Assembly: GCF_032878975.1 (NCBI RefSeq)
Contig: NZ_CP043875.1
Location: 248,001 to 312,000 of the forward strand
Length of the DNA stretch: 64,000 nt
Source: Methanoplanus sp. FWC-SCC4
Lineage (GTDB): Archaea > Halobacteriota > Methanomicrobia > Methanomicrobiales > Methanomicrobiaceae
Direction: 5' to 3'
Part shown: positions 1 through 64,000 of the stretch, piece after piece
Layout: each line of letters begins with the position of its first letter
Numbering within the stretch: the stretch's first letter is position 1
Notes under the pieces: generated by a model
The model's database searches: none
The model's input: the letters and a program-made list of their open reading frames with translations, nothing else
What the model was told of the DNA's origin: nothing
Translations under genes and position numbers: made by a program

Positions 1-377
1 TTGAGAAAGATATTGCCCCGATTTATGAGAAATACAATGGAATCTATGATGCATTTGTAAAATTTGTTGACATGAACGGGTTAAATGATGTGGTATGTCC
101 GATAAAAGGAGAATCATCGTCACTTAAAGAAAATGTTCCAAGAGATTTTAAATGCAAATTTGCCTTTATTGATGGTGATCACAGCTATAATGGCGTTTGC
201 AGGGATATTGAAAATATTGAGGAATATCTCGTTCCAGGTGGCTGGATCTGCTTTGATGATGCATTTTCATCATATGAAGGTGTTAATAAGGCAATAGAAG
301 ATAAAATAATTAATAGCGGAAATTATACCTGTTGCCAACAGCTCACAAGGAAATTTTTTGTGGGTAAAAAAATCTGA
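1..377 (+). CDS. Class I SAM-dependent methyltransferase, 3' part only
   Basis: The reading frame is open from base 3 to the stop at 375-377, so the gene begins before the window. The visible part is the C-terminal half of a Rossmann methyltransferase of the Methyltransf_24/CmcI type. It has an IDGDHSY motif, where acidic and His residues often bind metal or cofactor, and then VPGGWICFDDA, the strand-turn typical of this family. The glycan-cluster neighbours suggest O-methylation of a sugar, but that is inference; the N-terminal SAM motif cannot be seen. The substrate is unknown. Confidence 0.75.
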   Translation, partial: EKDIAPIYEKYNGIYDAFVKFVDMNGLNDVVCPIKGESSSLKENVPRDFKCKFAFIDGDHSYNGVCRDIENIEEYLVPGGWICFDDAFSSYEGVNKAIEDKIINSGNYTCCQQLTRKFFVGKKI

Positions 378-417
378 TGTATAAAAGTGTATTTCATTGT
401 GTAATTGGGTGATTTTA

Positions 418-1512
418 TTGAGAAATTTATCAAATATTAATAACGTATTAATTGAAAAATTATATTCAAATAAAATATTTTGTAAAAAATATCTTCTCAA
501 AAAATATCCTCATAATCTTTTGACAAGTATTTCGGATGTTTGTAATTTAAGATGTGATATGTGTTTGGGACATGGAGTATCTAAGGATAAATGTCCTGAT
601 AAATCGATAAAAAAAGGGCTAATGAGTCTGGATAATTTTTCAAAAATAGTAAATGAATTGTCTCTGAATCATGCAAATACTAATATTGTTTTGCAATGTA
701 GGGGTGAACCTTTTTTAAATAAAGATATTTTTAAAATGATGGATTACTGTATAGATAAAAATATTTTTGGGAAATCAATTCCAACTAATGGAACATTATT
801 TACGCCAGATTTTCAGAAAGAATTTATTAAAAGAAGTAGTTTCTTTTCAGATGAAAAAATTTTGGGTTTTTCAGTTGATGGAATGAAAGAATCCTGTGAA
901 AAAATAAGAAAGGGTGTAAATTATGAAAATCTGGTTAATAATATAAATTCATTTATTGAATTAAATAATAAAAATAAAAAAGTTAAAACAGCTGTTTTTT
1001 TCACAATAAGCAATAATGATTTATTATCAGAAATTGATGAATATGTCGATTTTTGGACTGCTAAAGGAGTAGACATGATTCAGATTACTACTCAAATTGT
1101 GGTAGATGATGAACAAGTCAATAGGTTTGATAAAGACTGCATTATAAACAACAATCTATATAAAAAATCAGATCTCAATAAGAAGATACCCTGTAAAGCC
1201 CTATATCGCGATTTAATTATCTCTTCTGATCTAAAAAGATTTGAGCATTGTGAAATTGACTATTTTGGAAAAGGAAAATATGATTTTACAACTGGGAGCA
1301 TTTCTGATCTGTGGAATTCAGAATATTATAATACAGTAAGAAAAAATCAATGTTCAAATATAAAGGATAAAAACATCAATTGTCTTAATTGTGAAGTAAA
1401 ATATTCCTATCAATATGATTTGCCGACAATTGATTATGTGAAGGAATTTAATGGTTATAAGTACTCAGTAACAGAACAATTCAGATCAAGAATATTAAGG
1501 AAAATAAGTTAA
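418..1512 (+). CDS. Radical SAM protein with SPASM-like C-terminus
   Basis: The protein has a CNLRCDMC motif (Cys-x3-Cys-x2-Cys, about residues 42-49), which binds the [4Fe-4S] cluster that cleaves S-adenosylmethionine. A TNGT turn and a GFSVDG strand follow, as in the radical SAM barrel. The last third is Cys-rich (PCKALYRD, then CSNIKDKNINCLNC), like a SPASM auxiliary-cluster domain. I chose TTG at 418 because GGTGAT at 407-412 is a good Shine-Dalgarno at 5 nt spacing; TTG at 397 or GTG at 409 are alternatives. Its place in a glycan cluster suggests modification of a sugar or peptide, but the substrate is unknown. Confidence 0.8.
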   Translation: MRNLSNINNVLIEKLYSNKIFCKKYLLKKYPHNLLTSISDVCNLRCDMCLGHGVSKDKCPDKSIKKGLMSLDNFSKIVNELSLNHANTNIVLQCRGEPFLNKDIFKMMDYCIDKNIFGKSIPTNGTLFTPDFQKEFIKRSSFFSDEKILGFSVDGMKESCEKIRKGVNYENLVNNINSFIELNNKNKKVKTAVFFTISNNDLLSEIDEYVDFWTAKGVDMIQITTQIVVDDEQVNRFDKDCIINNNLYKKSDLNKKIPCKALYRDLIISSDLKRFEHCEIDYFGKGKYDFTTGSISDLWNSEYYNTVRKNQCSNIKDKNINCLNCEVKYSYQYDLPTIDYVKEFNGYKYSVTEQFRSRILRKIS

Positions 1513-1525
1513 GATTAGGTCTAAA

Positions 1526-2248
1526 ATGAAAAAAGTTGGAATTATTCAATCAAATTATATCCCTTGGCGAGGATATTTTAATTTTATTGCTGATGTTGAT
1601 TTGTTTATAATTTATGATGATGTTCAATACACTAAGAATGATTGGAGAAACCGTAATAAGATAAAAATACAAAAAGGAACAAAGTGGCTTTCTGTTCCGG
1701 TTAAATATCATTCATCTTCTCTATCTGGCAATAAAATTCAGGATGTAAAAATTGACTATTCATTGAAGTGGTTTGATATGCATATGAGATCCTTTTATGA
1801 AAATTATAAATCATCACCTTATTACGATCATGCTAATACTATCTTTTCAATAATCAGTAATAATAAGTTTGAATCAATTTCTTCTTTAAATGTTCATTTA
1901 ATAAAAGATATTATGAATTATCTGGAAATTAATTCAGAAGTAATTTATTCCTCTGAACTTGAGCCGGAAGGGACAAAAACGGAGCGGCTCATCGATATTT
2001 TAACAAAAGTTGATGCCGATGTTTATCTTTCGGGTCCAAGTGCGGATGCATACCTTGATAAAGAGTTGTTTAAAGAAAATAATATTGGTCTTGAATACAA
2101 AACATATGATTATGAGCCTTATTCTCAGTTGCATGGGGATTTTATAGGAAATGTAACAGTTCTTGATCTTATAGCCAATTGTGGTCCTGATTCTCGGAAA
2201 TATCTAAAAAGTAAATCTCCAAATCAAAAAATTGTGATGCAGGATTAA
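1526..2248 (+). CDS. WbqC family protein
   Basis: The 240-residue product matches the WbqC family along its length. It opens with GIIQSNYIPWRGYFNFI and continues with the conserved YDDVQYTKNDWRNRNKI block. WbqC-like genes occur in O-antigen and archaeal surface-glycan clusters beside nucleotide-sugar genes, and are thought to act in amino-sugar modification or acyl/amine transfer; the chemistry is not settled. The gene lies 13 nt after the radical SAM gene, with AGGT ahead of the ATG, so it is probably in the same transcript. The family call is firm and the function is not. Confidence 0.8.
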   Translation: MKKVGIIQSNYIPWRGYFNFIADVDLFIIYDDVQYTKNDWRNRNKIKIQKGTKWLSVPVKYHSSSLSGNKIQDVKIDYSLKWFDMHMRSFYENYKSSPYYDHANTIFSIISNNKFESISSLNVHLIKDIMNYLEINSEVIYSSELEPEGTKTERLIDILTKVDADVYLSGPSADAYLDKELFKENNIGLEYKTYDYEPYSQLHGDFIGNVTVLDLIANCGPDSRKYLKSKSPNQKIVMQD

Positions 2249-2257
2249 TGAAAAAAT

Positions 2258-4000
2258 ATGACTGATTTTAATGAAATTTGCAAATCAATATCAGAAGGAT
2301 CATTTAGTGATTTTAAATTAGTTGTTGCATTCATTTCAGAAGGAAGTGCATCAAAAAAGGCCGAAGCCAATTTTTCTCTTGCTGAAAAATTTATATCCTC
2401 CGGGAATTTAAATAAGGATTACATCAGATTTGCAAAGGTATGTGCAGAAAGAGGGTGGCTTATATCAGGATTTGATGAAAAATATTTGGATTTGTACATC
2501 AGAATCTGCATCGAATCCTCTGATTTTTCCGGAGTTAAGGAAGCTTATAAAAAAACCGGTCTTAAATATTTAAAAAAATCTGATCTAAAGAATTCCATAA
2601 GATATTTTAATTTATGGCAGAATACTTATCCTCATTTATTAAAAAAAGATGATTACTCTTATGATTTTGAAATAATGGATGCTTTAAATGAAGCGATAAA
2701 ATCATATGTCAATAATAAATATTATTCCTCTGAGAAGTCACAGAAAATAAAAATTGCATATCTGGTCCATGGTGTATACAACTATTCATCAATTCTTACA
2801 AAAATTATTTACAATCTTGCAAAAAACCATGATAAATCCAGATTTGAAATATCCGTATTTAGTACTGATAATTATTTTAAAGTAAAACTTCAGAGCGGCA
2901 GTCGCTTTATAGAGGATTTTAAAGTGATAGGTTGTCCAATTGTATTTCCATCCAAATTTTTAGAATCTCCTGAAAGTGTCTTTGATATATCCGAAAAAAT
3001 AAGAGATTTCAAAGCAGATATACTTGTAGCAGCCTCGGGACTGGCAGATTTTGAACAGTACTTATTATGCGCATTAAAGCCCGCACCTATTGTTGTTGGT
3101 TTACTTCTTGGGCCTCCTGCCCAGTTCTGCCCCCCAGTTCTTGATTATGGAATTACCTGGAGTAAACATATCGCCGTTGACAGTCCTGTTGAGACATTTA
3201 TCACAAAACCCGCTATTCAGTATAACCGGATTCAAACTGAATGTGAATCAGATAAAATAAAGGTACGGCATGATATGGGTTTTTCTTCCGAAGACATTTT
3301 GATCGTTTCTGCCGGAAGAGCATTAAAATTTCAAAATTCTGATATGATTCTCAGTGTGTCTGAAGTCTTAAAAGAATATGATAATGCTTATTTTGTAATA
3401 GTTGGTGCTAAAAAGACTGATATTGGAGGCATTGATTCGGTGATAACTCCTGAAATGGAGAATAAGTTTTATTTTATAGAATGGGATCTGCATTATGAAA
3501 AATACCTTGAAATGGCCGACATTTATGTCGATACGTTTCCTTCCGGTGGCGGAGTAACACTTCTTGATGCTGCAAGATACAGCCTGCCAATTATATCATT
3601 TAGTGATGATTTCAGTAATATATTTGATCAGGTTGACTGGAATATTGCAGAAGAGCTTTTTGAAAATGACTCTTTAATTATGATACCAAGATATGATTAT
3701 GAATTATTTGAAAAATCTTTAAAGAGGTTAATAGAAGATAAACCATTTAGAGAATTTTTTTCCAGAAAATCTTTTAAAGGAATTTCTGTATCTGATTCTG
3801 ACTTTAGAGGAATTACTTCAGAGTACGAGATGATATATAGTAATTTAATAATGGATTGCGGCAATAAAATTGTAATCTCCAAATCCGATATGTCATTGTA
3901 TGATAAATTAAAGTATTTCCTCTTTTATATTTTTAATTCGGCTAATTTCTGTAAAAGAAATGTTGTAAAAGTATTAAATTTCATGAAACTTAATAAATAA
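2258..4000 (+). CDS. Glycosyltransferase with N-terminal helical repeat region
   Basis: About the first 170 residues are helical and TPR-like (LAEKFISSGNLN, FAKVCAERGW, YLDLYIRICIES). From about residue 165 (KIAYLVHGVYNYSS) a GT-B type glycosyltransferase follows. Near the C-terminus, DIYVDTFPSGGGVTLLDAA is the donor-binding segment of GT4/GT41-like enzymes. The overall plan resembles O-GlcNAc-transferase-like proteins. It starts 9 nt after the wbqC-like gene and ends 15 nt before rmlA. The likely role is adding a sugar to a surface glycan or protein; donor and acceptor are unknown. No membrane segment is evident. Confidence 0.7.
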   Translation: MTDFNEICKSISEGSFSDFKLVVAFISEGSASKKAEANFSLAEKFISSGNLNKDYIRFAKVCAERGWLISGFDEKYLDLYIRICIESSDFSGVKEAYKKTGLKYLKKSDLKNSIRYFNLWQNTYPHLLKKDDYSYDFEIMDALNEAIKSYVNNKYYSSEKSQKIKIAYLVHGVYNYSSILTKIIYNLAKNHDKSRFEISVFSTDNYFKVKLQSGSRFIEDFKVIGCPIVFPSKFLESPESVFDISEKIRDFKADILVAASGLADFEQYLLCALKPAPIVVGLLLGPPAQFCPPVLDYGITWSKHIAVDSPVETFITKPAIQYNRIQTECESDKIKVRHDMGFSSEDILIVSAGRALKFQNSDMILSVSEVLKEYDNAYFVIVGAKKTDIGGIDSVITPEMENKFYFIEWDLHYEKYLEMADIYVDTFPSGGGVTLLDAARYSLPIISFSDDFSNIFDQVDWNIAEELFENDSLIMIPRYDYELFEKSLKRLIEDKPFREFFSRKSFKGISVSDSDFRGITSEYEMIYSNLIMDCGNKIVISKSDMSLYDKLKYFLFYIFNSANFCKRNVVKVLNFMKLNK

Positions 4001-4015
4001 TTATCTGGTGCGATT

Positions 4016-4894
4016 ATGAAAGGAATTTTACTGGCCGGCGGTTACGGCACGAGATTATATCCTACAACCAAGGCAGTATCTAAACAATTACTTCCGGTTT
4101 ATGACAAGCCTTTAATATATTATCCTCTGTCTGTCCTTATGCTTGCAGGGATTAGAGAAATATTGATAATTTCTTCTGAAAATCATATTGGTGGTTATAA
4201 ATCTTTATTTGGTGATGGAAAAGAAATTGGTCTTTCTATTGAATATGCTGTTCAGGATAAACCAAAAGGGATAGCTGATGCATTTATAATTGGTGAAGAA
4301 TTCATCGGTTCTGAAGATGTTGCCTTAATTCTTGGAGATAATATATTTTACGGGTTACAACTATCAAAACTTTTAATGGATTCTGTTGAAAATTTAAATG
4401 GCGCCACTGTATTTTGTGCTTCTGTCAGTGATCCAAGGTCTTTTGGTGTAATAGAATTTGATAAAAATGGAAACGTACTCTCTATTGAAGAAAAACCTCT
4501 GAATCCAAAATCCCATTACGCAGTTACCGGGTTATATTTCTATGACAATCATGTGATTGAATATGCAAAATCATTAAACCCCTCTAATCGTGGTGAAATT
4601 GAGATTACTGATTTAAACAATATATATTTACGTAAAAATAAGCTTAAAGCGAAATTCTTTGGTCGTGGTATGGCATGGTTTGATTCAGGGAATTGTAATT
4701 CACTTCTTGACGCTTCACAATTTATTGCATCCATTCAAAAGCGTCAGGGGTTATATATTGCCTGTATTGAAGAAATTGCATTAAATAAGGGCTATATTGA
4801 TCTCTCTCAATTTAAAAGCCTAATAAAAAATTATGAAAATACAGAGTATGGGGATTATTTAATATCCGTGGCAAAAGAAAAGGAAGGTGTCTGA
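4016..4894 (+). CDS. rfbA: Glucose-1-phosphate thymidylyltransferase
   Basis: RmlA/RfbA joins glucose-1-phosphate and dTTP to make dTDP-glucose. The nucleotidyltransferase signature GGYGTRLYPTT is at residues 8-18, KQLLPVYDKPLIYYPL follows, and LGDNIF around residue 107 supplies the metal-binding Asp. The 292-residue length is normal for the family. Late motifs such as KPLNPKSHYAVTGLYFYD and GRGMAWFDSG are also present. A GGTGCGA sequence precedes the ATG. It is followed directly by rfbB, and together they make dTDP-4-keto-6-deoxyglucose. Confidence 0.95.
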   Translation: MKGILLAGGYGTRLYPTTKAVSKQLLPVYDKPLIYYPLSVLMLAGIREILIISSENHIGGYKSLFGDGKEIGLSIEYAVQDKPKGIADAFIIGEEFIGSEDVALILGDNIFYGLQLSKLLMDSVENLNGATVFCASVSDPRSFGVIEFDKNGNVLSIEEKPLNPKSHYAVTGLYFYDNHVIEYAKSLNPSNRGEIEITDLNNIYLRKNKLKAKFFGRGMAWFDSGNCNSLLDASQFIASIQKRQGLYIACIEEIALNKGYIDLSQFKSLIKNYENTEYGDYLISVAKEKEGV

Positions 4895-4898
4895 TTTT

Positions 4899-5906
4899 AT
4901 GCGTTTAATTGTAACTGGTATTGCAGGTTTTATCGGAACAAATTTTTTAAGGTACTATTTGGAAAATAATCCCTGTGATGAAATAATAGGTTTGGATTGT
5001 CTTACGTATGCAGGGAATATAAAAAATATTGAAAACCTGCAGAGTAATATTTCATCAAGATTTACTTTTATCAATTGTGATATCTGTGATTATGATAAAG
5101 TGAAGAAAATTTTTAATGAATATGACGTTGATGGGGTAATTAATTTTGCAGCGGAATCTCACGTGGACAGATCTATAGACAATCCGTTTCAGTTTCTCCA
5201 AACGAATATAATTGGGACTACAAATTTAATGATGGCCTCTAAGGAGCATTGGTTATATGACGGTAAATACAGAGAGAATTCAAGGTTCCTTCAGGTTTCA
5301 ACTGATGAAGTATATGGATCTCTTGGAACAACGGGAACGTTTTCTGAAGACATGAATCTCTCACCAAATAGTCCATATTCTGCAAGCAAAGCAAGTGCGG
5401 ATTTGCTTGCACATTCTTTTTTCTCAACATATGGCTTTCCGGTAGTTATTACAAGATGCTCCAATAATTATGGGCCATATCAGCACCCTGAAAAATTAGT
5501 CCCCAAAACAATTGTTAATCTTCTCAATCATGATGAAATTAGTATATATGGGGATGGTAGAAACGTAAGGGACTGGATCCATGTGACAGATCATTGTAAA
5601 GCTATCGAATGTGTTTTCAAAAATGGAAAAATAGGAGAGGTTTATAATGTTGGTTCAGAAAATGAATGGTCAAATATAGATTTAGTGAAAAAAATAATTC
5701 ACCTGTTGCAGGACATCACTGATGACAACTGTATCAATGAAAAGTTAATAAAATATGTTAAAGACAGGGCAGGTCATGATTTTAGATATTCAATCGATTC
5801 TTCAAAAATAAGGCAAAATCTTGGTTGGAATCCTGAATTAGAATTTGAAGATGGCCTAAAACAAACTATATTGTGGTATATTGATAATAAAAATTTGACA
5901 GTTTAA
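4899..5906 (+). CDS. rfbB: dTDP-glucose 4,6-dehydratase
   Basis: RmlB/RfbB converts dTDP-glucose to dTDP-4-keto-6-deoxyglucose with bound NAD. It begins with the Rossmann motif TGIAGFIG. The active-site strand STDEVYGSLG lies near residue 135 and the YSASK (Tyr-x3-Lys) pair near residue 160. CSNNYGPYQHPEKLVPK and GRNVRDWIHVTDH complete the family signature. I prefer ATG 4899 over GTG 4887 because GGAAGGTG at 4882-4889 sits 9 nt upstream; the rfbA stop (4892-4894) lies between. No rmlC or rmlD follows, so the product probably feeds another deoxy- or amino-sugar branch. Confidence 0.94.
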   Translation: MRLIVTGIAGFIGTNFLRYYLENNPCDEIIGLDCLTYAGNIKNIENLQSNISSRFTFINCDICDYDKVKKIFNEYDVDGVINFAAESHVDRSIDNPFQFLQTNIIGTTNLMMASKEHWLYDGKYRENSRFLQVSTDEVYGSLGTTGTFSEDMNLSPNSPYSASKASADLLAHSFFSTYGFPVVITRCSNNYGPYQHPEKLVPKTIVNLLNHDEISIYGDGRNVRDWIHVTDHCKAIECVFKNGKIGEVYNVGSENEWSNIDLVKKIIHLLQDITDDNCINEKLIKYVKDRAGHDFRYSIDSSKIRQNLGWNPELEFEDGLKQTILWYIDNKNLTV

Positions 5907-6021
5907 TAGATCTATTCAAAAAAAGACTATGTTTCGTGTATAATTCAATAATTTTGTTTCATTCAAAATAAACCTTTTTTAGGCAAATAATTATTGAGAT
6001 AAGAACAAAAATAAGATAATA

Positions 6022-6900
6022 ATGAAGATCCTAATCCTTGGAGCATCCGGAATGCTGGGGCATAAATTAATCCAGACTGCCTCAGAAAAATTTGAAACTT
6101 TTGGAACTTTCCGCAAAAAACCCTCTGAATATACTATAAAACATGTATTTTCTAATTTAAATCCCCTTTATGACGTAGATGCAGATAACATCTCAGATAT
6201 TGAATCTGCAATTAAATCATCAAATCCCGATGTTGTTGTCAACTGTATCGGTATCGTAAAGCAGCTCCCTGAAGCAAAAGACAGTATTCAGAGCATAAAA
6301 ATAAATGCTCTTTTTCCCCATCAGGTTGCAAAAATATGCAGAGAAAAAGGAATAAGATTCATACATATCAGTACTGACTGTGTATTTTCGGGAAAAAATG
6401 GAAACTATCTGGAATCCGATTTTGCAGATGCCGATGATCTGTACGGCAGGACAAAATATCTTGGAGAGGTAACTGGGCCCGGTTGCCTTACACTCCGGAC
6501 TTCAATTGTCGGAAGGGAACTTAAAGGTTCAAACGGTCTTTTTGAATGGTTTTTCTCTCAGAACGGAAAGCAGGTTGACGGCTATAAAAAAGCTGTATTC
6601 AGTGGCCTGACCACAAATGCATTATCAGAAATAATATGTGAAATAACCCTTAATCATCCAAAACTTGAGGGATTATACCATGTGTCTTCAGAGCCGGTAG
6701 ATAAATATTCCCTCCTATCTTTGGTAAAAGAAAAATATGGATTAAATATTCAGATAGTTCCCGATGAATCTGTAGTATGCGACAAGAGTCTTAATTCTCA
6801 GAAATTCAAAGAAGATACAGGGATATCAATTCCTCTCTGGGCGGATATGATAGGTGAAATTTACTTGGATAAGACACCATATGATATTATCAGGAGATAG
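6022..6900 (+). CDS. RmlD-like SDR, probable UDP-4-keto-hexosamine reductase
   Basis: This extended short-chain reductase has LGASGMLGHKL at residues 7-16, STDCVFSG near 117-124, and the catalytic pair Tyr141/Lys145 (YGRTK). It resembles dTDP-4-dehydrorhamnose reductase RmlD. However, the next two genes belong to the UDP-N-acetyl-L-hexosamine pathway, in which an RmlD-like reductase (WbvR type) acts after the 4,6-dehydratase/5-epimerase. At 292 residues it lacks the C-terminal cupin domain of CapF/WbjC. Context therefore favours reduction of the UDP-4-keto-L-sugar, giving an L-rhamnosamine-type intermediate. It starts 115 nt after rfbB and is 2 nt from the next gene. Confidence 0.75.
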   Translation: MKILILGASGMLGHKLIQTASEKFETFGTFRKKPSEYTIKHVFSNLNPLYDVDADNISDIESAIKSSNPDVVVNCIGIVKQLPEAKDSIQSIKINALFPHQVAKICREKGIRFIHISTDCVFSGKNGNYLESDFADADDLYGRTKYLGEVTGPGCLTLRTSIVGRELKGSNGLFEWFFSQNGKQVDGYKKAVFSGLTTNALSEIICEITLNHPKLEGLYHVSSEPVDKYSLLSLVKEKYGLNIQIVPDESVVCDKSLNSQKFKEDTGISIPLWADMIGEIYLDKTPYDIIRR

Positions 6901-6902
6901 AA

Positions 6903-7964
6903 ATGTTCACAGATAAAACACTGTTAATTACGGGAGGCACCGGTTCTCTTGGAAAAGTATTGGTAAAACGACTGCTTTCAGGTGAGATGGGCAATCCTAA
7001 AAAAATAATTATTTTTTCCAGAGACGAAGCCAAGCAGCATGCAATGAGGGTTGAGTATCTCAACAATATGTCTGCAACTGATGAAGTAATATATAATAAC
7101 TTTAAAAGGTGTCTGGAATTCAGGATTGGCGATGTAAGGGATTATCACAGTGTATGTTCTGCATTAAAGGGTGTGGATGTTGTATTTAATACAGCTGCCT
7201 TAAAGCAGGTGCCTTCCTGTGAATATTTCCCATACGAAGCTGTAAAAACCAATATAACAGGTCCTGAAAATATTATCCGTGCCATCAGTGAGCATGATTT
7301 GCCGGTTGAGACTGTTGTTGGTATCTCTACGGATAAAGCGTGTAAACCTGTCAATGTAATGGGTATGACAAAAGCAATACAGGAAAGAATATTCATACGG
7401 GGAAATTTAAGCTGCAAAAATACACGCTTTATATGTGTAAGATATGGAAATGTTCTTGCTTCACGTGGTTCTGTTGTTCCGCTGTTTCATGAACAGATAA
7501 AAAGCGGCGGGCCTGTAACAATTACTGATGAGAGAATGACCCGATTCCTGTTGAGTCTTAATAAGGCGGTCGATACAATATTTGCAGCTGTAAAATATGC
7601 AAACCCGGGAGAAACATATATACCGATAGTCCCGTCTGCAAAAATAACTGATATTGTCAATGTACTGGTCGGGTATAAAAATATAGATGTAAAAATTACC
7701 GGTATCAGGCCTGGTGAGAAAATCCATGAAATACTTGTTTCTGAGGAGGAGGGTTTTAGAACTATAAAACGTGGTGACTATTATGCAATAATGCCAATGC
7801 TCCCTGAGCTATGTCAGGAGTGCCCTGCTGATATGTGCATAAAGCAGGAATATGGTTCAGGCGATATTCTGATGTCAGAAAAAGAAGTATACAGCTTACT
7901 AAAAAATAATGATTTATTATTGGATTTAACAAAAAAACTTCCTGAGGGTGAATTGTTAAGATGA
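6903..7964 (+). CDS. UDP-GlcNAc 4,6-dehydratase/5-epimerase (WbjB/FnlA/CapE type)
   Basis: The protein starts with a Rossmann motif, LLITGGTGSLGKVL (residues 7-20). FSRDEAKQHAMR and the nucleotide-sugar signature ALKQVPSCEYFPYEAVKTN are also present. The active site is STDKACKPVNVMGMTKA, where a Met replaces the usual Tyr of the Tyr-x3-Lys pair, as in the FlaA1/CapE group. It converts UDP-GlcNAc to a UDP-2-acetamido-2,6-dideoxy-4-keto-L-hexose. The C-terminus contains CQECPADMC, a Cys cluster unusual for this family. The next gene overlaps it by 4 nt (ATGA). Confidence 0.88.
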   Translation: MFTDKTLLITGGTGSLGKVLVKRLLSGEMGNPKKIIIFSRDEAKQHAMRVEYLNNMSATDEVIYNNFKRCLEFRIGDVRDYHSVCSALKGVDVVFNTAALKQVPSCEYFPYEAVKTNITGPENIIRAISEHDLPVETVVGISTDKACKPVNVMGMTKAIQERIFIRGNLSCKNTRFICVRYGNVLASRGSVVPLFHEQIKSGGPVTITDERMTRFLLSLNKAVDTIFAAVKYANPGETYIPIVPSAKITDIVNVLVGYKNIDVKITGIRPGEKIHEILVSEEEGFRTIKRGDYYAIMPMLPELCQECPADMCIKQEYGSGDILMSEKEVYSLLKNNDLLLDLTKKLPEGELLR

Positions 7965-9055
7965 AAATAATGACGGTTCTTGGAACAAGGCCGGAGATAA
8001 TTCGTTTAAGCAGAGTAATACCCAAACTGGATCTTCTTTGCGATCACGTTCTTGTTCACACCGGACAGAATTATGACCCTAACTTAAACGAAATTTTTTT
8101 CAGGGATCTTAATATCAGAGCACCGGATTATTTTCTTGATACAAAAGGAGATAGTTTTGGAGAGGCTATAGGAAACATACTTAGTAAGGTTGAAAATATA
8201 ATTCTTAAAGAGAAGCCTGACCGGGTGTTAATTCTTGGGGATACCAACAGCTGCCTTTCAGCAGTTATTGCCAAAAGACTGGGCATTCCCGTATTTCATA
8301 TGGAAGCCGGAAACAGGTGCTATGACGACCGCGTCCCGGAAGAAGTAAACCGCAGGATCATTGACCATACCAGTGATATTCTGATGCCGTACACCGAAAG
8401 AAGCAGATCAAATTTATTAAAAGAAGGATTGGAAAACAACAGGATATTTGTTACAGGAAATCCGATATCCGAAGTAATAAAATATTATCATTCTAAAGTT
8501 GAAGAATCTTCGATACTCCGCCTTTTGAACATCAAAGAAAAGGAATTCATACTTGTTACTCTTCACCGTGCTGAAAATGTGGATTCCAATTCCAGATTAA
8601 AGTCTATTATTGAATCTTTTGACAATATTCAGAAAAAATATTCAATGCCTGTAATTGTAAGTCTTCACCCTCGAACAGAACAAAAAATTGAAAAATTTGG
8701 TTTGATGCCTGAAAATAATCAAATTCGTATGATTAAACCTTTTGGATTTTTTGACTTTATCAGGCTTGAGGAAAATGCTTTCTGTGTCATTACGGACAGC
8801 GGGACAGTGCAGGAAGAATGTTGTATTTTCAAAACTCCCAACATAACAATACGTGACGTCACGGAAAGACCTGAGACGATGGAATGCGGGAGTAATATTA
8901 TCAGCGGGATTGAAACTGCAAGTATAGAACTCTGTATGAAGATGGCGGTTTCGGATATGAATGAGTGGATTCCACCTTCTGAATATGTTAAAGAGAATGT
9001 AAGTGATACTGTTGTAAAAATAGTACTGGGCTATCACCATCAGCTTTTAAACTAA
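7961..9055 (+). CDS. UDP-N-acetylglucosamine 2-epimerase family (WecB/WbjD/FnlC)
   Basis: The 364-residue protein has the 2-epimerase hallmarks. These include LGTRPEIIRLS at the N-terminus, VHTGQNYDPNL, LGDTNSCLSA, HMEAGNRCYDDRVPEEVNRR, and later TLHRAENVDS and ITDSGTVQEECC. After the preceding two enzymes it would invert C2 of the UDP-L-hexosamine, giving UDP-L-QuiNAc or UDP-L-FucNAc. A plain ManNAc-forming WecB is possible, but the three-gene set argues for the deoxy-L-sugar. Translation is probably coupled to the previous gene through the ATGA overlap. Confidence 0.88.
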   Translation: MKIMTVLGTRPEIIRLSRVIPKLDLLCDHVLVHTGQNYDPNLNEIFFRDLNIRAPDYFLDTKGDSFGEAIGNILSKVENIILKEKPDRVLILGDTNSCLSAVIAKRLGIPVFHMEAGNRCYDDRVPEEVNRRIIDHTSDILMPYTERSRSNLLKEGLENNRIFVTGNPISEVIKYYHSKVEESSILRLLNIKEKEFILVTLHRAENVDSNSRLKSIIESFDNIQKKYSMPVIVSLHPRTEQKIEKFGLMPENNQIRMIKPFGFFDFIRLEENAFCVITDSGTVQEECCIFKTPNITIRDVTERPETMECGSNIISGIETASIELCMKMAVSDMNEWIPPSEYVKENVSDTVVKIVLGYHHQLLN

Positions 9056-9081
9056 TAAATACTTATTTTATAGTCTAAAAT

Positions 9082-10281
9082 ATGAAGAAATTTGCAATTA
9101 TTTCGCCATTGCTTCCACCAACCAATTCAGGTCAGCCTTTAGTCCTTCATAGCTTATTGAAAAACTTTAACCCCGAAGACTATTGTCTGATATCTGAGGC
9201 AGATTATTCTGATAATATAATCGGTAGACATTCAGAAAAAAAACTAAATTGCAAATACTTTTGCATAAAACTCTTTTCTAAGAAATATTATCTAAACAGG
9301 CTGATGGAAAAAATGATTTTAAAATTTAATTTTCTTCTGCCTGAAAAATTTCTTAAAAATTTAATAAAAAAAAGGATTGCCTGTATTGAAAAAATCCTGG
9401 CGGATGAGAAATGTGAAGTAGCCATAGCCTGTACGGGTAGTATTTTTGATCCCGTTGCAACTTACTATGCTGCAAAAAATCTTGGAATAAAATTTATTTT
9501 TTACGTTTTTGATATGTATTCCCAACAGTTTACATTTCAGGAAGGTATAGCTTTTACAAAAAAATATGAAAAAATCCTGTTAAATAATTCAGACAAACTA
9601 ATCCTGACAAATGAGTTTGTTCATAATGAATATTTATCAGATTACGGTGTAAAAGGTGTTATAATTCACAATCCTGTTCCCTGTGAATTAAAAAAAGAGC
9701 CTGGGAATTTATATAATTCAGGTTTTAATGCAGACGATATGGAAATATTGTATGCAGGATCAATTTATGCAGCACACTACGATGCATTCAGGAATCTTGT
9801 TGGTGCACTTAAAAAAATAAAAAAGGGTAAATTAAGGATAATCACGTCTCAGAGAGAGTTTGTTCTTAAGATAAAGGGTATTAAAGGCCCTGTAATTTAT
9901 GAGAAAATAAAATCCCAGTCAGAAGTTTTTGAATTGCAAAGGAAAACCGACATTTTGTTTTTACCTCTGGCTTTTAATTCCCCCTATCCTAAGTTAATAA
10001 ATAATTCATCTCCGGGAAAAATGGGTGAATATCTTGCTTCAGGAAAACCTGTTCTTGTTCATGCCCCTCCTGATTCATTTCTTAGCTGGTATTTTAGGGA
10101 ATATAATTGTGGCATAGTTGCAGATAAAGCCGATCCGGATTACCTGGCTAAAAAAATTGGTGAAATAATTGATGATAAGGATCTAAGAGAAGAAATTGTA
10201 AATAATGCATTAAGATGTGCTGATAGAGATTTTTCCGTACTTTCAGGATATGAAACCCTGAAATATGTTATCAATTCATGA
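9082..10281 (+). CDS. Glycosyltransferase, GT4-like
   Basis: The 399-residue protein opens with FAIISPLLPPTNSGQPLVLHSLL, the acceptor-side loop of GT-B enzymes, which often handle nucleotide-sugar donors with a glycine-rich turn. The C-terminal half has EILYAGSIYAAHYD and then GKMGEYLASGKPVLVHAP, which matches the donor-binding region of GT4 enzymes. A TATA-like TTATTTTATAG lies just upstream, so it may have its own promoter. It probably transfers a sugar made by the preceding genes. The specificity is unknown. Confidence 0.75.
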   Translation: MKKFAIISPLLPPTNSGQPLVLHSLLKNFNPEDYCLISEADYSDNIIGRHSEKKLNCKYFCIKLFSKKYYLNRLMEKMILKFNFLLPEKFLKNLIKKRIACIEKILADEKCEVAIACTGSIFDPVATYYAAKNLGIKFIFYVFDMYSQQFTFQEGIAFTKKYEKILLNNSDKLILTNEFVHNEYLSDYGVKGVIIHNPVPCELKKEPGNLYNSGFNADDMEILYAGSIYAAHYDAFRNLVGALKKIKKGKLRIITSQREFVLKIKGIKGPVIYEKIKSQSEVFELQRKTDILFLPLAFNSPYPKLINNSSPGKMGEYLASGKPVLVHAPPDSFLSWYFREYNCGIVADKADPDYLAKKIGEIIDDKDLREEIVNNALRCADRDFSVLSGYETLKYVINS

Positions 10282-10307
10282 TTGAAATCCGGAAACCTAT
10301 AAATAAA

Positions 10308-11330
10308 TCACATATATTTTTCATGGATTGATATTAACAGATTTGACATTTTTTTTGCATCATATCTTTCCATAATGTCTTTTCTCCCGTGTTTTCCCAT
10401 AATTTTTCTGTCATCCGGATTTTGATTCATGTAACTTACAGCATTTGACAATGAAAGATAATCTCCGGATTGAACTAAAATACCTGAATGCTCGTTTTTC
10501 ACAATTTCAGGGCACCCTCCGACATTACTTGCAATTACAGGAACCCCGCATGCAAGACTCTCAATTAACACAAGGCCTAAGCCCTCTGAATGGCTTGGTA
10601 AAACGAGGAAATCGGCTGTATTCATTAATTGTGGCATTGCATCAGGTGAAATGTCCCCTAAAAATATGCAGTTTTTGGGATGATCAGGGACAACCCCCGG
10701 CCCTCCAAAAACGAAGGTAACATCCGGATTTATTTTTGCAGATTCAATAATTTCATAAATCCCTTTCATCGGGTGTAACCTGCCTGCAAACAGACAGATT
10801 GTGGCATCCGGATCCAGAGAAAAGAGATTCCTGCATTTTTCTTTATCCATTGGCCTGAAAACTGTAGTGTCCACACCATTTGCAATAGGCGTTATTTTTT
10901 CAGGTTCAACTCCTAAAGAAACTATTGACCTTTTTAGAGCCTCGCTGCATGTAATGATGTGATCTGCTCTATTTAGTGAAAAATCAATAAGTGCCCTGTT
11001 AAACTTATTTTTAAATGGATATATTAACCCGTCATCTCCATGAAATTTTAATATAAGAGGCCTTTTTGATTTCATTAAACAGGGAATTATACTGCTGTGG
11101 GGTATATATTCAGCCTGGAGAATATCAATATTTTTATCAAGTGTTTTAAATAGGGAGTCTGCATAAAAAGGAAAATAAGCCAGTGGTGATGTGCTTTTTT
11201 TAACTGCTTTGATCACTCTGATATCTTCTCTTTCAAGATCGTCCACCATTCTTTTTACAAAGATCCCCCTGCTGTCTCCCTCATATGCAGGGTATAAATT
11301 TGCAAACAATCCTAAAGTATATCTTGGCAT
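10308..11330 (-). CDS. Glycosyltransferase family 4
   Basis: The 340-residue GT4 enzyme shows LFAGRLHPMKGIYEIIES, a donor-side strand with the basic residue that contacts the nucleotide phosphates. It also has SHSEGLGLVLIESLACG, the Glu-x7-Glu motif, followed by GVPVIASNVGG. It runs convergent to the preceding glycosyltransferase and 13 nt after the methyltransferase gene on the same strand, with CAGGA before its ATG. It probably takes part in the same surface glycan. Donor and acceptor are not predictable. Confidence 0.85.
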   Translation of the reverse strand: MPRYTLGLFANLYPAYEGDSRGIFVKRMVDDLEREDIRVIKAVKKSTSPLAYFPFYADSLFKTLDKNIDILQAEYIPHSSIIPCLMKSKRPLILKFHGDDGLIYPFKNKFNRALIDFSLNRADHIITCSEALKRSIVSLGVEPEKITPIANGVDTTVFRPMDKEKCRNLFSLDPDATICLFAGRLHPMKGIYEIIESAKINPDVTFVFGGPGVVPDHPKNCIFLGDISPDAMPQLMNTADFLVLPSHSEGLGLVLIESLACGVPVIASNVGGCPEIVKNEHSGILVQSGDYLSLSNAVSYMNQNPDDRKIMGKHGRKDIMERYDAKKMSNLLISIHEKYM

Positions 11331-11343
11331 ATTTTTCCTGATT

Positions 11344-12045
11344 TTATCTGACTAAAACCATCAGAGAGTATCCGCCAAAAAGTTTTACAGTCAAATCCTT
11401 GTTTATTGGATACATATATTTTCTGGGAATATTTATTAACCGATCTTTCAGACCATAATCATGTCCCAGTGAATATCCGGGTGTGTAGAAATAATCAACT
11501 ATTTCATAGTTCAAATCAGTTAAAGTCTGAATAACAATGTCTTTTGTAAAATAATGTAAATGACCTACTTTTTTCCTTTGATTCAGTATAAAGCTCTGAT
11601 AAAGTGCCGATAAAGCAAAAAATTCTAGAGGCACATGCAATATTTTGTATTCGCTTTGCGGTTTAATAATTCTTAAATATGTAAAATAATCTTCTAAATG
11701 TTCAATTAGATCAATTAACATAATTATATCGTATTGTTTGTTTTTTTCAAGTAAAAAATCTTTTAATTCAAATTTCAAATGATTATTTTCCTTTTCTTTG
11801 CATATATTGTAGGCCTGTGGGGATATTTCATAACCTGTATATTCGCAGTTATCATTTAATTTATTCTGGAGTATTTTTAATATTTCACCTGCACCACAGC
11901 CAACTTCACATATGAATTTGGGTTGGAGATTATTCCTTTTAATTATCTTTAGAATCTGTTCAGCTTTCCACTGTGAATCCTCTGTATCCCATGTTGGATT
12001 GTCCTTAAGATATTCTCCGTTTATATATTTGTCAGGAATATTCAT
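11344..12045 (-). CDS. Class I SAM-dependent methyltransferase
   Basis: The 233-residue protein has SAM motif I as ICEVGCGAGEILKIL (near residues 44-58). An acidic strand end, GYEISPQAY, and MLIDLIEHLEDYF follow, the order seen in Methyltransf_11/23 enzymes. It is paired with the GT4 gene downstream and lies 30 nt after top6A on the same strand. A GGGGG run 5 nt before the ATG may act as a ribosome site. A glycan or lipid acceptor is likely from context only. Confidence 0.8.
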   Translation of the reverse strand: MNIPDKYINGEYLKDNPTWDTEDSQWKAEQILKIIKRNNLQPKFICEVGCGAGEILKILQNKLNDNCEYTGYEISPQAYNICKEKENNHLKFELKDFLLEKNKQYDIIMLIDLIEHLEDYFTYLRIIKPQSEYKILHVPLEFFALSALYQSFILNQRKKVGHLHYFTKDIVIQTLTDLNYEIVDYFYTPGYSLGHDYGLKDRLINIPRKYMYPINKDLTVKLFGGYSLMVLVR

Positions 12046-12075
12046 TTAATCCCCCTTTTAATCTGCAAAAATAAA

Positions 12076-13164
12076 TCATATAACCCCCATCTCACTAAGC
12101 CTTGCCGGCAGATACTCCTTTGTAACAAAATCAAGACCGCGGCTTGCAAAAGCCTGCTGTTCTGACTTTAAACCAAGCTTTAGCTGAAGATTAATCTCGT
12201 GCCTCCAGTACTCAGTATCAAACCTCGGATCAGAGAGTTCTGCCTTTAAAGCTGCAATATCTCCCTCTGTTAACTTATCAGACGGAAGATTATAGTTGCT
12301 GATATCAGACGGCTGAACACCGATGAACTGTGCCCCCGGTGTTGCAAGGATCTCTGACATATGCGCTGCCTTAATTGAACCGTATGCAACGCTTGCAAAA
12401 ATCCTGTAAGACCATGGATCACCGTCTGTGAAGATAACAACCGGAAGGCCGAGCTCCTGGTTTAAGCGCCTTAAGACTCTTCTTGTCGAGCGTGCAGGCT
12501 GGCCTTTCAGATGAACTAAAATTGCGTCATGCTCCTCATCAAAGCCGTTTTCCATCAGCCTTGCATACATACCGCCGGTCTCCATTGCTATTACAAACTT
12601 TGCGTCATGGTCAATAAACTCAAGGTTGTCGACATTGTTCGGGATGGGATAGCCGGCTTCTCCGATGTCCTCCTGACAGTGCATGACACGCTCGCCCCTT
12701 CTTGTCTTCTCACGTATTCTCAAAGGACCGTAAACGGAGGCACCGTCCTCTTCCGGACGGAGATGAAAAGCCTCCCTTGAAAGCTCTGTAATAATTTCAA
12801 GGTCCTCTACCAGATGATTGCTCTCATCCTGTGCCCCGAACTTTGCTTTCTTCCATCCCTCGGAGATGTAATACATCTCCCTTAATGTTGATGAACGGCT
12901 CTCTGCAATCTGATTCTTCAGGAATCCGACAACGTATGCCATCTTTAAAAGATGAAGGGCACTCTTGGAGGAGTTTGCAATCCTCATTGTCTCCTTCTCT
13001 CCGTATTTCCAGACTTCGGAACTTTCATCATATTCGATGTTGTGCTTTGTCCTTGTCGGAAGGGAGATGGAAGGGATCTTTGCCCCTGCCATCTGCTTAT
13101 ACCAGTTTTCCGCAATATCATAAAGCCTCTGGTCTGCCAGTTTGTCGATATCTTCCCTGCTCAA
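12076..13164 (-). CDS. top6A: DNA topoisomerase VI subunit A
   Basis: Topo VI A makes the double-strand cuts in the archaeal type IIB topoisomerase (A2B2). The 5Y-CAP (winged-helix) region carries [11 protein letters not shown] near residues 94-104, where one of the paired tyrosines is the nucleophile. The Toprim fold follows, with its Glu in [13 protein letters not shown] and the Mg-binding [10 protein letters not shown]. The length (362 aa) is normal. Its start overlaps the stop of top6B by 4 nt, so the two subunits are co-translated in a fixed order, as in many euryarchaea. Confidence 0.96.
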
Positions 13165-14960
13165 AATAAATCCACCACCACTAATTTATTCTCATCAACA
13201 CCCCTGATGCTCACGGAACCCTGGGCACTTCCTTTATAACTGACCTCCCAGTAACTTTCCGGTTCCATTGAAACCTTCCAGAGCTTGTTGTATTCATCAC
13301 CGATTTTGTCCACAAAGTCAGGCTTTGGCATTGCATCATCCCCGGAATCGGCTGACATGTTATAGATTGTAAACTCAACAGGATTTTTGGTATAGTTGTT
13401 TACGAAAATCTCAACTTTCCCGTTGCCTGTTCTCTTCTTGACAACAACTTTCCTCATAATCTGTCCTTCAAGAGGGGTTATGTCGGGAACAGGTTTCTTT
13501 ACAATCTCTGACACCTTCTCTGCAATATCAGGGAGAATCGAGCATACCGCACGGGCTCGCTCTTCCGCCTGCCTGCTTTTATCACGCCTGTTCAGGAATG
13601 TCTTTAACTCTCTTCCAAGCTCCTGCAAAACGAGGACTATCTCTTTTTCAATCTCCGGAATTGCAGCAACCGCATCCTTGCTTTCGCTTGTAAACGGAAC
13701 ATTCGTGGATGCGACATGCACAAGTATCATCACAGGCCCGTTTGGCAGTCCCTGCTGTGAGAGGCCGTATGACTTCCAGTTAACATCCGATACCGCATTT
13801 GTGATGGCGCATGCACCCTGCTGGTACAAAAGGGGAACACGGTTTGCAAATCTTAAGATCTGTGCACTCCCTTCGGAATCCAGTTTTCCGCCGTAACCTA
13901 TCGCAGCCTCGACAATGAAGGGGTGGCCGGAGAATACCTGGCTTTTTCTGGTTCTCGAACGGACGAAATCAAGTTCAAACTCCTTGTCAAGACCCTGAAC
14001 AATCTTATCCTCACCGATTGGTGAGAGGCACACCGATGCCGGAGGCGGAGGGATCTGCACATTCTGCATTGCCTCAAGAAGGGCTTTTAAATCATCAGAA
14101 GAGAGTTTGTCAGACTTTCTGTCGGCTTTTAGTTTTGAAAGCCCGATAATTTCATCAGCACTCTTTTCCCCTACTCTTGAAAAGCCGTCAATTAAAAATT
14201 CCTTGAGCTTCAGGCTGCTTCCTTCAGCCATCCTTTTAAGAGTCCCGAATTCAATACCGTGGGGATGCGGGGCTATGGCTTTCGGAGGCACAATAGTCTC
14301 ATCAGAAGCCCTTTCAAAGTTGAATTTTTCACCGTCAATATCCGCCCTGACTCTTGCATGAGGGTTTACTACTGCGGTATATCTGAGATAGTCAACAAGA
14401 CGCTTTTTTGCGGCAAGGGTTGATTTAAACTCAATCTCCACCCTTGTGCCGTGCATCCTGTCCCATTCGATCTCTTCTTCCTTTAGAATCTGCGGTTCAT
14501 TATCCTCAGTCTTAATCATCAGCTCAAAGCGGTGGGCAGGGCTGTTATGGCCGGTCCTTGAGATGACAACGGCAGGCACACCTGTTGTCAGCTGCGCATA
14601 CAAAACCGCAGCACTGATACCAATACCCTGCTGTCCCCTTGACTGTTTGATCTGGTGAAACCTTGAACCGTAGAGGAGTTTTCCAAATACGAAGGGCACC
14701 TGTTTTGGAACAATTCCAGGGCCGTTGTCCTCTACTATGATCCGGTATACGTCCTTTTCGACTCTTTTTATTGCGACATATATGTCAGGCAGTACTTCAG
14801 CTTCCTCACAGGCGTCAAGAGAGTTGTCTACGGCCTCTTTTATTGTTGTAATAACGCCGCGTGTCGGAGAATCAAAACCAAGCAGGTGCTTGTTCTTCTC
14901 GAAAAACTCGGCAACACTAATGCTACGCTGCTTTGATGCAAGCTCCTCTGCCAAATCCAA
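13161..14960 (-). CDS. top6B: DNA topoisomerase VI subunit B
   Basis: Subunit B is the GHKL ATPase that gates strand passage. The N-box is [13 protein letters not shown] (near residues 42-54) and the G1 box is [10 protein letters not shown]2-like [10 protein letters not shown] follows, then an H2TH and a transducer domain; the switch Lys region [13 protein letters not shown] is visible. A C-terminal immunoglobulin-like domain ([20 protein letters not shown]) is also present, as in long TopoVI-B forms (599 aa). It lies 3 nt after hisS and overlaps top6A. Confidence 0.96.
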
Positions 14961-14963
14961 GTT

Positions 14964-16181
14964 TTATTTCACCTCTGCTACCGCCTCATCAAGGGAATAT
15001 TCCTTTTGTTCCCCTGATTCGAGATTCTTGAGAGTAACAGTGCCGGCTTCTGCCTCACGGTTTCCGATGACGGCAACATACTCTGATGTGCGTGCCGCAT
15101 GCTTCATCTGTGCTCCCATTCCCCTTTCAAGGAGGTTTAGTTCAGTGTTGATGCCGGCCTTTCGAAACTCCGCCGCCACCTCAAAAGCTCTGCCTTTGAC
15201 ATCGGGGGTATAAACAACTGAAACAACAGGGGATCTCTCAGGCTCAAATTCGCCGAGTGAGACCATCACACGATCAAAACCGATTCCAAAGCCGCATGAT
15301 GCAACATCCTCTCCTCCGAAAAGGTGTGCAAGACGGTATGAACCTCCGCCGATGATCTGGTTTTCAGCACCGAGATTGTTTGCAAAACCCTCAAAAACCA
15401 TTCCCGTATAGTAGTCAAGACCGCGGACAATTCCAAGATCGAGCTTGTATTCAAGTTTCTGGCTGTCAAGAACAGAGATAAGTTCTGCCATTCTCTCCAT
15501 GCCTGGGAAATCCCCGCAGATCTCAATGGCTTCTTCTATTGTTCTGCATCCTGCGAGTTTCTCAAGCGATTCGTAAAGCCCTGATGCATTTATTGAGTCA
15601 AGGTAATTTTTCAGCCCTTCAAAGTTGTGCTTGTCAAGGAGTGCCATTACAGCCTTTTTGTCTCCGTCGGCAAGGTCTCTAAGAATGTGCTTCATCGGTG
15701 CAAGATGGCCGACATGAAGATCGAATGTAACTCCTGATGCTTTGAGGAGATCGTTTGCAAGGAGAATTATCTCTGCCTCTCCGGCAGGGGTGTCGGCGCC
15801 TATCTGCTCTGCACCGAACTGCCAGAACTGACGGTATCTGCCTTTCTGTGGTCTTTCGTAGCGGTAACAGTCTGAGAGGTAGCACCATCTGATTGGCTTT
15901 GAGAGGACTTTTCCCTCATTTACATACATCCTGAGTACTGCGGCTGTTCCCTCAGGTCTGAGTGCCAGTTTTCTGCCGCCCTTATCCTCAAAGGTGTACA
16001 TCTCATTTATGATTCCCTCACCTGAGCGGATTGTGTACAACTCCTGAGATTCAAATGTCGGAGTGCATACCTCGCGATATCCCCATCCGCGTGCGCATTT
16101 ACGCATTCTCCACTCAATTTCTCTTCTCTGTTCCATCTCTTCGGGCAGAAAGTCTCTTGTTCCCCTTGGTTTTTGAAGCAT
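14964..16181 (-). CDS. hisS: Histidyl-tRNA synthetase
   Basis: This class II synthetase charges tRNA-His. The start is MLQKPRGTRDFLPEE. RPEGTAAVLRMY, CYRYERPQKGRYRQFWQFG (motif 2), the HisA box LGIVRGLDYYTGMVFE and the motif 3 region CGFGIGFDRVM are all seen. The C-terminal anticodon-binding domain follows. The 405 residues are typical for an archaeal HisRS. GGAG lies 8 nt before the ATG. It is the first gene of a hisS-top6B-top6A unit. Confidence 0.96.
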   Translation of the reverse strand: MLQKPRGTRDFLPEEMEQRREIEWRMRKCARGWGYREVCTPTFESQELYTIRSGEGIINEMYTFEDKGGRKLALRPEGTAAVLRMYVNEGKVLSKPIRWCYLSDCYRYERPQKGRYRQFWQFGAEQIGADTPAGEAEIILLANDLLKASGVTFDLHVGHLAPMKHILRDLADGDKKAVMALLDKHNFEGLKNYLDSINASGLYESLEKLAGCRTIEEAIEICGDFPGMERMAELISVLDSQKLEYKLDLGIVRGLDYYTGMVFEGFANNLGAENQIIGGGSYRLAHLFGGEDVASCGFGIGFDRVMVSLGEFEPERSPVVSVVYTPDVKGRAFEVAAEFRKAGINTELNLLERGMGAQMKHAARTSEYVAVIGNREAEAGTVTLKNLESGEQKEYSLDEAVAEVK

Positions 16182-16352
16182 TGCAAATCTCCGTTGTATT
16201 TTAATTTTACAGCTGCCTTAACTAAAAGACATTTAATGTATTTTCCGGGTTTAAGGCACATTAAGTTGCCAGAAATCCGAAAATTTTAGTCACTTATATT
16301 TTTTTCAGAACTGCTTTACAGATTGTATTCATATTTGGGCTGCATACAAAAA

Positions 16353-16676
16353 TTATTTTTTTGTCTGTATTCTGACGTTTCCAAGTATGCGATCAAGCGT
16401 GGTTGAATCTTTTGACCATAAATGATCCTTTTCTTTTTGGATATTACCCTGAAGGTAAAGGGCGAGAAGTATCATACCAAGGCCCACGAGCTCATACCCC
16501 CGGAATACAAACAAAAGTCCGGTAAGGCCGAGTGCTGTATAGAATACGCCGTAATAGGCTGCTTTTCGGTAACCCGGAAATGCTGTCCTGTAAAAAATCC
16601 TTGCATCCCTGAGCCACAGGTAAGTAATTACGGCTGCACCGAATACACCAATATAAAGAAGGTAGCTGTATGTCAT
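16353..16676 (-). CDS. Small integral membrane protein, unknown function
   Basis: The 107-residue protein has three likely membrane helices: YLLYIGVFGAAVITYLWL, then AAYYGVFYTALGLTGLLFVF, then LVGLGMILLALYL. The C-terminal tail is charged (KEKDHLWSKDSTTLDRIL). It is divergent from larB, with only 48 nt between the starts. A TATA-like sequence around 16705 would make a short leader. I do not recognise the family; codon use and the hydrophobic pattern make it a credible gene. Confidence 0.65.
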   Translation of the reverse strand: MTYSYLLYIGVFGAAVITYLWLRDARIFYRTAFPGYRKAAYYGVFYTALGLTGLLFVFRGYELVGLGMILLALYLQGNIQKEKDHLWSKDSTTLDRILGNVRIQTKK

Positions 16677-16724
16677 GACAATACATAATTATTCAACTTA
16701 TGACCATATGTTAATTATCTGGAC

Positions 16725-18010
<1,286 letters not shown>

Positions 18011-18058
18011 TTTAAACAAAAAGAGAGTTATAGATAATTTTCGAGGGAGGCTGTTAAG

Positions 18059-19360
18059 ATGGCAGGATTTTTAAAAAAGCTTTTTGCAAAAAAAGAGGAA
18101 GAACCATTCAGAATTGAATTTTCGGAGATAGATGCATATCTTCTGAATAAAGAAGAGGGGGTAATGAATGTATTTCGGGAGGCTTCAGCAAGTTCCGGAA
18201 AAGAGGTCAGGGGGGCAATTGCAGATATTATGGACAAATCAGACAGGCTTCTTGAAGCAAAAATCCCTGAAGACGCGGACGTGCCCCCCCGTGTGAGAAG
18301 TGTTGTTGAAAAATCACTTCCCGGATTTGTATCATCTGTAAAAAAGACTGCGGATGTGGAGCTTTCAGATGATCCCGAGCTTTTCTATGAGGAGATCATC
18401 GCTCTTGTCCAGTCCTTTGGAAACTGTATGCGCCAGCAGGGCAGGTATCTTCCGGCGGCTTATCCTGAAGAGATGAAGGATATTCGATCTTCTGTAACTG
18501 TTATCGGGCGTGAATTGAACTCAATGAGTGAGAAGATAAAGCCCTCAATTGAGTTAAGAGAGAATCTTTCAAAGACGAGGAAAGTCTATGAAGAAATTAA
18601 GGGATCAGAAGATGAGGCTGATTCATCGATTGAAGAAAGAAAATCTCTAAAAAAAAGGATCATCTCTTTAACTCAGGAAATGCAGGATACGGATGAAAAA
18701 ATATCCCTTTGCAGAAAATCCCCTGAATATATATTCTACGAAGAAATGCTTGCAAAAAAGGATTCATTATCAGAGGAAGCCTCTGAATTGATGGATACTT
18801 ACAATTTACTGTCGTCAACAGTATCGAATGTTTTCCGGAAAGCTGTTTACGCTGCTGAAAGGGAAGGCAATAAAGATCTGGCAGCTTCCCTAAAAAAATT
18901 TGAAGAGATTCTTAATGACAGCAAAAGAGAGGATGAGACCGAACTTACAGAATTGTATGAAAGTTTCTATGACTCCTTTAGATCACTGACAGAGTCTGAC
19001 GGGAGTATTATTAAGAATAAATCAGAGGAGAAGCTTTTTGCGGATAAATTTTATCTTACGGTGGAAATATCCCAGATTTGCAGGAAGTATCGCGAGGTGA
19101 TCTCTGACCTCAATAAGACTACCGGATTTATTGAGGATTCGGGGCCGGCAAAGGAACTTGAAAGGCTTGAAAAAATGAGGGAAGATCTTCTTATTGATTC
19201 TGAGAATGACAAAAAACGTATAAATTATCTTTCGGAACAGATTGAGTCCCTGAATGCCGGCATTGCCCGGAATTATGAGAATCTTTTAAATGAGTTCAGG
19301 AATCTTGAAGGAAGGGAGGTAATCTTTGGCGATGACTTCCCGGGAAAGCCTGGCTTTTGA
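18059..19360 (+). CDS. Coiled-coil protein of unknown function
   Basis: The 433-residue protein begins with a basic stretch (MAGFLKKLFAKKEEE). It has long charged helical segments, for example ERKSLKKRIISLTQEMQDTD and ELERLEKMREDLLIDSEN, typical of coiled coils. No catalytic motif or membrane helix is visible. GGGAGG lies about 10 nt before the ATG, a strong ribosome site. It is probably co-transcribed with larB-nadM but nothing links the functions. Similar proteins are annotated only as hypothetical in methanogens. Confidence 0.7.
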   Translation: MAGFLKKLFAKKEEEPFRIEFSEIDAYLLNKEEGVMNVFREASASSGKEVRGAIADIMDKSDRLLEAKIPEDADVPPRVRSVVEKSLPGFVSSVKKTADVELSDDPELFYEEIIALVQSFGNCMRQQGRYLPAAYPEEMKDIRSSVTVIGRELNSMSEKIKPSIELRENLSKTRKVYEEIKGSEDEADSSIEERKSLKKRIISLTQEMQDTDEKISLCRKSPEYIFYEEMLAKKDSLSEEASELMDTYNLLSSTVSNVFRKAVYAAEREGNKDLAASLKKFEEILNDSKREDETELTELYESFYDSFRSLTESDGSIIKNKSEEKLFADKFYLTVEISQICRKYREVISDLNKTTGFIEDSGPAKELERLEKMREDLLIDSENDKKRINYLSEQIESLNAGIARNYENLLNEFRNLEGREVIFGDDFPGKPGF

Positions 19361-19499
19361 TGATTTTTTCAATGAAAATAAGGGATAGGAAAATTATAAA
19401 CTCAAATAATCTTTAAATTCAATATTCTCTAAAATTTTTTCTAAAATTTTTCCGGAGAGCTGTCTCTCCCTGACAAAAAAATATGATTTAAAATATTTT

Positions 19500-19820
19500 T
19501 CAGAGGGTGTCAAGACTTATTGATCCGAAACTGTCTGCCATTTCAGATATTTCCTGAACACCAAAGGCTGTCTGTACATCCCTCATCTCAATTTCCACCG
19601 CACATGTGCAGACATAGTCGATTAAATCAATGGAAAGCTCGCGTTTTTGTCTGCTTTTTTTCAGTTGATCAACGAGAAATGAAAGCTGCTCAGGAGGTTC
19701 CATCCTGAGCTTTGCAAGAGATATTACACACATATATACACGGGTTAAATTTCTGTCAGTGCCGGTTATTGTATCAAAAAAGTTTTTGATAACCTGTGCC
19801 TGATAGATCTCCGCGCTCAT
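19500..19820 (-). CDS. Small conserved-looking protein, unknown function
   Basis: The 106-residue soluble protein is mainly helical (AQVIKNFFDTITGTDRNL, LSFLVDQLKKSRQKRE). A TATA-like CATTTTTATACTG about 25-30 nt upstream places the transcription start at or next to the ATG, suggesting a leaderless message. It is convergent with the coiled-coil gene. I do not recognise a family. The regular promoter spacing supports a real gene. Confidence 0.6.
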   Translation of the reverse strand: MSAEIYQAQVIKNFFDTITGTDRNLTRVYMCVISLAKLRMEPPEQLSFLVDQLKKSRQKRELSIDLIDYVCTCAVEIEMRDVQTAFGVQEISEMADSFGSISLDTL

Positions 19821-19932
19821 GGTAACAAAATTATCTTATCTTACAGTATAAAAATGTATTGTGCCGGCCGGCTTTTTTGCAAATGATTGTCGGGAAAATA
19901 TTTTGACTGGATTCATCTGGAAAAAAGATAAA

Positions 19933-21105
19933 TTATTTTTTGGTGGATACAATTTTTATGACGTCACCGTTTTTGAGTTCATGACTTTCCTTAATTCTCA
20001 TTTTTGTCTTTGCGTCTATTGCATACAAAAATCCGTCCCCTATGTCTGAATGCACCTGGTATGCAAGGTCATGCGGTGTTGACCCGCGTTTCATCAAAAA
20101 GGCATCCGGAAGAACCCTGTCTTTTCCGTCACAGTATTTGTTCTCATCTTCAACCGGGAAAACCACAATTAAATCAAGAAGATCAAATATGACTCCGTTT
20201 ATTGCCTGCTGAACACCTGTTCCGCCAAAGGTTTTGATGACTTCCCGTATTGCCTCAAGACCTTTTCTCTGTGCATCGTTTAACTTTTCAGGATTTTTTA
20301 TTGTAAAGTCAGGATCTCCTGCCACATAGTCAATGAAACCTGCTTCCGCTGCTTTTTTAATGGCAAGCTCTCCTGCCGCACTTGCAAAAGAGATATCATT
20401 CTCTTTTAGGGATTTTAGAATTTCCTTTGGAGCATTGTCAGCCTTGTTTGCAACAACCCTAAATGGTTTTGAGATGTTTACGAGCTCTTCGCAGAATTTA
20501 ATGAGCTCTTCGTCAGAACATGACTTCAGGTTTATATTTGCGTTTCTCTCAGCATCCTCCACATTCTCATATGTAATTGAAAGGCCTGCGAGCTGATCGG
20601 CGATGGCGTCAATAATTGAGAATGTCTTTGCCTGTGCTGATCTCTGGAGTCTCTGCCAGTTTTTCTCAAGAAGACCATAAACCCACATGGTCATCTCATG
20701 TTCGATGAAACCTATGTCATCAGCCGGGTTGTGAGAGCCGTGATCGACCGGATTTCCTTCTGCATCGGTTGAGCCGCTGCCGTCAATAATATGGATAATT
20801 GCATCAGCCTGTCTGAGATTATCCAGAAACTGATTCCCAAGACCTTTTCCCTTGTGTGCATCCGGTACAAGACCTGCAACATCAATGAGGCCGATCTGCA
20901 CAAATCTGACACCGTCATCGCATGCCTCGCAGTTGTCAATTCCAAGTTCCTTGCACGGACAGTTTATGCGCACATATGCAACCCCGTTGTTTGCATCTAT
21001 TGTTGTAAACGGATAGTTTGCGATTTCTGCCGGAGCCATCGTTGCGGCGGCAAAAAACGTCGATTTTCCGCAGTTTGGCTTCCCTGCTATTGCAATATTT
21101 ATCAT
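19933..21105 (-). CDS. ychF: Obg-family GTPase/ATPase of the YchF type
   Basis: The G1 loop is GKPNCGKST at residues 8-16, and switch II is LIDVAGLVPDAHKGKGLGNQFL. The G4 position reads VANKAD, and a C-terminal TGS domain (DVIKIVSTKK end) is present. At 390 residues it is the archaeal form. The Cys-rich insert CPCKELGIDNCEACDDG after the first strands is also typical of archaeal YchF. It is a ribosome-associated P-loop NTPase of uncertain role. GAGGAT is the ribosome site. Confidence 0.92.
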   Translation of the reverse strand: MINIAIAGKPNCGKSTFFAAATMAPAEIANYPFTTIDANNGVAYVRINCPCKELGIDNCEACDDGVRFVQIGLIDVAGLVPDAHKGKGLGNQFLDNLRQADAIIHIIDGSGSTDAEGNPVDHGSHNPADDIGFIEHEMTMWVYGLLEKNWQRLQRSAQAKTFSIIDAIADQLAGLSITYENVEDAERNANINLKSCSDEELIKFCEELVNISKPFRVVANKADNAPKEILKSLKENDISFASAAGELAIKKAAEAGFIDYVAGDPDFTIKNPEKLNDAQRKGLEAIREVIKTFGGTGVQQAINGVIFDLLDLIVVFPVEDENKYCDGKDRVLPDAFLMKRGSTPHDLAYQVHSDIGDGFLYAIDAKTKMRIKESHELKNGDVIKIVSTKK

Positions 21106-21249
21106 GTCTGATTATCCTCTTATGTATCATAATGTTAGTTGCCTGAATTAATTTTTGCCTATTGAAGTCATTTGTCCGGTTTAATTGTAGTGGAGATCCC
21201 TCTTTTGTGATCGAAAAGATAAATCAGATTTGAGGATTAATTAATTTCC

Positions 21250-21840
21250 ATGAGTTTTACTGCAAAAAATACATACTACTTTGAAAAACCAGGACCTCTG
21301 AATACAGAGGATGCGGCCCGTTTTTCAGTTGAAAGGGCACAGGAGCTCGGCATCAGTAAAATCGTTGTTGCAAGTTCAAAGGGACAGACAGCACGTGTTT
21401 TTTATGAGGCAGTAAAGGATACGGAAATTGATCTTGTTGTTGTGACACATGTTGTCGGATTCAGGGAACCAGGAGTCTGGGAATTCCCGTCTGAAATTGC
21501 AGAAGAGCTTGAATCAAAGGGTGTCTCCATAATCAAGGGAACTCACACACTCTCAGGAATGGAGAGAGCAATGTCAGGCAATCCCAAACTTGGCGGCTCT
21601 TCAAGAACAGAGGCCGTTGCCGAGGCTCTCAGGAAGACGGTTGCAGTCGGACTTAAAGTTGCCGTTGAATGCACTCTTATTGCCGCAGATCAGGGGGCAA
21701 TTCCTGTAAATGATGAAATAATTGCAGTCGGAGGGACCGCAACCGGTGCTGATACCGTCTGTGTCATAAAACCTTCACATACCTCGAAGTACTTTGATCT
21801 TCAGGTGCGTGAAATTGTGGCAATGCCAAGGAACCGGTAA
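21250..21840 (+). CDS. Stand-alone pyruvate kinase alpha/beta (C-terminal) domain protein
   Basis: The 196 residues match only the C-terminal domain of pyruvate kinase (PK_C). Evidence is the N-terminal NTEDAARFSVERAQELGIS, then IVVASSKGQTARVFYEA and TLSGMERAMSGNPKLGG. The catalytic barrel is absent, so it is not a pyruvate kinase; the family is common in archaea and uncharacterised, perhaps binding a phospho-ligand. It is divergent from ychF and lies 2 nt before the next gene. Confidence 0.8.
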   Translation: MSFTAKNTYYFEKPGPLNTEDAARFSVERAQELGISKIVVASSKGQTARVFYEAVKDTEIDLVVVTHVVGFREPGVWEFPSEIAEELESKGVSIIKGTHTLSGMERAMSGNPKLGGSSRTEAVAEALRKTVAVGLKVAVECTLIAADQGAIPVNDEIIAVGGTATGADTVCVIKPSHTSKYFDLQVREIVAMPRNR

Positions 21841-21842
21841 AT

Positions 21843-22703
21843 ATGGCATTTCAGTCACTTTCCGAATCATTTAAGATTCTTCGTCATCCTGTGATCTGGA
21901 TCGCCGGGTTACTGTGCGGTCTTGTTGCCGGGATACAGATATATTTCGGGCTTTCCGGGGGTGCGGCGGCGTTTTATGCGGAGAGGATTTCAATATTCTG
22001 GATGATTGTATATCCTTTCTTTATTGCGGCAACCTATGGTGCGATAAAGTCTGATGATTACTCTCTTAAAGGGTACTTTAGCTCAGGCTATGCAGGTTAT
22101 TTCCGTGTATTGCTGCCGACTGTGTTAATAATGACTTTTGTGATGATTGTCGCATTTGTGATGGCAACGCCTGCTGCTATATCCGGAGTTTTAGATCCGC
22201 TGATGGTTGCATTTTCATTGTTCTTTGTGATTCTGCCACTGTTTTTCTTTGCATTCTTTTACGACACAGCTGCGGTATTTGACGATCTGAAAGTTTTTGA
22301 GTGTATTAAAAAGAGCTTTGTCGGTACATTTGCAAAGCCCTTTTTGGTTTTACAGTTCTTTTTTGTCCTTATTTTGATATTCCTTGTAATAGGTGCAGGT
22401 TTTATGATGATATGGACAGGTATTCTGGCTGACCAGTTTGAGCCTCTGCTTTTGATGTCACAGGACGAGCTCAACCAGATGGCGGAAAATCCTGAGTCCC
22501 TTGTTGCACTTCTCGGAGATTATGGATTAAAGATGACTGCCCTTATGTATTTCCTCGGAGTATTTGTTTTCATTACAATTCTGCTCCCGTATAAAGCAGT
22601 GTTTTACAAAAACCACATCTCGGAAGCAAAGATTGAACTCAATATTCCGGAAACAGAACAGGGTGAATATGACGAAAAGGGAAGATGGTACAAGTATTCC
22701 TGA
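21843..22703 (+). CDS. Integral membrane protein, unknown function
   Basis: The 286-residue protein has about six hydrophobic segments (for example VIWIAGLLCGLVAGIQIYF, ILIFLVIGAGFMMIWTG). A charged, hydrophilic tail follows (EYDEKGRWYKYS). It looks like archaeal membrane proteins of the DUF7847 or glycerophosphodiesterase membrane-domain type, but no motif decides this. It follows the PK_C-like gene by 2 nt, so the two are probably co-transcribed. Confidence 0.7.
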   Translation: MAFQSLSESFKILRHPVIWIAGLLCGLVAGIQIYFGLSGGAAAFYAERISIFWMIVYPFFIAATYGAIKSDDYSLKGYFSSGYAGYFRVLLPTVLIMTFVMIVAFVMATPAAISGVLDPLMVAFSLFFVILPLFFFAFFYDTAAVFDDLKVFECIKKSFVGTFAKPFLVLQFFFVLILIFLVIGAGFMMIWTGILADQFEPLLLMSQDELNQMAENPESLVALLGDYGLKMTALMYFLGVFVFITILLPYKAVFYKNHISEAKIELNIPETEQGEYDEKGRWYKYS

Positions 22704-22801
22704 GTATATCATATAATAACAATCTTTTTTTAACAAAATAATCAGGGTTTAAATCTGATTTCCAAATTGTCATATCTGATTTTTTGTGCCCGTTTAAGTG
22801 C

Positions 22802-23995
22802 CTAAAACAGATAAAAAAGCATTGCGAAGATTCCGCCGCCAAGAGTGCAGAAAAAGTTTGTTCCGGCGTTTTTTAGTGTCCCGTTTCTTTCCAGGGTTGC
22901 GCCTACAAGACTGTCAATGTTTGTTCCGACAAATCCTGCAAGTGTACCGATAATAACCATGTCGGGTGGGATGACTCCCATTGCAAAGGCTGCAAGGCAT
23001 AAAACAAATGCAGCTGCTGTTGCTGCCGCTTCTCCGAATATTGTTATGCCCCCGTCTGTTCCTTTTGGGACTTTTTCAAATGTGGTTATGAGGTACGGTG
23101 TTTTTCCAAGCATCCCGAGTTCGCTTGCGGTTGTATCAGCCGTTGCCGCGGCAATACTTCCGAGGAAAAGTGCAACAAATGCAGGGTGCTGGTATATGCC
23201 AAAAAGTACGGCGGCACAGAGTGACACAAGTCCGTTTGCAAAGACATTCATAAAGCCGCGTGCCCCGCCCCTTGACTCTGCAAGCCCTTCTGCCTTTTTC
23301 TTTTCATATTTGTATTTTGTAAATGCCGTGCCCATTACAAAGAAAGTCAGCATTACAAAGAACCATGTGATGTCTGAGAAAACAATTATCAAAATGCCCA
23401 TAAGTGCGCCTGAAAATAGGCCGGACAGGTCTGCCGCTTTCATTTTATATGAGAGATATCCGAAAGTGAACGATATGATTATTGCAAGAAGTATGAGGTC
23501 AAGGGTTGCGGAATAACTGATGTCCTCAAAGAGGAACATCGTCATTGCAGCGCCTATGCACTCAATCATAAGTGCATCCTCCCTGTTTTTCAAAACGGAT
23601 TTTAAGAGAGCCGCAACAATGATTCCTGTAAGCGGGATCAGGATGTTTTGGTAATTGAGATATCCCATCACCGCAACTGATGATACGGATGCAACGAAGA
23701 GATATGCGAGGTAATTGTATTTTTCAGAGCTGCATATTCTAAAAGCCGCCTCGCCCATCATAACAATTGCAATTGTGGCCAGGAAAACCATCAGAGAGAC
23801 CATCTCTGCACCGTATAACACGGCAACCACACTGATGCCGATTGCGGGATAATGTGTTTTTTTGATAAAATAGAATACGGCGCTTGTCAGAATTGCAATT
23901 AGGGCCAGAATCCACGGTGGCTGTATAAAAGGCGCGATTGCTATTGCCACAAGTGACAAAAGAATTACAATCCACATATCCGGGCGCCTAATCAT
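22802..23995 (-). CDS. DUF92/TIGR00297 family membrane protein
   Basis: Multiple membrane helices fill the N-terminal half. The C-terminal half carries the DUF92 signature: GSIAAATADTTASELGMLGK, TTFEKVPKGTDGGITIFGE, GTLAGFVGTNIDSLVGATLE. Eukaryotic and cyanobacterial relatives (VTE6) are isoprenyl phosphate kinases, so a lipid-phosphate role is possible. I prefer ATG 23995: a TATA-like ATTATTATAAG near 24025 would start the message next to it. An upstream ATG at 24055 would add 20 residues. Confidence 0.8.
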   Translation of the reverse strand: MIRRPDMWIVILLSLVAIAIAPFIQPPWILALIAILTSAVFYFIKKTHYPAIGISVVAVLYGAEMVSLMVFLATIAIVMMGEAAFRICSSEKYNYLAYLFVASVSSVAVMGYLNYQNILIPLTGIIVAALLKSVLKNREDALMIECIGAAMTMFLFEDISYSATLDLILLAIIISFTFGYLSYKMKAADLSGLFSGALMGILIIVFSDITWFFVMLTFFVMGTAFTKYKYEKKKAEGLAESRGGARGFMNVFANGLVSLCAAVLFGIYQHPAFVALFLGSIAAATADTTASELGMLGKTPYLITTFEKVPKGTDGGITIFGEAAATAAAFVLCLAAFAMGVIPPDMVIIGTLAGFVGTNIDSLVGATLERNGTLKNAGTNFFCTLGGGIFAMLFYLF

Positions 23996-24168
23996 ACTAT
24001 CAGTTAGTTTATGTTTCTCACTTATAATAATCTGAATGTGCCGGTTTGGTTCCAATGCAGGTTCTTTTAAGAAAAATTGGCATATCGGGTATCAGTTTTT
24101 CAATAATTTTGGGCGGAAGTGCTTTTCGATCAAGTATATGTTTTACTAATAACAAATTTCTAAGGAAT

Positions 24169-26766
24169 ATGTCTTCACCAAAGGAAATACCTAAAAATTA
24201 TGATCCGATTGAGGTTGAAGAGCGGTGGATGAATACGTGGAAGAAGGAGTCTTATTATTTTGACAGAAACTCCAAAAAGCCACAGTTTATAATTGACACG
24301 CCTCCTCCATACCCGACCGGAAACTTCCACATCGGAAATGCGTTTAACTGGTGCTATATTGATTTTATCGCACGCTACAAGAGAATGTGCGGTTATAATG
24401 TAATGTTCCCGCAGGGCTGGGACTGTCATGGTCTCCCGACTGAAGTGAAGGTTGAGGAGATCAACGGCATCACCAAAAACGATGTTCCAAGGGATGAATT
24501 CCGCAGAATGTGCCGCGAGCTTACCCATCAGAATATTGAGAAGATGAGAAAGACGATGTGGCGCTGTGGTTTTTCAAACGACTGGAGCAACGAATACATC
24601 ACGATGATGCCGGAGTATTATAAGAAAACCCAGCTTTCCTTCCTCAGAATGTACAATAAGGGTGATATATACCAGAGCGAACACCCGGTAAACTTCTGTA
24701 CACGCTGCGAGACGGCTATTGCATTTGCAGAGGTGTCATATGAGGACAGGACGACAAAGCTGAACTTCTTTGATTTTGACGGTGTTGAGATTGCAACCTC
24801 ACGTCCCGAACTTCTTGCGGCATGTGTTGCTGTTGCAGTTCACCCTGATGATGAACGGTACAGGGATCTCTGCGGCAAAACACTCAAAGTGCCTCTTTTC
24901 GGTCATGATGTGAAGGTAATCTCTGATGGTGCGGTTGACCCTTCATTTGGAAGCGGAGCTGTAATGATCTGTACCTTTGGTGACAAGCAGGATGTACACT
25001 GGTGGAAGACACATAAACTTGACTTGAGGAAGGCAATTGATCTTTCAGGAAATATGACCTCCGTTGCAGGCAAATATGCTGGAATGAACTCCATGGAGTG
25101 CAGGGAAGCAATTCTGGCCGACATGGAAGCAGAGGGAATTTTAAGGAATCAGGTTCCGCTTGAACAGCGTGTCGGAACATGCTGGAGATGCAAGACACCT
25201 ATTGAAATCCTCTCTGAACGCCAGTGGTTTGTCAAAGTGCACAATGACGAAATTTTAGAGGCTGCAAACAAGATTAACTGGACTCCGGAACACATGAAGA
25301 GCCGCCTTGAGAACTGGGCATCACAGATGGAGTGGGACTGGTGTATCTCAAGACAGAGAATTTTCGCAACTCCAATTCCTGTCTGGTTCTGTAAGGACTG
25401 CGGCGAGGTTATTCTGCCCGAAGAAGAGGATCTTCCGATAGACCCGACAGTTGACAAACCAAAGAAACCCTGCCCAAAGTGCGGTTCAACTGAATTCATC
25501 GGTGAGAAGGATGTTCTTGACACATGGATGGATTCGTCAATTTCAGTTCTGAATATCACAGGCTGGGACGGAACAAAGACACCGGATCTTTTCCCTGCAC
25601 AGATTCGCCCGCAGGGTCATGATATTATCAGGACATGGGCGTTTTACACAATTCTTCGTGCCGGAGCAATAACAGACGGCGGACATCCGTGGGATGAGAT
25701 TCTTGTAAACGGTATGGTTCTTGGTGATGACGGATTTAAGATGTCAAAGAGCCGTGGAAACATCATCTCACCTGAAGAGGTCTTAAAAGAGCACGGTGCC
25801 GATTCATTCAGGCAGTGGAGTGCGGGCGGTGCCGCAACCGGTCAGGATATTGTCTTTAACTGGAATGATGTGATTGCAGCATCACGTTTCCAGACAAAGA
25901 TGTGGAATATCTGCCGCTTTGTTATAATGCAGCTTGAGAAGGGAGAGCCTGAGGATGCAGGACCCTCTGTTCTTGCAGACCGCTGGCTGATGCACAAGCT
26001 TTCACTTACAACAAAGGAGGTGACGGAGGCGATGGAGACATACCAGTTTGACCGTGCTATCCGTGCAATCCGTGAGTTTGCAAGGGAAGTCTTTGCAGAT
26101 AACTACATTGAGCTTGTAAAGGGACGTCTTTATGGTGACGGTACCGGAAGAGGCAGCGCTCTTTATGCCCTCAGGACATCAATTGACGCGCTCTGCCGTA
26201 TGCTTGCCCCGATTACGCCTTATTTCGCGGAAGAGTGCTACAGCATTCTGACCGGAAAGAGTGTTCACGAACAGAGCTGGGTTGACTTTGAATTTTCCGA
26301 TGAGGATGCTCTTGTTCAGGGAGATCTTCTCTCAAAGGTTGTATCTGAAGTCAGACGCTACAAGCATGATGAGAAAATGGCTCTTAATGCGCCTCTTGGT
26401 CATGTTGTTGTGTACACTCCGTATGAGATCGATGACTGCGGTGACGCTTCTGCAACTCTTAGTGCGAATGTTGAGTGGAAGTGCGAAAAGCCCGATCTTC
26501 AGAAGGTTGTATCTGATGTCAGGTTTAATTTCGGACTTATCGGACCAAAATTCAGGAAGCAGGCAAATGCATATATGAATGCAGTAAGGGCCCTTTCTGA
26601 TGAAGAGAAGGTAAACCCTCCAAAGACTGTTGTTGTCGAAGGTGCCGAGACAGAGGTTTTGGAGAATTCATTTGAGCCTGTATATGCGTTCAGGGTTGCA
26701 GGCGAGGATGTCGATGTTCTTCAGGTATCAGAAGACGTTATCATCACAGTTGAGAAGAAAGAATAA
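24169..26766 (+). CDS. valS: Valyl-tRNA synthetase
   Basis: ValS charges tRNA-Val. The class I HIGH motif is [14 protein letters not shown] and the KMSKS motif is FKMSKSRGN. Zinc-knuckle pairs ([30 protein letters not shown]) and [11 protein letters not shown] follow the ValS pattern. The length from ATG 24169 is 865 residues, normal for archaea, and TAAGGA precedes it. A longer frame from 24046 overlaps the divergent DUF92 promoter and carries no conserved sequence, so I reject it. Confidence 0.95.
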
Positions 26767-26767
26767 A

Positions 26768-26782
26768 TTTTTTTTATTTTTT
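26768..26782 (+). terminator. T-run terminator after valS
   Basis: Directly after the valS stop comes T8-A-T6. Archaeal RNA polymerase terminates on such U-rich runs without a hairpin. Confidence 0.6.
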
Positions 26783-26985
26783 AGTTTCATTCAGATGGCA
26801 GACTCCATGCGTTTTTTGAGTTCTGAAGATTTTGTTATTTTTAATTATTAATAACGGATTTTATTGCGCTTAATATAATTAAAGTTGAAATCTGGCCCGT
26901 TTGCACTTGCATAAGATAAAAGACTGAATAGATCAGCTTTTCGTTTATTTGAATCTCTTACAGGCTGGCAAAACGATATAGTGGT

Positions 26986-26994
26986 ATTTATAAG
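26986..26994 (+). promoter_or_regulatory. TATA box for the lysine-rich small protein gene
   Basis: ATTTATAAG with AAACGATATAG upstream. A start about 25-30 nt downstream would give a leader of roughly 25 nt ending in the GAGG ribosome site (27030-27033), 7 nt before the ATG. Confidence 0.65.
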
Positions 26995-27040
26995 AAGGAA
27001 AATGAAATGTAACCTGTTAAAAGCGTAATGAGGCAAATTT

Positions 27041-27181
27041 ATGTCGGCAGCGAGTAAAAAACAATTGGGAAAACTGAACAAAGTTAAGAAAGCCAAGGCA
27101 GAAGAGCTCGCGAAACAGGTGGCTGAGGGCAGCCAGGCTGCCAAGAAGAAGCTCAAGAAGCTCCAGAAAAAGATTAAGTGA
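27041..27181 (+). CDS. 46-residue lysine-rich small protein
   Basis: The frame ATG 27041 to TGA 27179-27181 encodes 46 residues, about 35% Lys. It starts MSAASKKQLGKLNKVKK and ends KKLKKLQKKIK, with a central AEELAKQVAEG helix. A TATA box, a GAGG ribosome site at 7 nt and a T-run terminator behind it make a complete transcription unit. The heptad-like Leu/Lys spacing suggests an amphipathic basic helix that could bind nucleic acid or ribosomes. I do not recognise a named family, so the function is open. Its size keeps it below many gene-finder limits. Confidence 0.8.
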   Translation: MSAASKKQLGKLNKVKKAKAEELAKQVAEGSQAAKKKLKKLQKKIK

Positions 27182-27199
27182 GCCGACTGGAATTTTCAA

Positions 27200-27217
27200 T
27201 TTTTTTATTTTTATTTT
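27200..27217 (+). terminator. T-run terminator after the small lysine-rich gene
   Basis: T7 followed by A and further T tracts within 20 nt of the stop; a typical archaeal intrinsic terminator. Confidence 0.55.
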
Positions 27218-27428
27218 AAGGGATAATCAAGGATTAGTGGCGCTCCCGGTCACCGGCACATTGCCCTGCATCAGAGTTGTGTGATATCGTCATTTCAATG
27301 TCGTTAATGCCCGTAAATCCAAAAAAATTCAAAACTATTGGTGTCACTTATGGCGGAATTTTTTTCAGAATGACTGTTCATAAAAGGAATAAAATATATT
27401 TTTTTAAGCGTTTTTGTGGAAATTTCTT
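27218..27428. other. Intergenic space between convergent genes with a GC-rich patch
   Basis: No frame with a start and ribosome site is visible. From about 27235 to 27300 the DNA is clearly GC-richer than its surroundings and contains the near-palindrome CCGGTCACCGG (27250s). A TATA-like TTTTATTTTAAGG lies upstream at about 27209-27221. A small structured RNA is possible but unproven. Confidence 0.3.
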
Positions 27429-30400
27429 TTAATATGATTCATATACACCGGCACCTTCACCGGAATATGAATCAAATACATGCTGATATATTATGTCGCA
27501 TTTTTCCTGGTATATTTCAGGAGTGTAAGCCCTTGGCAGTTGATCAAGGATTTCGTCTATACAGACCCTGACTTCTGCCCGTGACTGCTGACGTTTTCGC
27601 CAGTCCAGAACAAGCTTGTTCTGCTTCATTGTCATAAGCAGGTCTTTTGCAACTTTTTTAACCTCTGCTTCTTCCTTTTTTGAGAGTTTCATCTCCGGTT
27701 TAATCAGAAGGTCAAAGATTATCAGCTCCTCTTCGGTTAGGTTTTCCTTTATGCTGCGCTGGTCTTCCTCGTTTAATTCATCAGTAAAACTGCATAAATC
27801 CTCAAAGAACTCCTCAACATTTTTACTGCCGTTATTGTAGGCATCAATCATCTCATTAAGTTTTCTTAGAAAATCCATTCTTGTCCGGTTCACCCGGATC
27901 ATCTTTCTTGTCTTTAGCTCAAGGATATTTTTTAGGATTTCTGCTTCGGTACGCTTCTGCTGAGTCATTTTAAACCGTTTGCGTAAATCATCAACATTGA
28001 GCTGTGCGATATAAACCGGCTTTCCTTCTTTTATTTCATATCCTTTTGCTGCTGTTGATTTATCGAGAAGTTTTTCGACCTTATCCATGACTTTTGATAT
28101 GTCTGCGACAGGTTTGTACGAGTTTATCTTTTCGGCAAGAATCAAAAAGAAGGTGCAGGCGGGCTGAAGTTCAACAACTGCGGGGTCAGGCTTTATTGCC
28201 TTAAAAAGCCGGGATACTATGGCGGCGTGGGCGAGATACTGACTTTTTGACTCGTCATTTACAAGGATTTTATCGGCGCTTTCATCCAGTGTTTTTATAA
28301 GTTTAAATTCGTTATTTTTGATCGCCGAATCAACGTCGATACCAAGTTTTTCACAGAAAACGCGGGTTTTAGAGATTGCCTCCCTTAGTTTTTCGACAAG
28401 AATTGTTTTGTCACCGATTGGAAGTTTTTTGCCGTCATCCCTGCCGGGTGCATAGATGGCAAGCGCCTTTTGCAGGTTTCGGAAGATTCCTATGTAGTCA
28501 ACAATCAGCCCGTTTTCCTTATCCGGAAAGACACGGTTTGCCCTTGCGATGGTCTGCATTAAGGTGTGATTTCGCATCGGTTTGTCAAGATAGATGGTTG
28601 AGCATGAAGGAACATCGAATCCTGTCATCCACATTGCGCAGACGAAAACTATGGAAAAGGGGTCTTTAGGATCCTTGAACTTCTTATCGAGATCCTCATT
28701 CACCATTCTTTTACGGTGTGGGATTATGTCGATGCCTTTCTTTTGCATATCCGGAATTTCGTTCTGCGACTGCGAGACAACGACTGCCATGTCAATTCCC
28801 TCCATGTATGCGATGGTTTCTTTAAGGCCGTTCAGCTCTTCTCCTCTTGCGGTTTTGGATTTTACTTTTAGTTTTCTAAGATAGAGATCCCAGTATTTTC
28901 TGACCTTTTCGTGCATTATGACCGCGGTTGCCTTGTCAATTGAGATGACCATTGCCTTTCCCCGGATGCCGCGGCCCATAAAGTGATCAACCAGATCTTC
29001 GGCGACCTTCTCAAGCCGGTCGTCTCTTGTTATGAGATGATACTCTCTTGCAAACTCCCGCTCGAGTTTCTTTTCACTCTCTTCGTCAAGGTTGGTCTCG
29101 TCGATGATTGCGGCCATCTGCTCATTGAGATCAGGATTTATCAACTGAAGTTCGGGCCGGCGGTTTTCGTAGTAGAGGGGGACTGTTGCGCCGTCTTCGA
29201 TTGACTGTTTGAAGTCGTATATGCTTACGTAGTCGCCGAAGACTTCTTTTGTCTTTTCTTCGCCGACTAAAAGCGGTGTTCCTGTAAAACCGATGAAAGC
29301 GGCGTTTGGGATAGCGTTTCGCATGTTAATTGCGAATGTGTCATACTGGGAGCGGTGCGCCTCGTCGGTTATCACGATTATATCATCGCGGTCTGAGATC
29401 TTCTGGTAGACTGCGCCTTTTTCTGTCCGGAATTTTTGAATTAGGGTGAACACATAGCGGTGGTCTTCCGAGAGTAGCTGTCTTAAATTTTCACCGCTTG
29501 ATGCCTGCGCCTCTTTTTCCGTTATTGCGCCGGAGTTCACAAAATTTTTGTATATCTGGTCGTCAAGTTCCTGGCGGTCGGTGACAACCAGAAACGTCCA
29601 GTTGCCGGGAACTGTCCGCAAAATCTTCTGTGTAAAGAAGATCATCGAGATGCTTTTTCCAGACCCTTGCGTGTGCCAGAATACACCGAGTCTCCCTTTA
29701 TTCTCTCTTGCCTGCCTGAGTGATTTGATGGCGTTGTTGACTCCTAAATACTGGTGGTTTTTGGCAACGATTTTTATTATTCCGCCACGGATATCTGTAA
29801 AAAGCGTGAAGTTTTCGATTATGTCAAGGAGTCTGTCACGTTCACAGGTTCCGCGAATGATGGTATCAAGTGAGATAACGCCTGCCTCCCCTTCGGAGTT
29901 TATTCGTTTCCAGTCGGAGAAGTATTCCCACGATGAGGTTATGCTCCCTATTCTGCTCTCGCTGCCGTTTGAGAGTATTAAAAGAGCGTTGTACCAGAAG
30001 AGTTGCGGGATGGCTGTTTTATAGTCGGTTAAGTTGTCGTCGAATGCGGATTTTAAATTCCTGTGGCTTGCCTTTAGTTCTATAAAGACAAGCGGGATAC
30101 CGTTTACAAATCCCAAAAGGTCGGTTCGCCGTTTGTAGAGTTCGCCTGTGATCCAGAGCTGTGATGCGAGGAAGAAGTCGTTGTTGTCCGGATTTCTCCA
30201 GTCGATCACCTTTACGTTTTCAGTCTCATATCCGCCGGCATCGTTGCGGAATCTGACCCTGACTCCGTTTTTCAGGAGTTCATAGACTTCCCTGTTAGCC
30301 GCAACAGGACTCATTTTGCTCCTGTCACGTACAAGCTCTTCCACGGCAATATCAAGTGCCTCTGCGGGCAGCGTGGGGTTTAACCTTTCAAGAGCAGGGA

Positions 30401-30572
30401 TGAGTCTTTTTATTAGAATGACCTCTGAAGTTGTTTCCCTTCCACAACTTCCGCCTCCGGTTTTAAAAGTCTCGTCAAAGCAGTTTTGTGTCTGCCAGCC
30501 GAGCTCTTCAAATAGTCTTATTGCCGGCTGTTCGACGAGTGTGTCTTCGGAGTATGCGGAGTTTGCAGACAT
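27429..30572 (-). CDS. hsdR: Type I restriction enzyme, HsdR subunit
   Basis: HsdR is the ATP-driven translocase and nuclease of the type I complex. The N-terminal nuclease core reads Asp151 ... FIELKAS, with Glu165 and Lys167 (D-x13-ExK). The helicase part has HTQGSGKSIS (Walker A-like), ITDEAHRSQY (DEAH), GFTGTPL, and late motifs such as MWMTGFDVPS and QTIARANRVF. At 1047 residues with a helical C-terminal region, it is intact. It begins 6 nt after the DUF262 gene and so probably depends on that gene's promoter. Confidence 0.95.
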   Translation of the reverse strand: MSANSAYSEDTLVEQPAIRLFEELGWQTQNCFDETFKTGGGSCGRETTSEVILIKRLIPALERLNPTLPAEALDIAVEELVRDRSKMSPVAANREVYELLKNGVRVRFRNDAGGYETENVKVIDWRNPDNNDFFLASQLWITGELYKRRTDLLGFVNGIPLVFIELKASHRNLKSAFDDNLTDYKTAIPQLFWYNALLILSNGSESRIGSITSSWEYFSDWKRINSEGEAGVISLDTIIRGTCERDRLLDIIENFTLFTDIRGGIIKIVAKNHQYLGVNNAIKSLRQARENKGRLGVFWHTQGSGKSISMIFFTQKILRTVPGNWTFLVVTDRQELDDQIYKNFVNSGAITEKEAQASSGENLRQLLSEDHRYVFTLIQKFRTEKGAVYQKISDRDDIIVITDEAHRSQYDTFAINMRNAIPNAAFIGFTGTPLLVGEEKTKEVFGDYVSIYDFKQSIEDGATVPLYYENRRPELQLINPDLNEQMAAIIDETNLDEESEKKLEREFAREYHLITRDDRLEKVAEDLVDHFMGRGIRGKAMVISIDKATAVIMHEKVRKYWDLYLRKLKVKSKTARGEELNGLKETIAYMEGIDMAVVVSQSQNEIPDMQKKGIDIIPHRKRMVNEDLDKKFKDPKDPFSIVFVCAMWMTGFDVPSCSTIYLDKPMRNHTLMQTIARANRVFPDKENGLIVDYIGIFRNLQKALAIYAPGRDDGKKLPIGDKTILVEKLREAISKTRVFCEKLGIDVDSAIKNNEFKLIKTLDESADKILVNDESKSQYLAHAAIVSRLFKAIKPDPAVVELQPACTFFLILAEKINSYKPVADISKVMDKVEKLLDKSTAAKGYEIKEGKPVYIAQLNVDDLRKRFKMTQQKRTEAEILKNILELKTRKMIRVNRTRMDFLRKLNEMIDAYNNGSKNVEEFFEDLCSFTDELNEEDQRSIKENLTEEELIIFDLLIKPEMKLSKKEEAEVKKVAKDLLMTMKQNKLVLDWRKRQQSRAEVRVCIDEILDQLPRAYTPEIYQEKCDIIYQHVFDSYSGEGAGVYESY

Positions 30573-30578
30573 TTTAGA

Positions 30579-32606
30579 TCAGGAATTTATGTATTTGTCA
30601 ATTATCTCAGTTATCTGTGGTATCTGAGATGTACTCGTTATTGAAGTCCTGGAATATCCTTCTTCCAAATCTCTTCCATCTTCGATTAAAATCCCTTCTG
30701 GAATATGAATTTCATCAGGCGGAATACAGAAATATACATTTATATGATTTTTTTCCGGGCGTAAAAAGAGATAAAGATCAGTTTTGGTATTCCAAATCGA
30801 AAGACCGCCATCTTCATAAGATGATTCAGTAACCAGATCTTCAATGGATTCAAGAATTTTATTGTACAAATCTCTAAATGCGGGTTTTACAAAGATGGAT
30901 GAATTCATGAAATTGCAGACATTTTGATCTGAAATGTCCGGATAACTCCAGACTTCTAAAGCACGATCTGAAAGCCTGTTTGCCCGTTTCTCTATCTCAT
31001 CAACATCCCATTTACTAATGGCGGAAAGTCCGCGGTTTAGTCGTATGGGGCTTGAGCCAAATCCTCCTTCCATGTCTCTTTTCTGAATAAAGGGACGGTC
31101 ACTCAATTCAGGATTGTATCCGGTTATTGTAAGATTCCCTATGGTGTGAAGGTACTGTTCATGAATTTCCTCCCAGTTTTCGCCAAGATCATTTTGCCAT
31201 TCAGCTGATAGATTTTCATTCTGAGGCATGATGTGTTCGATGGAGCAATTTTCGAGATTGACTGACTCTTTTGTATTGAAGTTTTCAAGTTTGCGAAGCA
31301 TATACCATGAATTGCGGAAATTGTAAACATCTCTTATCATGAGTTCTCTTTTGAATTCAGCATCGGATGGATATCTTTTGTAGGTTTTCATCCCCACCAT
31401 TACACTCTTAAAACTGTCCAGATAATTATTTTTGTAGAGTTCACGGGAGAGGCCGGCAAAGGTTTTGTTTAATGAGTTTGTTGGTATTTCGCAGACTGCA
31501 CGACGGAAGATGTAGTTTTCAGTGAAATTTAGGATCTCGATGAATTCATCTTTGTTGATGATTTTGTTTTGATAATCATCATAGACTTCAATGAGAAAAG
31601 GATAAACCACATCAACCCGCAGGCTTTTGATATCAAAAAAGATTTTTCTTAGCTTTTCATCTTCCTCATTAAAGAGATTCATGGCAGTGAAATATTGTGA
31701 AAATTTGTAGATGTCGGAGATTATTTCGTGCACAGTAGGTGCACCTATTTTATGAGTATATAGTTTAAATGCTTCATAAACCTGATTTAAACGTGGTATT
31801 TTGCCAGTCTTAACAATGAGGTAATCTCGCATGAATCTGTCAAAGATGTGTTCTTCTTTAGATTCGTGGAAATTCTCTTCCATTGGGTACCAGAACTCTT
31901 TGTACAGGCATTCCTGATCTTTTGTATCAAGTCCCATTAGAACATAGTTGCGGATTAAATCAGCCTGACTAAGCTGAAGCCCTGTGGAATTCAGGCTCTC
32001 AAAGATAAGCTGAGGGTTGTCATTTTCCCTGTCAAGTGCAATATCGACAATTATGAGTTTGTTTAATCCTTCGTAGATTGTAAGCGGGTCGACACCGGAG
32101 TTTTCAATCTTATCTTTGAAGAATTCAAAATTTTTCACTATACTTTCGGATGGATTTTTTGGAAGTTTATTCTCATCAAGAATTTTTTTGAGTGATTCTT
32201 TGTCATTCTGGGTGAGCAGGAGTTTGTATCGAAGTTCTCCTTCTTCTTCGATATTGTATAGGTAATAATAATTCAGTCTTCTTTGGCTGATTTCAGTGAT
32301 GTCGTCCCTGTCTTTTATTGCCTGTCCAAGTGCGGCAATCAGAAGTGAGATGGTTGTCAGGCGCTGCTGTCCGTCTATCACCAGCATCTGAGGAATATCG
32401 GTTGTGTTGTAGAGTCCTTTTTCAATATAAACGACTGAGCCGATGAAATGACCTTTAATTGATTTGTCTTTTCCCGCCCTGAGAATGTCATCCCATAGCT
32501 GGGCACATTGTTTTTCCGACCAGCTGTATGTTCTCTGGTAAAGAGGGATAATATACTGGTTTGGAATTTTAAGAAATTTTAGAAGCTGTGTTTCTTTGGC
32601 TTTCAT
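30579..32606 (-). CDS. DUF262 and DUF1524 (HNH) protein, GmrSD-type
   Basis: The 675-residue protein has the DUF262 core VIDGQQRLTTIS (residues 77-88), part of a ParB-like NTPase fold. The DUF1524 HNH-type nuclease follows with CSIEHIMPQ, LHTIGNLTITGY and FIQKRD. An extra C-terminal domain of about 100 residues comes last. This is the plan of GmrSD, a type IV enzyme that cuts modified DNA, and of relatives in BREX and other defence loci. Here it is inserted between hsdS and hsdR. It may add a modified-DNA restriction layer, or modulate HsdR; the first is known for relatives and the second is inference. Confidence 0.88.
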   Translation of the reverse strand: MKAKETQLLKFLKIPNQYIIPLYQRTYSWSEKQCAQLWDDILRAGKDKSIKGHFIGSVVYIEKGLYNTTDIPQMLVIDGQQRLTTISLLIAALGQAIKDRDDITEISQRRLNYYYLYNIEEEGELRYKLLLTQNDKESLKKILDENKLPKNPSESIVKNFEFFKDKIENSGVDPLTIYEGLNKLIIVDIALDRENDNPQLIFESLNSTGLQLSQADLIRNYVLMGLDTKDQECLYKEFWYPMEENFHESKEEHIFDRFMRDYLIVKTGKIPRLNQVYEAFKLYTHKIGAPTVHEIISDIYKFSQYFTAMNLFNEEDEKLRKIFFDIKSLRVDVVYPFLIEVYDDYQNKIINKDEFIEILNFTENYIFRRAVCEIPTNSLNKTFAGLSRELYKNNYLDSFKSVMVGMKTYKRYPSDAEFKRELMIRDVYNFRNSWYMLRKLENFNTKESVNLENCSIEHIMPQNENLSAEWQNDLGENWEEIHEQYLHTIGNLTITGYNPELSDRPFIQKRDMEGGFGSSPIRLNRGLSAISKWDVDEIEKRANRLSDRALEVWSYPDISDQNVCNFMNSSIFVKPAFRDLYNKILESIEDLVTESSYEDGGLSIWNTKTDLYLFLRPEKNHINVYFCIPPDEIHIPEGILIEDGRDLEEGYSRTSITSTSQIPQITEIIDKYINS

Positions 32607-32730
32607 GGAATATGCTCACATATTTAGAGATTATTTTGTCAGACCTGCTTTCCAGTTTTTTTGCATAAACGGTAACTGAATAAACAGATTCTCCTGTGCC
32701 ATCAGGCTTTTAAAAGAGATTTGTTCAGGA

Positions 32731-32740
32731 TTATATAAAT
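32731..32740 (-). promoter_or_regulatory. Candidate internal promoter for the DUF262-hsdR pair
   Basis: Read on the minus strand the sequence is ATTTATATAA, a strong TATA box. It lies in the 152-nt gap after hsdS. The expected start near 32709 leaves a leader of about 100 nt before the DUF262 ATG. Confidence 0.55.
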
Positions 32741-32758
32741 GTGGTGATTTTTGTACGG

Positions 32759-34003
32759 TTATTGTCTGCCGTTTTTTGCAATTGCAATATCAAGATCAGA
32801 TACCTCAACCTCACCTTCAATGAGCCGGGGGAGGAGGAGATCACGGGTTTGGGTGAGATTTTTGTTTATTTTCTCTAAACTGTGCATCCTACTGAAAATA
32901 TCGCGGGTAATTGCATTGAAACTCTCTAATATAGAAATTTCAGGATATAATATTGGTATTCTGTTGAGATTAGTTTGTGTGATCTTTGGTTGTGCTGCAC
33001 CGGTAACATATCCAATTATGCTGAGAATTGATAATGTAAGATATAAATACTCAAGTGATATGGGTTCTTTTCCTTGAATAATATGTGTGTGATTATTGGC
33101 CCAAAATTTTCCATGAGCCAATTGTAACATTGGTTTACCATCAGTAGTGATAACACTTCCATCTTCTGCCATTAAAAGGAAATCGCCGTCAAAGATATAA
33201 TCATCAATATAATCAAAAATTTTTGCTGCACCATAATATGGATATGTGCCTTTTCGATTTTCACGTTCCATCTTGGATAATGGCTTCCTTAACCTATCAA
33301 AAAGTACAATTACTTTCTTTAATGTAGTACATTCCCACCCCTCCGGAACCATCCGCCCGTCCCCGGCATCAACCATTTTAACATCCTCATGCCCGGGGAA
33401 ACGAAACTCCACAAACCACTCCCGATAAAGTGCCTGCGCCATTTCCTCAAGGATTTTGATGCGCCGGTTGTTGTTCTCTATAAGGTCGTCGTAGGCTGAG
33501 AGGACTGCGGCGATTTTTTTCTGGGTGGGGAGTGGTGGCTTAGGAACTTTTAATTTAGCCAATTCGCTTCCTCTTATACCTGCGGCTGCTACTTGTATAA
33601 CCAGAGATTGAACATTTCCTTTGCCTTGTGGAGAAATGAAGTAGTAAAAATAGTATGAAGGATCTGATTCTTTTTTGTTTAATCTGACCCTTATAAGGTG
33701 CGATTCAAAAGTTATAGTTTCTGATGGTCTGAGAACAATAGAACATTTTCCAGCTCCTTCTGCGACTAAAGATTGGCGTGCAAAAAGTAAATCTCCGTCA
33801 ATTAGAGAAAATTGGCTTTTTTCTTTATCATTAAGAGGAACAAGTTCCATTGATGGATTTTTTATTATATTATATGCGAAAATCTCACCCATGTTTACCA
33901 TTTTGTAGCCTTGCCCCCGAACCTTTTTTGGACGAGTCAATCCATTTTTAGAAGGTTCTGAGTAAAGTGTTTCAAATTTAACAGATTCCCAATTATCACT
34001 CAT
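32759..34003 (-). CDS. hsdS: Type I restriction specificity subunit HsdS
   Basis: HsdS has two target-recognition domains and two conserved spacers. TRD1 covers about residues 1-165. The central conserved region is KLKVPKPPLPTQKKIAAVLS with helix NRRIKILEEMAQALYREWF. TRD2 covers about 220-370, and the C-terminal repeat is LTQTRDLLLPRLIEGEV. The 414 residues are full length. Each TRD sets half of a bipartite target, which cannot be read from the sequence. Translation follows the DUF1016 remnant by 19 nt, with AGGAGG before the ATG. Confidence 0.93.
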   Translation of the reverse strand: MSDNWESVKFETLYSEPSKNGLTRPKKVRGQGYKMVNMGEIFAYNIIKNPSMELVPLNDKEKSQFSLIDGDLLFARQSLVAEGAGKCSIVLRPSETITFESHLIRVRLNKKESDPSYYFYYFISPQGKGNVQSLVIQVAAAGIRGSELAKLKVPKPPLPTQKKIAAVLSAYDDLIENNNRRIKILEEMAQALYREWFVEFRFPGHEDVKMVDAGDGRMVPEGWECTTLKKVIVLFDRLRKPLSKMERENRKGTYPYYGAAKIFDYIDDYIFDGDFLLMAEDGSVITTDGKPMLQLAHGKFWANNHTHIIQGKEPISLEYLYLTLSILSIIGYVTGAAQPKITQTNLNRIPILYPEISILESFNAITRDIFSRMHSLEKINKNLTQTRDLLLPRLIEGEVEVSDLDIAIAKNGRQ

Positions 34004-34022
34004 GTAAGCCTCCTATAATTTA

Positions 34023-34409
34023 TTATAATATACTTGCTATTTTGATTAAATTTAGGCTCAATTGTCTCATCAGTGCTGAGACATTTTTTTCGTCCGGGAA
34101 AACTTCGGCAAACCTGATCATATGTCTCAGGCTTTTTTGTGAAAAACCGCGTCCGTATTCAGCCATCAATTGTTGCGACAGTGTAGCAACAATTCTTTCA
34201 CCGTAATCAGCACGACTGCCCTTTAGAATTTCTTCATTAATTCGCCTGCCGATCTGCCAGTAAAGAAGTGTCATGGCAGAGTTTACCGTAACTGCAACAC
34301 GGCCTCTTGCCTCATCAATAATCTTTCTGAGATCGTCAATAAGGGCAGGTGATTCCTGCGAAGTGTTTCCCGCTGCTGCTATATATTTGTCAGGCATCTT
34401 CTCTGTCAT
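34023..34409 (-). pseudogene. Truncated DUF1016 (YhcG-like) N-terminal domain
   Basis: The 128 residues match only the N-terminal domain of DUF1016/YhcG proteins: MTLLYWQIGRRINEEIL, YGERIVATLSQQLMAEYGRGF and SLRHMIRFAEVFPDE. Full-length members have about 340 residues and end in a PDDEXK nuclease. Here the match stops at SALMRQLS, just before the conserved Trp, and a short unrelated tail follows. It is therefore a 3'-truncated gene. It could still make a stable domain, since the frame and start are intact. It lies between hsdM and hsdS. Confidence 0.75.
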
Positions 34410-34441
34410 TATTATCCCCCTTAATCCTTCACAACTCTGTA

Positions 34442-35992
34442 TCAGCTCTCCAGAAGCTTTGCGACATTCTCTGAAATCCTATCCTCAAGCTCCCGTGCCT
34501 CGGCGTTTAAAACTTCAAGCTCCTCGTTTAATTCCAAAAGGCGCTCTTTAAAGTCAAAACCGTCGTCCTCCCTTGCGGGGATTCCGACATACCGCCCGGG
34601 ATTTAAACTCCATCCCTGCTCTTCAATGTCAGCGATGGCTGCAACTTTGCAAAGGCCGGGGATGTCCGCGTATTTCTCATCAGGGAAGTGCTCTTTTGTC
34701 AAGTCTTCGCTGCCCAGGATATATTCGGGTTTTTCTCCGCGTGAGAGTCTGGCGATGTTTGCCAGAAATTCTATCTGTTCGGATGAAAATTCGCGGTGTG
34801 CCCTGTCCACCTGCACAAAAGTCTGTCTCGCATCAATGAAGAGAACCTTGTCCTTTCTTTTTGTCTCAGTTTTTGAGCGGTCGAAGAACCACAAAGTGCA
34901 TGGCAGTGTTACGGTGTAGAAGAAGTTAGGCGAAATCGCGATCATCGTATCCACCTCCCCTGACTCAATGATACTTTTTCTGATTGCAAGTTCCGCACCG
35001 CGTGCATCAGCCGCCGAGTTTGCCATCACAAAACCTGCACGACCCTTCTCATTCAGTGAATTGTAGAAGAGCTGAATCCAGAGATAATTCGCGTTGTCAG
35101 TCGAAGGTGTGCCAAGCAAAAATCTCGGGTCATCCTTAATCCTCTCCTTGTCAACACCGGAGACGTTAAATGGCGGATTTGCCATCACAAAATCAAACCG
35201 GCTGAAACTGTTGTGCAGATCCTCATAGTAGGTGTTCCCCTGTCTGATGTCGCCGGAAAGTCCGTGGACTGCAAGGTTCATCTTTGCAAGCCGGATTGTT
35301 TCTGCCACTCTCTCCTGACCGAAGACCGAGAGTTCCTTTCCCGGATCTTTCTGGTGGTTTAAAATGAATCTGGCACTCTGGACAAACATACCGCCACTGC
35401 CGGATGCCGGATCAAATATCCTTCCGTGATATGGCTGAAGAATGTTTACAATCAGTCTTACAAGGCTTGTCGGCGTGAAGAACTCCCCGCCCTTCTGCCC
35501 CTCCTTCATAGCGAATTTGCCGAGGAAATACTCGTATATTTTACCAAACGCATCTCCCTCCATTGCCGGAATTGTTGAAAGGATTCTTAAGAGTTCGACA
35601 AGTGTTATATTTTCTATTCTGGTGTAGGTCTTTGGAAGAACATCCTTTAGCTCCTCGTTTTCAGCCTCAATCAGTTTCATCGCCGTGTTTATGGCAGTGC
35701 CCAGATCCTCACCTTCGGGGAGTTTCTGAAGATATGAGAAGCGTGCCGTTTCCGGAATAAAAAGGATACCCTTTGAATGATAGTTTTGTTTTCCAATTTT
35801 GCGGCGTCCTGTTCCTGATCCTTCTGCCTCAATTTCTTCCTTTGCAAGTGTGAATTTCAGGTCAGCATACCTGAGGAAAATCAGACCAAGTACAGGTATT
35901 GAGTATTCCGACGGCCGGAGGTCAGAGTTGGCCCACAGCTGATCTGCCGCCGCCCAAAGCCGGTTCTCAATTTCGTTGTTGTTCGTCGCCAT
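34442..35992 (-). CDS. hsdM: Type I DNA methyltransferase subunit HsdM
   Basis: HsdM methylates N6 of adenine. It has SAM motif I as [15 protein letters not shown] and catalytic motif IV as [10 protein letters not shown] (NPPF). The N-terminal HsdM helical domain ([18 protein letters not shown]) precedes it, and the full length is 516 residues. A short coiled tail ([21 protein letters not shown]) would contact HsdS. It is the first gene of the restriction operon, with a TATA box at 36026-36033. Confidence 0.95.
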
Positions 35993-36025
35993 GTGTTAAT
36001 AGATTATTTTGGCGGTGATTATTTA

Positions 36026-36033
36026 CTTATATT
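36026..36033 (-). promoter_or_regulatory. TATA box of the restriction-modification operon
   Basis: AATATAAG on the minus strand, about 34 nt before the hsdM ATG, predicts a leader of about 12 nt. It lies in the divergent gap shared with the cupin gene. Confidence 0.55.
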
Positions 36034-36097
36034 GATATCATAACAGAAAACACAGGATAATCTTCTTTATTTCCATCTATGCCAAAACTAATTTCAG

Positions 36098-37024
36098 ATG
36101 TACAAAACTCTCTCAGTTATTCTAATACTAATATGCATCTCCGCCGGATGTATAACACAGAATCCCGGTCAGACCGGTCCGGTGGATGATCAGGGAATAA
36201 ATCAGGAAACTTATCCGGAAACAGACAATCAGACAGGTCAGGAAATTTATCTGATAACCAGGGAAGCTGGCTCATCCATCTTTGACGGCAGTGTTGCCTT
36301 TGATGAATTAACCGGAATAAGTGATCCCGGTATTGAGACTGGTTACAGTCTTGGGTATGCCACCATATCTGCGGGCAACGCCACTTCACCGCACAGGCTC
36401 GCTGACAGGACGGAGTTTATATCTGTCGTTGCAGGTGAGGCTCTGATAAAGTGTGACAATACAGAGGTGAATGCGAAGAAAGGCGACTCTGTCCTCCTGC
36501 CAAAAGGGGTGCTCCAGTCTGCAACTGCTCTGGGGGATGAAGAGCTCCGTTACATCAGTGTGGTTGATCCGGTCTTTACTCCGGAAGCTGAAATCAAGGG
36601 GGAAAGTCTCTTTGCCCTTAACATGACAACAGACGAAGTTCCGGTAATTATCCCTGATCCCAAAAAAGGCATTGAGTGGGATATCGGTTCTGATATGATG
36701 ATCTACTCCGTTTTAAATCCCGTGCTGATGCCTGAGATGAATGCCCCTGTTGAATACAGTGTCGCCTACGCCGAGCTTTTACCGGGGGGTTTTGCTCAAG
36801 ATAACTATCTGAACGGTTCATCAGAGTTGATCTGTGTTATTGAGGGAGAGATTTTGGTTTATACCCCTAATGGAAACTCAATATCGGTCACTGCCGGCAA
36901 TGCCGCATATATACCTCCAAATCAGATCAAGGGTTACAGGAATGTTGCGGATTCGGTATCAACCATCATGAGTTTTGTTGATCCGGCATGGACTCCTGAG
37001 AATACTTTCACACCGGAAAATTAA
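36098..37024 (+). CDS. Secreted double-cupin lipoprotein
   Basis: The N-terminus is a lipoprotein signal (hydrophobic LSVILILICISAG followed by Cys18). A Gln/Thr/Asp-rich linker follows, then two cupin repeats. The first shows SPHRLADRTEFISVVAGEALIKC and NAKKGDSVLLPKG. The second shows GSSELICVIEGEILVYTPNG and VTAGNAAYIPPNQ. The metal-ligand pattern is only partial (one His), so ligand binding rather than catalysis is likely. It is divergent from hsdM. The ligand is unknown. Confidence 0.8.
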   Translation: MYKTLSVILILICISAGCITQNPGQTGPVDDQGINQETYPETDNQTGQEIYLITREAGSSIFDGSVAFDELTGISDPGIETGYSLGYATISAGNATSPHRLADRTEFISVVAGEALIKCDNTEVNAKKGDSVLLPKGVLQSATALGDEELRYISVVDPVFTPEAEIKGESLFALNMTTDEVPVIIPDPKKGIEWDIGSDMMIYSVLNPVLMPEMNAPVEYSVAYAELLPGGFAQDNYLNGSSELICVIEGEILVYTPNGNSISVTAGNAAYIPPNQIKGYRNVADSVSTIMSFVDPAWTPENTFTPEN

Positions 37025-37296
37025 TTTTCCCTCCTTTTTGCAATAAAAGAATATTCAAAAAATCCATTTTTGTTTGAAATGTTTTGAAAAAAACGTGCAT
37101 GATATTTATCTTTCAGGCAATTGTCTTATGATAATTTACATATTGATTCCATTAAAAATTATTTTTCTAAATTCCTGTCAATTCTGGCTGGATGAATAAA
37201 TCAGCGGTTCAATGCCGTGCATAAAATTAAGCCGGTTATTGTCTCATTGCATCCCTGGCGGGGCTTAAATCTCCCTTGTCATCAGAGGTGAGAAAA

Positions 37297-37678
37297 ATGT
37301 TGTCAGATATGGTGATTGTACCGACACTGCCTGCTGTGGATCTTGCGCGTGCACGTGAATTCTATGAAAAGAAGCTGGGATTAAAAGTTTCTAAGTCCGG
37401 TTCAGAAGATATCTTCTTTGAGTGCGGAAAAGATTCGATCCTTTATATTTACAAACATGGGGCGACGAAAGCGGATCATACTGCAGCGGGGTTTGTTGTG
37501 ACTGATATCGAAGCGGAAATGAAAAGTCTCAGGGAAAAAAGGTATTGTTTTCGATGAGTATGATCTTCCTGACTTTAAAACCGTGAACGGGATTGTTACC
37601 GGGGAAGGCGGTGAGAGGACTGCCTGGTTTAAGGATTCCGAGGGGAATATTCTCGCACTGCACCAGATGGGTATGTAA
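37297..37678 (+). pseudogene. Frameshifted VOC (glyoxalase/bleomycin-resistance) family gene
   Basis: ATG 37297 has GAGGTGAG 6 nt upstream. The first part (MVIVPTLPAVDLARAREFYEKK, then GSEDIFFECGKDSILYIY) is the first half of a VOC domain. It reads out of frame in a run of six A at 37534-37539. In the next frame the match continues: GIVFDEYDLPDFKTVNG, then TAWFKDSEGNILALHQMG and the stop at 37676-37678. Deleting one A gives a normal 126-residue VOC protein. A recent mutation, phase-variable tract or sequencing error are all possible. Without the shift the product stops at 37557. Confidence 0.8.
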
Positions 37679-37865
37679 GGGTCTGAAGATCTCTTTTTCT
37701 TTTTTTCATTATGAGCGATTAGAATCAGTTTTTTGATAAAATCATCTTGAAATTGGGTTTTGTTTCTCTGTTACCCGGCATTTAATCATTCCCTGCCCGG
37801 CAGGGTGGTTATCTGCAGGATGCCTCCTGCATAAATTTATCTTTGTTAATCTCCCTCAATCTTCC

Positions 37866-38516
37866 ATGGGGCTGAAAGCAATTTTTCTAAACTGCACTCT
37901 GAAATATTCTCCCGAGGTTTCAAACACAAGGGCGCTTATTGACAAGGCAGTTGAACTATTTGGGGAACTTGGCATTGAAAGTGAGGTTGTCAGGGTAAAT
38001 GATTACAGAATCAGGTTCGGTACATCATCTGATATGGGTGAAGGTGATGAATGGCCGCAGATTTATGAAAAGATAAAAAATTCGGACATCATCGTAATAG
38101 GATCACCAATCTGGTTTGGCGTCAGATCAAGTATTGCACAGCTTGTAATGGAAAGGCTTGACGGTTCGTATGCAGACGGAGACTCAGTCACCGGTCAGTA
38201 CCACCTCTATGGTAAAACTGCCGGGGTTATCATCACCGGCAATGAGGACGGGGCACATGATGTTGCGGCAAACACACTTTTTAACCTGACTCATCTCGGG
38301 TGCGTAATACCACCGAATGCAGACTGTTACTGGGTGGGGGATGCAGGCCCCGGGCCGAGTTACATTGAGGCGGGAGGGGACAAACACCTGTACACAAACC
38401 GGACTGTCAGGTATATGGTAAACAATCTTGCATGGATGGCTGGTCTTTTAAAGCAGAACAAAAATCCTGTAAACCTGAAAAAAATTGATGAAGATGCACG
38501 TAAGGTGAGCCGATAA
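37866..38516 (+). CDS. Flavodoxin-fold NAD(P)H-dependent FMN reductase-like protein
   Basis: The 216-residue protein has AIFLNCTLKYSPEVSNTRALIDKAV at the N-terminus, the FMN phosphate loop of flavodoxin/NADPH-dependent reductases. The flavin-ring segment is IVIGSPIWFGVRSSIAQLVMERLDG, and KTAGVIITGNEDGAHDV is the third loop. A TATA-like ATAAATTTAT sits about 30 nt before the ATG, which points to a nearly leaderless mRNA. It is probably an electron carrier or quinone reductase. The substrate is unknown. Confidence 0.83.
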   Translation: MGLKAIFLNCTLKYSPEVSNTRALIDKAVELFGELGIESEVVRVNDYRIRFGTSSDMGEGDEWPQIYEKIKNSDIIVIGSPIWFGVRSSIAQLVMERLDGSYADGDSVTGQYHLYGKTAGVIITGNEDGAHDVAANTLFNLTHLGCVIPPNADCYWVGDAGPGPSYIEAGGDKHLYTNRTVRYMVNNLAWMAGLLKQNKNPVNLKKIDEDARKVSR

Positions 38517-38625
38517 TATCCTGATTCACTTTCACACCCCGCGGAAATATTTTATCCAATCCGATACATCAACAATTAAAACACAGCAGGAAAATCCTGC
38601 AAAAATAATCCGTTGGTGAAATTAT

Positions 38626-39153
38626 ATGGGAGAGATGAAATCAAAAACCTGCCAGAGCTGCGGAATGCCGATGGCGAAGGATGAGGACTTCGGGACTGAA
38701 AAGGACGGTTCCAAATCCAAAGAATACTGTACATATTGCTACCAAAAAGGCATATTCACGGAACAGGATGTCACAATTGATGAGATGGCAAAAAAAGGCG
38801 GTGCGGTTATGTCACATATGTTTGAAATTCCGATGGAAAACGCAGTAAAATTCTCAAAAGAACAGCTATCATGCCTTGAGAGATGGGCAGGAAGGGCAAT
38901 ATTATTCTGTGAGAGCTGCGGGATGCCGATGAAGAAAGACGAGGACTTCGGAAGAGAAAAGGACGGCTCAAAGAGCAGAAAATACTGCATATTCTGTTAT
39001 CAAAACGGAGCCTTCACAGAACCGGACCTCACAAAAGAGGAAGCCGTTTTAAAGTACGCACCGATGATGGCCAGGCACCTGAACATGCCTCTTGAAAAGG
39101 CAAAGCTGATGGTGGGAAGTTATCTCTCCACACTTGGACGGTGGCAGGAATAA
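38626..39153 (+). CDS. Tandem zinc-ribbon protein
   Basis: The protein contains two repeats of about 80 residues. Both carry CxxCGMPM, then EKDGSKS, then YCxxCYQ. Copy 1 begins CQSCGMPMAKDEDFG and copy 2 CESCGMPMKKDEDFG. Each has four Cys that could bind one Zn. This is the 'putative zinc ribbon' family (PF12674-like), normally about 80 residues with a single repeat, so this is a duplicated form. GGTGA lies before the ATG. The role is unknown, perhaps regulatory or in metal/redox sensing. Confidence 0.82.
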   Translation: MGEMKSKTCQSCGMPMAKDEDFGTEKDGSKSKEYCTYCYQKGIFTEQDVTIDEMAKKGGAVMSHMFEIPMENAVKFSKEQLSCLERWAGRAILFCESCGMPMKKDEDFGREKDGSKSRKYCIFCYQNGAFTEPDLTKEEAVLKYAPMMARHLNMPLEKAKLMVGSYLSTLGRWQE

Positions 39154-39298
39154 CAGAATTCGGTGGCAACTAAAAAATTTGTGGGATAAAATCAATAATT
39201 ATAGGTATAACTCTTTTTTAGGGTTCTATGTGGTGAATAAATACTTGTCTGCATACAGCATTAAAAAATATTAAAGCTTAAAAATTAAAATTTCTGAT

Positions 39299-39904
39299 TT
39301 ATGCACCGTTATTATGCAGATTCCTGATTTCGCCTGCAACAAAAGATGCTATTTCATCCCTGTCTTTTTCAGCATCAATAATGACAAACCTGTCCGGTTC
39401 TTCAGCTGCAAGTTTAAGATATGCACTCTGAACCCCTTTCAATGTTTCAAGACGCTCAAAGTGTTCGTTACCTTCTCTCTCATTTTTAATTCTCTGAATG
39501 GATATCTCAGGATCAATCACCAGGAGAAATGTCTTGTCAGGCCTGACTGTCCATTCATTGTGAACAAGTCTGAGCCACCCGACAGGATCAATAAGGTGGT
39601 TTTTCAGTGTCACCGACTGGTAGGCATACCTTGAATCAGTGTATCTGTCAGAGATGATGGTGAGGTTTTTGGAAAGTCCCGGACGGATCACTACGTCAAG
39701 ATGGGCAGCGTGGTCAGCCACAAAAAGCAGGGCTTCTGCAACCGGGTCAATCTCCTCTGCAATTCCGCGCCGGACCTGTTCTCCAATCCATGTGGCCCCC
39801 GGTTCTCTTGTGAAAACCGGATTTATATCCTTTAGTTCATTCTTCAGGTTTTCAATAAGGGTGGACTTTCCGCTCCCGTCAATGCCCTCTATTGTAATCA
39901 GCAT
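39299..39904 (-). CDS. tmk: Thymidylate kinase
   Basis: Tmk phosphorylates dTMP to dTDP. The P-loop is GIDGSGKST (residues 7-15) and the base-binding stretch is REPGATWIGEQVRRGI. The DRY-type segment is IISDRYTDSRYAYQS, and a LID-like region includes RIKNEREGNEHFERL. The 201 residues are normal. Its start overlaps the end of the HisA/HisF-like gene by 7 nt. Confidence 0.93.
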   Translation of the reverse strand: MLITIEGIDGSGKSTLIENLKNELKDINPVFTREPGATWIGEQVRRGIAEEIDPVAEALLFVADHAAHLDVVIRPGLSKNLTIISDRYTDSRYAYQSVTLKNHLIDPVGWLRLVHNEWTVRPDKTFLLVIDPEISIQRIKNEREGNEHFERLETLKGVQSAYLKLAAEEPDRFVIIDAEKDRDEIASFVAGEIRNLHNNGA

Positions 39905-40569
39905 ATTTTACCTTCCCTCAAAATGCTGACCGGCACATTTCCCTTGTGAACGGCAGTTGCAATTATTGCCCCGTCGTAACCGGCAGAAGAGAGTATTAAA
40001 AGATCTTCTGTGGATGCGACCCCTCCTCCGTACAGCAGTTCTTTTGGATAAGCGCTCCTGAGTGCATCAATGTCAAGACCCCCCATCCTGTCCTCGGTCC
40101 CGACACTTGAGAGATTCATCACAATGCCGCCCTTAAAACCCCAGTCTGCTGCTTTTTTAAATGCCAAAACAGGATCGGATCTGTCCGGAAAAACCCTTCC
40201 GTCTTTTATTACCACACTGAAATAATCAAAGGGGTAATCCTTCTGGTTGCCTGCGCATGTCTCGGTGCTTATGACATTTTTAATCCACGGGAGTGAAAGT
40301 GCATCCGAGGGTTTCTTCGCGCCGCGGTTGAGTATCGAGACTTCGGCCAGACCCTCACATTTTATTATTGCATCATTATTATCTCCAAAACCTTCAATTC
40401 TGTCAAGATCTGCAAGATAAACATTTTTTGCACCCATCTCTCTTATGTATTCATCGGGAATTGTTGACGAGGCAATACCCCAGTCCAGAGGCTTATATCC
40501 GTTTCTCTGCCCTTTGTATCCATGAACCACATTTCCTTTCAGAATATCAACCGCTAATATAATTTTCAT
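39898..40569 (-). CDS. HisA/HisF-related TIM-barrel protein
   Basis: The 223-residue protein resembles HisA. AVDILKGNVVHGYKGQR carries the first catalytic-type Asp (Asp8), and GGIVMNLSSVGTEDR and YGGGVASTEDLLILSSAG carry the phosphate-binding segments. Methanogens have this as a separate HisA/HisF-like family (TIGR00734-like) whose substrate is not known. It is divergent from mfnB and overlaps tmk. A role near methanofuran or pterin synthesis is only suggested by position. True HisA is not excluded. Confidence 0.75.
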   Translation of the reverse strand: MKIILAVDILKGNVVHGYKGQRNGYKPLDWGIASSTIPDEYIREMGAKNVYLADLDRIEGFGDNNDAIIKCEGLAEVSILNRGAKKPSDALSLPWIKNVISTETCAGNQKDYPFDYFSVVIKDGRVFPDRSDPVLAFKKAADWGFKGGIVMNLSSVGTEDRMGGLDIDALRSAYPKELLYGGGVASTEDLLILSSAGYDGAIIATAVHKGNVPVSILREGKIC

Positions 40570-40776
40570 GTCAGGTACCTGATGAATAATTTATTGTTTA
40601 ATATTATGAGGCAATAACTGATAAAATATGGATTTGTGAGGTACTTTCCTGTGCGTATTTCAAATTTTTTTTAGTTTATGGATATGGCGGCAATACTGAA
40701 AATTTAAGCCGCAAAACTCTTTAAATATTCAATATTTTACAGGTGTGATTACTTTTTGGCATGACCCTTTTTCCGT

Positions 40777-40787
40777 GCATATATAAG
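40777..40787 (+). promoter_or_regulatory. TATA box of the mfnB-guaB operon
   Basis: GCATATATAAG, about 40 nt before the mfnB ATG. The start is expected near 40808, leaving a leader of about 14 nt. The 40570-40776 stretch upstream has no visible ORF. Confidence 0.6.
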
Positions 40788-40821
40788 AATCACTAATTAT
40801 GTGAAATGATAAAAATTAACT

Positions 40822-41508
40822 ATGGATTTGTTAGTTAGTCCCGCAAGCGTTGAAGAGGCAGGATCTGCGCTTTCTGCGGACATAATTGATGTAAAAAAGC
40901 CCTCGGAAGGTTCTTTAGGTGCAAATTTTCCCTGGGTCATTTCTGAAATAAAAAGCATGACCAATAAGCCTGTAAGCGCCGCAATCGGTGATTACAGCTT
41001 CCTCCCGGGAAGTGCATCACAGGGGGCATTCGGTGCAGCATGCGCAGGTGCGGATTACGTGAAAGTCGGCCTTATGTTTGACGGAGACGAGCGTGCCCTT
41101 GAATTTATCAAATGTGTCACAAAAGCTGTAAAATGGAGATTCCCTGAAAAGACAGTTGTAATCGCAACATATGCGGATTACTCTCGCGTTGACTCCATCT
41201 CTCCTTTTGATATGGCTCCCCTTGCAGCAAAGGCCGGCGCTGACGTTGCAATGATTGATACAGCCGTAAAAGACGGAAAAGGCCTTTACGACTTCCTTCC
41301 TGAAGATGAACTCATCAGATTCACAAATAAAAACCGCGAACTTGGTTTAAAGACCGCGCTTGCAGGTTCCCTTAAGTTTGAAGACCTCGAATCACTCAAA
41401 AGGATTAATCCTGAGATAATTGGTGTTCGTGGTATGGTTTGCGGCGGGGATCGCAGTGCTGTCATAAAAGAAGAGCTCGTGGAAAAAGCTATGATGATGG
41501 TCAGGTGA
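40822..41508 (+). CDS. mfnB: (5-formylfuran-3-yl)methyl phosphate synthase
   Basis: MfnB condenses two triose phosphates to 4-(hydroxymethyl)-2-furancarboxaldehyde phosphate, the first step of methanofuran synthesis. The 228-residue TIM barrel begins LLVSPASVEEAGSALSADI and has the active-site Lys in IDVKKPSEGSLGANFP. TAVKDGKGLYDFLPEDEL and AGSLKFEDLESL complete the family match. Methanofuran carries the formyl group in methanogenesis, which is strong evidence for a methanogen. It lies 9 nt before guaB. Confidence 0.93.
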   Translation: MDLLVSPASVEEAGSALSADIIDVKKPSEGSLGANFPWVISEIKSMTNKPVSAAIGDYSFLPGSASQGAFGAACAGADYVKVGLMFDGDERALEFIKCVTKAVKWRFPEKTVVIATYADYSRVDSISPFDMAPLAAKAGADVAMIDTAVKDGKGLYDFLPEDELIRFTNKNRELGLKTALAGSLKFEDLESLKRINPEIIGVRGMVCGGDRSAVIKEELVEKAMMMVR

Positions 41509-41517
41509 ATTTGTATT

Positions 41518-42990
41518 ATGTATCTTGAAAAGCTGAACATGCAGACCGGATATACATTCGATGATGTTCTGCTTGTACCTGCAGCATCTTATGTTGAACC
41601 GAGTGAGGCTGATGTCCGTTCACGTTTTACAAGGAGCATTGATCTTTCAATACCTCTTGTATCATCCGCAATGGACACTGTCACAGAATCCGGTATGGCA
41701 ATAGCTCTTGCCCGTTCCGGAAGCATTGGTGTCATACACCGTAACCTGACTCCCGAGCGCGAAGTTGAGGAAGTCAGGATTGTAAAGCAGGCTGAAGACT
41801 TTGTGGAAAGAGAAGTTCTGACTGTTGACGGCACTGCAACAGTTTCCGAAGTCGATGCAATGATGCGTGAGTATAACATCGGCGGTGTTCCTGTAATGGA
41901 GAATGACAGGATTATCGGAATTGTTTCCCGTCGTGATCTCAGGGGAATTGTTGCAACCCGTGCAGGTGAGAATGTCAAGAAAGTAATGACAAAAAGTCCC
42001 ATCACTGTCGGTGATGACATCGAACTCGAAGATGCCCTTGAAGTAATGTATGCAAACAAGGTTGAGCGTCTTCCGGTTGTAAAGGATGAAAATGAGCTCC
42101 TTGGCATTATAACAATGCAGGATCTTCTTGAAAGAAGACAGTACCCAAAGGCAAACCGCGACAAAAACGGAAACCTGAGGGTTGCGGCAGCAGTAGGTCC
42201 CTTCGACATTGAACGTGCAATGCTACTTGATGAGGCAGGCGCTGATGCGCTTGTTGCAGACTGTGCGCACGGGCACAACATGAATGTTGTAAAGGCCATA
42301 AAAGAGATGAAGGAGAGTGTCGATGCCGATGTCATTGCTGGAAATATTGCGACAAAAGAGGCTGCACAGGAACTTGCAGGGTATGTTGACGGGTTAAAGG
42401 TCGGTATAGGGCCCGGTTCAATATGCACGACAAGGGTTGTTGCAGGAGTCGGTGTCCCGCAGGTAACGGCAGTCTGTTCTGTTGCAGAGGTTGCATCCGA
42501 TTATGATAATGTGCCTGTTGTTGCAGACGGAGGAATTAGATACAGTGGTGATATTGCAAAGGCAATAGCGGCAGGTGCCGACTGTGTTATGCTCGGAAGT
42601 CTCTTTGCAGGAACTGATGAGGCTCCAGGACGCATAATAGCAATAAAGGGACGCAGGTACAAGCAGTACCGTGGAATGGGTTCACTTGGTGTCATGACCA
42701 GCGGCCAGTCCAGTGATCGTTATTTCCAGAAGAAAGGAATCGGGCAGACAAAGTTTGTTCCTGAGGGAATTGAGGGTGCAACACCATATGTCGGTGCTGT
42801 TTCCGATATTATCTATCAGCTTGTGGGAGGTCTTAAATCTGCCATGGGTTACACAGGCTCTGCAACAATAAATGATTTGAAAACGAATGGCAAATTTATC
42901 CGGATCACTTCCGCCGGTCAGGTAGAGAGCCATCCGCATGATATATTAATAACAGATGAGGCCCCGAATTACCGGGTGTCCAATTCCTAA
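41518..42990 (+). CDS. guaB: IMP dehydrogenase
   Basis: GuaB oxidises IMP to XMP in guanine synthesis. The N-terminal barrel starts [25 protein letters not shown]-domain pair follows ([20 protein letters not shown] and [15 protein letters not shown], about residues 95-215). The catalytic Cys loop is [18 protein letters not shown], and the flap [12 protein letters not shown] is present. The 490 residues are full length. It is probably translated with mfnB. Confidence 0.95.
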
Positions 42991-43000
42991 TTTTTATATA
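42991..43000 (+). promoter_or_regulatory. TATA box of the HTH-Hsp20-like pair
   Basis: TTTTTATATA, with a second AT-rich TTGAATATAC nearby. The expected start near 43023 would place the ATG (43028) within 5 nt, so the mRNA is probably leaderless. It overlaps the guaB stop. Confidence 0.55.
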
Positions 43001-43027
43001 TTGAATATACTAACTTTAAGTGTATAT

Positions 43028-43657
43028 ATGATTGAGGGTGATGATGTATCCCGCATCCTCGATATTCTTGGAAATAAAAACAGAAGGAGAATTTTGCAAT
43101 TATTAAGGCAAAAACCCTGTTTTGTTACAGAAATATCTGAGAGACTTACTATAAGTCCTAAAGCTGTTATAGAGCATCTTCAGTTTATGGAACGCGAAGA
43201 GATACTAAAATCCCGTGGTGATATCAACCGCCGGAAGTACTACTATATTTTCAGGGATTTCAGTGTCATGATTGATGCAGGTGATTCCCGTTTTGGATTA
43301 TTAAGCAACGATTTGCGTGAATCCGGGAGGCGGGAGTGTACTATCCATAGATTAAAGATGATACGAAACATGGTATTGTCAAGGGAGAATCTTATTTCAG
43401 ATCTTGAGTATCTTGAGAGAGATATAAATAAAAAAATCAGTGATTTGAGTGCTTCCTGCAAAGACATATTACCCAGTGAAACAGAGGTAAATTTAGTACT
43501 TGCATTGTCAAACTATGAGATGAGTATAAAGGATATTGAAGAATTCATCCTTATTCCTGAAGATGAAGTCAGAATTATTCTGAATAATCTTATAAAGAAG
43601 GGAATTGTTGAGCGCAAAGATGACCTGTACAGGGTGTGTGATATATTTGACGAATGA
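43028..43657 (+). CDS. ArsR-type winged-helix transcription regulator
   Basis: The start ILDILGNKNRRRILQLLRQKP and the recognition region ITISPKAVIEHLQFMEREE are an ArsR-like winged helix. The C-terminal half has long charged helices and a second helix-turn-helix-like segment (MSIKDIEEFILIPEDEVRIIL). I choose ATG 43028 because the upstream TATA box fits; a start at 42956 would lie inside guaB. It overlaps an Hsp20-like gene, as the heat-shock regulator HSR1 of Archaeoglobus fulgidus does with hsp20. A heat-shock role is inference. Confidence 0.75.
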   Translation: MIEGDDVSRILDILGNKNRRRILQLLRQKPCFVTEISERLTISPKAVIEHLQFMEREEILKSRGDINRRKYYYIFRDFSVMIDAGDSRFGLLSNDLRESGRRECTIHRLKMIRNMVLSRENLISDLEYLERDINKKISDLSASCKDILPSETEVNLVLALSNYEMSIKDIEEFILIPEDEVRIILNNLIKKGIVERKDDLYRVCDIFDE

Positions 43658-44048
43658 ACCAAACGATGATGTTTTCAGAAATCTTGCAAAAGTGATGGAG
43701 GATATAATAACCGGTCTTCATATTGATGAAAATGCACGTTTTATAGGATGTACAATAATTTCAGGTCCGGGCGGGGACCCCCGGATTTTTCAGACTGATG
43801 AACAGGATGAAGGTCATGAGGAGCCTGAATATGAGATAATTGACGGGTCTGATAAATTATATGTAACTCTGGAGCTTCCTCCGGATTTGGATGATATTCC
43901 CGGTGCTGATATTCAGCCGGATATGATAAGGGTGAGTATTGATGATATGGATATTGATATTCCTCTCCCAAGCACTGTTGACACCGGTAAAAGTTTTTAC
44001 AATGTAAATAACGGTGTTCTGGATATAATTTGTGAAAAAATTTTATAA
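43647..44048 (+). CDS. Hsp20/alpha-crystallin-like acidic protein
   Basis: The protein is about 133 residues, very acidic, with no Cys-rich motif. Its C-terminal half, YEIIDGSDKLYVTLELPPDLDD then IRVSIDDMDIDIPLPS and SFYNVNNGVLDII, has the alternating beta pattern and the G-V-L ending of small heat-shock proteins. TTG 43647 overlaps the end of the regulator gene, with AGGGTG upstream; GTG 43638 is an alternative. It is likely co-translated with the regulator. The family call is moderate, as the A-x-x-x-n-G-v-L box is imperfect. Confidence 0.55.
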   Translation: MTNEPNDDVFRNLAKVMEDIITGLHIDENARFIGCTIISGPGGDPRIFQTDEQDEGHEEPEYEIIDGSDKLYVTLELPPDLDDIPGADIQPDMIRVSIDDMDIDIPLPSTVDTGKSFYNVNNGVLDIICEKIL

Positions 44049-44119
44049 TTCATAATAATTTTAATAATTTTTTGCCCTGACGGGCCGATTTTAGTATTAG
44101 GCGGTAGAATACTGAAATT

Positions 44120-44782
44120 ATGTTTACTGTTATTGAAATTTACAATAATTGCTCGTTTGATTCATCTTTCAGATCTGAATTTGGATATTCATGCTACATT
44201 AAAGAAGCCGGGCTTTTGTTTGATACGGGTGGAAACGGGGACATACTGCTCAAAAATCTCGAAGCTGCCGGTATCGGACCTGAGGATATTGAAAGGCTCG
44301 TAATATCTCATGATCACTGGGATCATACCGGGGGTCTGAAAGTCTTTTTTGAAAAGAATAAATATGTAGATGCGTATTTTTTAAATGATTTTTCAGAAGG
44401 TCTGCTTGAAGCGGGGAGAAAAAATTCCAGTTTGAACATTATCCGTGGGTGGACTGAAATCTATCCTGACATTTTTCTGACCGGTTCTCTTGGGGATGAT
44501 ATTAAGGAGCAGTCTCTGGCAATAAGATCAGATAGTGGTTATTTTGTTATTGCAGGGTGCTCGCATCCGCATATCTGTAATATTTTATCATTCATAAGAA
44601 AATTCGGAGAGGTAAAAGGAGTGATTGGCGGTCTTCATGACGTTTCGGATGATGACTTAAGGTCTCTTTCCGGTATTGATTACATTGCCGTGTCGCACTG
44701 TACAAAAAGAATTTCTGAGATTGAAGAAATGTACGGGCCCTGTTTTAAAAAATCAGGTGTCGGTTTTGTACACCGGATTTAA
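44120..44782 (+). CDS. Metallo-beta-lactamase fold hydrolase
   Basis: The 220-residue protein has the HxHxDH motif SHDHWDHTGG near residue 64, and later AGCSHPHICNIL, GGLHDVSDDDL and AVSHCTKRI as further metal ligands. It resembles COG1237-type enzymes related to the 7,8-dihydropterin-6-yl-methyl pathway, but is shorter. It lies about 70 nt after the Hsp20-like gene. The substrate is unknown. Confidence 0.82.
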   Translation: MFTVIEIYNNCSFDSSFRSEFGYSCYIKEAGLLFDTGGNGDILLKNLEAAGIGPEDIERLVISHDHWDHTGGLKVFFEKNKYVDAYFLNDFSEGLLEAGRKNSSLNIIRGWTEIYPDIFLTGSLGDDIKEQSLAIRSDSGYFVIAGCSHPHICNILSFIRKFGEVKGVIGGLHDVSDDDLRSLSGIDYIAVSHCTKRISEIEEMYGPCFKKSGVGFVHRI

Positions 44783-44881
44783 TTTCGTATAAATTTATTT
44801 TAATCAGGTCACGTTTTGATATCCGGATAACAATACCAAGTGATTTAATTCAATAAATATTAACAGAGTAATGGATTTTTA

Positions 44882-45331
44882 ATGCAATCGACTATTGGGT
44901 TTAAAGAGAGAAGATATATTGAAGAACTTCGGATTATTACCAAATCAACAGCTCTTGATTGTGTTATTGATGATGCGTATGACAGAGTAATTTATGTTAT
45001 AAAAAAAGGTGATATGGGTTTTGCAATAGGCAAAAACGGAGATAATATAAGAAAACTTCAGAGAATCCTGGGAAAAAGAACCGAGATGGTTGAGGAAAGT
45101 TCTGAAATTTATGAATTTATTGGAAATATTCTCAAACCCGCGAAAATATGTGAGATCTGTTGTGATGAGGAGTCCGGACGTCTCAATATTTATGTAGGTG
45201 ACAGATCAGATCTTGGTATCGCTATCGGCAAGGGTGGCTGCAATGTCGAGAAGGCAAGGATTCTTGTTCAGAGATATTTTGGAAAGGAAATTGGAGAAAT
45301 TTTTTTACATGAAGGTGGTGAAAAATTATGA
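44882..45331 (+). CDS. Archaeal NusA-like KH-domain protein
   Basis: Two KH-like modules fill the 149 residues. The first has YVIKKGDMGFAIGKNGDNIRKLQ (GxxG as GKNG) and the second has VGDRSDLGIAIGKGGCNVEKAR (GKGG). This is the short archaeal NusA that lacks the bacterial N-terminal and S1 domains. It binds RNA and is linked to transcription elongation and termination. Unlike the usual position near rpoA and rpsL, it is here ahead of hisE, with a 4-nt overlap. Confidence 0.83.
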   Translation: MQSTIGFKERRYIEELRIITKSTALDCVIDDAYDRVIYVIKKGDMGFAIGKNGDNIRKLQRILGKRTEMVEESSEIYEFIGNILKPAKICEICCDEESGRLNIYVGDRSDLGIAIGKGGCNVEKARILVQRYFGKEIGEIFLHEGGEKL

Positions 45332-45618
45332 ATACGTGTGTTTTTGAAGAACTTTGGAATGTAATATGTGACCGGATGGAAAATCCTCCTGAAAAGAGTT
45401 ATGTTGTTGATATTTTAACCCACAGGAAAGGTATTGATAAGGCTCTTGAAAAGGTTGGTGAAGAGTCTACGGAATTTATCATTGCTGCAAAGAATGATGA
45501 TTATGATCAGAAAGTGTACGAAGCAGCAGATCTGATTTTTCATCTTATGCTTGCGCTTAAGGGATGCAATGTCAACTTTTCCGATGTAATTGCAGAGCTT
45601 GAGAGAAGAAGAAATTAA
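45328..45618 (+). CDS. hisE: Phosphoribosyl-ATP diphosphatase
   Basis: HisE hydrolyses phosphoribosyl-ATP in histidine synthesis. The 96-residue alpha-helical (MazG-like) protein has GIDKALEKVGEESTEFIIAAK and the metal-binding EAADLIFHLMLAL. It begins within the NusA stop (ATGA), so translation is likely coupled. A T7 run after the stop is a probable terminator. The rest of the his pathway is outside the window except hisS. Confidence 0.92.
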   Translation: MNTCVFEELWNVICDRMENPPEKSYVVDILTHRKGIDKALEKVGEESTEFIIAAKNDDYDQKVYEAADLIFHLMLALKGCNVNFSDVIAELERRRN

Positions 45619-45636
45619 AATAAATCTGAAAAATTC

Positions 45637-45643
45637 TTTTTTT
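45637..45643 (+). terminator. T-run terminator after hisE
   Basis: A run of seven T lies 19 nt after the hisE stop. Confidence 0.45.
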
Positions 45644-45800
45644 AGAACATCTGTCAGTGATGTTGGCGGATATTTTTTACAGATATTCATGAAATATTAC
45701 TGAGAATTACTATAATCCCAATTTTTACTGAATCAATAAGATCAAAGGTTTGTTCTTCCGATTTATTTTTTCATTTCTTTGAATATTTCTTTCAATTTCA

Positions 45801-46772
45801 GATAGCTATCGCTCTTTGATCAATGTCCATAAATTGTTCTCATTTGATAGAGATTAAAACAAAATGCTGAAAACATATTTTTCACCCGCACTCTTTTCAA
45901 ATCGGTTACTTTTACACTGCCTGATCCAAAAACTGATTTAATCACAGCAAATGGTCTTTCCCCTTTGGATCTTTTCCTGCTGATTCTATTATTACGAAGT
46001 TTGTCTCTGATACCTATTGGATGGTCTCTTGCTCCTCTCAACATTGTGGCATTGTATCCTTTGCATTCAGCTCCCTGATAGCCTCTGTCCCGGTAAACAA
46101 CTTCATCAATATCAGATAAATCAATCTGACTGTCGTGTAGAGATGCAGTAGTAGTACAAATCCTTCGAATCAGATCATAATCACTGTCAATAATTACGTG
46201 CAGCTTATATCCAAAGTAAGATTTCCCTCCTTTCTTTGTCCATGTACCGTCCTTACTTCTTCTGGTCTTTGCTTCTTTTCCTCTTGGAGTATCAACTCTT
46301 GTATGTCCGGGATCTGAGTGAATAAATGTTGCATCCTGAATCATACCTTTTCTAATTGAAAGACCTTTAAGATCCAGTTGTCGCTGTAATTCATTCCAAA
46401 TTAGAGAATCTTTTCCGGATTTGGATAGTCTTTCACGAAAAAGCCAGATAGTAGAACGATCAGGTATCTTTAAGGGATAACCCAAAAATTGTCTGAAAGA
46501 AATCCTGTCATTAGCCTGTCTTTCAAGTTCAGGATCAGAGAGACCGTGCCATTGCTGAAGGACGAGCATCTTAATCATCAGAACCTCATCCAGATTTGGA
46601 CGGCCTCCAATTTCAGTTTGGTTTGTATATAGTTCTTTGATGATAGGGCGGAATTGTTCCCAGTCAATCATCTTTTCAACTTCACCCAATCGATCTCCCA
46701 ATTCAGCAATATGCTCATATTCACTTTTTATTGCAAAATTAGTGAAATTACTCATGAATTAAAGATCGATCT
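45801..46772 (-). mobile_element. IS5-type insertion sequence
   Basis: The element holds one transposase gene. Imperfect inverted ends flank or overlap it: 45808-45825 and the reverse of 46753-46770 agree at 14 of 18 positions. Each side also carries a 10-bp palindrome, GATAGCTATC (45801) and AGATCGATCT (46763). I cannot see a clear target-site duplication, so the borders are approximate. It lies between hisE and the rRNA promoters. Confidence 0.5.
45820..46755 (-). CDS. IS5 family transposase
   Basis: The 311-residue protein has the DDE domain of IS5 transposases. The first Asp is in IQDATFIHSDPGH, the second in EVVYRDRGYQGAE, and the Glu in SKGERPFAVIKS. The N-terminal part (IIKELYTNQTEIGGRPNLD and FLGYPLKIPDRSTIW) is the DUF772 region typical of these elements. 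No frameshift is visible, so it appears intact. It inserted upstream of the rRNA operon without disrupting a recognisable gene. Confidence 0.92.
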   Translation of the reverse strand: MSNFTNFAIKSEYEHIAELGDRLGEVEKMIDWEQFRPIIKELYTNQTEIGGRPNLDEVLMIKMLVLQQWHGLSDPELERQANDRISFRQFLGYPLKIPDRSTIWLFRERLSKSGKDSLIWNELQRQLDLKGLSIRKGMIQDATFIHSDPGHTRVDTPRGKEAKTRRSKDGTWTKKGGKSYFGYKLHVIIDSDYDLIRRICTTTASLHDSQIDLSDIDEVVYRDRGYQGAECKGYNATMLRGARDHPIGIRDKLRNNRISRKRSKGERPFAVIKSVFGSGSVKVTDLKRVRVKNMFSAFCFNLYQMRTIYGH

Positions 46773-46795
46773 GGGAAAATAAAGTACTTGTGGTT

Positions 46796-46859
46796 GAGGG
46801 GGGTTTATAGAAATCCTCTACTTTTTTTAAAATCCTGAAACTTTGTTCAGGAACCCCTC
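46796..46859. repeat. Nested inverted repeats upstream of the rRNA promoter
   Basis: GAGGGGGGTT at 46796-46805 can pair with AACCCCTC at 46852-46859, and inside it CCTGAA (46834-46839) pairs with TTCAGG (46846-46851). It is not explained by the transposase gene. It may be a hairpin or the remnant of an older mobile element. Confidence 0.45.
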
Positions 46860-46975
46860 TCCCCGCATCAGGTTTTGCGCGTATGATCAATCTCCATCAA
46901 AATACCGGCAATATGACGTTATTTTTTCAGCGACCCCCCTTTTGTTGAACCCATGAGCCCTGTTTTTTGCCAACC

Positions 46976-46983
46976 TTTATATG
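46976..46983 (+). promoter_or_regulatory. rRNA operon promoter P1 TATA box
   Basis: TTTATATG preceded by a BRE-like GCCAACC. The expected start is about 47004. The same octamer recurs at P2. Confidence 0.55.
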
Positions 46984-47143
46984 TCACGGAAGACCACTTT
47001 GTAAGGCCGAAGTATTCCGGATACAAAGCACGCAACGAAGCGTGATTTGAAATCGCGGGGAATATCTACGGAGAAAAAAGATGTGTGGATTAATATGCTA
47101 AGCATGTTTGTTCCCGTCTTTCTCTGAGAACGAAACAACAGGG

Positions 47144-47151
47144 TTTATATG
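47144..47151 (+). promoter_or_regulatory. rRNA operon promoter P2 TATA box
   Basis: TTTATATG again, with AACAGGG upstream. The expected start is about 47173, about 160 nt before the 16S 5' end. The two promoters share an identical octamer, consistent with tandem rRNA promoters. Confidence 0.6.
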
Positions 47152-47232
47152 TGAATAAATCCCATATTGTTATCTCGATTCTTTAATGGAGAGCCAAAAC
47201 CACTCGGATGGGAGTGTTGGTTCTGACGTTGG

Positions 47233-47266
47233 CATTGGCAATGCGGAAATTTGTTTAATAACCGCT
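47233..47266 (+). other. 16S processing stem, 5' side (bulge-helix-bulge)
   Basis: CATTGGCAAT (47233-47242) and TTGTTTAATAACCGCT (47251-47266) are exact complements of the 3' side at 48828-48861. Between them GCGG (47243-47246) forms a 4-bp helix, and AAA (47247-47249) is a 3-nt bulge. This is the canonical site for the archaeal splicing endonuclease that excises pre-16S. Confidence 0.85.
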
Positions 47267-47335
47267 AATTCCTTTTGTGAATGAAATTACAAAAATAACG
47301 ATAGTGTGCCGAAGTGAAACGTATCTTCAAAATTA

Positions 47336-48803
<1,468 letters not shown>

Positions 48804-48827
48804 AATGAAATCCAAGAGGATGTGAAT

Positions 48828-48861
48828 AGCGGTTATTAAACAAACTGTAAAATTGCCAATG
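48828..48861 (+). other. 16S processing stem, 3' side (bulge-helix-bulge)
   Basis: AGCGGTTATTAAACAA (48828-48843) and ATTGCCAATG (48852-48861) pair with the 5' side. CTGT (48845-48848) pairs with GCGG through two G-U pairs, and AAA at 48849-48851 is the second 3-nt bulge. Confidence 0.85.
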
Positions 48862-48885
48862 TCAATATGAATATAAGAGAAAGTC

Positions 48886-48958
48886 GGGCTCATAGCTCAG
48901 CTGGAAGAGCGCGGCGTTTGCAACGCCGAGGCCAGGGGTTCAAATCCCCTTGGGTCCA
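48886..48958 (+). tRNA. tRNA-Ala (anticodon UGC)
   Basis: The acceptor GGGCTCA pairs with TGGGTCC, with A73 as discriminator. The anticodon stem CGGCG/CGCCG encloses TTTGCAA with TGC as anticodon, and the T loop is TTCAAAT. The 73-nt gene lies in the 16S-23S spacer, its usual place in euryarchaea. CCA is not encoded. Confidence 0.97.
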
Positions 48959-49081
48959 CTTAAAAACGAGTTACTTTCGGTAACTGGTTTTTACCGATGC
49001 ACCCGGAAATGTGAATTACCGGGGAAGGACTGAGAGTCATTTACGGCGACGCAAGTGACTCTGTGATGTCATGTATAGGAC

Positions 49082-49116
49082 GTATACACAAGACGTTAAA
49101 TGGATTTTAGCGGTTA
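49082..49116 (+). other. 23S processing stem, 5' side (bulge-helix-bulge)
   Basis: GTATACACAAGA (49082-49093) is the exact complement of 52074-52085. GGATTTTAGCGGTTA (49102-49116) pairs with 52051-52065, using two G-U pairs. CGTT (49094-49097) is the central 4-bp helix and AAA (49098-49100) the bulge, as in the 16S stem. Confidence 0.85.
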
Positions 49117-49125
49117 AACCGATAA

Positions 49126-52044
<2,919 letters not shown>

Positions 52045-52050
52045 AAGGAA

Positions 52051-52085
52051 TAACCGTTAAAGTCCAGACGAAATCTTGTGTATAC
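52051..52085 (+). other. 23S processing stem, 3' side (bulge-helix-bulge)
   Basis: This is the partner of 49082-49116. GACG (52067-52070) pairs with CGTT, with one G-U pair. AAA at 52071-52073 is the second bulge. Confidence 0.85.
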
Positions 52086-52095
52086 AGTCCTTATG

Positions 52096-52167
52096 GCCAA
52101 GGTGGCGGAGCGGCCACGCGGTCGCCTGCAGAGCGACTACACCCCGGTTCAAGTCCGGGCCTTGGCT
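52096..52167 (+). tRNA. tRNA-Cys (anticodon GCA), rRNA-operon copy
   Basis: The acceptor GCCAAGG pairs with CCTTGGC, with U73 as the Cys discriminator. The anticodon loop CTGCAGA has GCA. The T stem is CCCGG/CCGGG. It follows the 23S processing stem directly, as in many methanogens. A second copy at 57628 differs at four positions. Confidence 0.96.
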
Positions 52168-52240
52168 TCCTGAATAACTTTCGCAAGAAAGTTTGAAGGT
52201 ACAGGAAATCTGTGATTTCCGAATCGCGAAATTTCCTGTT

Positions 52241-52363
52241 CAATTGCGGCCATAGCAGTGGGGCAACACCCGGACTCATTTCGAACCCGGCAGTTAAGCC
52301 CACTTACGTAGGACGTTGTACTGAGATACGAGAGTTCTCGGGAACCGTCCAACGCTGCAATTG
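52241..52363 (+). rRNA. 5S ribosomal RNA, operon copy
   Basis: The ends CAATTGCGGC and GCTGCAATTG pair as helix I. Inside, GGCCATAGCAGTGGGGCAAC, TCGAACCCGGCAGTTAAGCC and TGAGATACGAGAGTTCTCGG follow the archaeal 5S pattern. The 123-nt gene is preceded by a spacer with an AACTTTCGCAAGAAAGTT hairpin and a second stem. Confidence 0.95.
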
Positions 52364-52382
52364 TTCTGCTAGAAGATTTGAG

Positions 52383-52402
52383 TTTTTTTGTTATGTTTTT
52401 TT
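52383..52402 (+). terminator. Terminator of the rRNA operon
   Basis: T7, GTTATG, T7 lies about 20 nt after 5S. The TTCTGCTAGAAGATTTGAGT before it is also found after the second 5S copy. Confidence 0.6.
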
Positions 52403-52529
52403 AATTGTAGTGCAAACTTTTGTAAAATTTCCGGTGTTTTTAATTTTGTAGTGTGAACTATGTTAAAATTTCCAACTTCTGAAAAGAATTTTGCATTATC
52501 CAAAAATGTGCAATAAAAATAAAGCGATT

Positions 52530-54488
52530 TCAGGGTTTTTTATTTTCTTCATCTGACCGGTTTCGTGCATACATGCACAAAAATTCACTGGTTCCCATTT
52601 TAACAAATGAATATGCAATTTCAACCGGGTATGATTCACCTGTACTTTTTTTATGTTTTGAATTCAGAATGATGTTTTTTTCTTTTTTCAGCCTGTTCCA
52701 GTGTTTTTTCCATGTATCCGTGGTGAATGAACCATCCAAATCGTAAATATCTTTTTCCAAAATTTCATCTTTTGAATATCCCCCAAAAAGGCATGCGGCT
52801 TTATTTGAATATACAATATTTCCCGGTTCGTCTGCATAATACACAAAATCCGGAAAGGTTTCAACAGATAACTGGGTTAAAAGAAGTCTGTTCTCAAAAA
52901 TTTTCTTTTCAGTTATATCCCTTCCATAAAGAATTATATTCTGTTTGATCTTTGAATGCTGATTTTTTTGAATTATTATATTCATCCATAAATCAGAGTT
53001 ATTTTTTAGGATATGGAATTCATTTGATATTGTTTTGCCTGATTTGAGTGTCTCTTTTATGTTGGCGGTTAATTTTTTTGAAATTGTTTCTGGAAAAATA
53101 TCTTTGATATTCTCTTTTTCGGGGTAATTATTGTATATACTAAAAATTTCCCTGGCCTTCTCATTTGCGTACTTTATGTTTCCGTCATCTTCAATTATAG
53201 CAACAGCATCAACAAAACCGTCAAGTATCCTTCTGCTTTTTAATTCAAAATGTTTTAATCCCAGTATGAGTCCGATAATATCTGAGGATACAGTCAGAGC
53301 ATCAATTTCTTCCTGATTCCATTCTTTTCTCTCATTGCATATATCGACCTTTAGAAATCCTCTGAATTCATTGTTAATATTTAGAGGTATTGAAATGAAT
53401 GATGAAATTTCGTTTCTTTTCAGAATTTCATTATTCGGGTTATCTGTTTTGTCATCAATATAAATGGAAAAAGGTTCTGATGTAAGTTTATCTGATATTG
53501 GCTCTTCATCACAGTTTTCAGCAATTTCTTTGATTAAAATTTCACTGTCAGGAAGAAAGTCATAGTTTTTGCTGGTCCATTCATATTTTTTGATAAATCC
53601 TCCCGAATCTGTTTTGAACAGTGATACTCTGCATGAGTCAAGTGATACACCAATAATTCTTAGAATATTGTTTAGATCCTGATGAATAGAATTTGTCTTG
53701 GTCAGATAATTTATTGAGGAGCCTAAGGCATCAAAGATCCGCATTTTATTAATGAGTCCCTGATGTGAGGCATTTTTAAGCGTTATATCAATTATTGAGA
53801 ATAATATTTGTCCGGATTTTTCTTTTTGATAAGGGAGAGGGGCAGCATAAATGATTGAGCTTATTTCCTGTTTGTTTTTTCTTTTTATTTTTAATTCAAT
53901 TTTGTTTTCTTTTTTTTCTTTTGTGACATTATTCAGGAATTTGTTAAAGGTTTCTCTGTCATTATCAGAAAGCAGACCTGAGAACAAATTTCCATTTATG
54001 TCCTGATCGGTATAGCCGGATATTTTTTTCCAGTTTTTATTGGATGCAATTATTGCGCCCGAATTATCAAGAATCACATTTGAAACAGGAGCATTCTCAA
54101 AAAATAGTTTATTTTTTTTGGAATTTAAAAGCAGAGCCCTTTCAATTTTGTATAAGGAGACGGAGTGTTCAATAAAGTCTGAAAAATCAATATCGTTGAG
54201 TTTACCGGCCGTAAGTTCCACGATTTTACATTTCTTTGTTTCAGGGACCTGGTAGCTGAATTCATTTTCTGTGACTAAAATAAAAAGTGAATTTTCGGAA
54301 GATATCTCATCCAGAATCATTTCCGGATCGGAATTTTCAGATGTAAAATAAACGATGACATCAAAGAATTCACTATTTATCTCATCTATTGCATATTCGT
54401 CGTGAATTGCAGTAGTGATATTAAAAATATCGGATTGTCTGATGTACTTTTCAGTATTTAAGATTCGTTTTTTATCAGAATCCACCAA
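52530..54488 (-). CDS. Multi-PAS/GAF sensor protein without kinase domain
   Basis: The 652-residue protein starts with a degenerate receiver-like domain (about 1-110, FDVIVYFTSENSDP). It is followed by PAS (about 125-240; SNVILDNSGAIIASNKNWK), GAF (about 250-410; VSLDSCRVSLFKTD, SSFISIPLNI), PAS (415-530) and PAS (535-645; DFVYYADEPGNIVYSNKAA). No histidine kinase, GGDEF or methyl-accepting domain follows. It may transmit by protein contact. No membrane helix is visible. It is the first gene after the rRNA operon, on the opposite strand. Confidence 0.82.
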   Translation of the reverse strand: MVDSDKKRILNTEKYIRQSDIFNITTAIHDEYAIDEINSEFFDVIVYFTSENSDPEMILDEISSENSLFILVTENEFSYQVPETKKCKIVELTAGKLNDIDFSDFIEHSVSLYKIERALLLNSKKNKLFFENAPVSNVILDNSGAIIASNKNWKKISGYTDQDINGNLFSGLLSDNDRETFNKFLNNVTKEKKENKIELKIKRKNKQEISSIIYAAPLPYQKEKSGQILFSIIDITLKNASHQGLINKMRIFDALGSSINYLTKTNSIHQDLNNILRIIGVSLDSCRVSLFKTDSGGFIKKYEWTSKNYDFLPDSEILIKEIAENCDEEPISDKLTSEPFSIYIDDKTDNPNNEILKRNEISSFISIPLNINNEFRGFLKVDICNERKEWNQEEIDALTVSSDIIGLILGLKHFELKSRRILDGFVDAVAIIEDDGNIKYANEKAREIFSIYNNYPEKENIKDIFPETISKKLTANIKETLKSGKTISNEFHILKNNSDLWMNIIIQKNQHSKIKQNIILYGRDITEKKIFENRLLLTQLSVETFPDFVYYADEPGNIVYSNKAACLFGGYSKDEILEKDIYDLDGSFTTDTWKKHWNRLKKEKNIILNSKHKKSTGESYPVEIAYSFVKMGTSEFLCMYARNRSDEENKKP

Positions 54489-54687
54489 AAGTATTTTGAT
54501 CAGCCTTTAATCCCCCAAATTTTTTTAGTAATAAGAAATAGGCAATTATTATTTATTAAATAAATGGGTAAAAAATAAATCCATTTTTTGTTAAAGAGAT
54601 GTATTAAGATAAATTCAGAAATATGGTGGCAGTAAACTCTATCCGTCAAAATTTCAGAAAAATGTATATATTGTTAAGTATTTTTAT

Positions 54688-54948
54688 ATGACTATGGTAA
54701 TCAGGGTTCATGAGCAAAAGGATCTGATTGAAAAGGTAAAACTGGTATTTTCAAATTATACAGATCTGGATATTGTTATGGGGGAACTGGCTTCTCTTGG
54801 ATTTTTGAGAACCGGAGGCAATCCGGATATTCTGGCACTGGAAAATACAGAACTTGAGCTGTATATACATATTAACATAGACAACAACGAAAAAATTCTC
54901 AATTATGAGGTTCTTACATTTGATGATATAAAAAAGAGTCTTGAATAA
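54688..54948 (+). CDS. Small hypothetical protein
   Basis: This 86-residue acidic protein has a GxxG-like turn (FLRTGGNPD) and a helical N-terminus (DLIEKVKLVFSNYTDLD). TATATATT about 25 nt upstream suggests leaderless expression from the ATG. I do not recognise it. It is divergent from the sensor gene. Confidence 0.55.
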   Translation: MTMVIRVHEQKDLIEKVKLVFSNYTDLDIVMGELASLGFLRTGGNPDILALENTELELYIHINIDNNEKILNYEVLTFDDIKKSLE

Positions 54949-55018
54949 TTTATTAAAATCTAAAATTATTAATTTTTAAAATCGGCTGTCAGGCAAATAT
55001 GTGCTTTTATGATGCCGG

Positions 55019-56410
55019 CTATTTTGTATTTACATTGCCTCTAAGGAGGCAGACAATTATATTCAGAATACAGATCAATATTGAAAATTCAAATATTATC
55101 TTCATGCTTTTGGTAAATTCCAAAAATAATTCACTGGTGATTTCAGATGTTCCAAGCATCAGGGTAAAGGCGGATGTGGCAATGCTGATACTGATGATGT
55201 TCCCTGTCTGTTCAAAAGTATTTGCAATTCCGGAAGCCTCACCATAATTATCCTCGTTAACGGAGCTCATTATTGCATTTTTGTTGGGGGAAGAAAAGAG
55301 AGCAAATCCGATACCTGATAGTGCCAGAAATGATGATATGGTTATAATATCTGTTCCTTCTCTTATTCCTGAGTAATATATCAGTGTTATAATTATCAGT
55401 GCCAGTCCTGCTGCTGTTACAAATTTAGGTTCAATTCTGTCTGATATGTGCCCTGCAAAAGGTGAAAATACTGCCTGTGTCAAAAATGCAGGGAGAAGAA
55501 TAAATCCTGCTGAAAATGATGAGATTAACATTTCATTCTGGAGATAAATACTCAGGATGAAGGTTATGCTGCCAATGGATATGTAATAGAGTATATCAGC
55601 TGCAATTGAATATTTGAATAAACGGTTATTGGTAAATAATGATAAATTTATTAGCGGATTTTCAAAATGATTTTCCCATAAACCAAACAGAACCAGCCCT
55701 GTAAGTCCGGGGATAAGGATAAAAGCTGAATATGGGGATGTCAGGTCTGACAGGCCTAAGACAAGTAGCATTATTGATGGTGAAAACACCAAAAGTCCGA
55801 TTATATCAAATTTGTCGGTATTTGTTTCATCAGGACTTTTAAAATTTTTGAATAATCTGAATGCGGCAAGTCCTGCAAGAATTGTGAATGGAAATGCGAT
55901 AAAAAATATGCTTTTCCAGCCTGTGTTTTCTATTAGGATTGTTCCGATGGTCATTCCTGTAATATATCCCGAGTAGCCGGAAAACAGGAAAAAGCCAAGC
56001 GACCGGCCTCTGCTTCCTCTGCCGTATGTTTTTGTTAAAAGGACAATGGATGATGCAACCATCATGCCGTCTCCAATCCCCTGTATGAATCTGAAGAATA
56101 CCACCATTTCCCCGTTTAATGCAATTCCGCACAAAAGGGATGAGATTCCAAAAATAAGACAGCCTGCGGCAAAAATTTTTATGTGTCCGTATCTGTTTCC
56201 GATTTTTCCGGAAGGAATTAAGGAGAGAATCATTCCGAGAAGATGTGCCTGAATGATAAAACCCATTATTTGTGCATTTAGATGAAAAGTCTGACCAATT
56301 ACAGGATTTGCAATTACTATTGATGAGATCATAAAATAGATAAAAAAAGCAGCAATGCCTGTGATCAGTGAAATTTGCAGTTTATCAGCAGGTATAATCT
56401 GGTTTCTCAC
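55019..56410 (-). CDS. MFS transporter, DHA2/EmrB-like
   Basis: The 463-residue protein has about 14 hydrophobic segments, as in the DHA2 (14-TM) drug:H+ antiporters. Motif A-like GKIGNRYGHIKI lies after helix 2, and IQGIGDGMMVASSIVLL is helix 4. GYSGYITGMTIGTILIENTG is the antiporter motif C region. It is probably an exporter of a toxic or small hydrophobic compound. The 450 nt upstream holds a small peptide frame and a palindrome. Confidence 0.88.
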   Translation of the reverse strand: MRNQIIPADKLQISLITGIAAFFIYFMISSIVIANPVIGQTFHLNAQIMGFIIQAHLLGMILSLIPSGKIGNRYGHIKIFAAGCLIFGISSLLCGIALNGEMVVFFRFIQGIGDGMMVASSIVLLTKTYGRGSRGRSLGFFLFSGYSGYITGMTIGTILIENTGWKSIFFIAFPFTILAGLAAFRLFKNFKSPDETNTDKFDIIGLLVFSPSIMLLVLGLSDLTSPYSAFILIPGLTGLVLFGLWENHFENPLINLSLFTNNRLFKYSIAADILYYISIGSITFILSIYLQNEMLISSFSAGFILLPAFLTQAVFSPFAGHISDRIEPKFVTAAGLALIIITLIYYSGIREGTDIITISSFLALSGIGFALFSSPNKNAIMSSVNEDNYGEASGIANTFEQTGNIISISIATSAFTLMLGTSEITSELFLEFTKSMKIIFEFSILICILNIIVCLLRGNVNTK

Positions 56411-56536
56411 GGGAATTTAGTATTTGATAAAACATTTTGATAAATATTCCTAAAAAATCTTTTAAAATATACTTTTTTAGAATTTTCTTATAAAATTAGT
56501 TAAAATAAAATAATTCTTTATGATTTTTGTTGTCTT

Positions 56537-56611
56537 TCAGACAAACATCTGAAGAATTGAAAGAACAAAGTCAAAAATCATTTTCCACCAGTCAAGATTT
56601 TCCCAGAACAT
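56537..56611 (-). CDS. Possible 24-residue hydrophobic peptide
   Basis: The frame ATG 56609-56611 to stop 56537-56539 encodes MFWENLDWWKMIFDFVLSIL plus QMFV. AAGGAG lies 9 nt upstream, an ideal ribosome site. The peptide has three Trp and an amphipathic, membrane-like helix, like small membrane peptides. It is divergent from the CARF regulator. No homology can be tested here; chance is possible, because the frame is very short. Confidence 0.45.
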   Translation of the reverse strand: MFWENLDWWKMIFDFVLSILQMFV

Positions 56612-56637
56612 TTTTAATAACTCCTTTTTTCCTGGTC

Positions 56638-56656
56638 GTTGTGTTTGTATTACACA
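56638..56656. promoter_or_regulatory. Palindrome, candidate operator
   Basis: TTGTGTTTGTATTACACAA has perfect 6-bp arms (TTGTGT/ACACAA) around a 7-nt centre. It lies upstream of the peptide ribosome site and is a candidate regulator site for the neighbouring wHTH protein. Confidence 0.45.
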
Positions 56657-56825
56657 ACTCCAATTAAAAAATAACCTCAATAGTTAAAAAAGATATTTAA
56701 TTAAAACGAATTATTGAATGTTATTTCTTATCATGCATTTTTTGGAAAGATTATTTACGCAAAAATCGTGCCAGAAATTAATATTTACATGCCGAATATT
56801 TCAAAATATCCTGTGTTTAAATGAC

Positions 56826-56837
56826 TTTATATTATAG
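56826..56837 (+). promoter_or_regulatory. TATA box of the CARF regulator gene
   Basis: TTTATATTATAG, 25-30 nt before the ATG, predicts an mRNA with almost no leader. Confidence 0.5.
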
Positions 56838-56861
56838 TAGGAAAAAATTTGTACGTTCAGC

Positions 56862-57557
56862 ATGAGCGTTAGTCACATAATTTTTGTCGGTCACCACAAG
56901 GAAAGACTGATTGATTCCATCAGAATGCTTGGGGATTATCCTATGGGGAGAGTTATTCTGGTAGTCGGGGAGCAGACCTCAAGCGGTGAAGAGAAGTCCA
57001 GAAAGATTGCAGAAGATATCAGCCACGATCTGGCCAATATTGTTGACAGCAGTATTGTTTTTGTAGACAAAAGGGATGTTACACGCGGTGCAATACAAAT
57101 TATCGGCATTATCAAAGAAGAAGAGGAGTCAGGCAACGAAGTAATAATTAATATAAGCGGTTCTTTGAGAACATTTGCAGTTGCTGCATACATTGCCGGT
57201 TCCATTACCAAATCCAGAATAATCACTTCTATTCCGCTTTATAATGATAATGATGAGGAGGTAGGTGTTGAAGAGGTCATTGATGTCCCGTCCCTTCCTG
57301 TCTGTTTCCTGCGTGATGAGCAGATGCACATAATTTTATCAATAGACGAAGGGGTGGATTCTCTTGATGAATTGATAGTAAGGATGAAGCCTTCCATTGA
57401 GAAATATTCCGATGAGTTTTACAAAGAGAGAAGCCGCGTTAGTCATCATCTCAAAGTTCTGGAAGAAAACGGGTTTATTATAAAAAACAGATATGGAAGA
57501 AATATTTCTGTTCGTTTGTCAGATCTCGGAAGCATGATGTGTAAAATTAACAGCTGA
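56862..57557 (+). CDS. CARF-wHTH regulator (Csa3/DUF6293-like)
   Basis: Residues 1-145 form a Rossmann-like CARF domain with the ligand-loop motif NISGSLRTFAVAAYIAG (near 97-113). Residues about 150-231 form a winged helix (YKERSRVSHHLKVLEENGFI). CARF domains bind cyclic oligoadenylates in CRISPR type III, and archaeal Csa3 proteins regulate adaptation genes. No cas gene or CRISPR array is in this window, so it may serve another signal. It starts almost leaderless and is followed by tRNA-Cys-5S. Confidence 0.78.
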   Translation: MSVSHIIFVGHHKERLIDSIRMLGDYPMGRVILVVGEQTSSGEEKSRKIAEDISHDLANIVDSSIVFVDKRDVTRGAIQIIGIIKEEEESGNEVIINISGSLRTFAVAAYIAGSITKSRIITSIPLYNDNDEEVGVEEVIDVPSLPVCFLRDEQMHIILSIDEGVDSLDELIVRMKPSIEKYSDEFYKERSRVSHHLKVLEENGFIIKNRYGRNISVRLSDLGSMMCKINS

Positions 57558-57627
57558 CCTGCAAAAATTTATCAGGTCAAAACCGATATCTTTTATTTTA
57601 AGTAATGCAAATATAAGAAGGAAGTTT

Positions 57628-57699
57628 GCCAAGGTGGCGGAGCGGCCACGCGGTCGCCTGCAGAGCGACTCCACCCCAGTTCAAATCTGGGCCTTGGCT
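57628..57699 (+). tRNA. tRNA-Cys (GCA), second copy
   Basis: It is the same as 52096-52167 except for A to C in the variable loop (57671), G to A and C to T in the T stem (57678 and 57688, which pair with each other), and G to A in the T loop (57685). The compensatory pair argues that both genes are functional. TATA-like elements (AATATAAG and TTTTATTTTAAG) lie upstream. Confidence 0.94.
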
Positions 57700-57756
57700 T
57701 CCTGAATAACTTTCGCAAGAAAGTTTGAAGGTGCAGGAAATCTTTGGTTTCCTGTT

Positions 57757-57879
57757 CAATTGCGGCCATAGCAGTGGGGCAACACCCGGACTCATTTCGA
57801 ACCCGGCAGTTAAGCCCACTTACGTAGGACGTTGTACTGAGATACGAGAGTTCTCGGGAACCGTCCAACGCTGCAATTG
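57757..57879 (+). rRNA. 5S ribosomal RNA, second copy
   Basis: Identical over all 123 nt to the operon 5S. The spacer from tRNA-Cys is shorter, since the second hairpin is reduced (CAGGAAATC...GGTTTCCTG), but the AACTTTCGCAAGAAAGTT hairpin is kept. It is a stand-alone tRNA-5S unit. Confidence 0.94.
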
Positions 57880-57900
57880 TTCTGCTAGAAGATTTGAGTC

Positions 57901-57918
57901 TTTTTTGTTAGTTTTTTT
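57901..57918 (+). terminator. Terminator of the second tRNA-Cys-5S unit
   Basis: T6, GTTAG, T7 after the conserved TTCTGCTAGAAGATTTGAGT. Confidence 0.6.
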
Positions 57919-58095
57919 ATTTATAGCGCAGACTATTTTGTAAAGTTTTTATTTTAAAATTAAGTTGCATATTCTTTTTGTAAATATTTATTTTTAAATC
58001 AGGCCGGTTATATTTAGCAGATATTACACTTTAAAATCCAAATTGTTATTATTCATTTAACCGTTTTAATAATCAAAACCAGGTTGCCTGAAAGA

Positions 58096-59157
58096 ATGAT
58101 TTCCCCAACTCAAAAAATATACAAATACAGTTTTGAAAGCGATAACAACTCCGGCGTTCACCCTCTTGTGATGCGGGCTCTGGAGTCTGCAAATACCGGA
58201 TACACGTTATCATATGGCGATGACCCTTATACAGAGTCAGCTAAATTATGCTTTGCCGGGCATTTTGGTATTGAGGCTGAAGTCTTTTTTGTATTCACCG
58301 GGACGGGCGCAAATGTTGCGGCATTGTCGACGGTTACACGTCCTTATTATGGAATTATATGCCCGGAGACTGCACATATCAATGTTGATGAGTGCGGTGC
58401 ACCCGGAAAGTTTACAGGATGCACGCTGTTAAGTGTCCCGACTCCTGACGGAAAACTCACTGTTCCGATAATAAAATCAAAAATGACAGGTCTTGGAGAT
58501 ATTCACTGTTCACAGCCAAAGGTTGTTTCAATAACACAGCCGACTGAGCTTGGGACCCTTTATTCGGTTGATGAGATAAAGGAAATATGTGATTATGCGC
58601 ATTCAAACGGAATGACCGTCCATATGGACGGTGCAAGGATTGCGAATGCATCTGCCGCTCTTGGTGTTCCTATGAGGGAATTTACCGTTGATGCGGGTGT
58701 CGATGTTCTCTCTTTTGGCGGAACCAAAAACGGAATGATGTACGGGGAGGCTGTCATCTTCTTTAAAGAGGGGCTGGCTGATGATTTTAGATTCCTTCAC
58801 AAACAGACAACCCAGCTTGCATCAAAGATGAGGTTTGTTGCTGTGCAGTTTGAAGCAATGTTTAAAGATGATCTCTGGTTTTGCAATGCAGCTAATGCCA
58901 ATAATATGGCAGGATATCTTGCTGAAAAGGTGTTGTCCTTTGATGGTGTCAAGCTTGTTTACCCGGTTTTGTCAAACGCTGTTTTTGTGACAATTCCTGA
59001 TAAGGTCATCACCATGATGCAGAAAGAACATCCCTTTTATGTTATCGATAGCGAAAGGTCGGTGGTCAGGTGGATGACTTCATTTGATACAAAAAAAGAG
59101 GATGTTGATGATTTTGTGGCTTTCTTAAAAAAATGCCTGGAAAATTCAGAAAATTAA
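58096..59157 (+). CDS. Low-specificity L-threonine aldolase-like, PLP-dependent
   Basis: This fold-type I PLP enzyme of the beta-eliminating lyase family has about 353 residues. SDNNSGVHPLVMRALESAN and GYTLSYGDDPYTE match the threonine aldolase start. GTGANVAALST, MTVHMDGARIANASAALG (the PLP-binding Asp) and SFGGTKNGMMYGEA (catalytic Lys) follow. It probably cleaves L-threonine to glycine and acetaldehyde. ATG 58096 has AGGTTG about 9 nt upstream; TTG 58084 is the alternative. Confidence 0.9.
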   Translation: MISPTQKIYKYSFESDNNSGVHPLVMRALESANTGYTLSYGDDPYTESAKLCFAGHFGIEAEVFFVFTGTGANVAALSTVTRPYYGIICPETAHINVDECGAPGKFTGCTLLSVPTPDGKLTVPIIKSKMTGLGDIHCSQPKVVSITQPTELGTLYSVDEIKEICDYAHSNGMTVHMDGARIANASAALGVPMREFTVDAGVDVLSFGGTKNGMMYGEAVIFFKEGLADDFRFLHKQTTQLASKMRFVAVQFEAMFKDDLWFCNAANANNMAGYLAEKVLSFDGVKLVYPVLSNAVFVTIPDKVITMMQKEHPFYVIDSERSVVRWMTSFDTKKEDVDDFVAFLKKCLENSEN

Positions 59158-59229
59158 TATATGTGTATCTCCTGTAAAAAAAAATTTTAATATTTTTTAA
59201 CTATGCAGGGCAGGGTATCCCTGATAATT

Positions 59230-59709
59230 TCATTTGTTTTCTTCCCCTTCCATATATGAAGATACATTCAGCGACATTTTTTTAATAATTTCCATGGCTT
59301 TCTGGATTTCATCGTCTGAGAAATTCCTGAAAAGAATTTCAGTCCATTCTTCAGATAAATTTTTCATATGCGGTTGTATTTTAATTCCTTTCTTAGAAAC
59401 TCTCACCAGTTTGACCCTTCCGTCTTCCTGATCTTTTTCTCTAACGACATATTCCTGATCTTCAAGTTTTTTTAAGGCTCTTGCTGTAGTGGTTTTGTCA
59501 TATCCTTTTGCTTTTGCAAGTGAATCCTGGTTAACGGTGCCATCATGATAAAGAGACATTAGAAATGGAAATTGTCCTCCGCTCAGATTGAAAGGTTTCA
59601 ACTTTTTAGAGAGAAAGTTCAGGTTTGTTCTGTATAAATAGGAAATTAATGCACCTGATGAATTTATGTTTTTAATCCAGTTTTCCTGGTAATTTTCTGA
59701 ATTCTGCAT
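59230..59709 (-). CDS. MarR family transcription regulator
   Basis: The 159-residue protein has the MarR winged helix: FLMSLYHDGTVNQDSLAKA, recognition helix YDKTTTARALKKLEDQ, and wing REKDQEDGRVKLVRVS. It is divergent from the DUF169-MFS genes with two palindromes between. By family knowledge it is probably a ligand-sensing repressor of that operon. Confidence 0.93.
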   Translation of the reverse strand: MQNSENYQENWIKNINSSGALISYLYRTNLNFLSKKLKPFNLSGGQFPFLMSLYHDGTVNQDSLAKAKGYDKTTTARALKKLEDQEYVVREKDQEDGRVKLVRVSKKGIKIQPHMKNLSEEWTEILFRNFSDDEIQKAMEIIKKMSLNVSSYMEGEENK

Positions 59710-59745
59710 ATTATAATTAATAAGTAATTTTTATGTGGGATAATA

Positions 59746-59759
59746 GTTGCTTTCGCAAC
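59746..59759. promoter_or_regulatory. MarR-type operator O1
   Basis: GTTGCTTTCGCAAC, with flanking A and T extending the symmetry. It sits just before the TATA box TTTATAT (59764-59770) of the DUF169 operon, so binding would block TBP/TFB. Confidence 0.7.
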
Positions 59760-59763
59760 TAAG

Positions 59764-59770
59764 TTTATAT
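59764..59770 (+). promoter_or_regulatory. TATA box of the DUF169-MFS operon
   Basis: TTTATAT flanked on both sides by palindromes O1 and O2. Confidence 0.6.
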
Positions 59771-59771
59771 C

Positions 59772-59785
59772 GTTGTATATACAAC
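59772..59785. promoter_or_regulatory. MarR-type operator O2
   Basis: GTTGTATATACAAC, a perfect 14-bp palindrome. It shares GTTGY-N4-RCAAC with O1; the two centres are 26 bp apart. Confidence 0.7.
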
Positions 59786-59813
59786 TAATCTAGAAAAGTC
59801 GGAGTGTTCAATT

Positions 59814-60638
59814 ATGAAGTGTATTATAAATGAAAAAATGAAACCTGAATTTTCTCCTGTCGCTCTTCTATGGAGTAATGAAAAACCGGAGGATGCTCTT
59901 GAGTTTCGTCAGGGATCCCACAGCTGTGTAATGTACCCTTTTGCAAGAGTTGCAGCTGAAGGAAAGACTGCTGTTTTTAGTGCAGAAACAACTGGGTGTC
60001 CCGGGGCAATATCCGGATTTGGGTTTGGCAACGGTTACTATAATGCCTTTGGTGGTGCTGGTGTGGAATTCATGGCGTGTTTTTTTTCAAAGGGTTCTGA
60101 GAGTGCCAAAGATCCTGTTTCATATGAAAAACTTATTGAGCATGTTCCAAAAAATGAGAAGGAAAAATTCACTAAAGGTGAGCGGCTTCATTCCTCCCGA
60201 GAGAAGGCAGTAAGGTGGATGACAGAAGAATTTCCATCAGTAGATATTCCGAAACATTATGTAATCCTCAAACCACTCAGTGAAGTAAATGGTAATGAAA
60301 AACCTGTTTCGGTTATCTTTATTGTAAATCCGCTTCAGATCTCTGCACTTACAATTCTTGTCGGTTCAGTTTGTGAAGGGACTGAACCGGTGACAGCACC
60401 TCCGGCAGCTGCCTGTCAGCAGATTGGAGCATATGTATACCGTGAAGCAAAAGCCGAAAAACAGCGTGCAGTTATCGGGTTTACGGATCTTGCAGCACGA
60501 AAAAATATCCGAAAGACCCTTGGTGATGACATTCTTACTTTTGCTGTTCCATACTCTCTCTTTGTGAGGATGGAAAAGGAGGCAGAAGATGGTGTTTTTG
60601 ATGGTCCGATCTGGAGAGATCTTGTAAAGGAAGAATGA
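59814..60638 (+). CDS. DUF169 family protein
   Basis: The 274 residues match the DUF169 family: SPVALLWSNEKPEDALEF, CVMYPFARVAAEGKTAVF, TTGCPGAISGFGFGNGY and PPAAACQQIGAYVYREA. Several Cys residues are spread through it. DUF169 proteins are common in methanogens and their activity is unknown. It is probably repressed by the divergent MarR protein. GGAG lies about 10 nt before the ATG. Confidence 0.85.
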   Translation: MKCIINEKMKPEFSPVALLWSNEKPEDALEFRQGSHSCVMYPFARVAAEGKTAVFSAETTGCPGAISGFGFGNGYYNAFGGAGVEFMACFFSKGSESAKDPVSYEKLIEHVPKNEKEKFTKGERLHSSREKAVRWMTEEFPSVDIPKHYVILKPLSEVNGNEKPVSVIFIVNPLQISALTILVGSVCEGTEPVTAPPAAACQQIGAYVYREAKAEKQRAVIGFTDLAARKNIRKTLGDDILTFAVPYSLFVRMEKEAEDGVFDGPIWRDLVKEE

Positions 60639-60697
60639 TCTCCTCAATTTAATTAATTTTCAATAATCGTATTTGATTCAAAAGGGATTTTCAGTAA

Positions 60698-61900
60698 ATG
60701 ACAGTTATTCAGTCACAGATCTCAGGTGTTACCGGTAAAACAAAAGTTGTGTTGTTATTTTCATCGATGATGACAGTAATGGCAGGTGCAATTATCTCGC
60801 CGTCGCTTCCTGAACTTAGGGAACATTTCTCAGACATTCAGGGCATCGATATTCTGGCTCCTCTTGTGCTGACCATCGTTGCACTGAGCATTATTCTTTT
60901 CTCACCTATGGTTGGTATACTCTCAGACAGAATCGGGAGAAGGTGTGTTTTTCTTATTTCACTTTTGCTGTATGTCCTTGGGGGGACTGGTGGACTCTAC
61001 CTTGATTCAATATGGATTCTTCTTGCAAGCCGCGTTGTGCTTGGTGCAGGAGTAGCTGGTATTGCCACCTGCACCCTTTCCCTTGCCGCTGATTATTTTG
61101 AAGGAGAGGAGAGAACAGGTTTTATTGCTCTGATTACGGCCTTTATGGGCCTTGGTGGTGTGTTCTTTGTATTCCTGGGGGGATTTCTGGCTGAGGCGGG
61201 GTGGCGTTACCCTTATTTGCTGTATGTGATCCCTCTTTTTATCCTGCCTTTTGCTTATTTTTTTGTTCCCGATTTGCGTGCATGCAAAGTTGGCATCGCA
61301 GGAAAGAACATGAAAAATAAAAAGGAGGTGAACAGGCAAACAGTCATCCTGATCTATACCCTAATTTTTGTTGGGATGGTGATCTTTTATCTCCTGCCCA
61401 CCCAGCTTCCCTTCTTCCTCAGGGGTAAGGGCATTGGTTCAGCGGTGCTGGCCGGCAGTGCTCTCGCCGTTTTGAACCTGACGCAGGTTGGAATTACTCT
61501 CTGGTATCGGAGTAAAGGACACAGAGTTGACAAAAAATATCTTATCCTCCTCTTTTTCTTATTTGCAGGCACTGCAAACCTGTTTCTCTCTATGATCTCA
61601 ACTTATGCGGGGGTAATTATCAGCATGGTGATCTTCGGAGCAGGTTTTGGCTTACTGATCCCTATCTGTAATGCATGGATCACAGATATTGCTCCGGATG
61701 AATCCCGTGGAAAACTTGTAGGCGGGCTGAACACTGCTGTTTATGCCGGCCAGTTCCTCTCACCTGTCCTTGCCTGGCCGGTTGTCTCTCTGTTTGGATA
61801 CGGGGCGCCTTTTGGTCTTTATTCTGTGTTTGGAGCTTTCTGTATGCTGATCTGCTTTGCAGGTGCCGTAGTTTTTCTTTTTTTCAGGAGGGAAAGGTGA
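60698..61900 (+). CDS. MFS transporter
   Basis: The 400-residue protein has about 12 membrane helices. MVGILSDRIGRRCVF is motif A, and VVLGAGVAGIATCTLSLAAD matches helix 4. It follows the DUF169 gene by 59 nt and is probably an exporter under the same MarR control. A substrate such as an antibiotic or organic acid is not predictable. Confidence 0.87.
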   Translation: MTVIQSQISGVTGKTKVVLLFSSMMTVMAGAIISPSLPELREHFSDIQGIDILAPLVLTIVALSIILFSPMVGILSDRIGRRCVFLISLLLYVLGGTGGLYLDSIWILLASRVVLGAGVAGIATCTLSLAADYFEGEERTGFIALITAFMGLGGVFFVFLGGFLAEAGWRYPYLLYVIPLFILPFAYFFVPDLRACKVGIAGKNMKNKKEVNRQTVILIYTLIFVGMVIFYLLPTQLPFFLRGKGIGSAVLAGSALAVLNLTQVGITLWYRSKGHRVDKKYLILLFFLFAGTANLFLSMISTYAGVIISMVIFGAGFGLLIPICNAWITDIAPDESRGKLVGGLNTAVYAGQFLSPVLAWPVVSLFGYGAPFGLYSVFGAFCMLICFAGAVVFLFFRRER

Positions 61901-62149
61901 GTGGGTAGAGTATTCTTCAGTGTAGTCTCCATGAGTGATGGTGAATACAAAAAATTCTTTACATTTTGAGGCCTGGTTTTTAGGAAATCAACCCCTATAT
62001 TTGGATTAATAATTTTAATTTGCTTCTTCTTTGTATTGGATATAATTATGCTGAGTTGATTTAGACTTTATTTTTTGGCGTAGAATATTCATAAAATATA
62101 AAAATTTTTGAAAATATAGGCTAACTATAAATTCTGATATTTTGGAGGA

Positions 62150-63274
62150 ATGAATATTATAATCAATCTCAGTGTGGCTCTTTTGTTTGTATTCGCAGTC
62201 TTATTTACATGCTGCAATACAACAGTTTCAACCCGTAAAAAAGAAGATGTGCTTACCCTTGAGGACCTGAGGGGGAAGGAACTTGGAATTCCTCAGACTC
62301 TGCCGCCTTTTGATCCCGACAGGGATGTTCCGGATGCTCCGGATTATACCAGCCGTGAAAGCTGGCTTTCGATGCCTGCAAATTTCAGCAGTGAAAAACA
62401 GCCTGTTGATGTTTTCTGGGTTTATCCGACAATTCTCTCTGATAATTCAACTTATTTGATGGATACAAGCGATCCCGATTTGCGTGCCCGGGCATACTGG
62501 ACGCTTGTCGAACAGGCCAGCATATTTGACGGGCAGGCAAATATCTACGCACCGCTTTATCGGCAGAACAATGTCAAAATCAACCCGCTGATGCTAACTG
62601 ATGCACGACCAATATTTGACCTGGGCCAGCATGACCTTATCTCAGCGTTTGACTACTTCCTTAAGAATTTCAACCGGGGAGAAAGACCGATAATTCTTGC
62701 GGCCCACAGTCAGGGGTCTGTCAGGGTGGTTGAACTATCAAAGTCCGGAGAGCTTCTGACAAAGGATTCTGAGTCCCTGAAGCGACTTGTTGCTGCCTAT
62801 GTCATTGGGTATTCGATAACACCATCCGATCTTGAGATAAACCCCCTGATTAGGATCAGTGAAAATCCAACCGATACTGGCTGCTTTATTACATACAATA
62901 CCATCTCTGATGAGGAAGGAAAGGAAAAGGAAGGCCCGACCATAATTCCCGGAACTTTTGTAGTAAATCCTCTTAACTGGAGTATGGATACTGAATTTGC
63001 ACCTGCATCTATGAATATTGAAGCTGTGTTTTTTAAGCATGAGCACCCGGAAAATCCTGACAGGTATCCGAATTTCGCGGCGGCACAGGTGTCTGGCAAT
63101 GCTCTTGTTATTACTGATATAAAAAATCCCAAAGAGCTTCCGGCAACAAGTGTCACATTCCCAAAGGGCGTGTACCATATGTATGACTATGCAATATTTT
63201 ATGGAAATCTGAGGAAGAATGTCGGGGAGAGAATCAGATCATATCTGGATCCGGAAAAAGAGATCTCCAGATAA
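62150..63274 (+). CDS. DUF3089 family alpha/beta hydrolase, membrane-anchored or secreted
   Basis: The N-terminus is a hydrophobic signal (NLSVALLFVFAVLFTCC) and may be a lipoprotein, though the Cys context is not canonical. The body matches DUF3089, an alpha/beta-hydrolase: PVDVFWVYPTILSDNST, IYAPLYRQNNV, and the nucleophile elbow LAAHSQGSVRVVEL (Ser). The substrate is unknown. GGAGGA directly touches the ATG, which is unusually close for a ribosome site. Confidence 0.82.
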   Translation: MNIIINLSVALLFVFAVLFTCCNTTVSTRKKEDVLTLEDLRGKELGIPQTLPPFDPDRDVPDAPDYTSRESWLSMPANFSSEKQPVDVFWVYPTILSDNSTYLMDTSDPDLRARAYWTLVEQASIFDGQANIYAPLYRQNNVKINPLMLTDARPIFDLGQHDLISAFDYFLKNFNRGERPIILAAHSQGSVRVVELSKSGELLTKDSESLKRLVAAYVIGYSITPSDLEINPLIRISENPTDTGCFITYNTISDEEGKEKEGPTIIPGTFVVNPLNWSMDTEFAPASMNIEAVFFKHEHPENPDRYPNFAAAQVSGNALVITDIKNPKELPATSVTFPKGVYHMYDYAIFYGNLRKNVGERIRSYLDPEKEISR

Positions 63275-63282
63275 AAAAAATT

Positions 63283-63633
63283 TTAGTCGTTCTTAATGTT
63301 GTTAATTATTTCTGAGATTTCTGATTTAAATCCGGGTAGCTGTTCGTTTATTATTACCCATAGTGTGTTGGTATCAACACCAAAATATTTGTGAATAACA
63401 ATATTCCTGACTCCAACTATTCTCTTCCACGGAATATGAGGATATTTATCCCGAAAATCCTCCGGTATGTTTGAGACAGCTTCTCCGATTATCTCAATGT
63501 TTCTTACAACCGCATCAATGGTCTTTTGATCATTTTCAAATTCTTTTTTTGAATAATTGTCTATATAATCTGAAATTCTTCCGGCGGCCTCTGTAATATC
63601 TTCTAGAAATAATGTGATGTCACGCTTTGACAT
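63283..63633 (-). CDS. hepT: HepT-like toxin (DUF86/HEPN)
   Basis: The 116-residue HEPN protein has the R-x4-H-x-Y motif as Arg76, His81 and Tyr83 (RNIVIHKY), the RNase centre of HepT. The paired MntA-like antitoxin is encoded upstream with a 14-nt overlap. Known MntA proteins AMPylate the HepT Tyr and block the RNase. The toxin is probably intact. Confidence 0.92.
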   Translation of the reverse strand: MSKRDITLFLEDITEAAGRISDYIDNYSKKEFENDQKTIDAVVRNIEIIGEAVSNIPEDFRDKYPHIPWKRIVGVRNIVIHKYFGVDTNTLWVIINEQLPGFKSEISEIINNIKND

Positions 63634-63961
63634 ATACTATATCCTCTAAAATCCCGTCATACACTCGTTTCCTTTGAATTACACCTGCTTTAAGAACCAG
63701 ATCTATTTTTAATTTAAGCAGTTCCTCGAGTTCATCCCTTAGATCAACCACTTCCCATCCGACAGGCTCAAAAAAGTCGACCATTATATCAAGATCGCTG
63801 TTCTCTGTCTGTTCTCCTCTTGCATATGATCCTATTACGCTGATCTCGGATATTTTGTATTTCTGTGAGAGGCGGGTGTAATTTTTATTCAGGGTCGCAA
63901 CTATTGTATCCAGTTCCTCTTTTCTTTCTGTTTTTTTATAGGAGTATTTGTCAGAATTCAT
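63620..63961 (-). CDS. mntA: MntA-like nucleotidyltransferase antitoxin
   Basis: The 113-residue protein has the minimal nucleotidyltransferase motif GS-x10-DxD, Gly44-Ser45 and Asp56/Asp58 (GSYARGEQTENSDLD). This is the AMPylating antitoxin of the type VII system. Its gene precedes hepT, in the usual antitoxin-toxin order, and lies near the window end, with the promoter to its right. Confidence 0.92.
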   Translation of the reverse strand: MNSDKYSYKKTERKEELDTIVATLNKNYTRLSQKYKISEISVIGSYARGEQTENSDLDIMVDFFEPVGWEVVDLRDELEELLKLKIDLVLKAGVIQRKRVYDGILEDIVYVKA

Positions 63962-64000
63962 ATGACAAAACCAGATAATTAATCAATTTTAATTATAGTG

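Follow-up and report, generated by a model that had tools for sequence, protein, structure and literature searches.

What does a CARF regulator sense and control when it is encoded away from cas genes? The question is raised by a locus in the complete genome of Methanoplanus sp. FWC-SCC4 (G000, 2.31 Mb), within the 64,000-nucleotide stretch of DNA that we analysed as a whole and call the window (G000:C1:248001-312000). An earlier note on this stretch had proposed a two-part stress or defence module, in which a CARF-wHTH regulator controls a membrane peptide of 24 residues encoded in the divergent gap. Both genes are there. The MFS gene downstream of the peptide had gone unmentioned, and it turns out to be, within the family, the most widely conserved partner of the regulator (6/6 genomes, against 4/6 for the peptide), which does not fit the module as it had been stated. 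Our best explanation, a serious candidate that falls somewhat short of being probable, is that the orphan CARF protein divergently controls a membrane unit made of the MFS exporter and an accessory amphipathic peptide (Table 1).

Table 1. Features of the CARF-MFS-peptide locus, with positions in the window.
Feature	Position	Strand	Evidence or remark
86-aa protein, convergent with the MFS gene	54688..54948	+	Conserved neighbour
MFS exporter, 463 aa, DHA2/EmrB-like	55019..56410	-	Pfam MFS_1 4e-46
24-aa peptide gene, MFWENLDWWKMIFDFVLSILQMFV including stop	56537..56611	-	Frame conserved in four genomes, selection, predicted amphipathic helix
Shine-Dalgarno AAGGAG ahead of the peptide gene	56621..56626	-	Sequence
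Palindrome GTTGTGT-N7-ACACAAC	56638..56658	.	Present, non-conserved
TATA box candidate for the peptide, CTTTTTTAACT (in relatives CTTTATAAATA-like)	56682..56692	-	Conserved upstream alignment block
CARF-wHTH transcriptional regulator, CARF3 / Csa3 / HFX_2341-like, 231 aa	56862..57557	+	
tRNA-Cys directly downstream of the CARF gene	57628..57699	+	Fixed landmark of the locus, 6/6 genomes

The regulator is what it had been taken for, a CARF-wHTH protein with a ligand loop. It matches Pfam HFX_2341_N (PF19810; 1.7e-13, 51.5 bits against a cut-off of 30), has a C-terminal winged helix, and aligns with the full length of the PADLOC CARF3 model PDLC01862 (residues 1-229, E 2.8e-103). The top PDB matches to its AlphaFold model (pLDDT 88.5, pTM 0.81) are the apo and cA4-bound structures of Csa3 (2WTE/6WXQ, E ~1e-8). 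The TM-score against these structures is ~0.45 over the whole chain, probably owing to a different relative placement of the domains. The loop N97-I-S-G-S-L-R103, invariant in the six family members, fits the CARF loop motif (D/N)-x-(S/T)-x3-(R/K) (PMC8844856). The protein falls below the cut-offs of the Csa3 family (TIGR01884, 38.8 vs 60.2 bits) and of the NCBIfam HFX_2341 equivalog (NF051475, 28.1 vs 500 bits).

This regulator is an orphan, as had been claimed: the scan of the window with Cas1 and Cas10 models gave no match, and the two Cas1 matches of the genome are both more than 1.2 Mb away. It shares with the haloarchaeal HFX_2341/DUF6293 regulators a CARF-like N-terminal domain, a winged helix and the position of a chromosomal orphan away from cas, and differs from them in length (231 aa vs 308 aa) and in its divergent arrangement with an MFS gene and a peptide (PMC11434293). 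HFX_2341 mainly represses genes of transport and metabolism, and can also repress cas genes (PMC11434293). Csa3 of Saccharolobus (2WTE, 6WXQ; PMC8844856) is alike in fold, being the best match, in loop motif and in regulator architecture; unlike a Csa3, the protein of G000 scores below the family cut-off and is not beside cas genes. MM_0565 of Methanosarcina mazei, a dimeric CARF DNA-binding regulator with global effects on transcripts, including those of membrane-protein genes, is by its description similar in being such a regulator in a methanogen, and differs in that its gene adjoins a type I-B cas operon (PMC7465815). A contig search with the CARF protein found close relatives that include a Methanomicrobiaceae metagenome-assembled genome, and on this ground the family is taken here to be Methanomicrobiaceae. 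In G051 (L049:6571-12003, reversed locus), a 48%-identical homolog adjoins type I-E cas3, cse1, a cse2-like frame and cas7, and the clade therefore includes cas-linked members.

Is the peptide real? The frame on the minus strand with its AAGGAG site, picked out by the earlier note, recurs in three other genomes, with homologs of all 24 residues (MFWENLDWWKMVLDFVIAIFQMFA in G007, MFWENPDWWKMVFDFVLAILQMFA in G019 and MFWENPDWWEMVFNFILAVIQIFA in G013) and with start, stop, length, orientation and location in the divergent gap identical to those in the window. The proposed check, to look for the peptide beside the CARF genes of other methanogens, thus found it, in synteny across four genomes of Methanomicrobiaceae type from two genera, and a GGAG-type ribosome site precedes it in all four. 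Pairwise pN/pS values are 0.10-0.21, the variable columns at codon positions 1/2/3 number 8/2/14 (Fisher P 0.0017), and under neutral simulation on a star tree the joint probability of so few replacements and no stop is ~1e-5. That a frame read without tools would be a chance ORF, as its shortness and lack of conservation in genus g2 could suggest, is scarcely credible against four homologs of equal length, substitutions biased to the third position and this neutral expectation. By these comparisons, the peptide is a genuine gene under purifying selection on its protein sequence. A longer, 47-aa version started at TTG (56537-56680) was ruled out, since in the relatives stop codons of this frame lie directly ahead of the ATG.

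The family appears to be new, with no match to a known one. Among 232 genomes of the order, a profile search returned only these four (E ~1e-16); among 393 genomes sampled from the phylum it gave nothing credible. No relatives were found in Pfam or NCBIfam, and 2.9 million viral contigs, scanned for exact matches with degenerate codons, contained none. Weak profile matches in other genomes (E 0.007-0.1) were partial only, and the strongest of them (G240) lies within a 438-aa transporter-like frame and was set aside as chance.

The earlier note had seen a hydrophobic helix in this peptide and taken it for a possible membrane peptide. A membrane-type peptide it may well be, and a plain transmembrane stretch is not what the sequence points to. 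The hydrophobic moment of residues 7-24 is 0.43-0.51, above that of ~99.9% of shuffles in each homolog (P <= 0.001). The polar positions 7, 10, 14, 18 and 21 share one face, and the replacements in the C-terminal half are mostly hydrophobic for hydrophobic. As a helix that crosses the membrane the stretch would be short, so an in-plane amphipathic helix would be the more natural reading. Such a peptide would lie along the inner face of the membrane, with a Trp/Phe-rich hydrophobic side and a narrow polar side formed by D7-K10-D14-A/S18-Q21.

The peptide gene shares its strand with the MFS gene, which starts 126 bp past the peptide stop in the window and is divergent from the CARF gene; the spacing ranges from 126 to ~350 bp among carriers. 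A strong hairpin lies 3' of the peptide stop in G007 (z -4.2), G019 (z -3.2) and G013 (z -3.6), and that of the window is weak (z -0.46) and overlaps the stop. The hairpin in three genomes and the variable distance to the MFS gene suggest that the peptide may have a discrete transcript, as its own unit, and the conserved TATA-like block upstream would be its promoter. Control by leader peptides does occur in bacterial exporters. The frame could likewise be a cis-acting leader, in which translation or stalling at Trp codons and the downstream hairpin set transcription into the MFS gene by attenuation. Its place upstream of this gene on the same strand, its tandem Trp codons and the three hairpins between the two genes would fit. 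We nevertheless hold this to be quite unlikely, because selection maintains the residue pattern throughout, amphipathic helix included, whereas amino-acid-sensing leaders keep mainly their sensing codons; the distance to the MFS gene is also highly variable, and the hairpin is weak in the window genome. The variation in distance includes G013 (L004/L022), where the interval from the peptide to the MFS gene is taken up by AT-rich tandem repeats of ~30 bp, ATTTAGAAGTAAAAGATTAGAAATTAAAAT-like.

The earlier note had pointed to TTGTGT-N7-ACACAA (56639-56657) as a candidate binding site of the regulator. The repeat exists, as a single copy in the genome. As a conserved operator it was rejected, being neither conserved nor beyond chance: it differs in G019 (TGTGT-N8-ACACA) and is missing from G007 and G013 in the gap alignment, so that none of the three relatives has it in this form, and the gap holds six inverted repeats of six bases of this kind against 6.3 expected in shuffled, AT-rich sequence. 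It makes the 5' region of the window genome fold more stably (z -2.6), and probably either arose by chance or forms a 5'-UTR stem peculiar to this genome. Immediately after the TATA-like block comes another inverted repeat, AATCAAA-N7-TTTGATT, whose arms match fully in G013 and have degenerated in G019, G007 and G000; it is too weak to claim as an element. In G037 and G057 (L008/L010), about ten iterated TGTAGA(T/C) motifs occupy ~250 bp before the start of the CARF homolog; this array could be an operator array, and none was seen there in G032 and G042.

Among 28 genomes treated as Methanomicrobiaceae, six have the CARF gene (G000, G007, G013, G019, G001 and G008), and an MFS ortholog (43-55% identity) adjoins it in exactly the same six. 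The other 22 have neither, their MFS matches being paralogs (<=36%), with the proviso that the incompleteness of several CARF-less genomes leaves some of these absences uncertain. CARF and MFS are thus inherited together. The best NCBIfam score of the exporter is to efflux_EmrB, below the cut-off. The 86-aa neighbour is probably not part of the module, because family genomes without the CARF gene also have it. Outside the family, none of the CARF homologs adjoins the family's MFS ortholog. In genus g14 (G037, L046:7096-8322, reversed locus, and G057), an MFS gene of a different subfamily lies two genes downstream of the CARF homolog, possibly as an independent CARF-MFS neighbourhood.

The peptide follows this pair in four of the six genomes. 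The two of genus g2 lack it and have a gap of 255 bp, and since they keep CARF and MFS genes, the exporter does not need the peptide there. These genomes, and the promoter-like block that the peptide has of its own, would also fit a functional pair of CARF and MFS with an unrelated small gene sharing the gap. We judge this unlikely: the peptide occurs in this gap only, in all four carriers among the 232 genomes of the order, and genomes without CARF and MFS genes, G022 for example, lack the peptide as well.

The block is next to tRNA-Cys throughout, and its rRNA-operon side is kept wherever the contig extends that far. The window has two copies of a cassette of tRNA-Cys and 5S rRNA (52095-52429 and 57627-57947, 91% identity over 338 bp), of which one ends the rRNA operon and the other follows the CARF gene; in genus g8, tRNA-Cys was found only after CARF. 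A mobile island bounded by these direct repeats was considered and dropped, as the position of the CARF-MFS block, between rRNA operon and tRNA-Cys, is constant across three genera. Downstream of tRNA-Cys, G019 (L021:3288-12576) encodes a phage-type integrase, a Cdc6-like AAA protein, a PLD-helicase and a type IIG restriction enzyme, and G007 (L020) begins similarly, with integrase- and Cdc6-like frames and then restriction-modification-like ones. The tRNA-Cys by the CARF gene has the appearance of a site where defence cargo integrates.

What could the regulator sense? Two Cas10 models and a Cas10 palm model were used to search for Cas10, which is present in G007 and G008. They gave nothing in G000, G019 and G001; in G013 there was no palm match, and one full-length Cas10 model gave a weak partial match. 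Because no Cas10 turned up in three of the four genomes with the peptide, the cyclic oligoadenylates of type III CRISPR are not a general ligand, and cA4 is unlikely to be the ligand where Cas10 is absent. A c-di-AMP synthase domain is encoded in all eight genomes checked, two of them without a CARF gene, and is a possible source of ligand. One could go further and propose that the CARF protein senses a nucleotide messenger not made by Cas10 and controls an MFS and peptide unit that exports or gates this nucleotide or a linked compound. We regard this as very improbable; if true, CARF signalling would serve membrane physiology, not defence. In Listeria, the MFS pumps MdrM and MdrT export c-di-AMP, and their regulator, BrtA, is of the TetR type and binds bile. 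The likeness lies in a multidrug-type MFS exporter beside a regulator, with a cyclic nucleotide in play; the difference is the TetR-type, bile-binding regulator, and export of nucleotides by the archaeal MFS protein would be conjecture.

The distribution of Cas10 also bears on whether the peptide is a toxin-like membrane effector, silenced by the CARF protein and freed on a nucleotide alarm, with the MFS protein as a neighbour or a detoxifying pump. A short Trp/Phe-rich amphipathic helix, encoded by a separate gene that has a ribosome site of its own and, in three genomes, a 3' hairpin, is what such an effector could look like; CARF proteins are mostly linked to defence, and the G051 homolog is itself beside cas genes. 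Against this, the net charge of the peptide is -2 to -3, whereas pore-forming peptides are typically cationic; no candidate antidote or antitoxin gene, nor antisense evidence, was seen; the g2 loci keep CARF and MFS genes without the peptide; Cas10 was mostly not found in the peptide genomes; and the synteny, from rRNA operon to tRNA-Cys, is of a vertical kind, not a mobile pattern. Such an effector seems rather unlikely.

In the explanation that we prefer, divergent control of an exporter and its accessory peptide, 1) the CARF protein would bind the intergenic promoter region shared by the divergent genes; 2) a nucleotide-type ligand, usually not made by Cas10, would bind the CARF domain and change the expression of peptide and exporter; and 3) the peptide would act at the membrane as an accessory or tuning small protein for the MFS exporter. 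The fixed position of the peptide in four genomes, the co-occurrence of CARF and MFS genes, the intact fold and ligand motif of the regulator, the selection on the peptide and its amphipathicity, and the precedents of HFX_2341 and of small proteins with transporters in M. mazei are in favour of it, and gene order suggests that the regulator acts on the peptide as well. Against it, no conserved operator was established, and the CARF homologs outside the family are not beside this MFS gene. The alternatives stay alive because the g2 genomes lack the peptide and the spacing is variable.

Very small proteins that act on a transporter, or are encoded with one, have precedents in methanogens. In Methanosarcina mazei, sP36 works with the transporter AmtB1 (PMC10714827), and sORF_05 is encoded in the operon of a trimethylamine permease (PMC11456600). 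By their descriptions both resemble the present peptide in being very small and membrane-associated, and both differ from it in the type of transporter and in having no CARF link. The components of the locus are thus of known kinds, and the pairing of CARF, MFS and peptide appears to be new. With it, a previously unmatched family of 24-residue archaeal proteins, supported by evolutionary conservation, joins a field with few characterised small proteins.

CARF proteins have been studied almost entirely as receptors of CRISPR alarms. Here, one of them is tied by inheritance to an exporter, in genomes that are mostly without the enzyme for the known alarm nucleotide, and the compactness of the locus makes the question of what an orphan CARF protein senses and controls a testable one. 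For these Methanomicrobiaceae, the locus suggests a switch for a membrane unit rather than for CRISPR genes.
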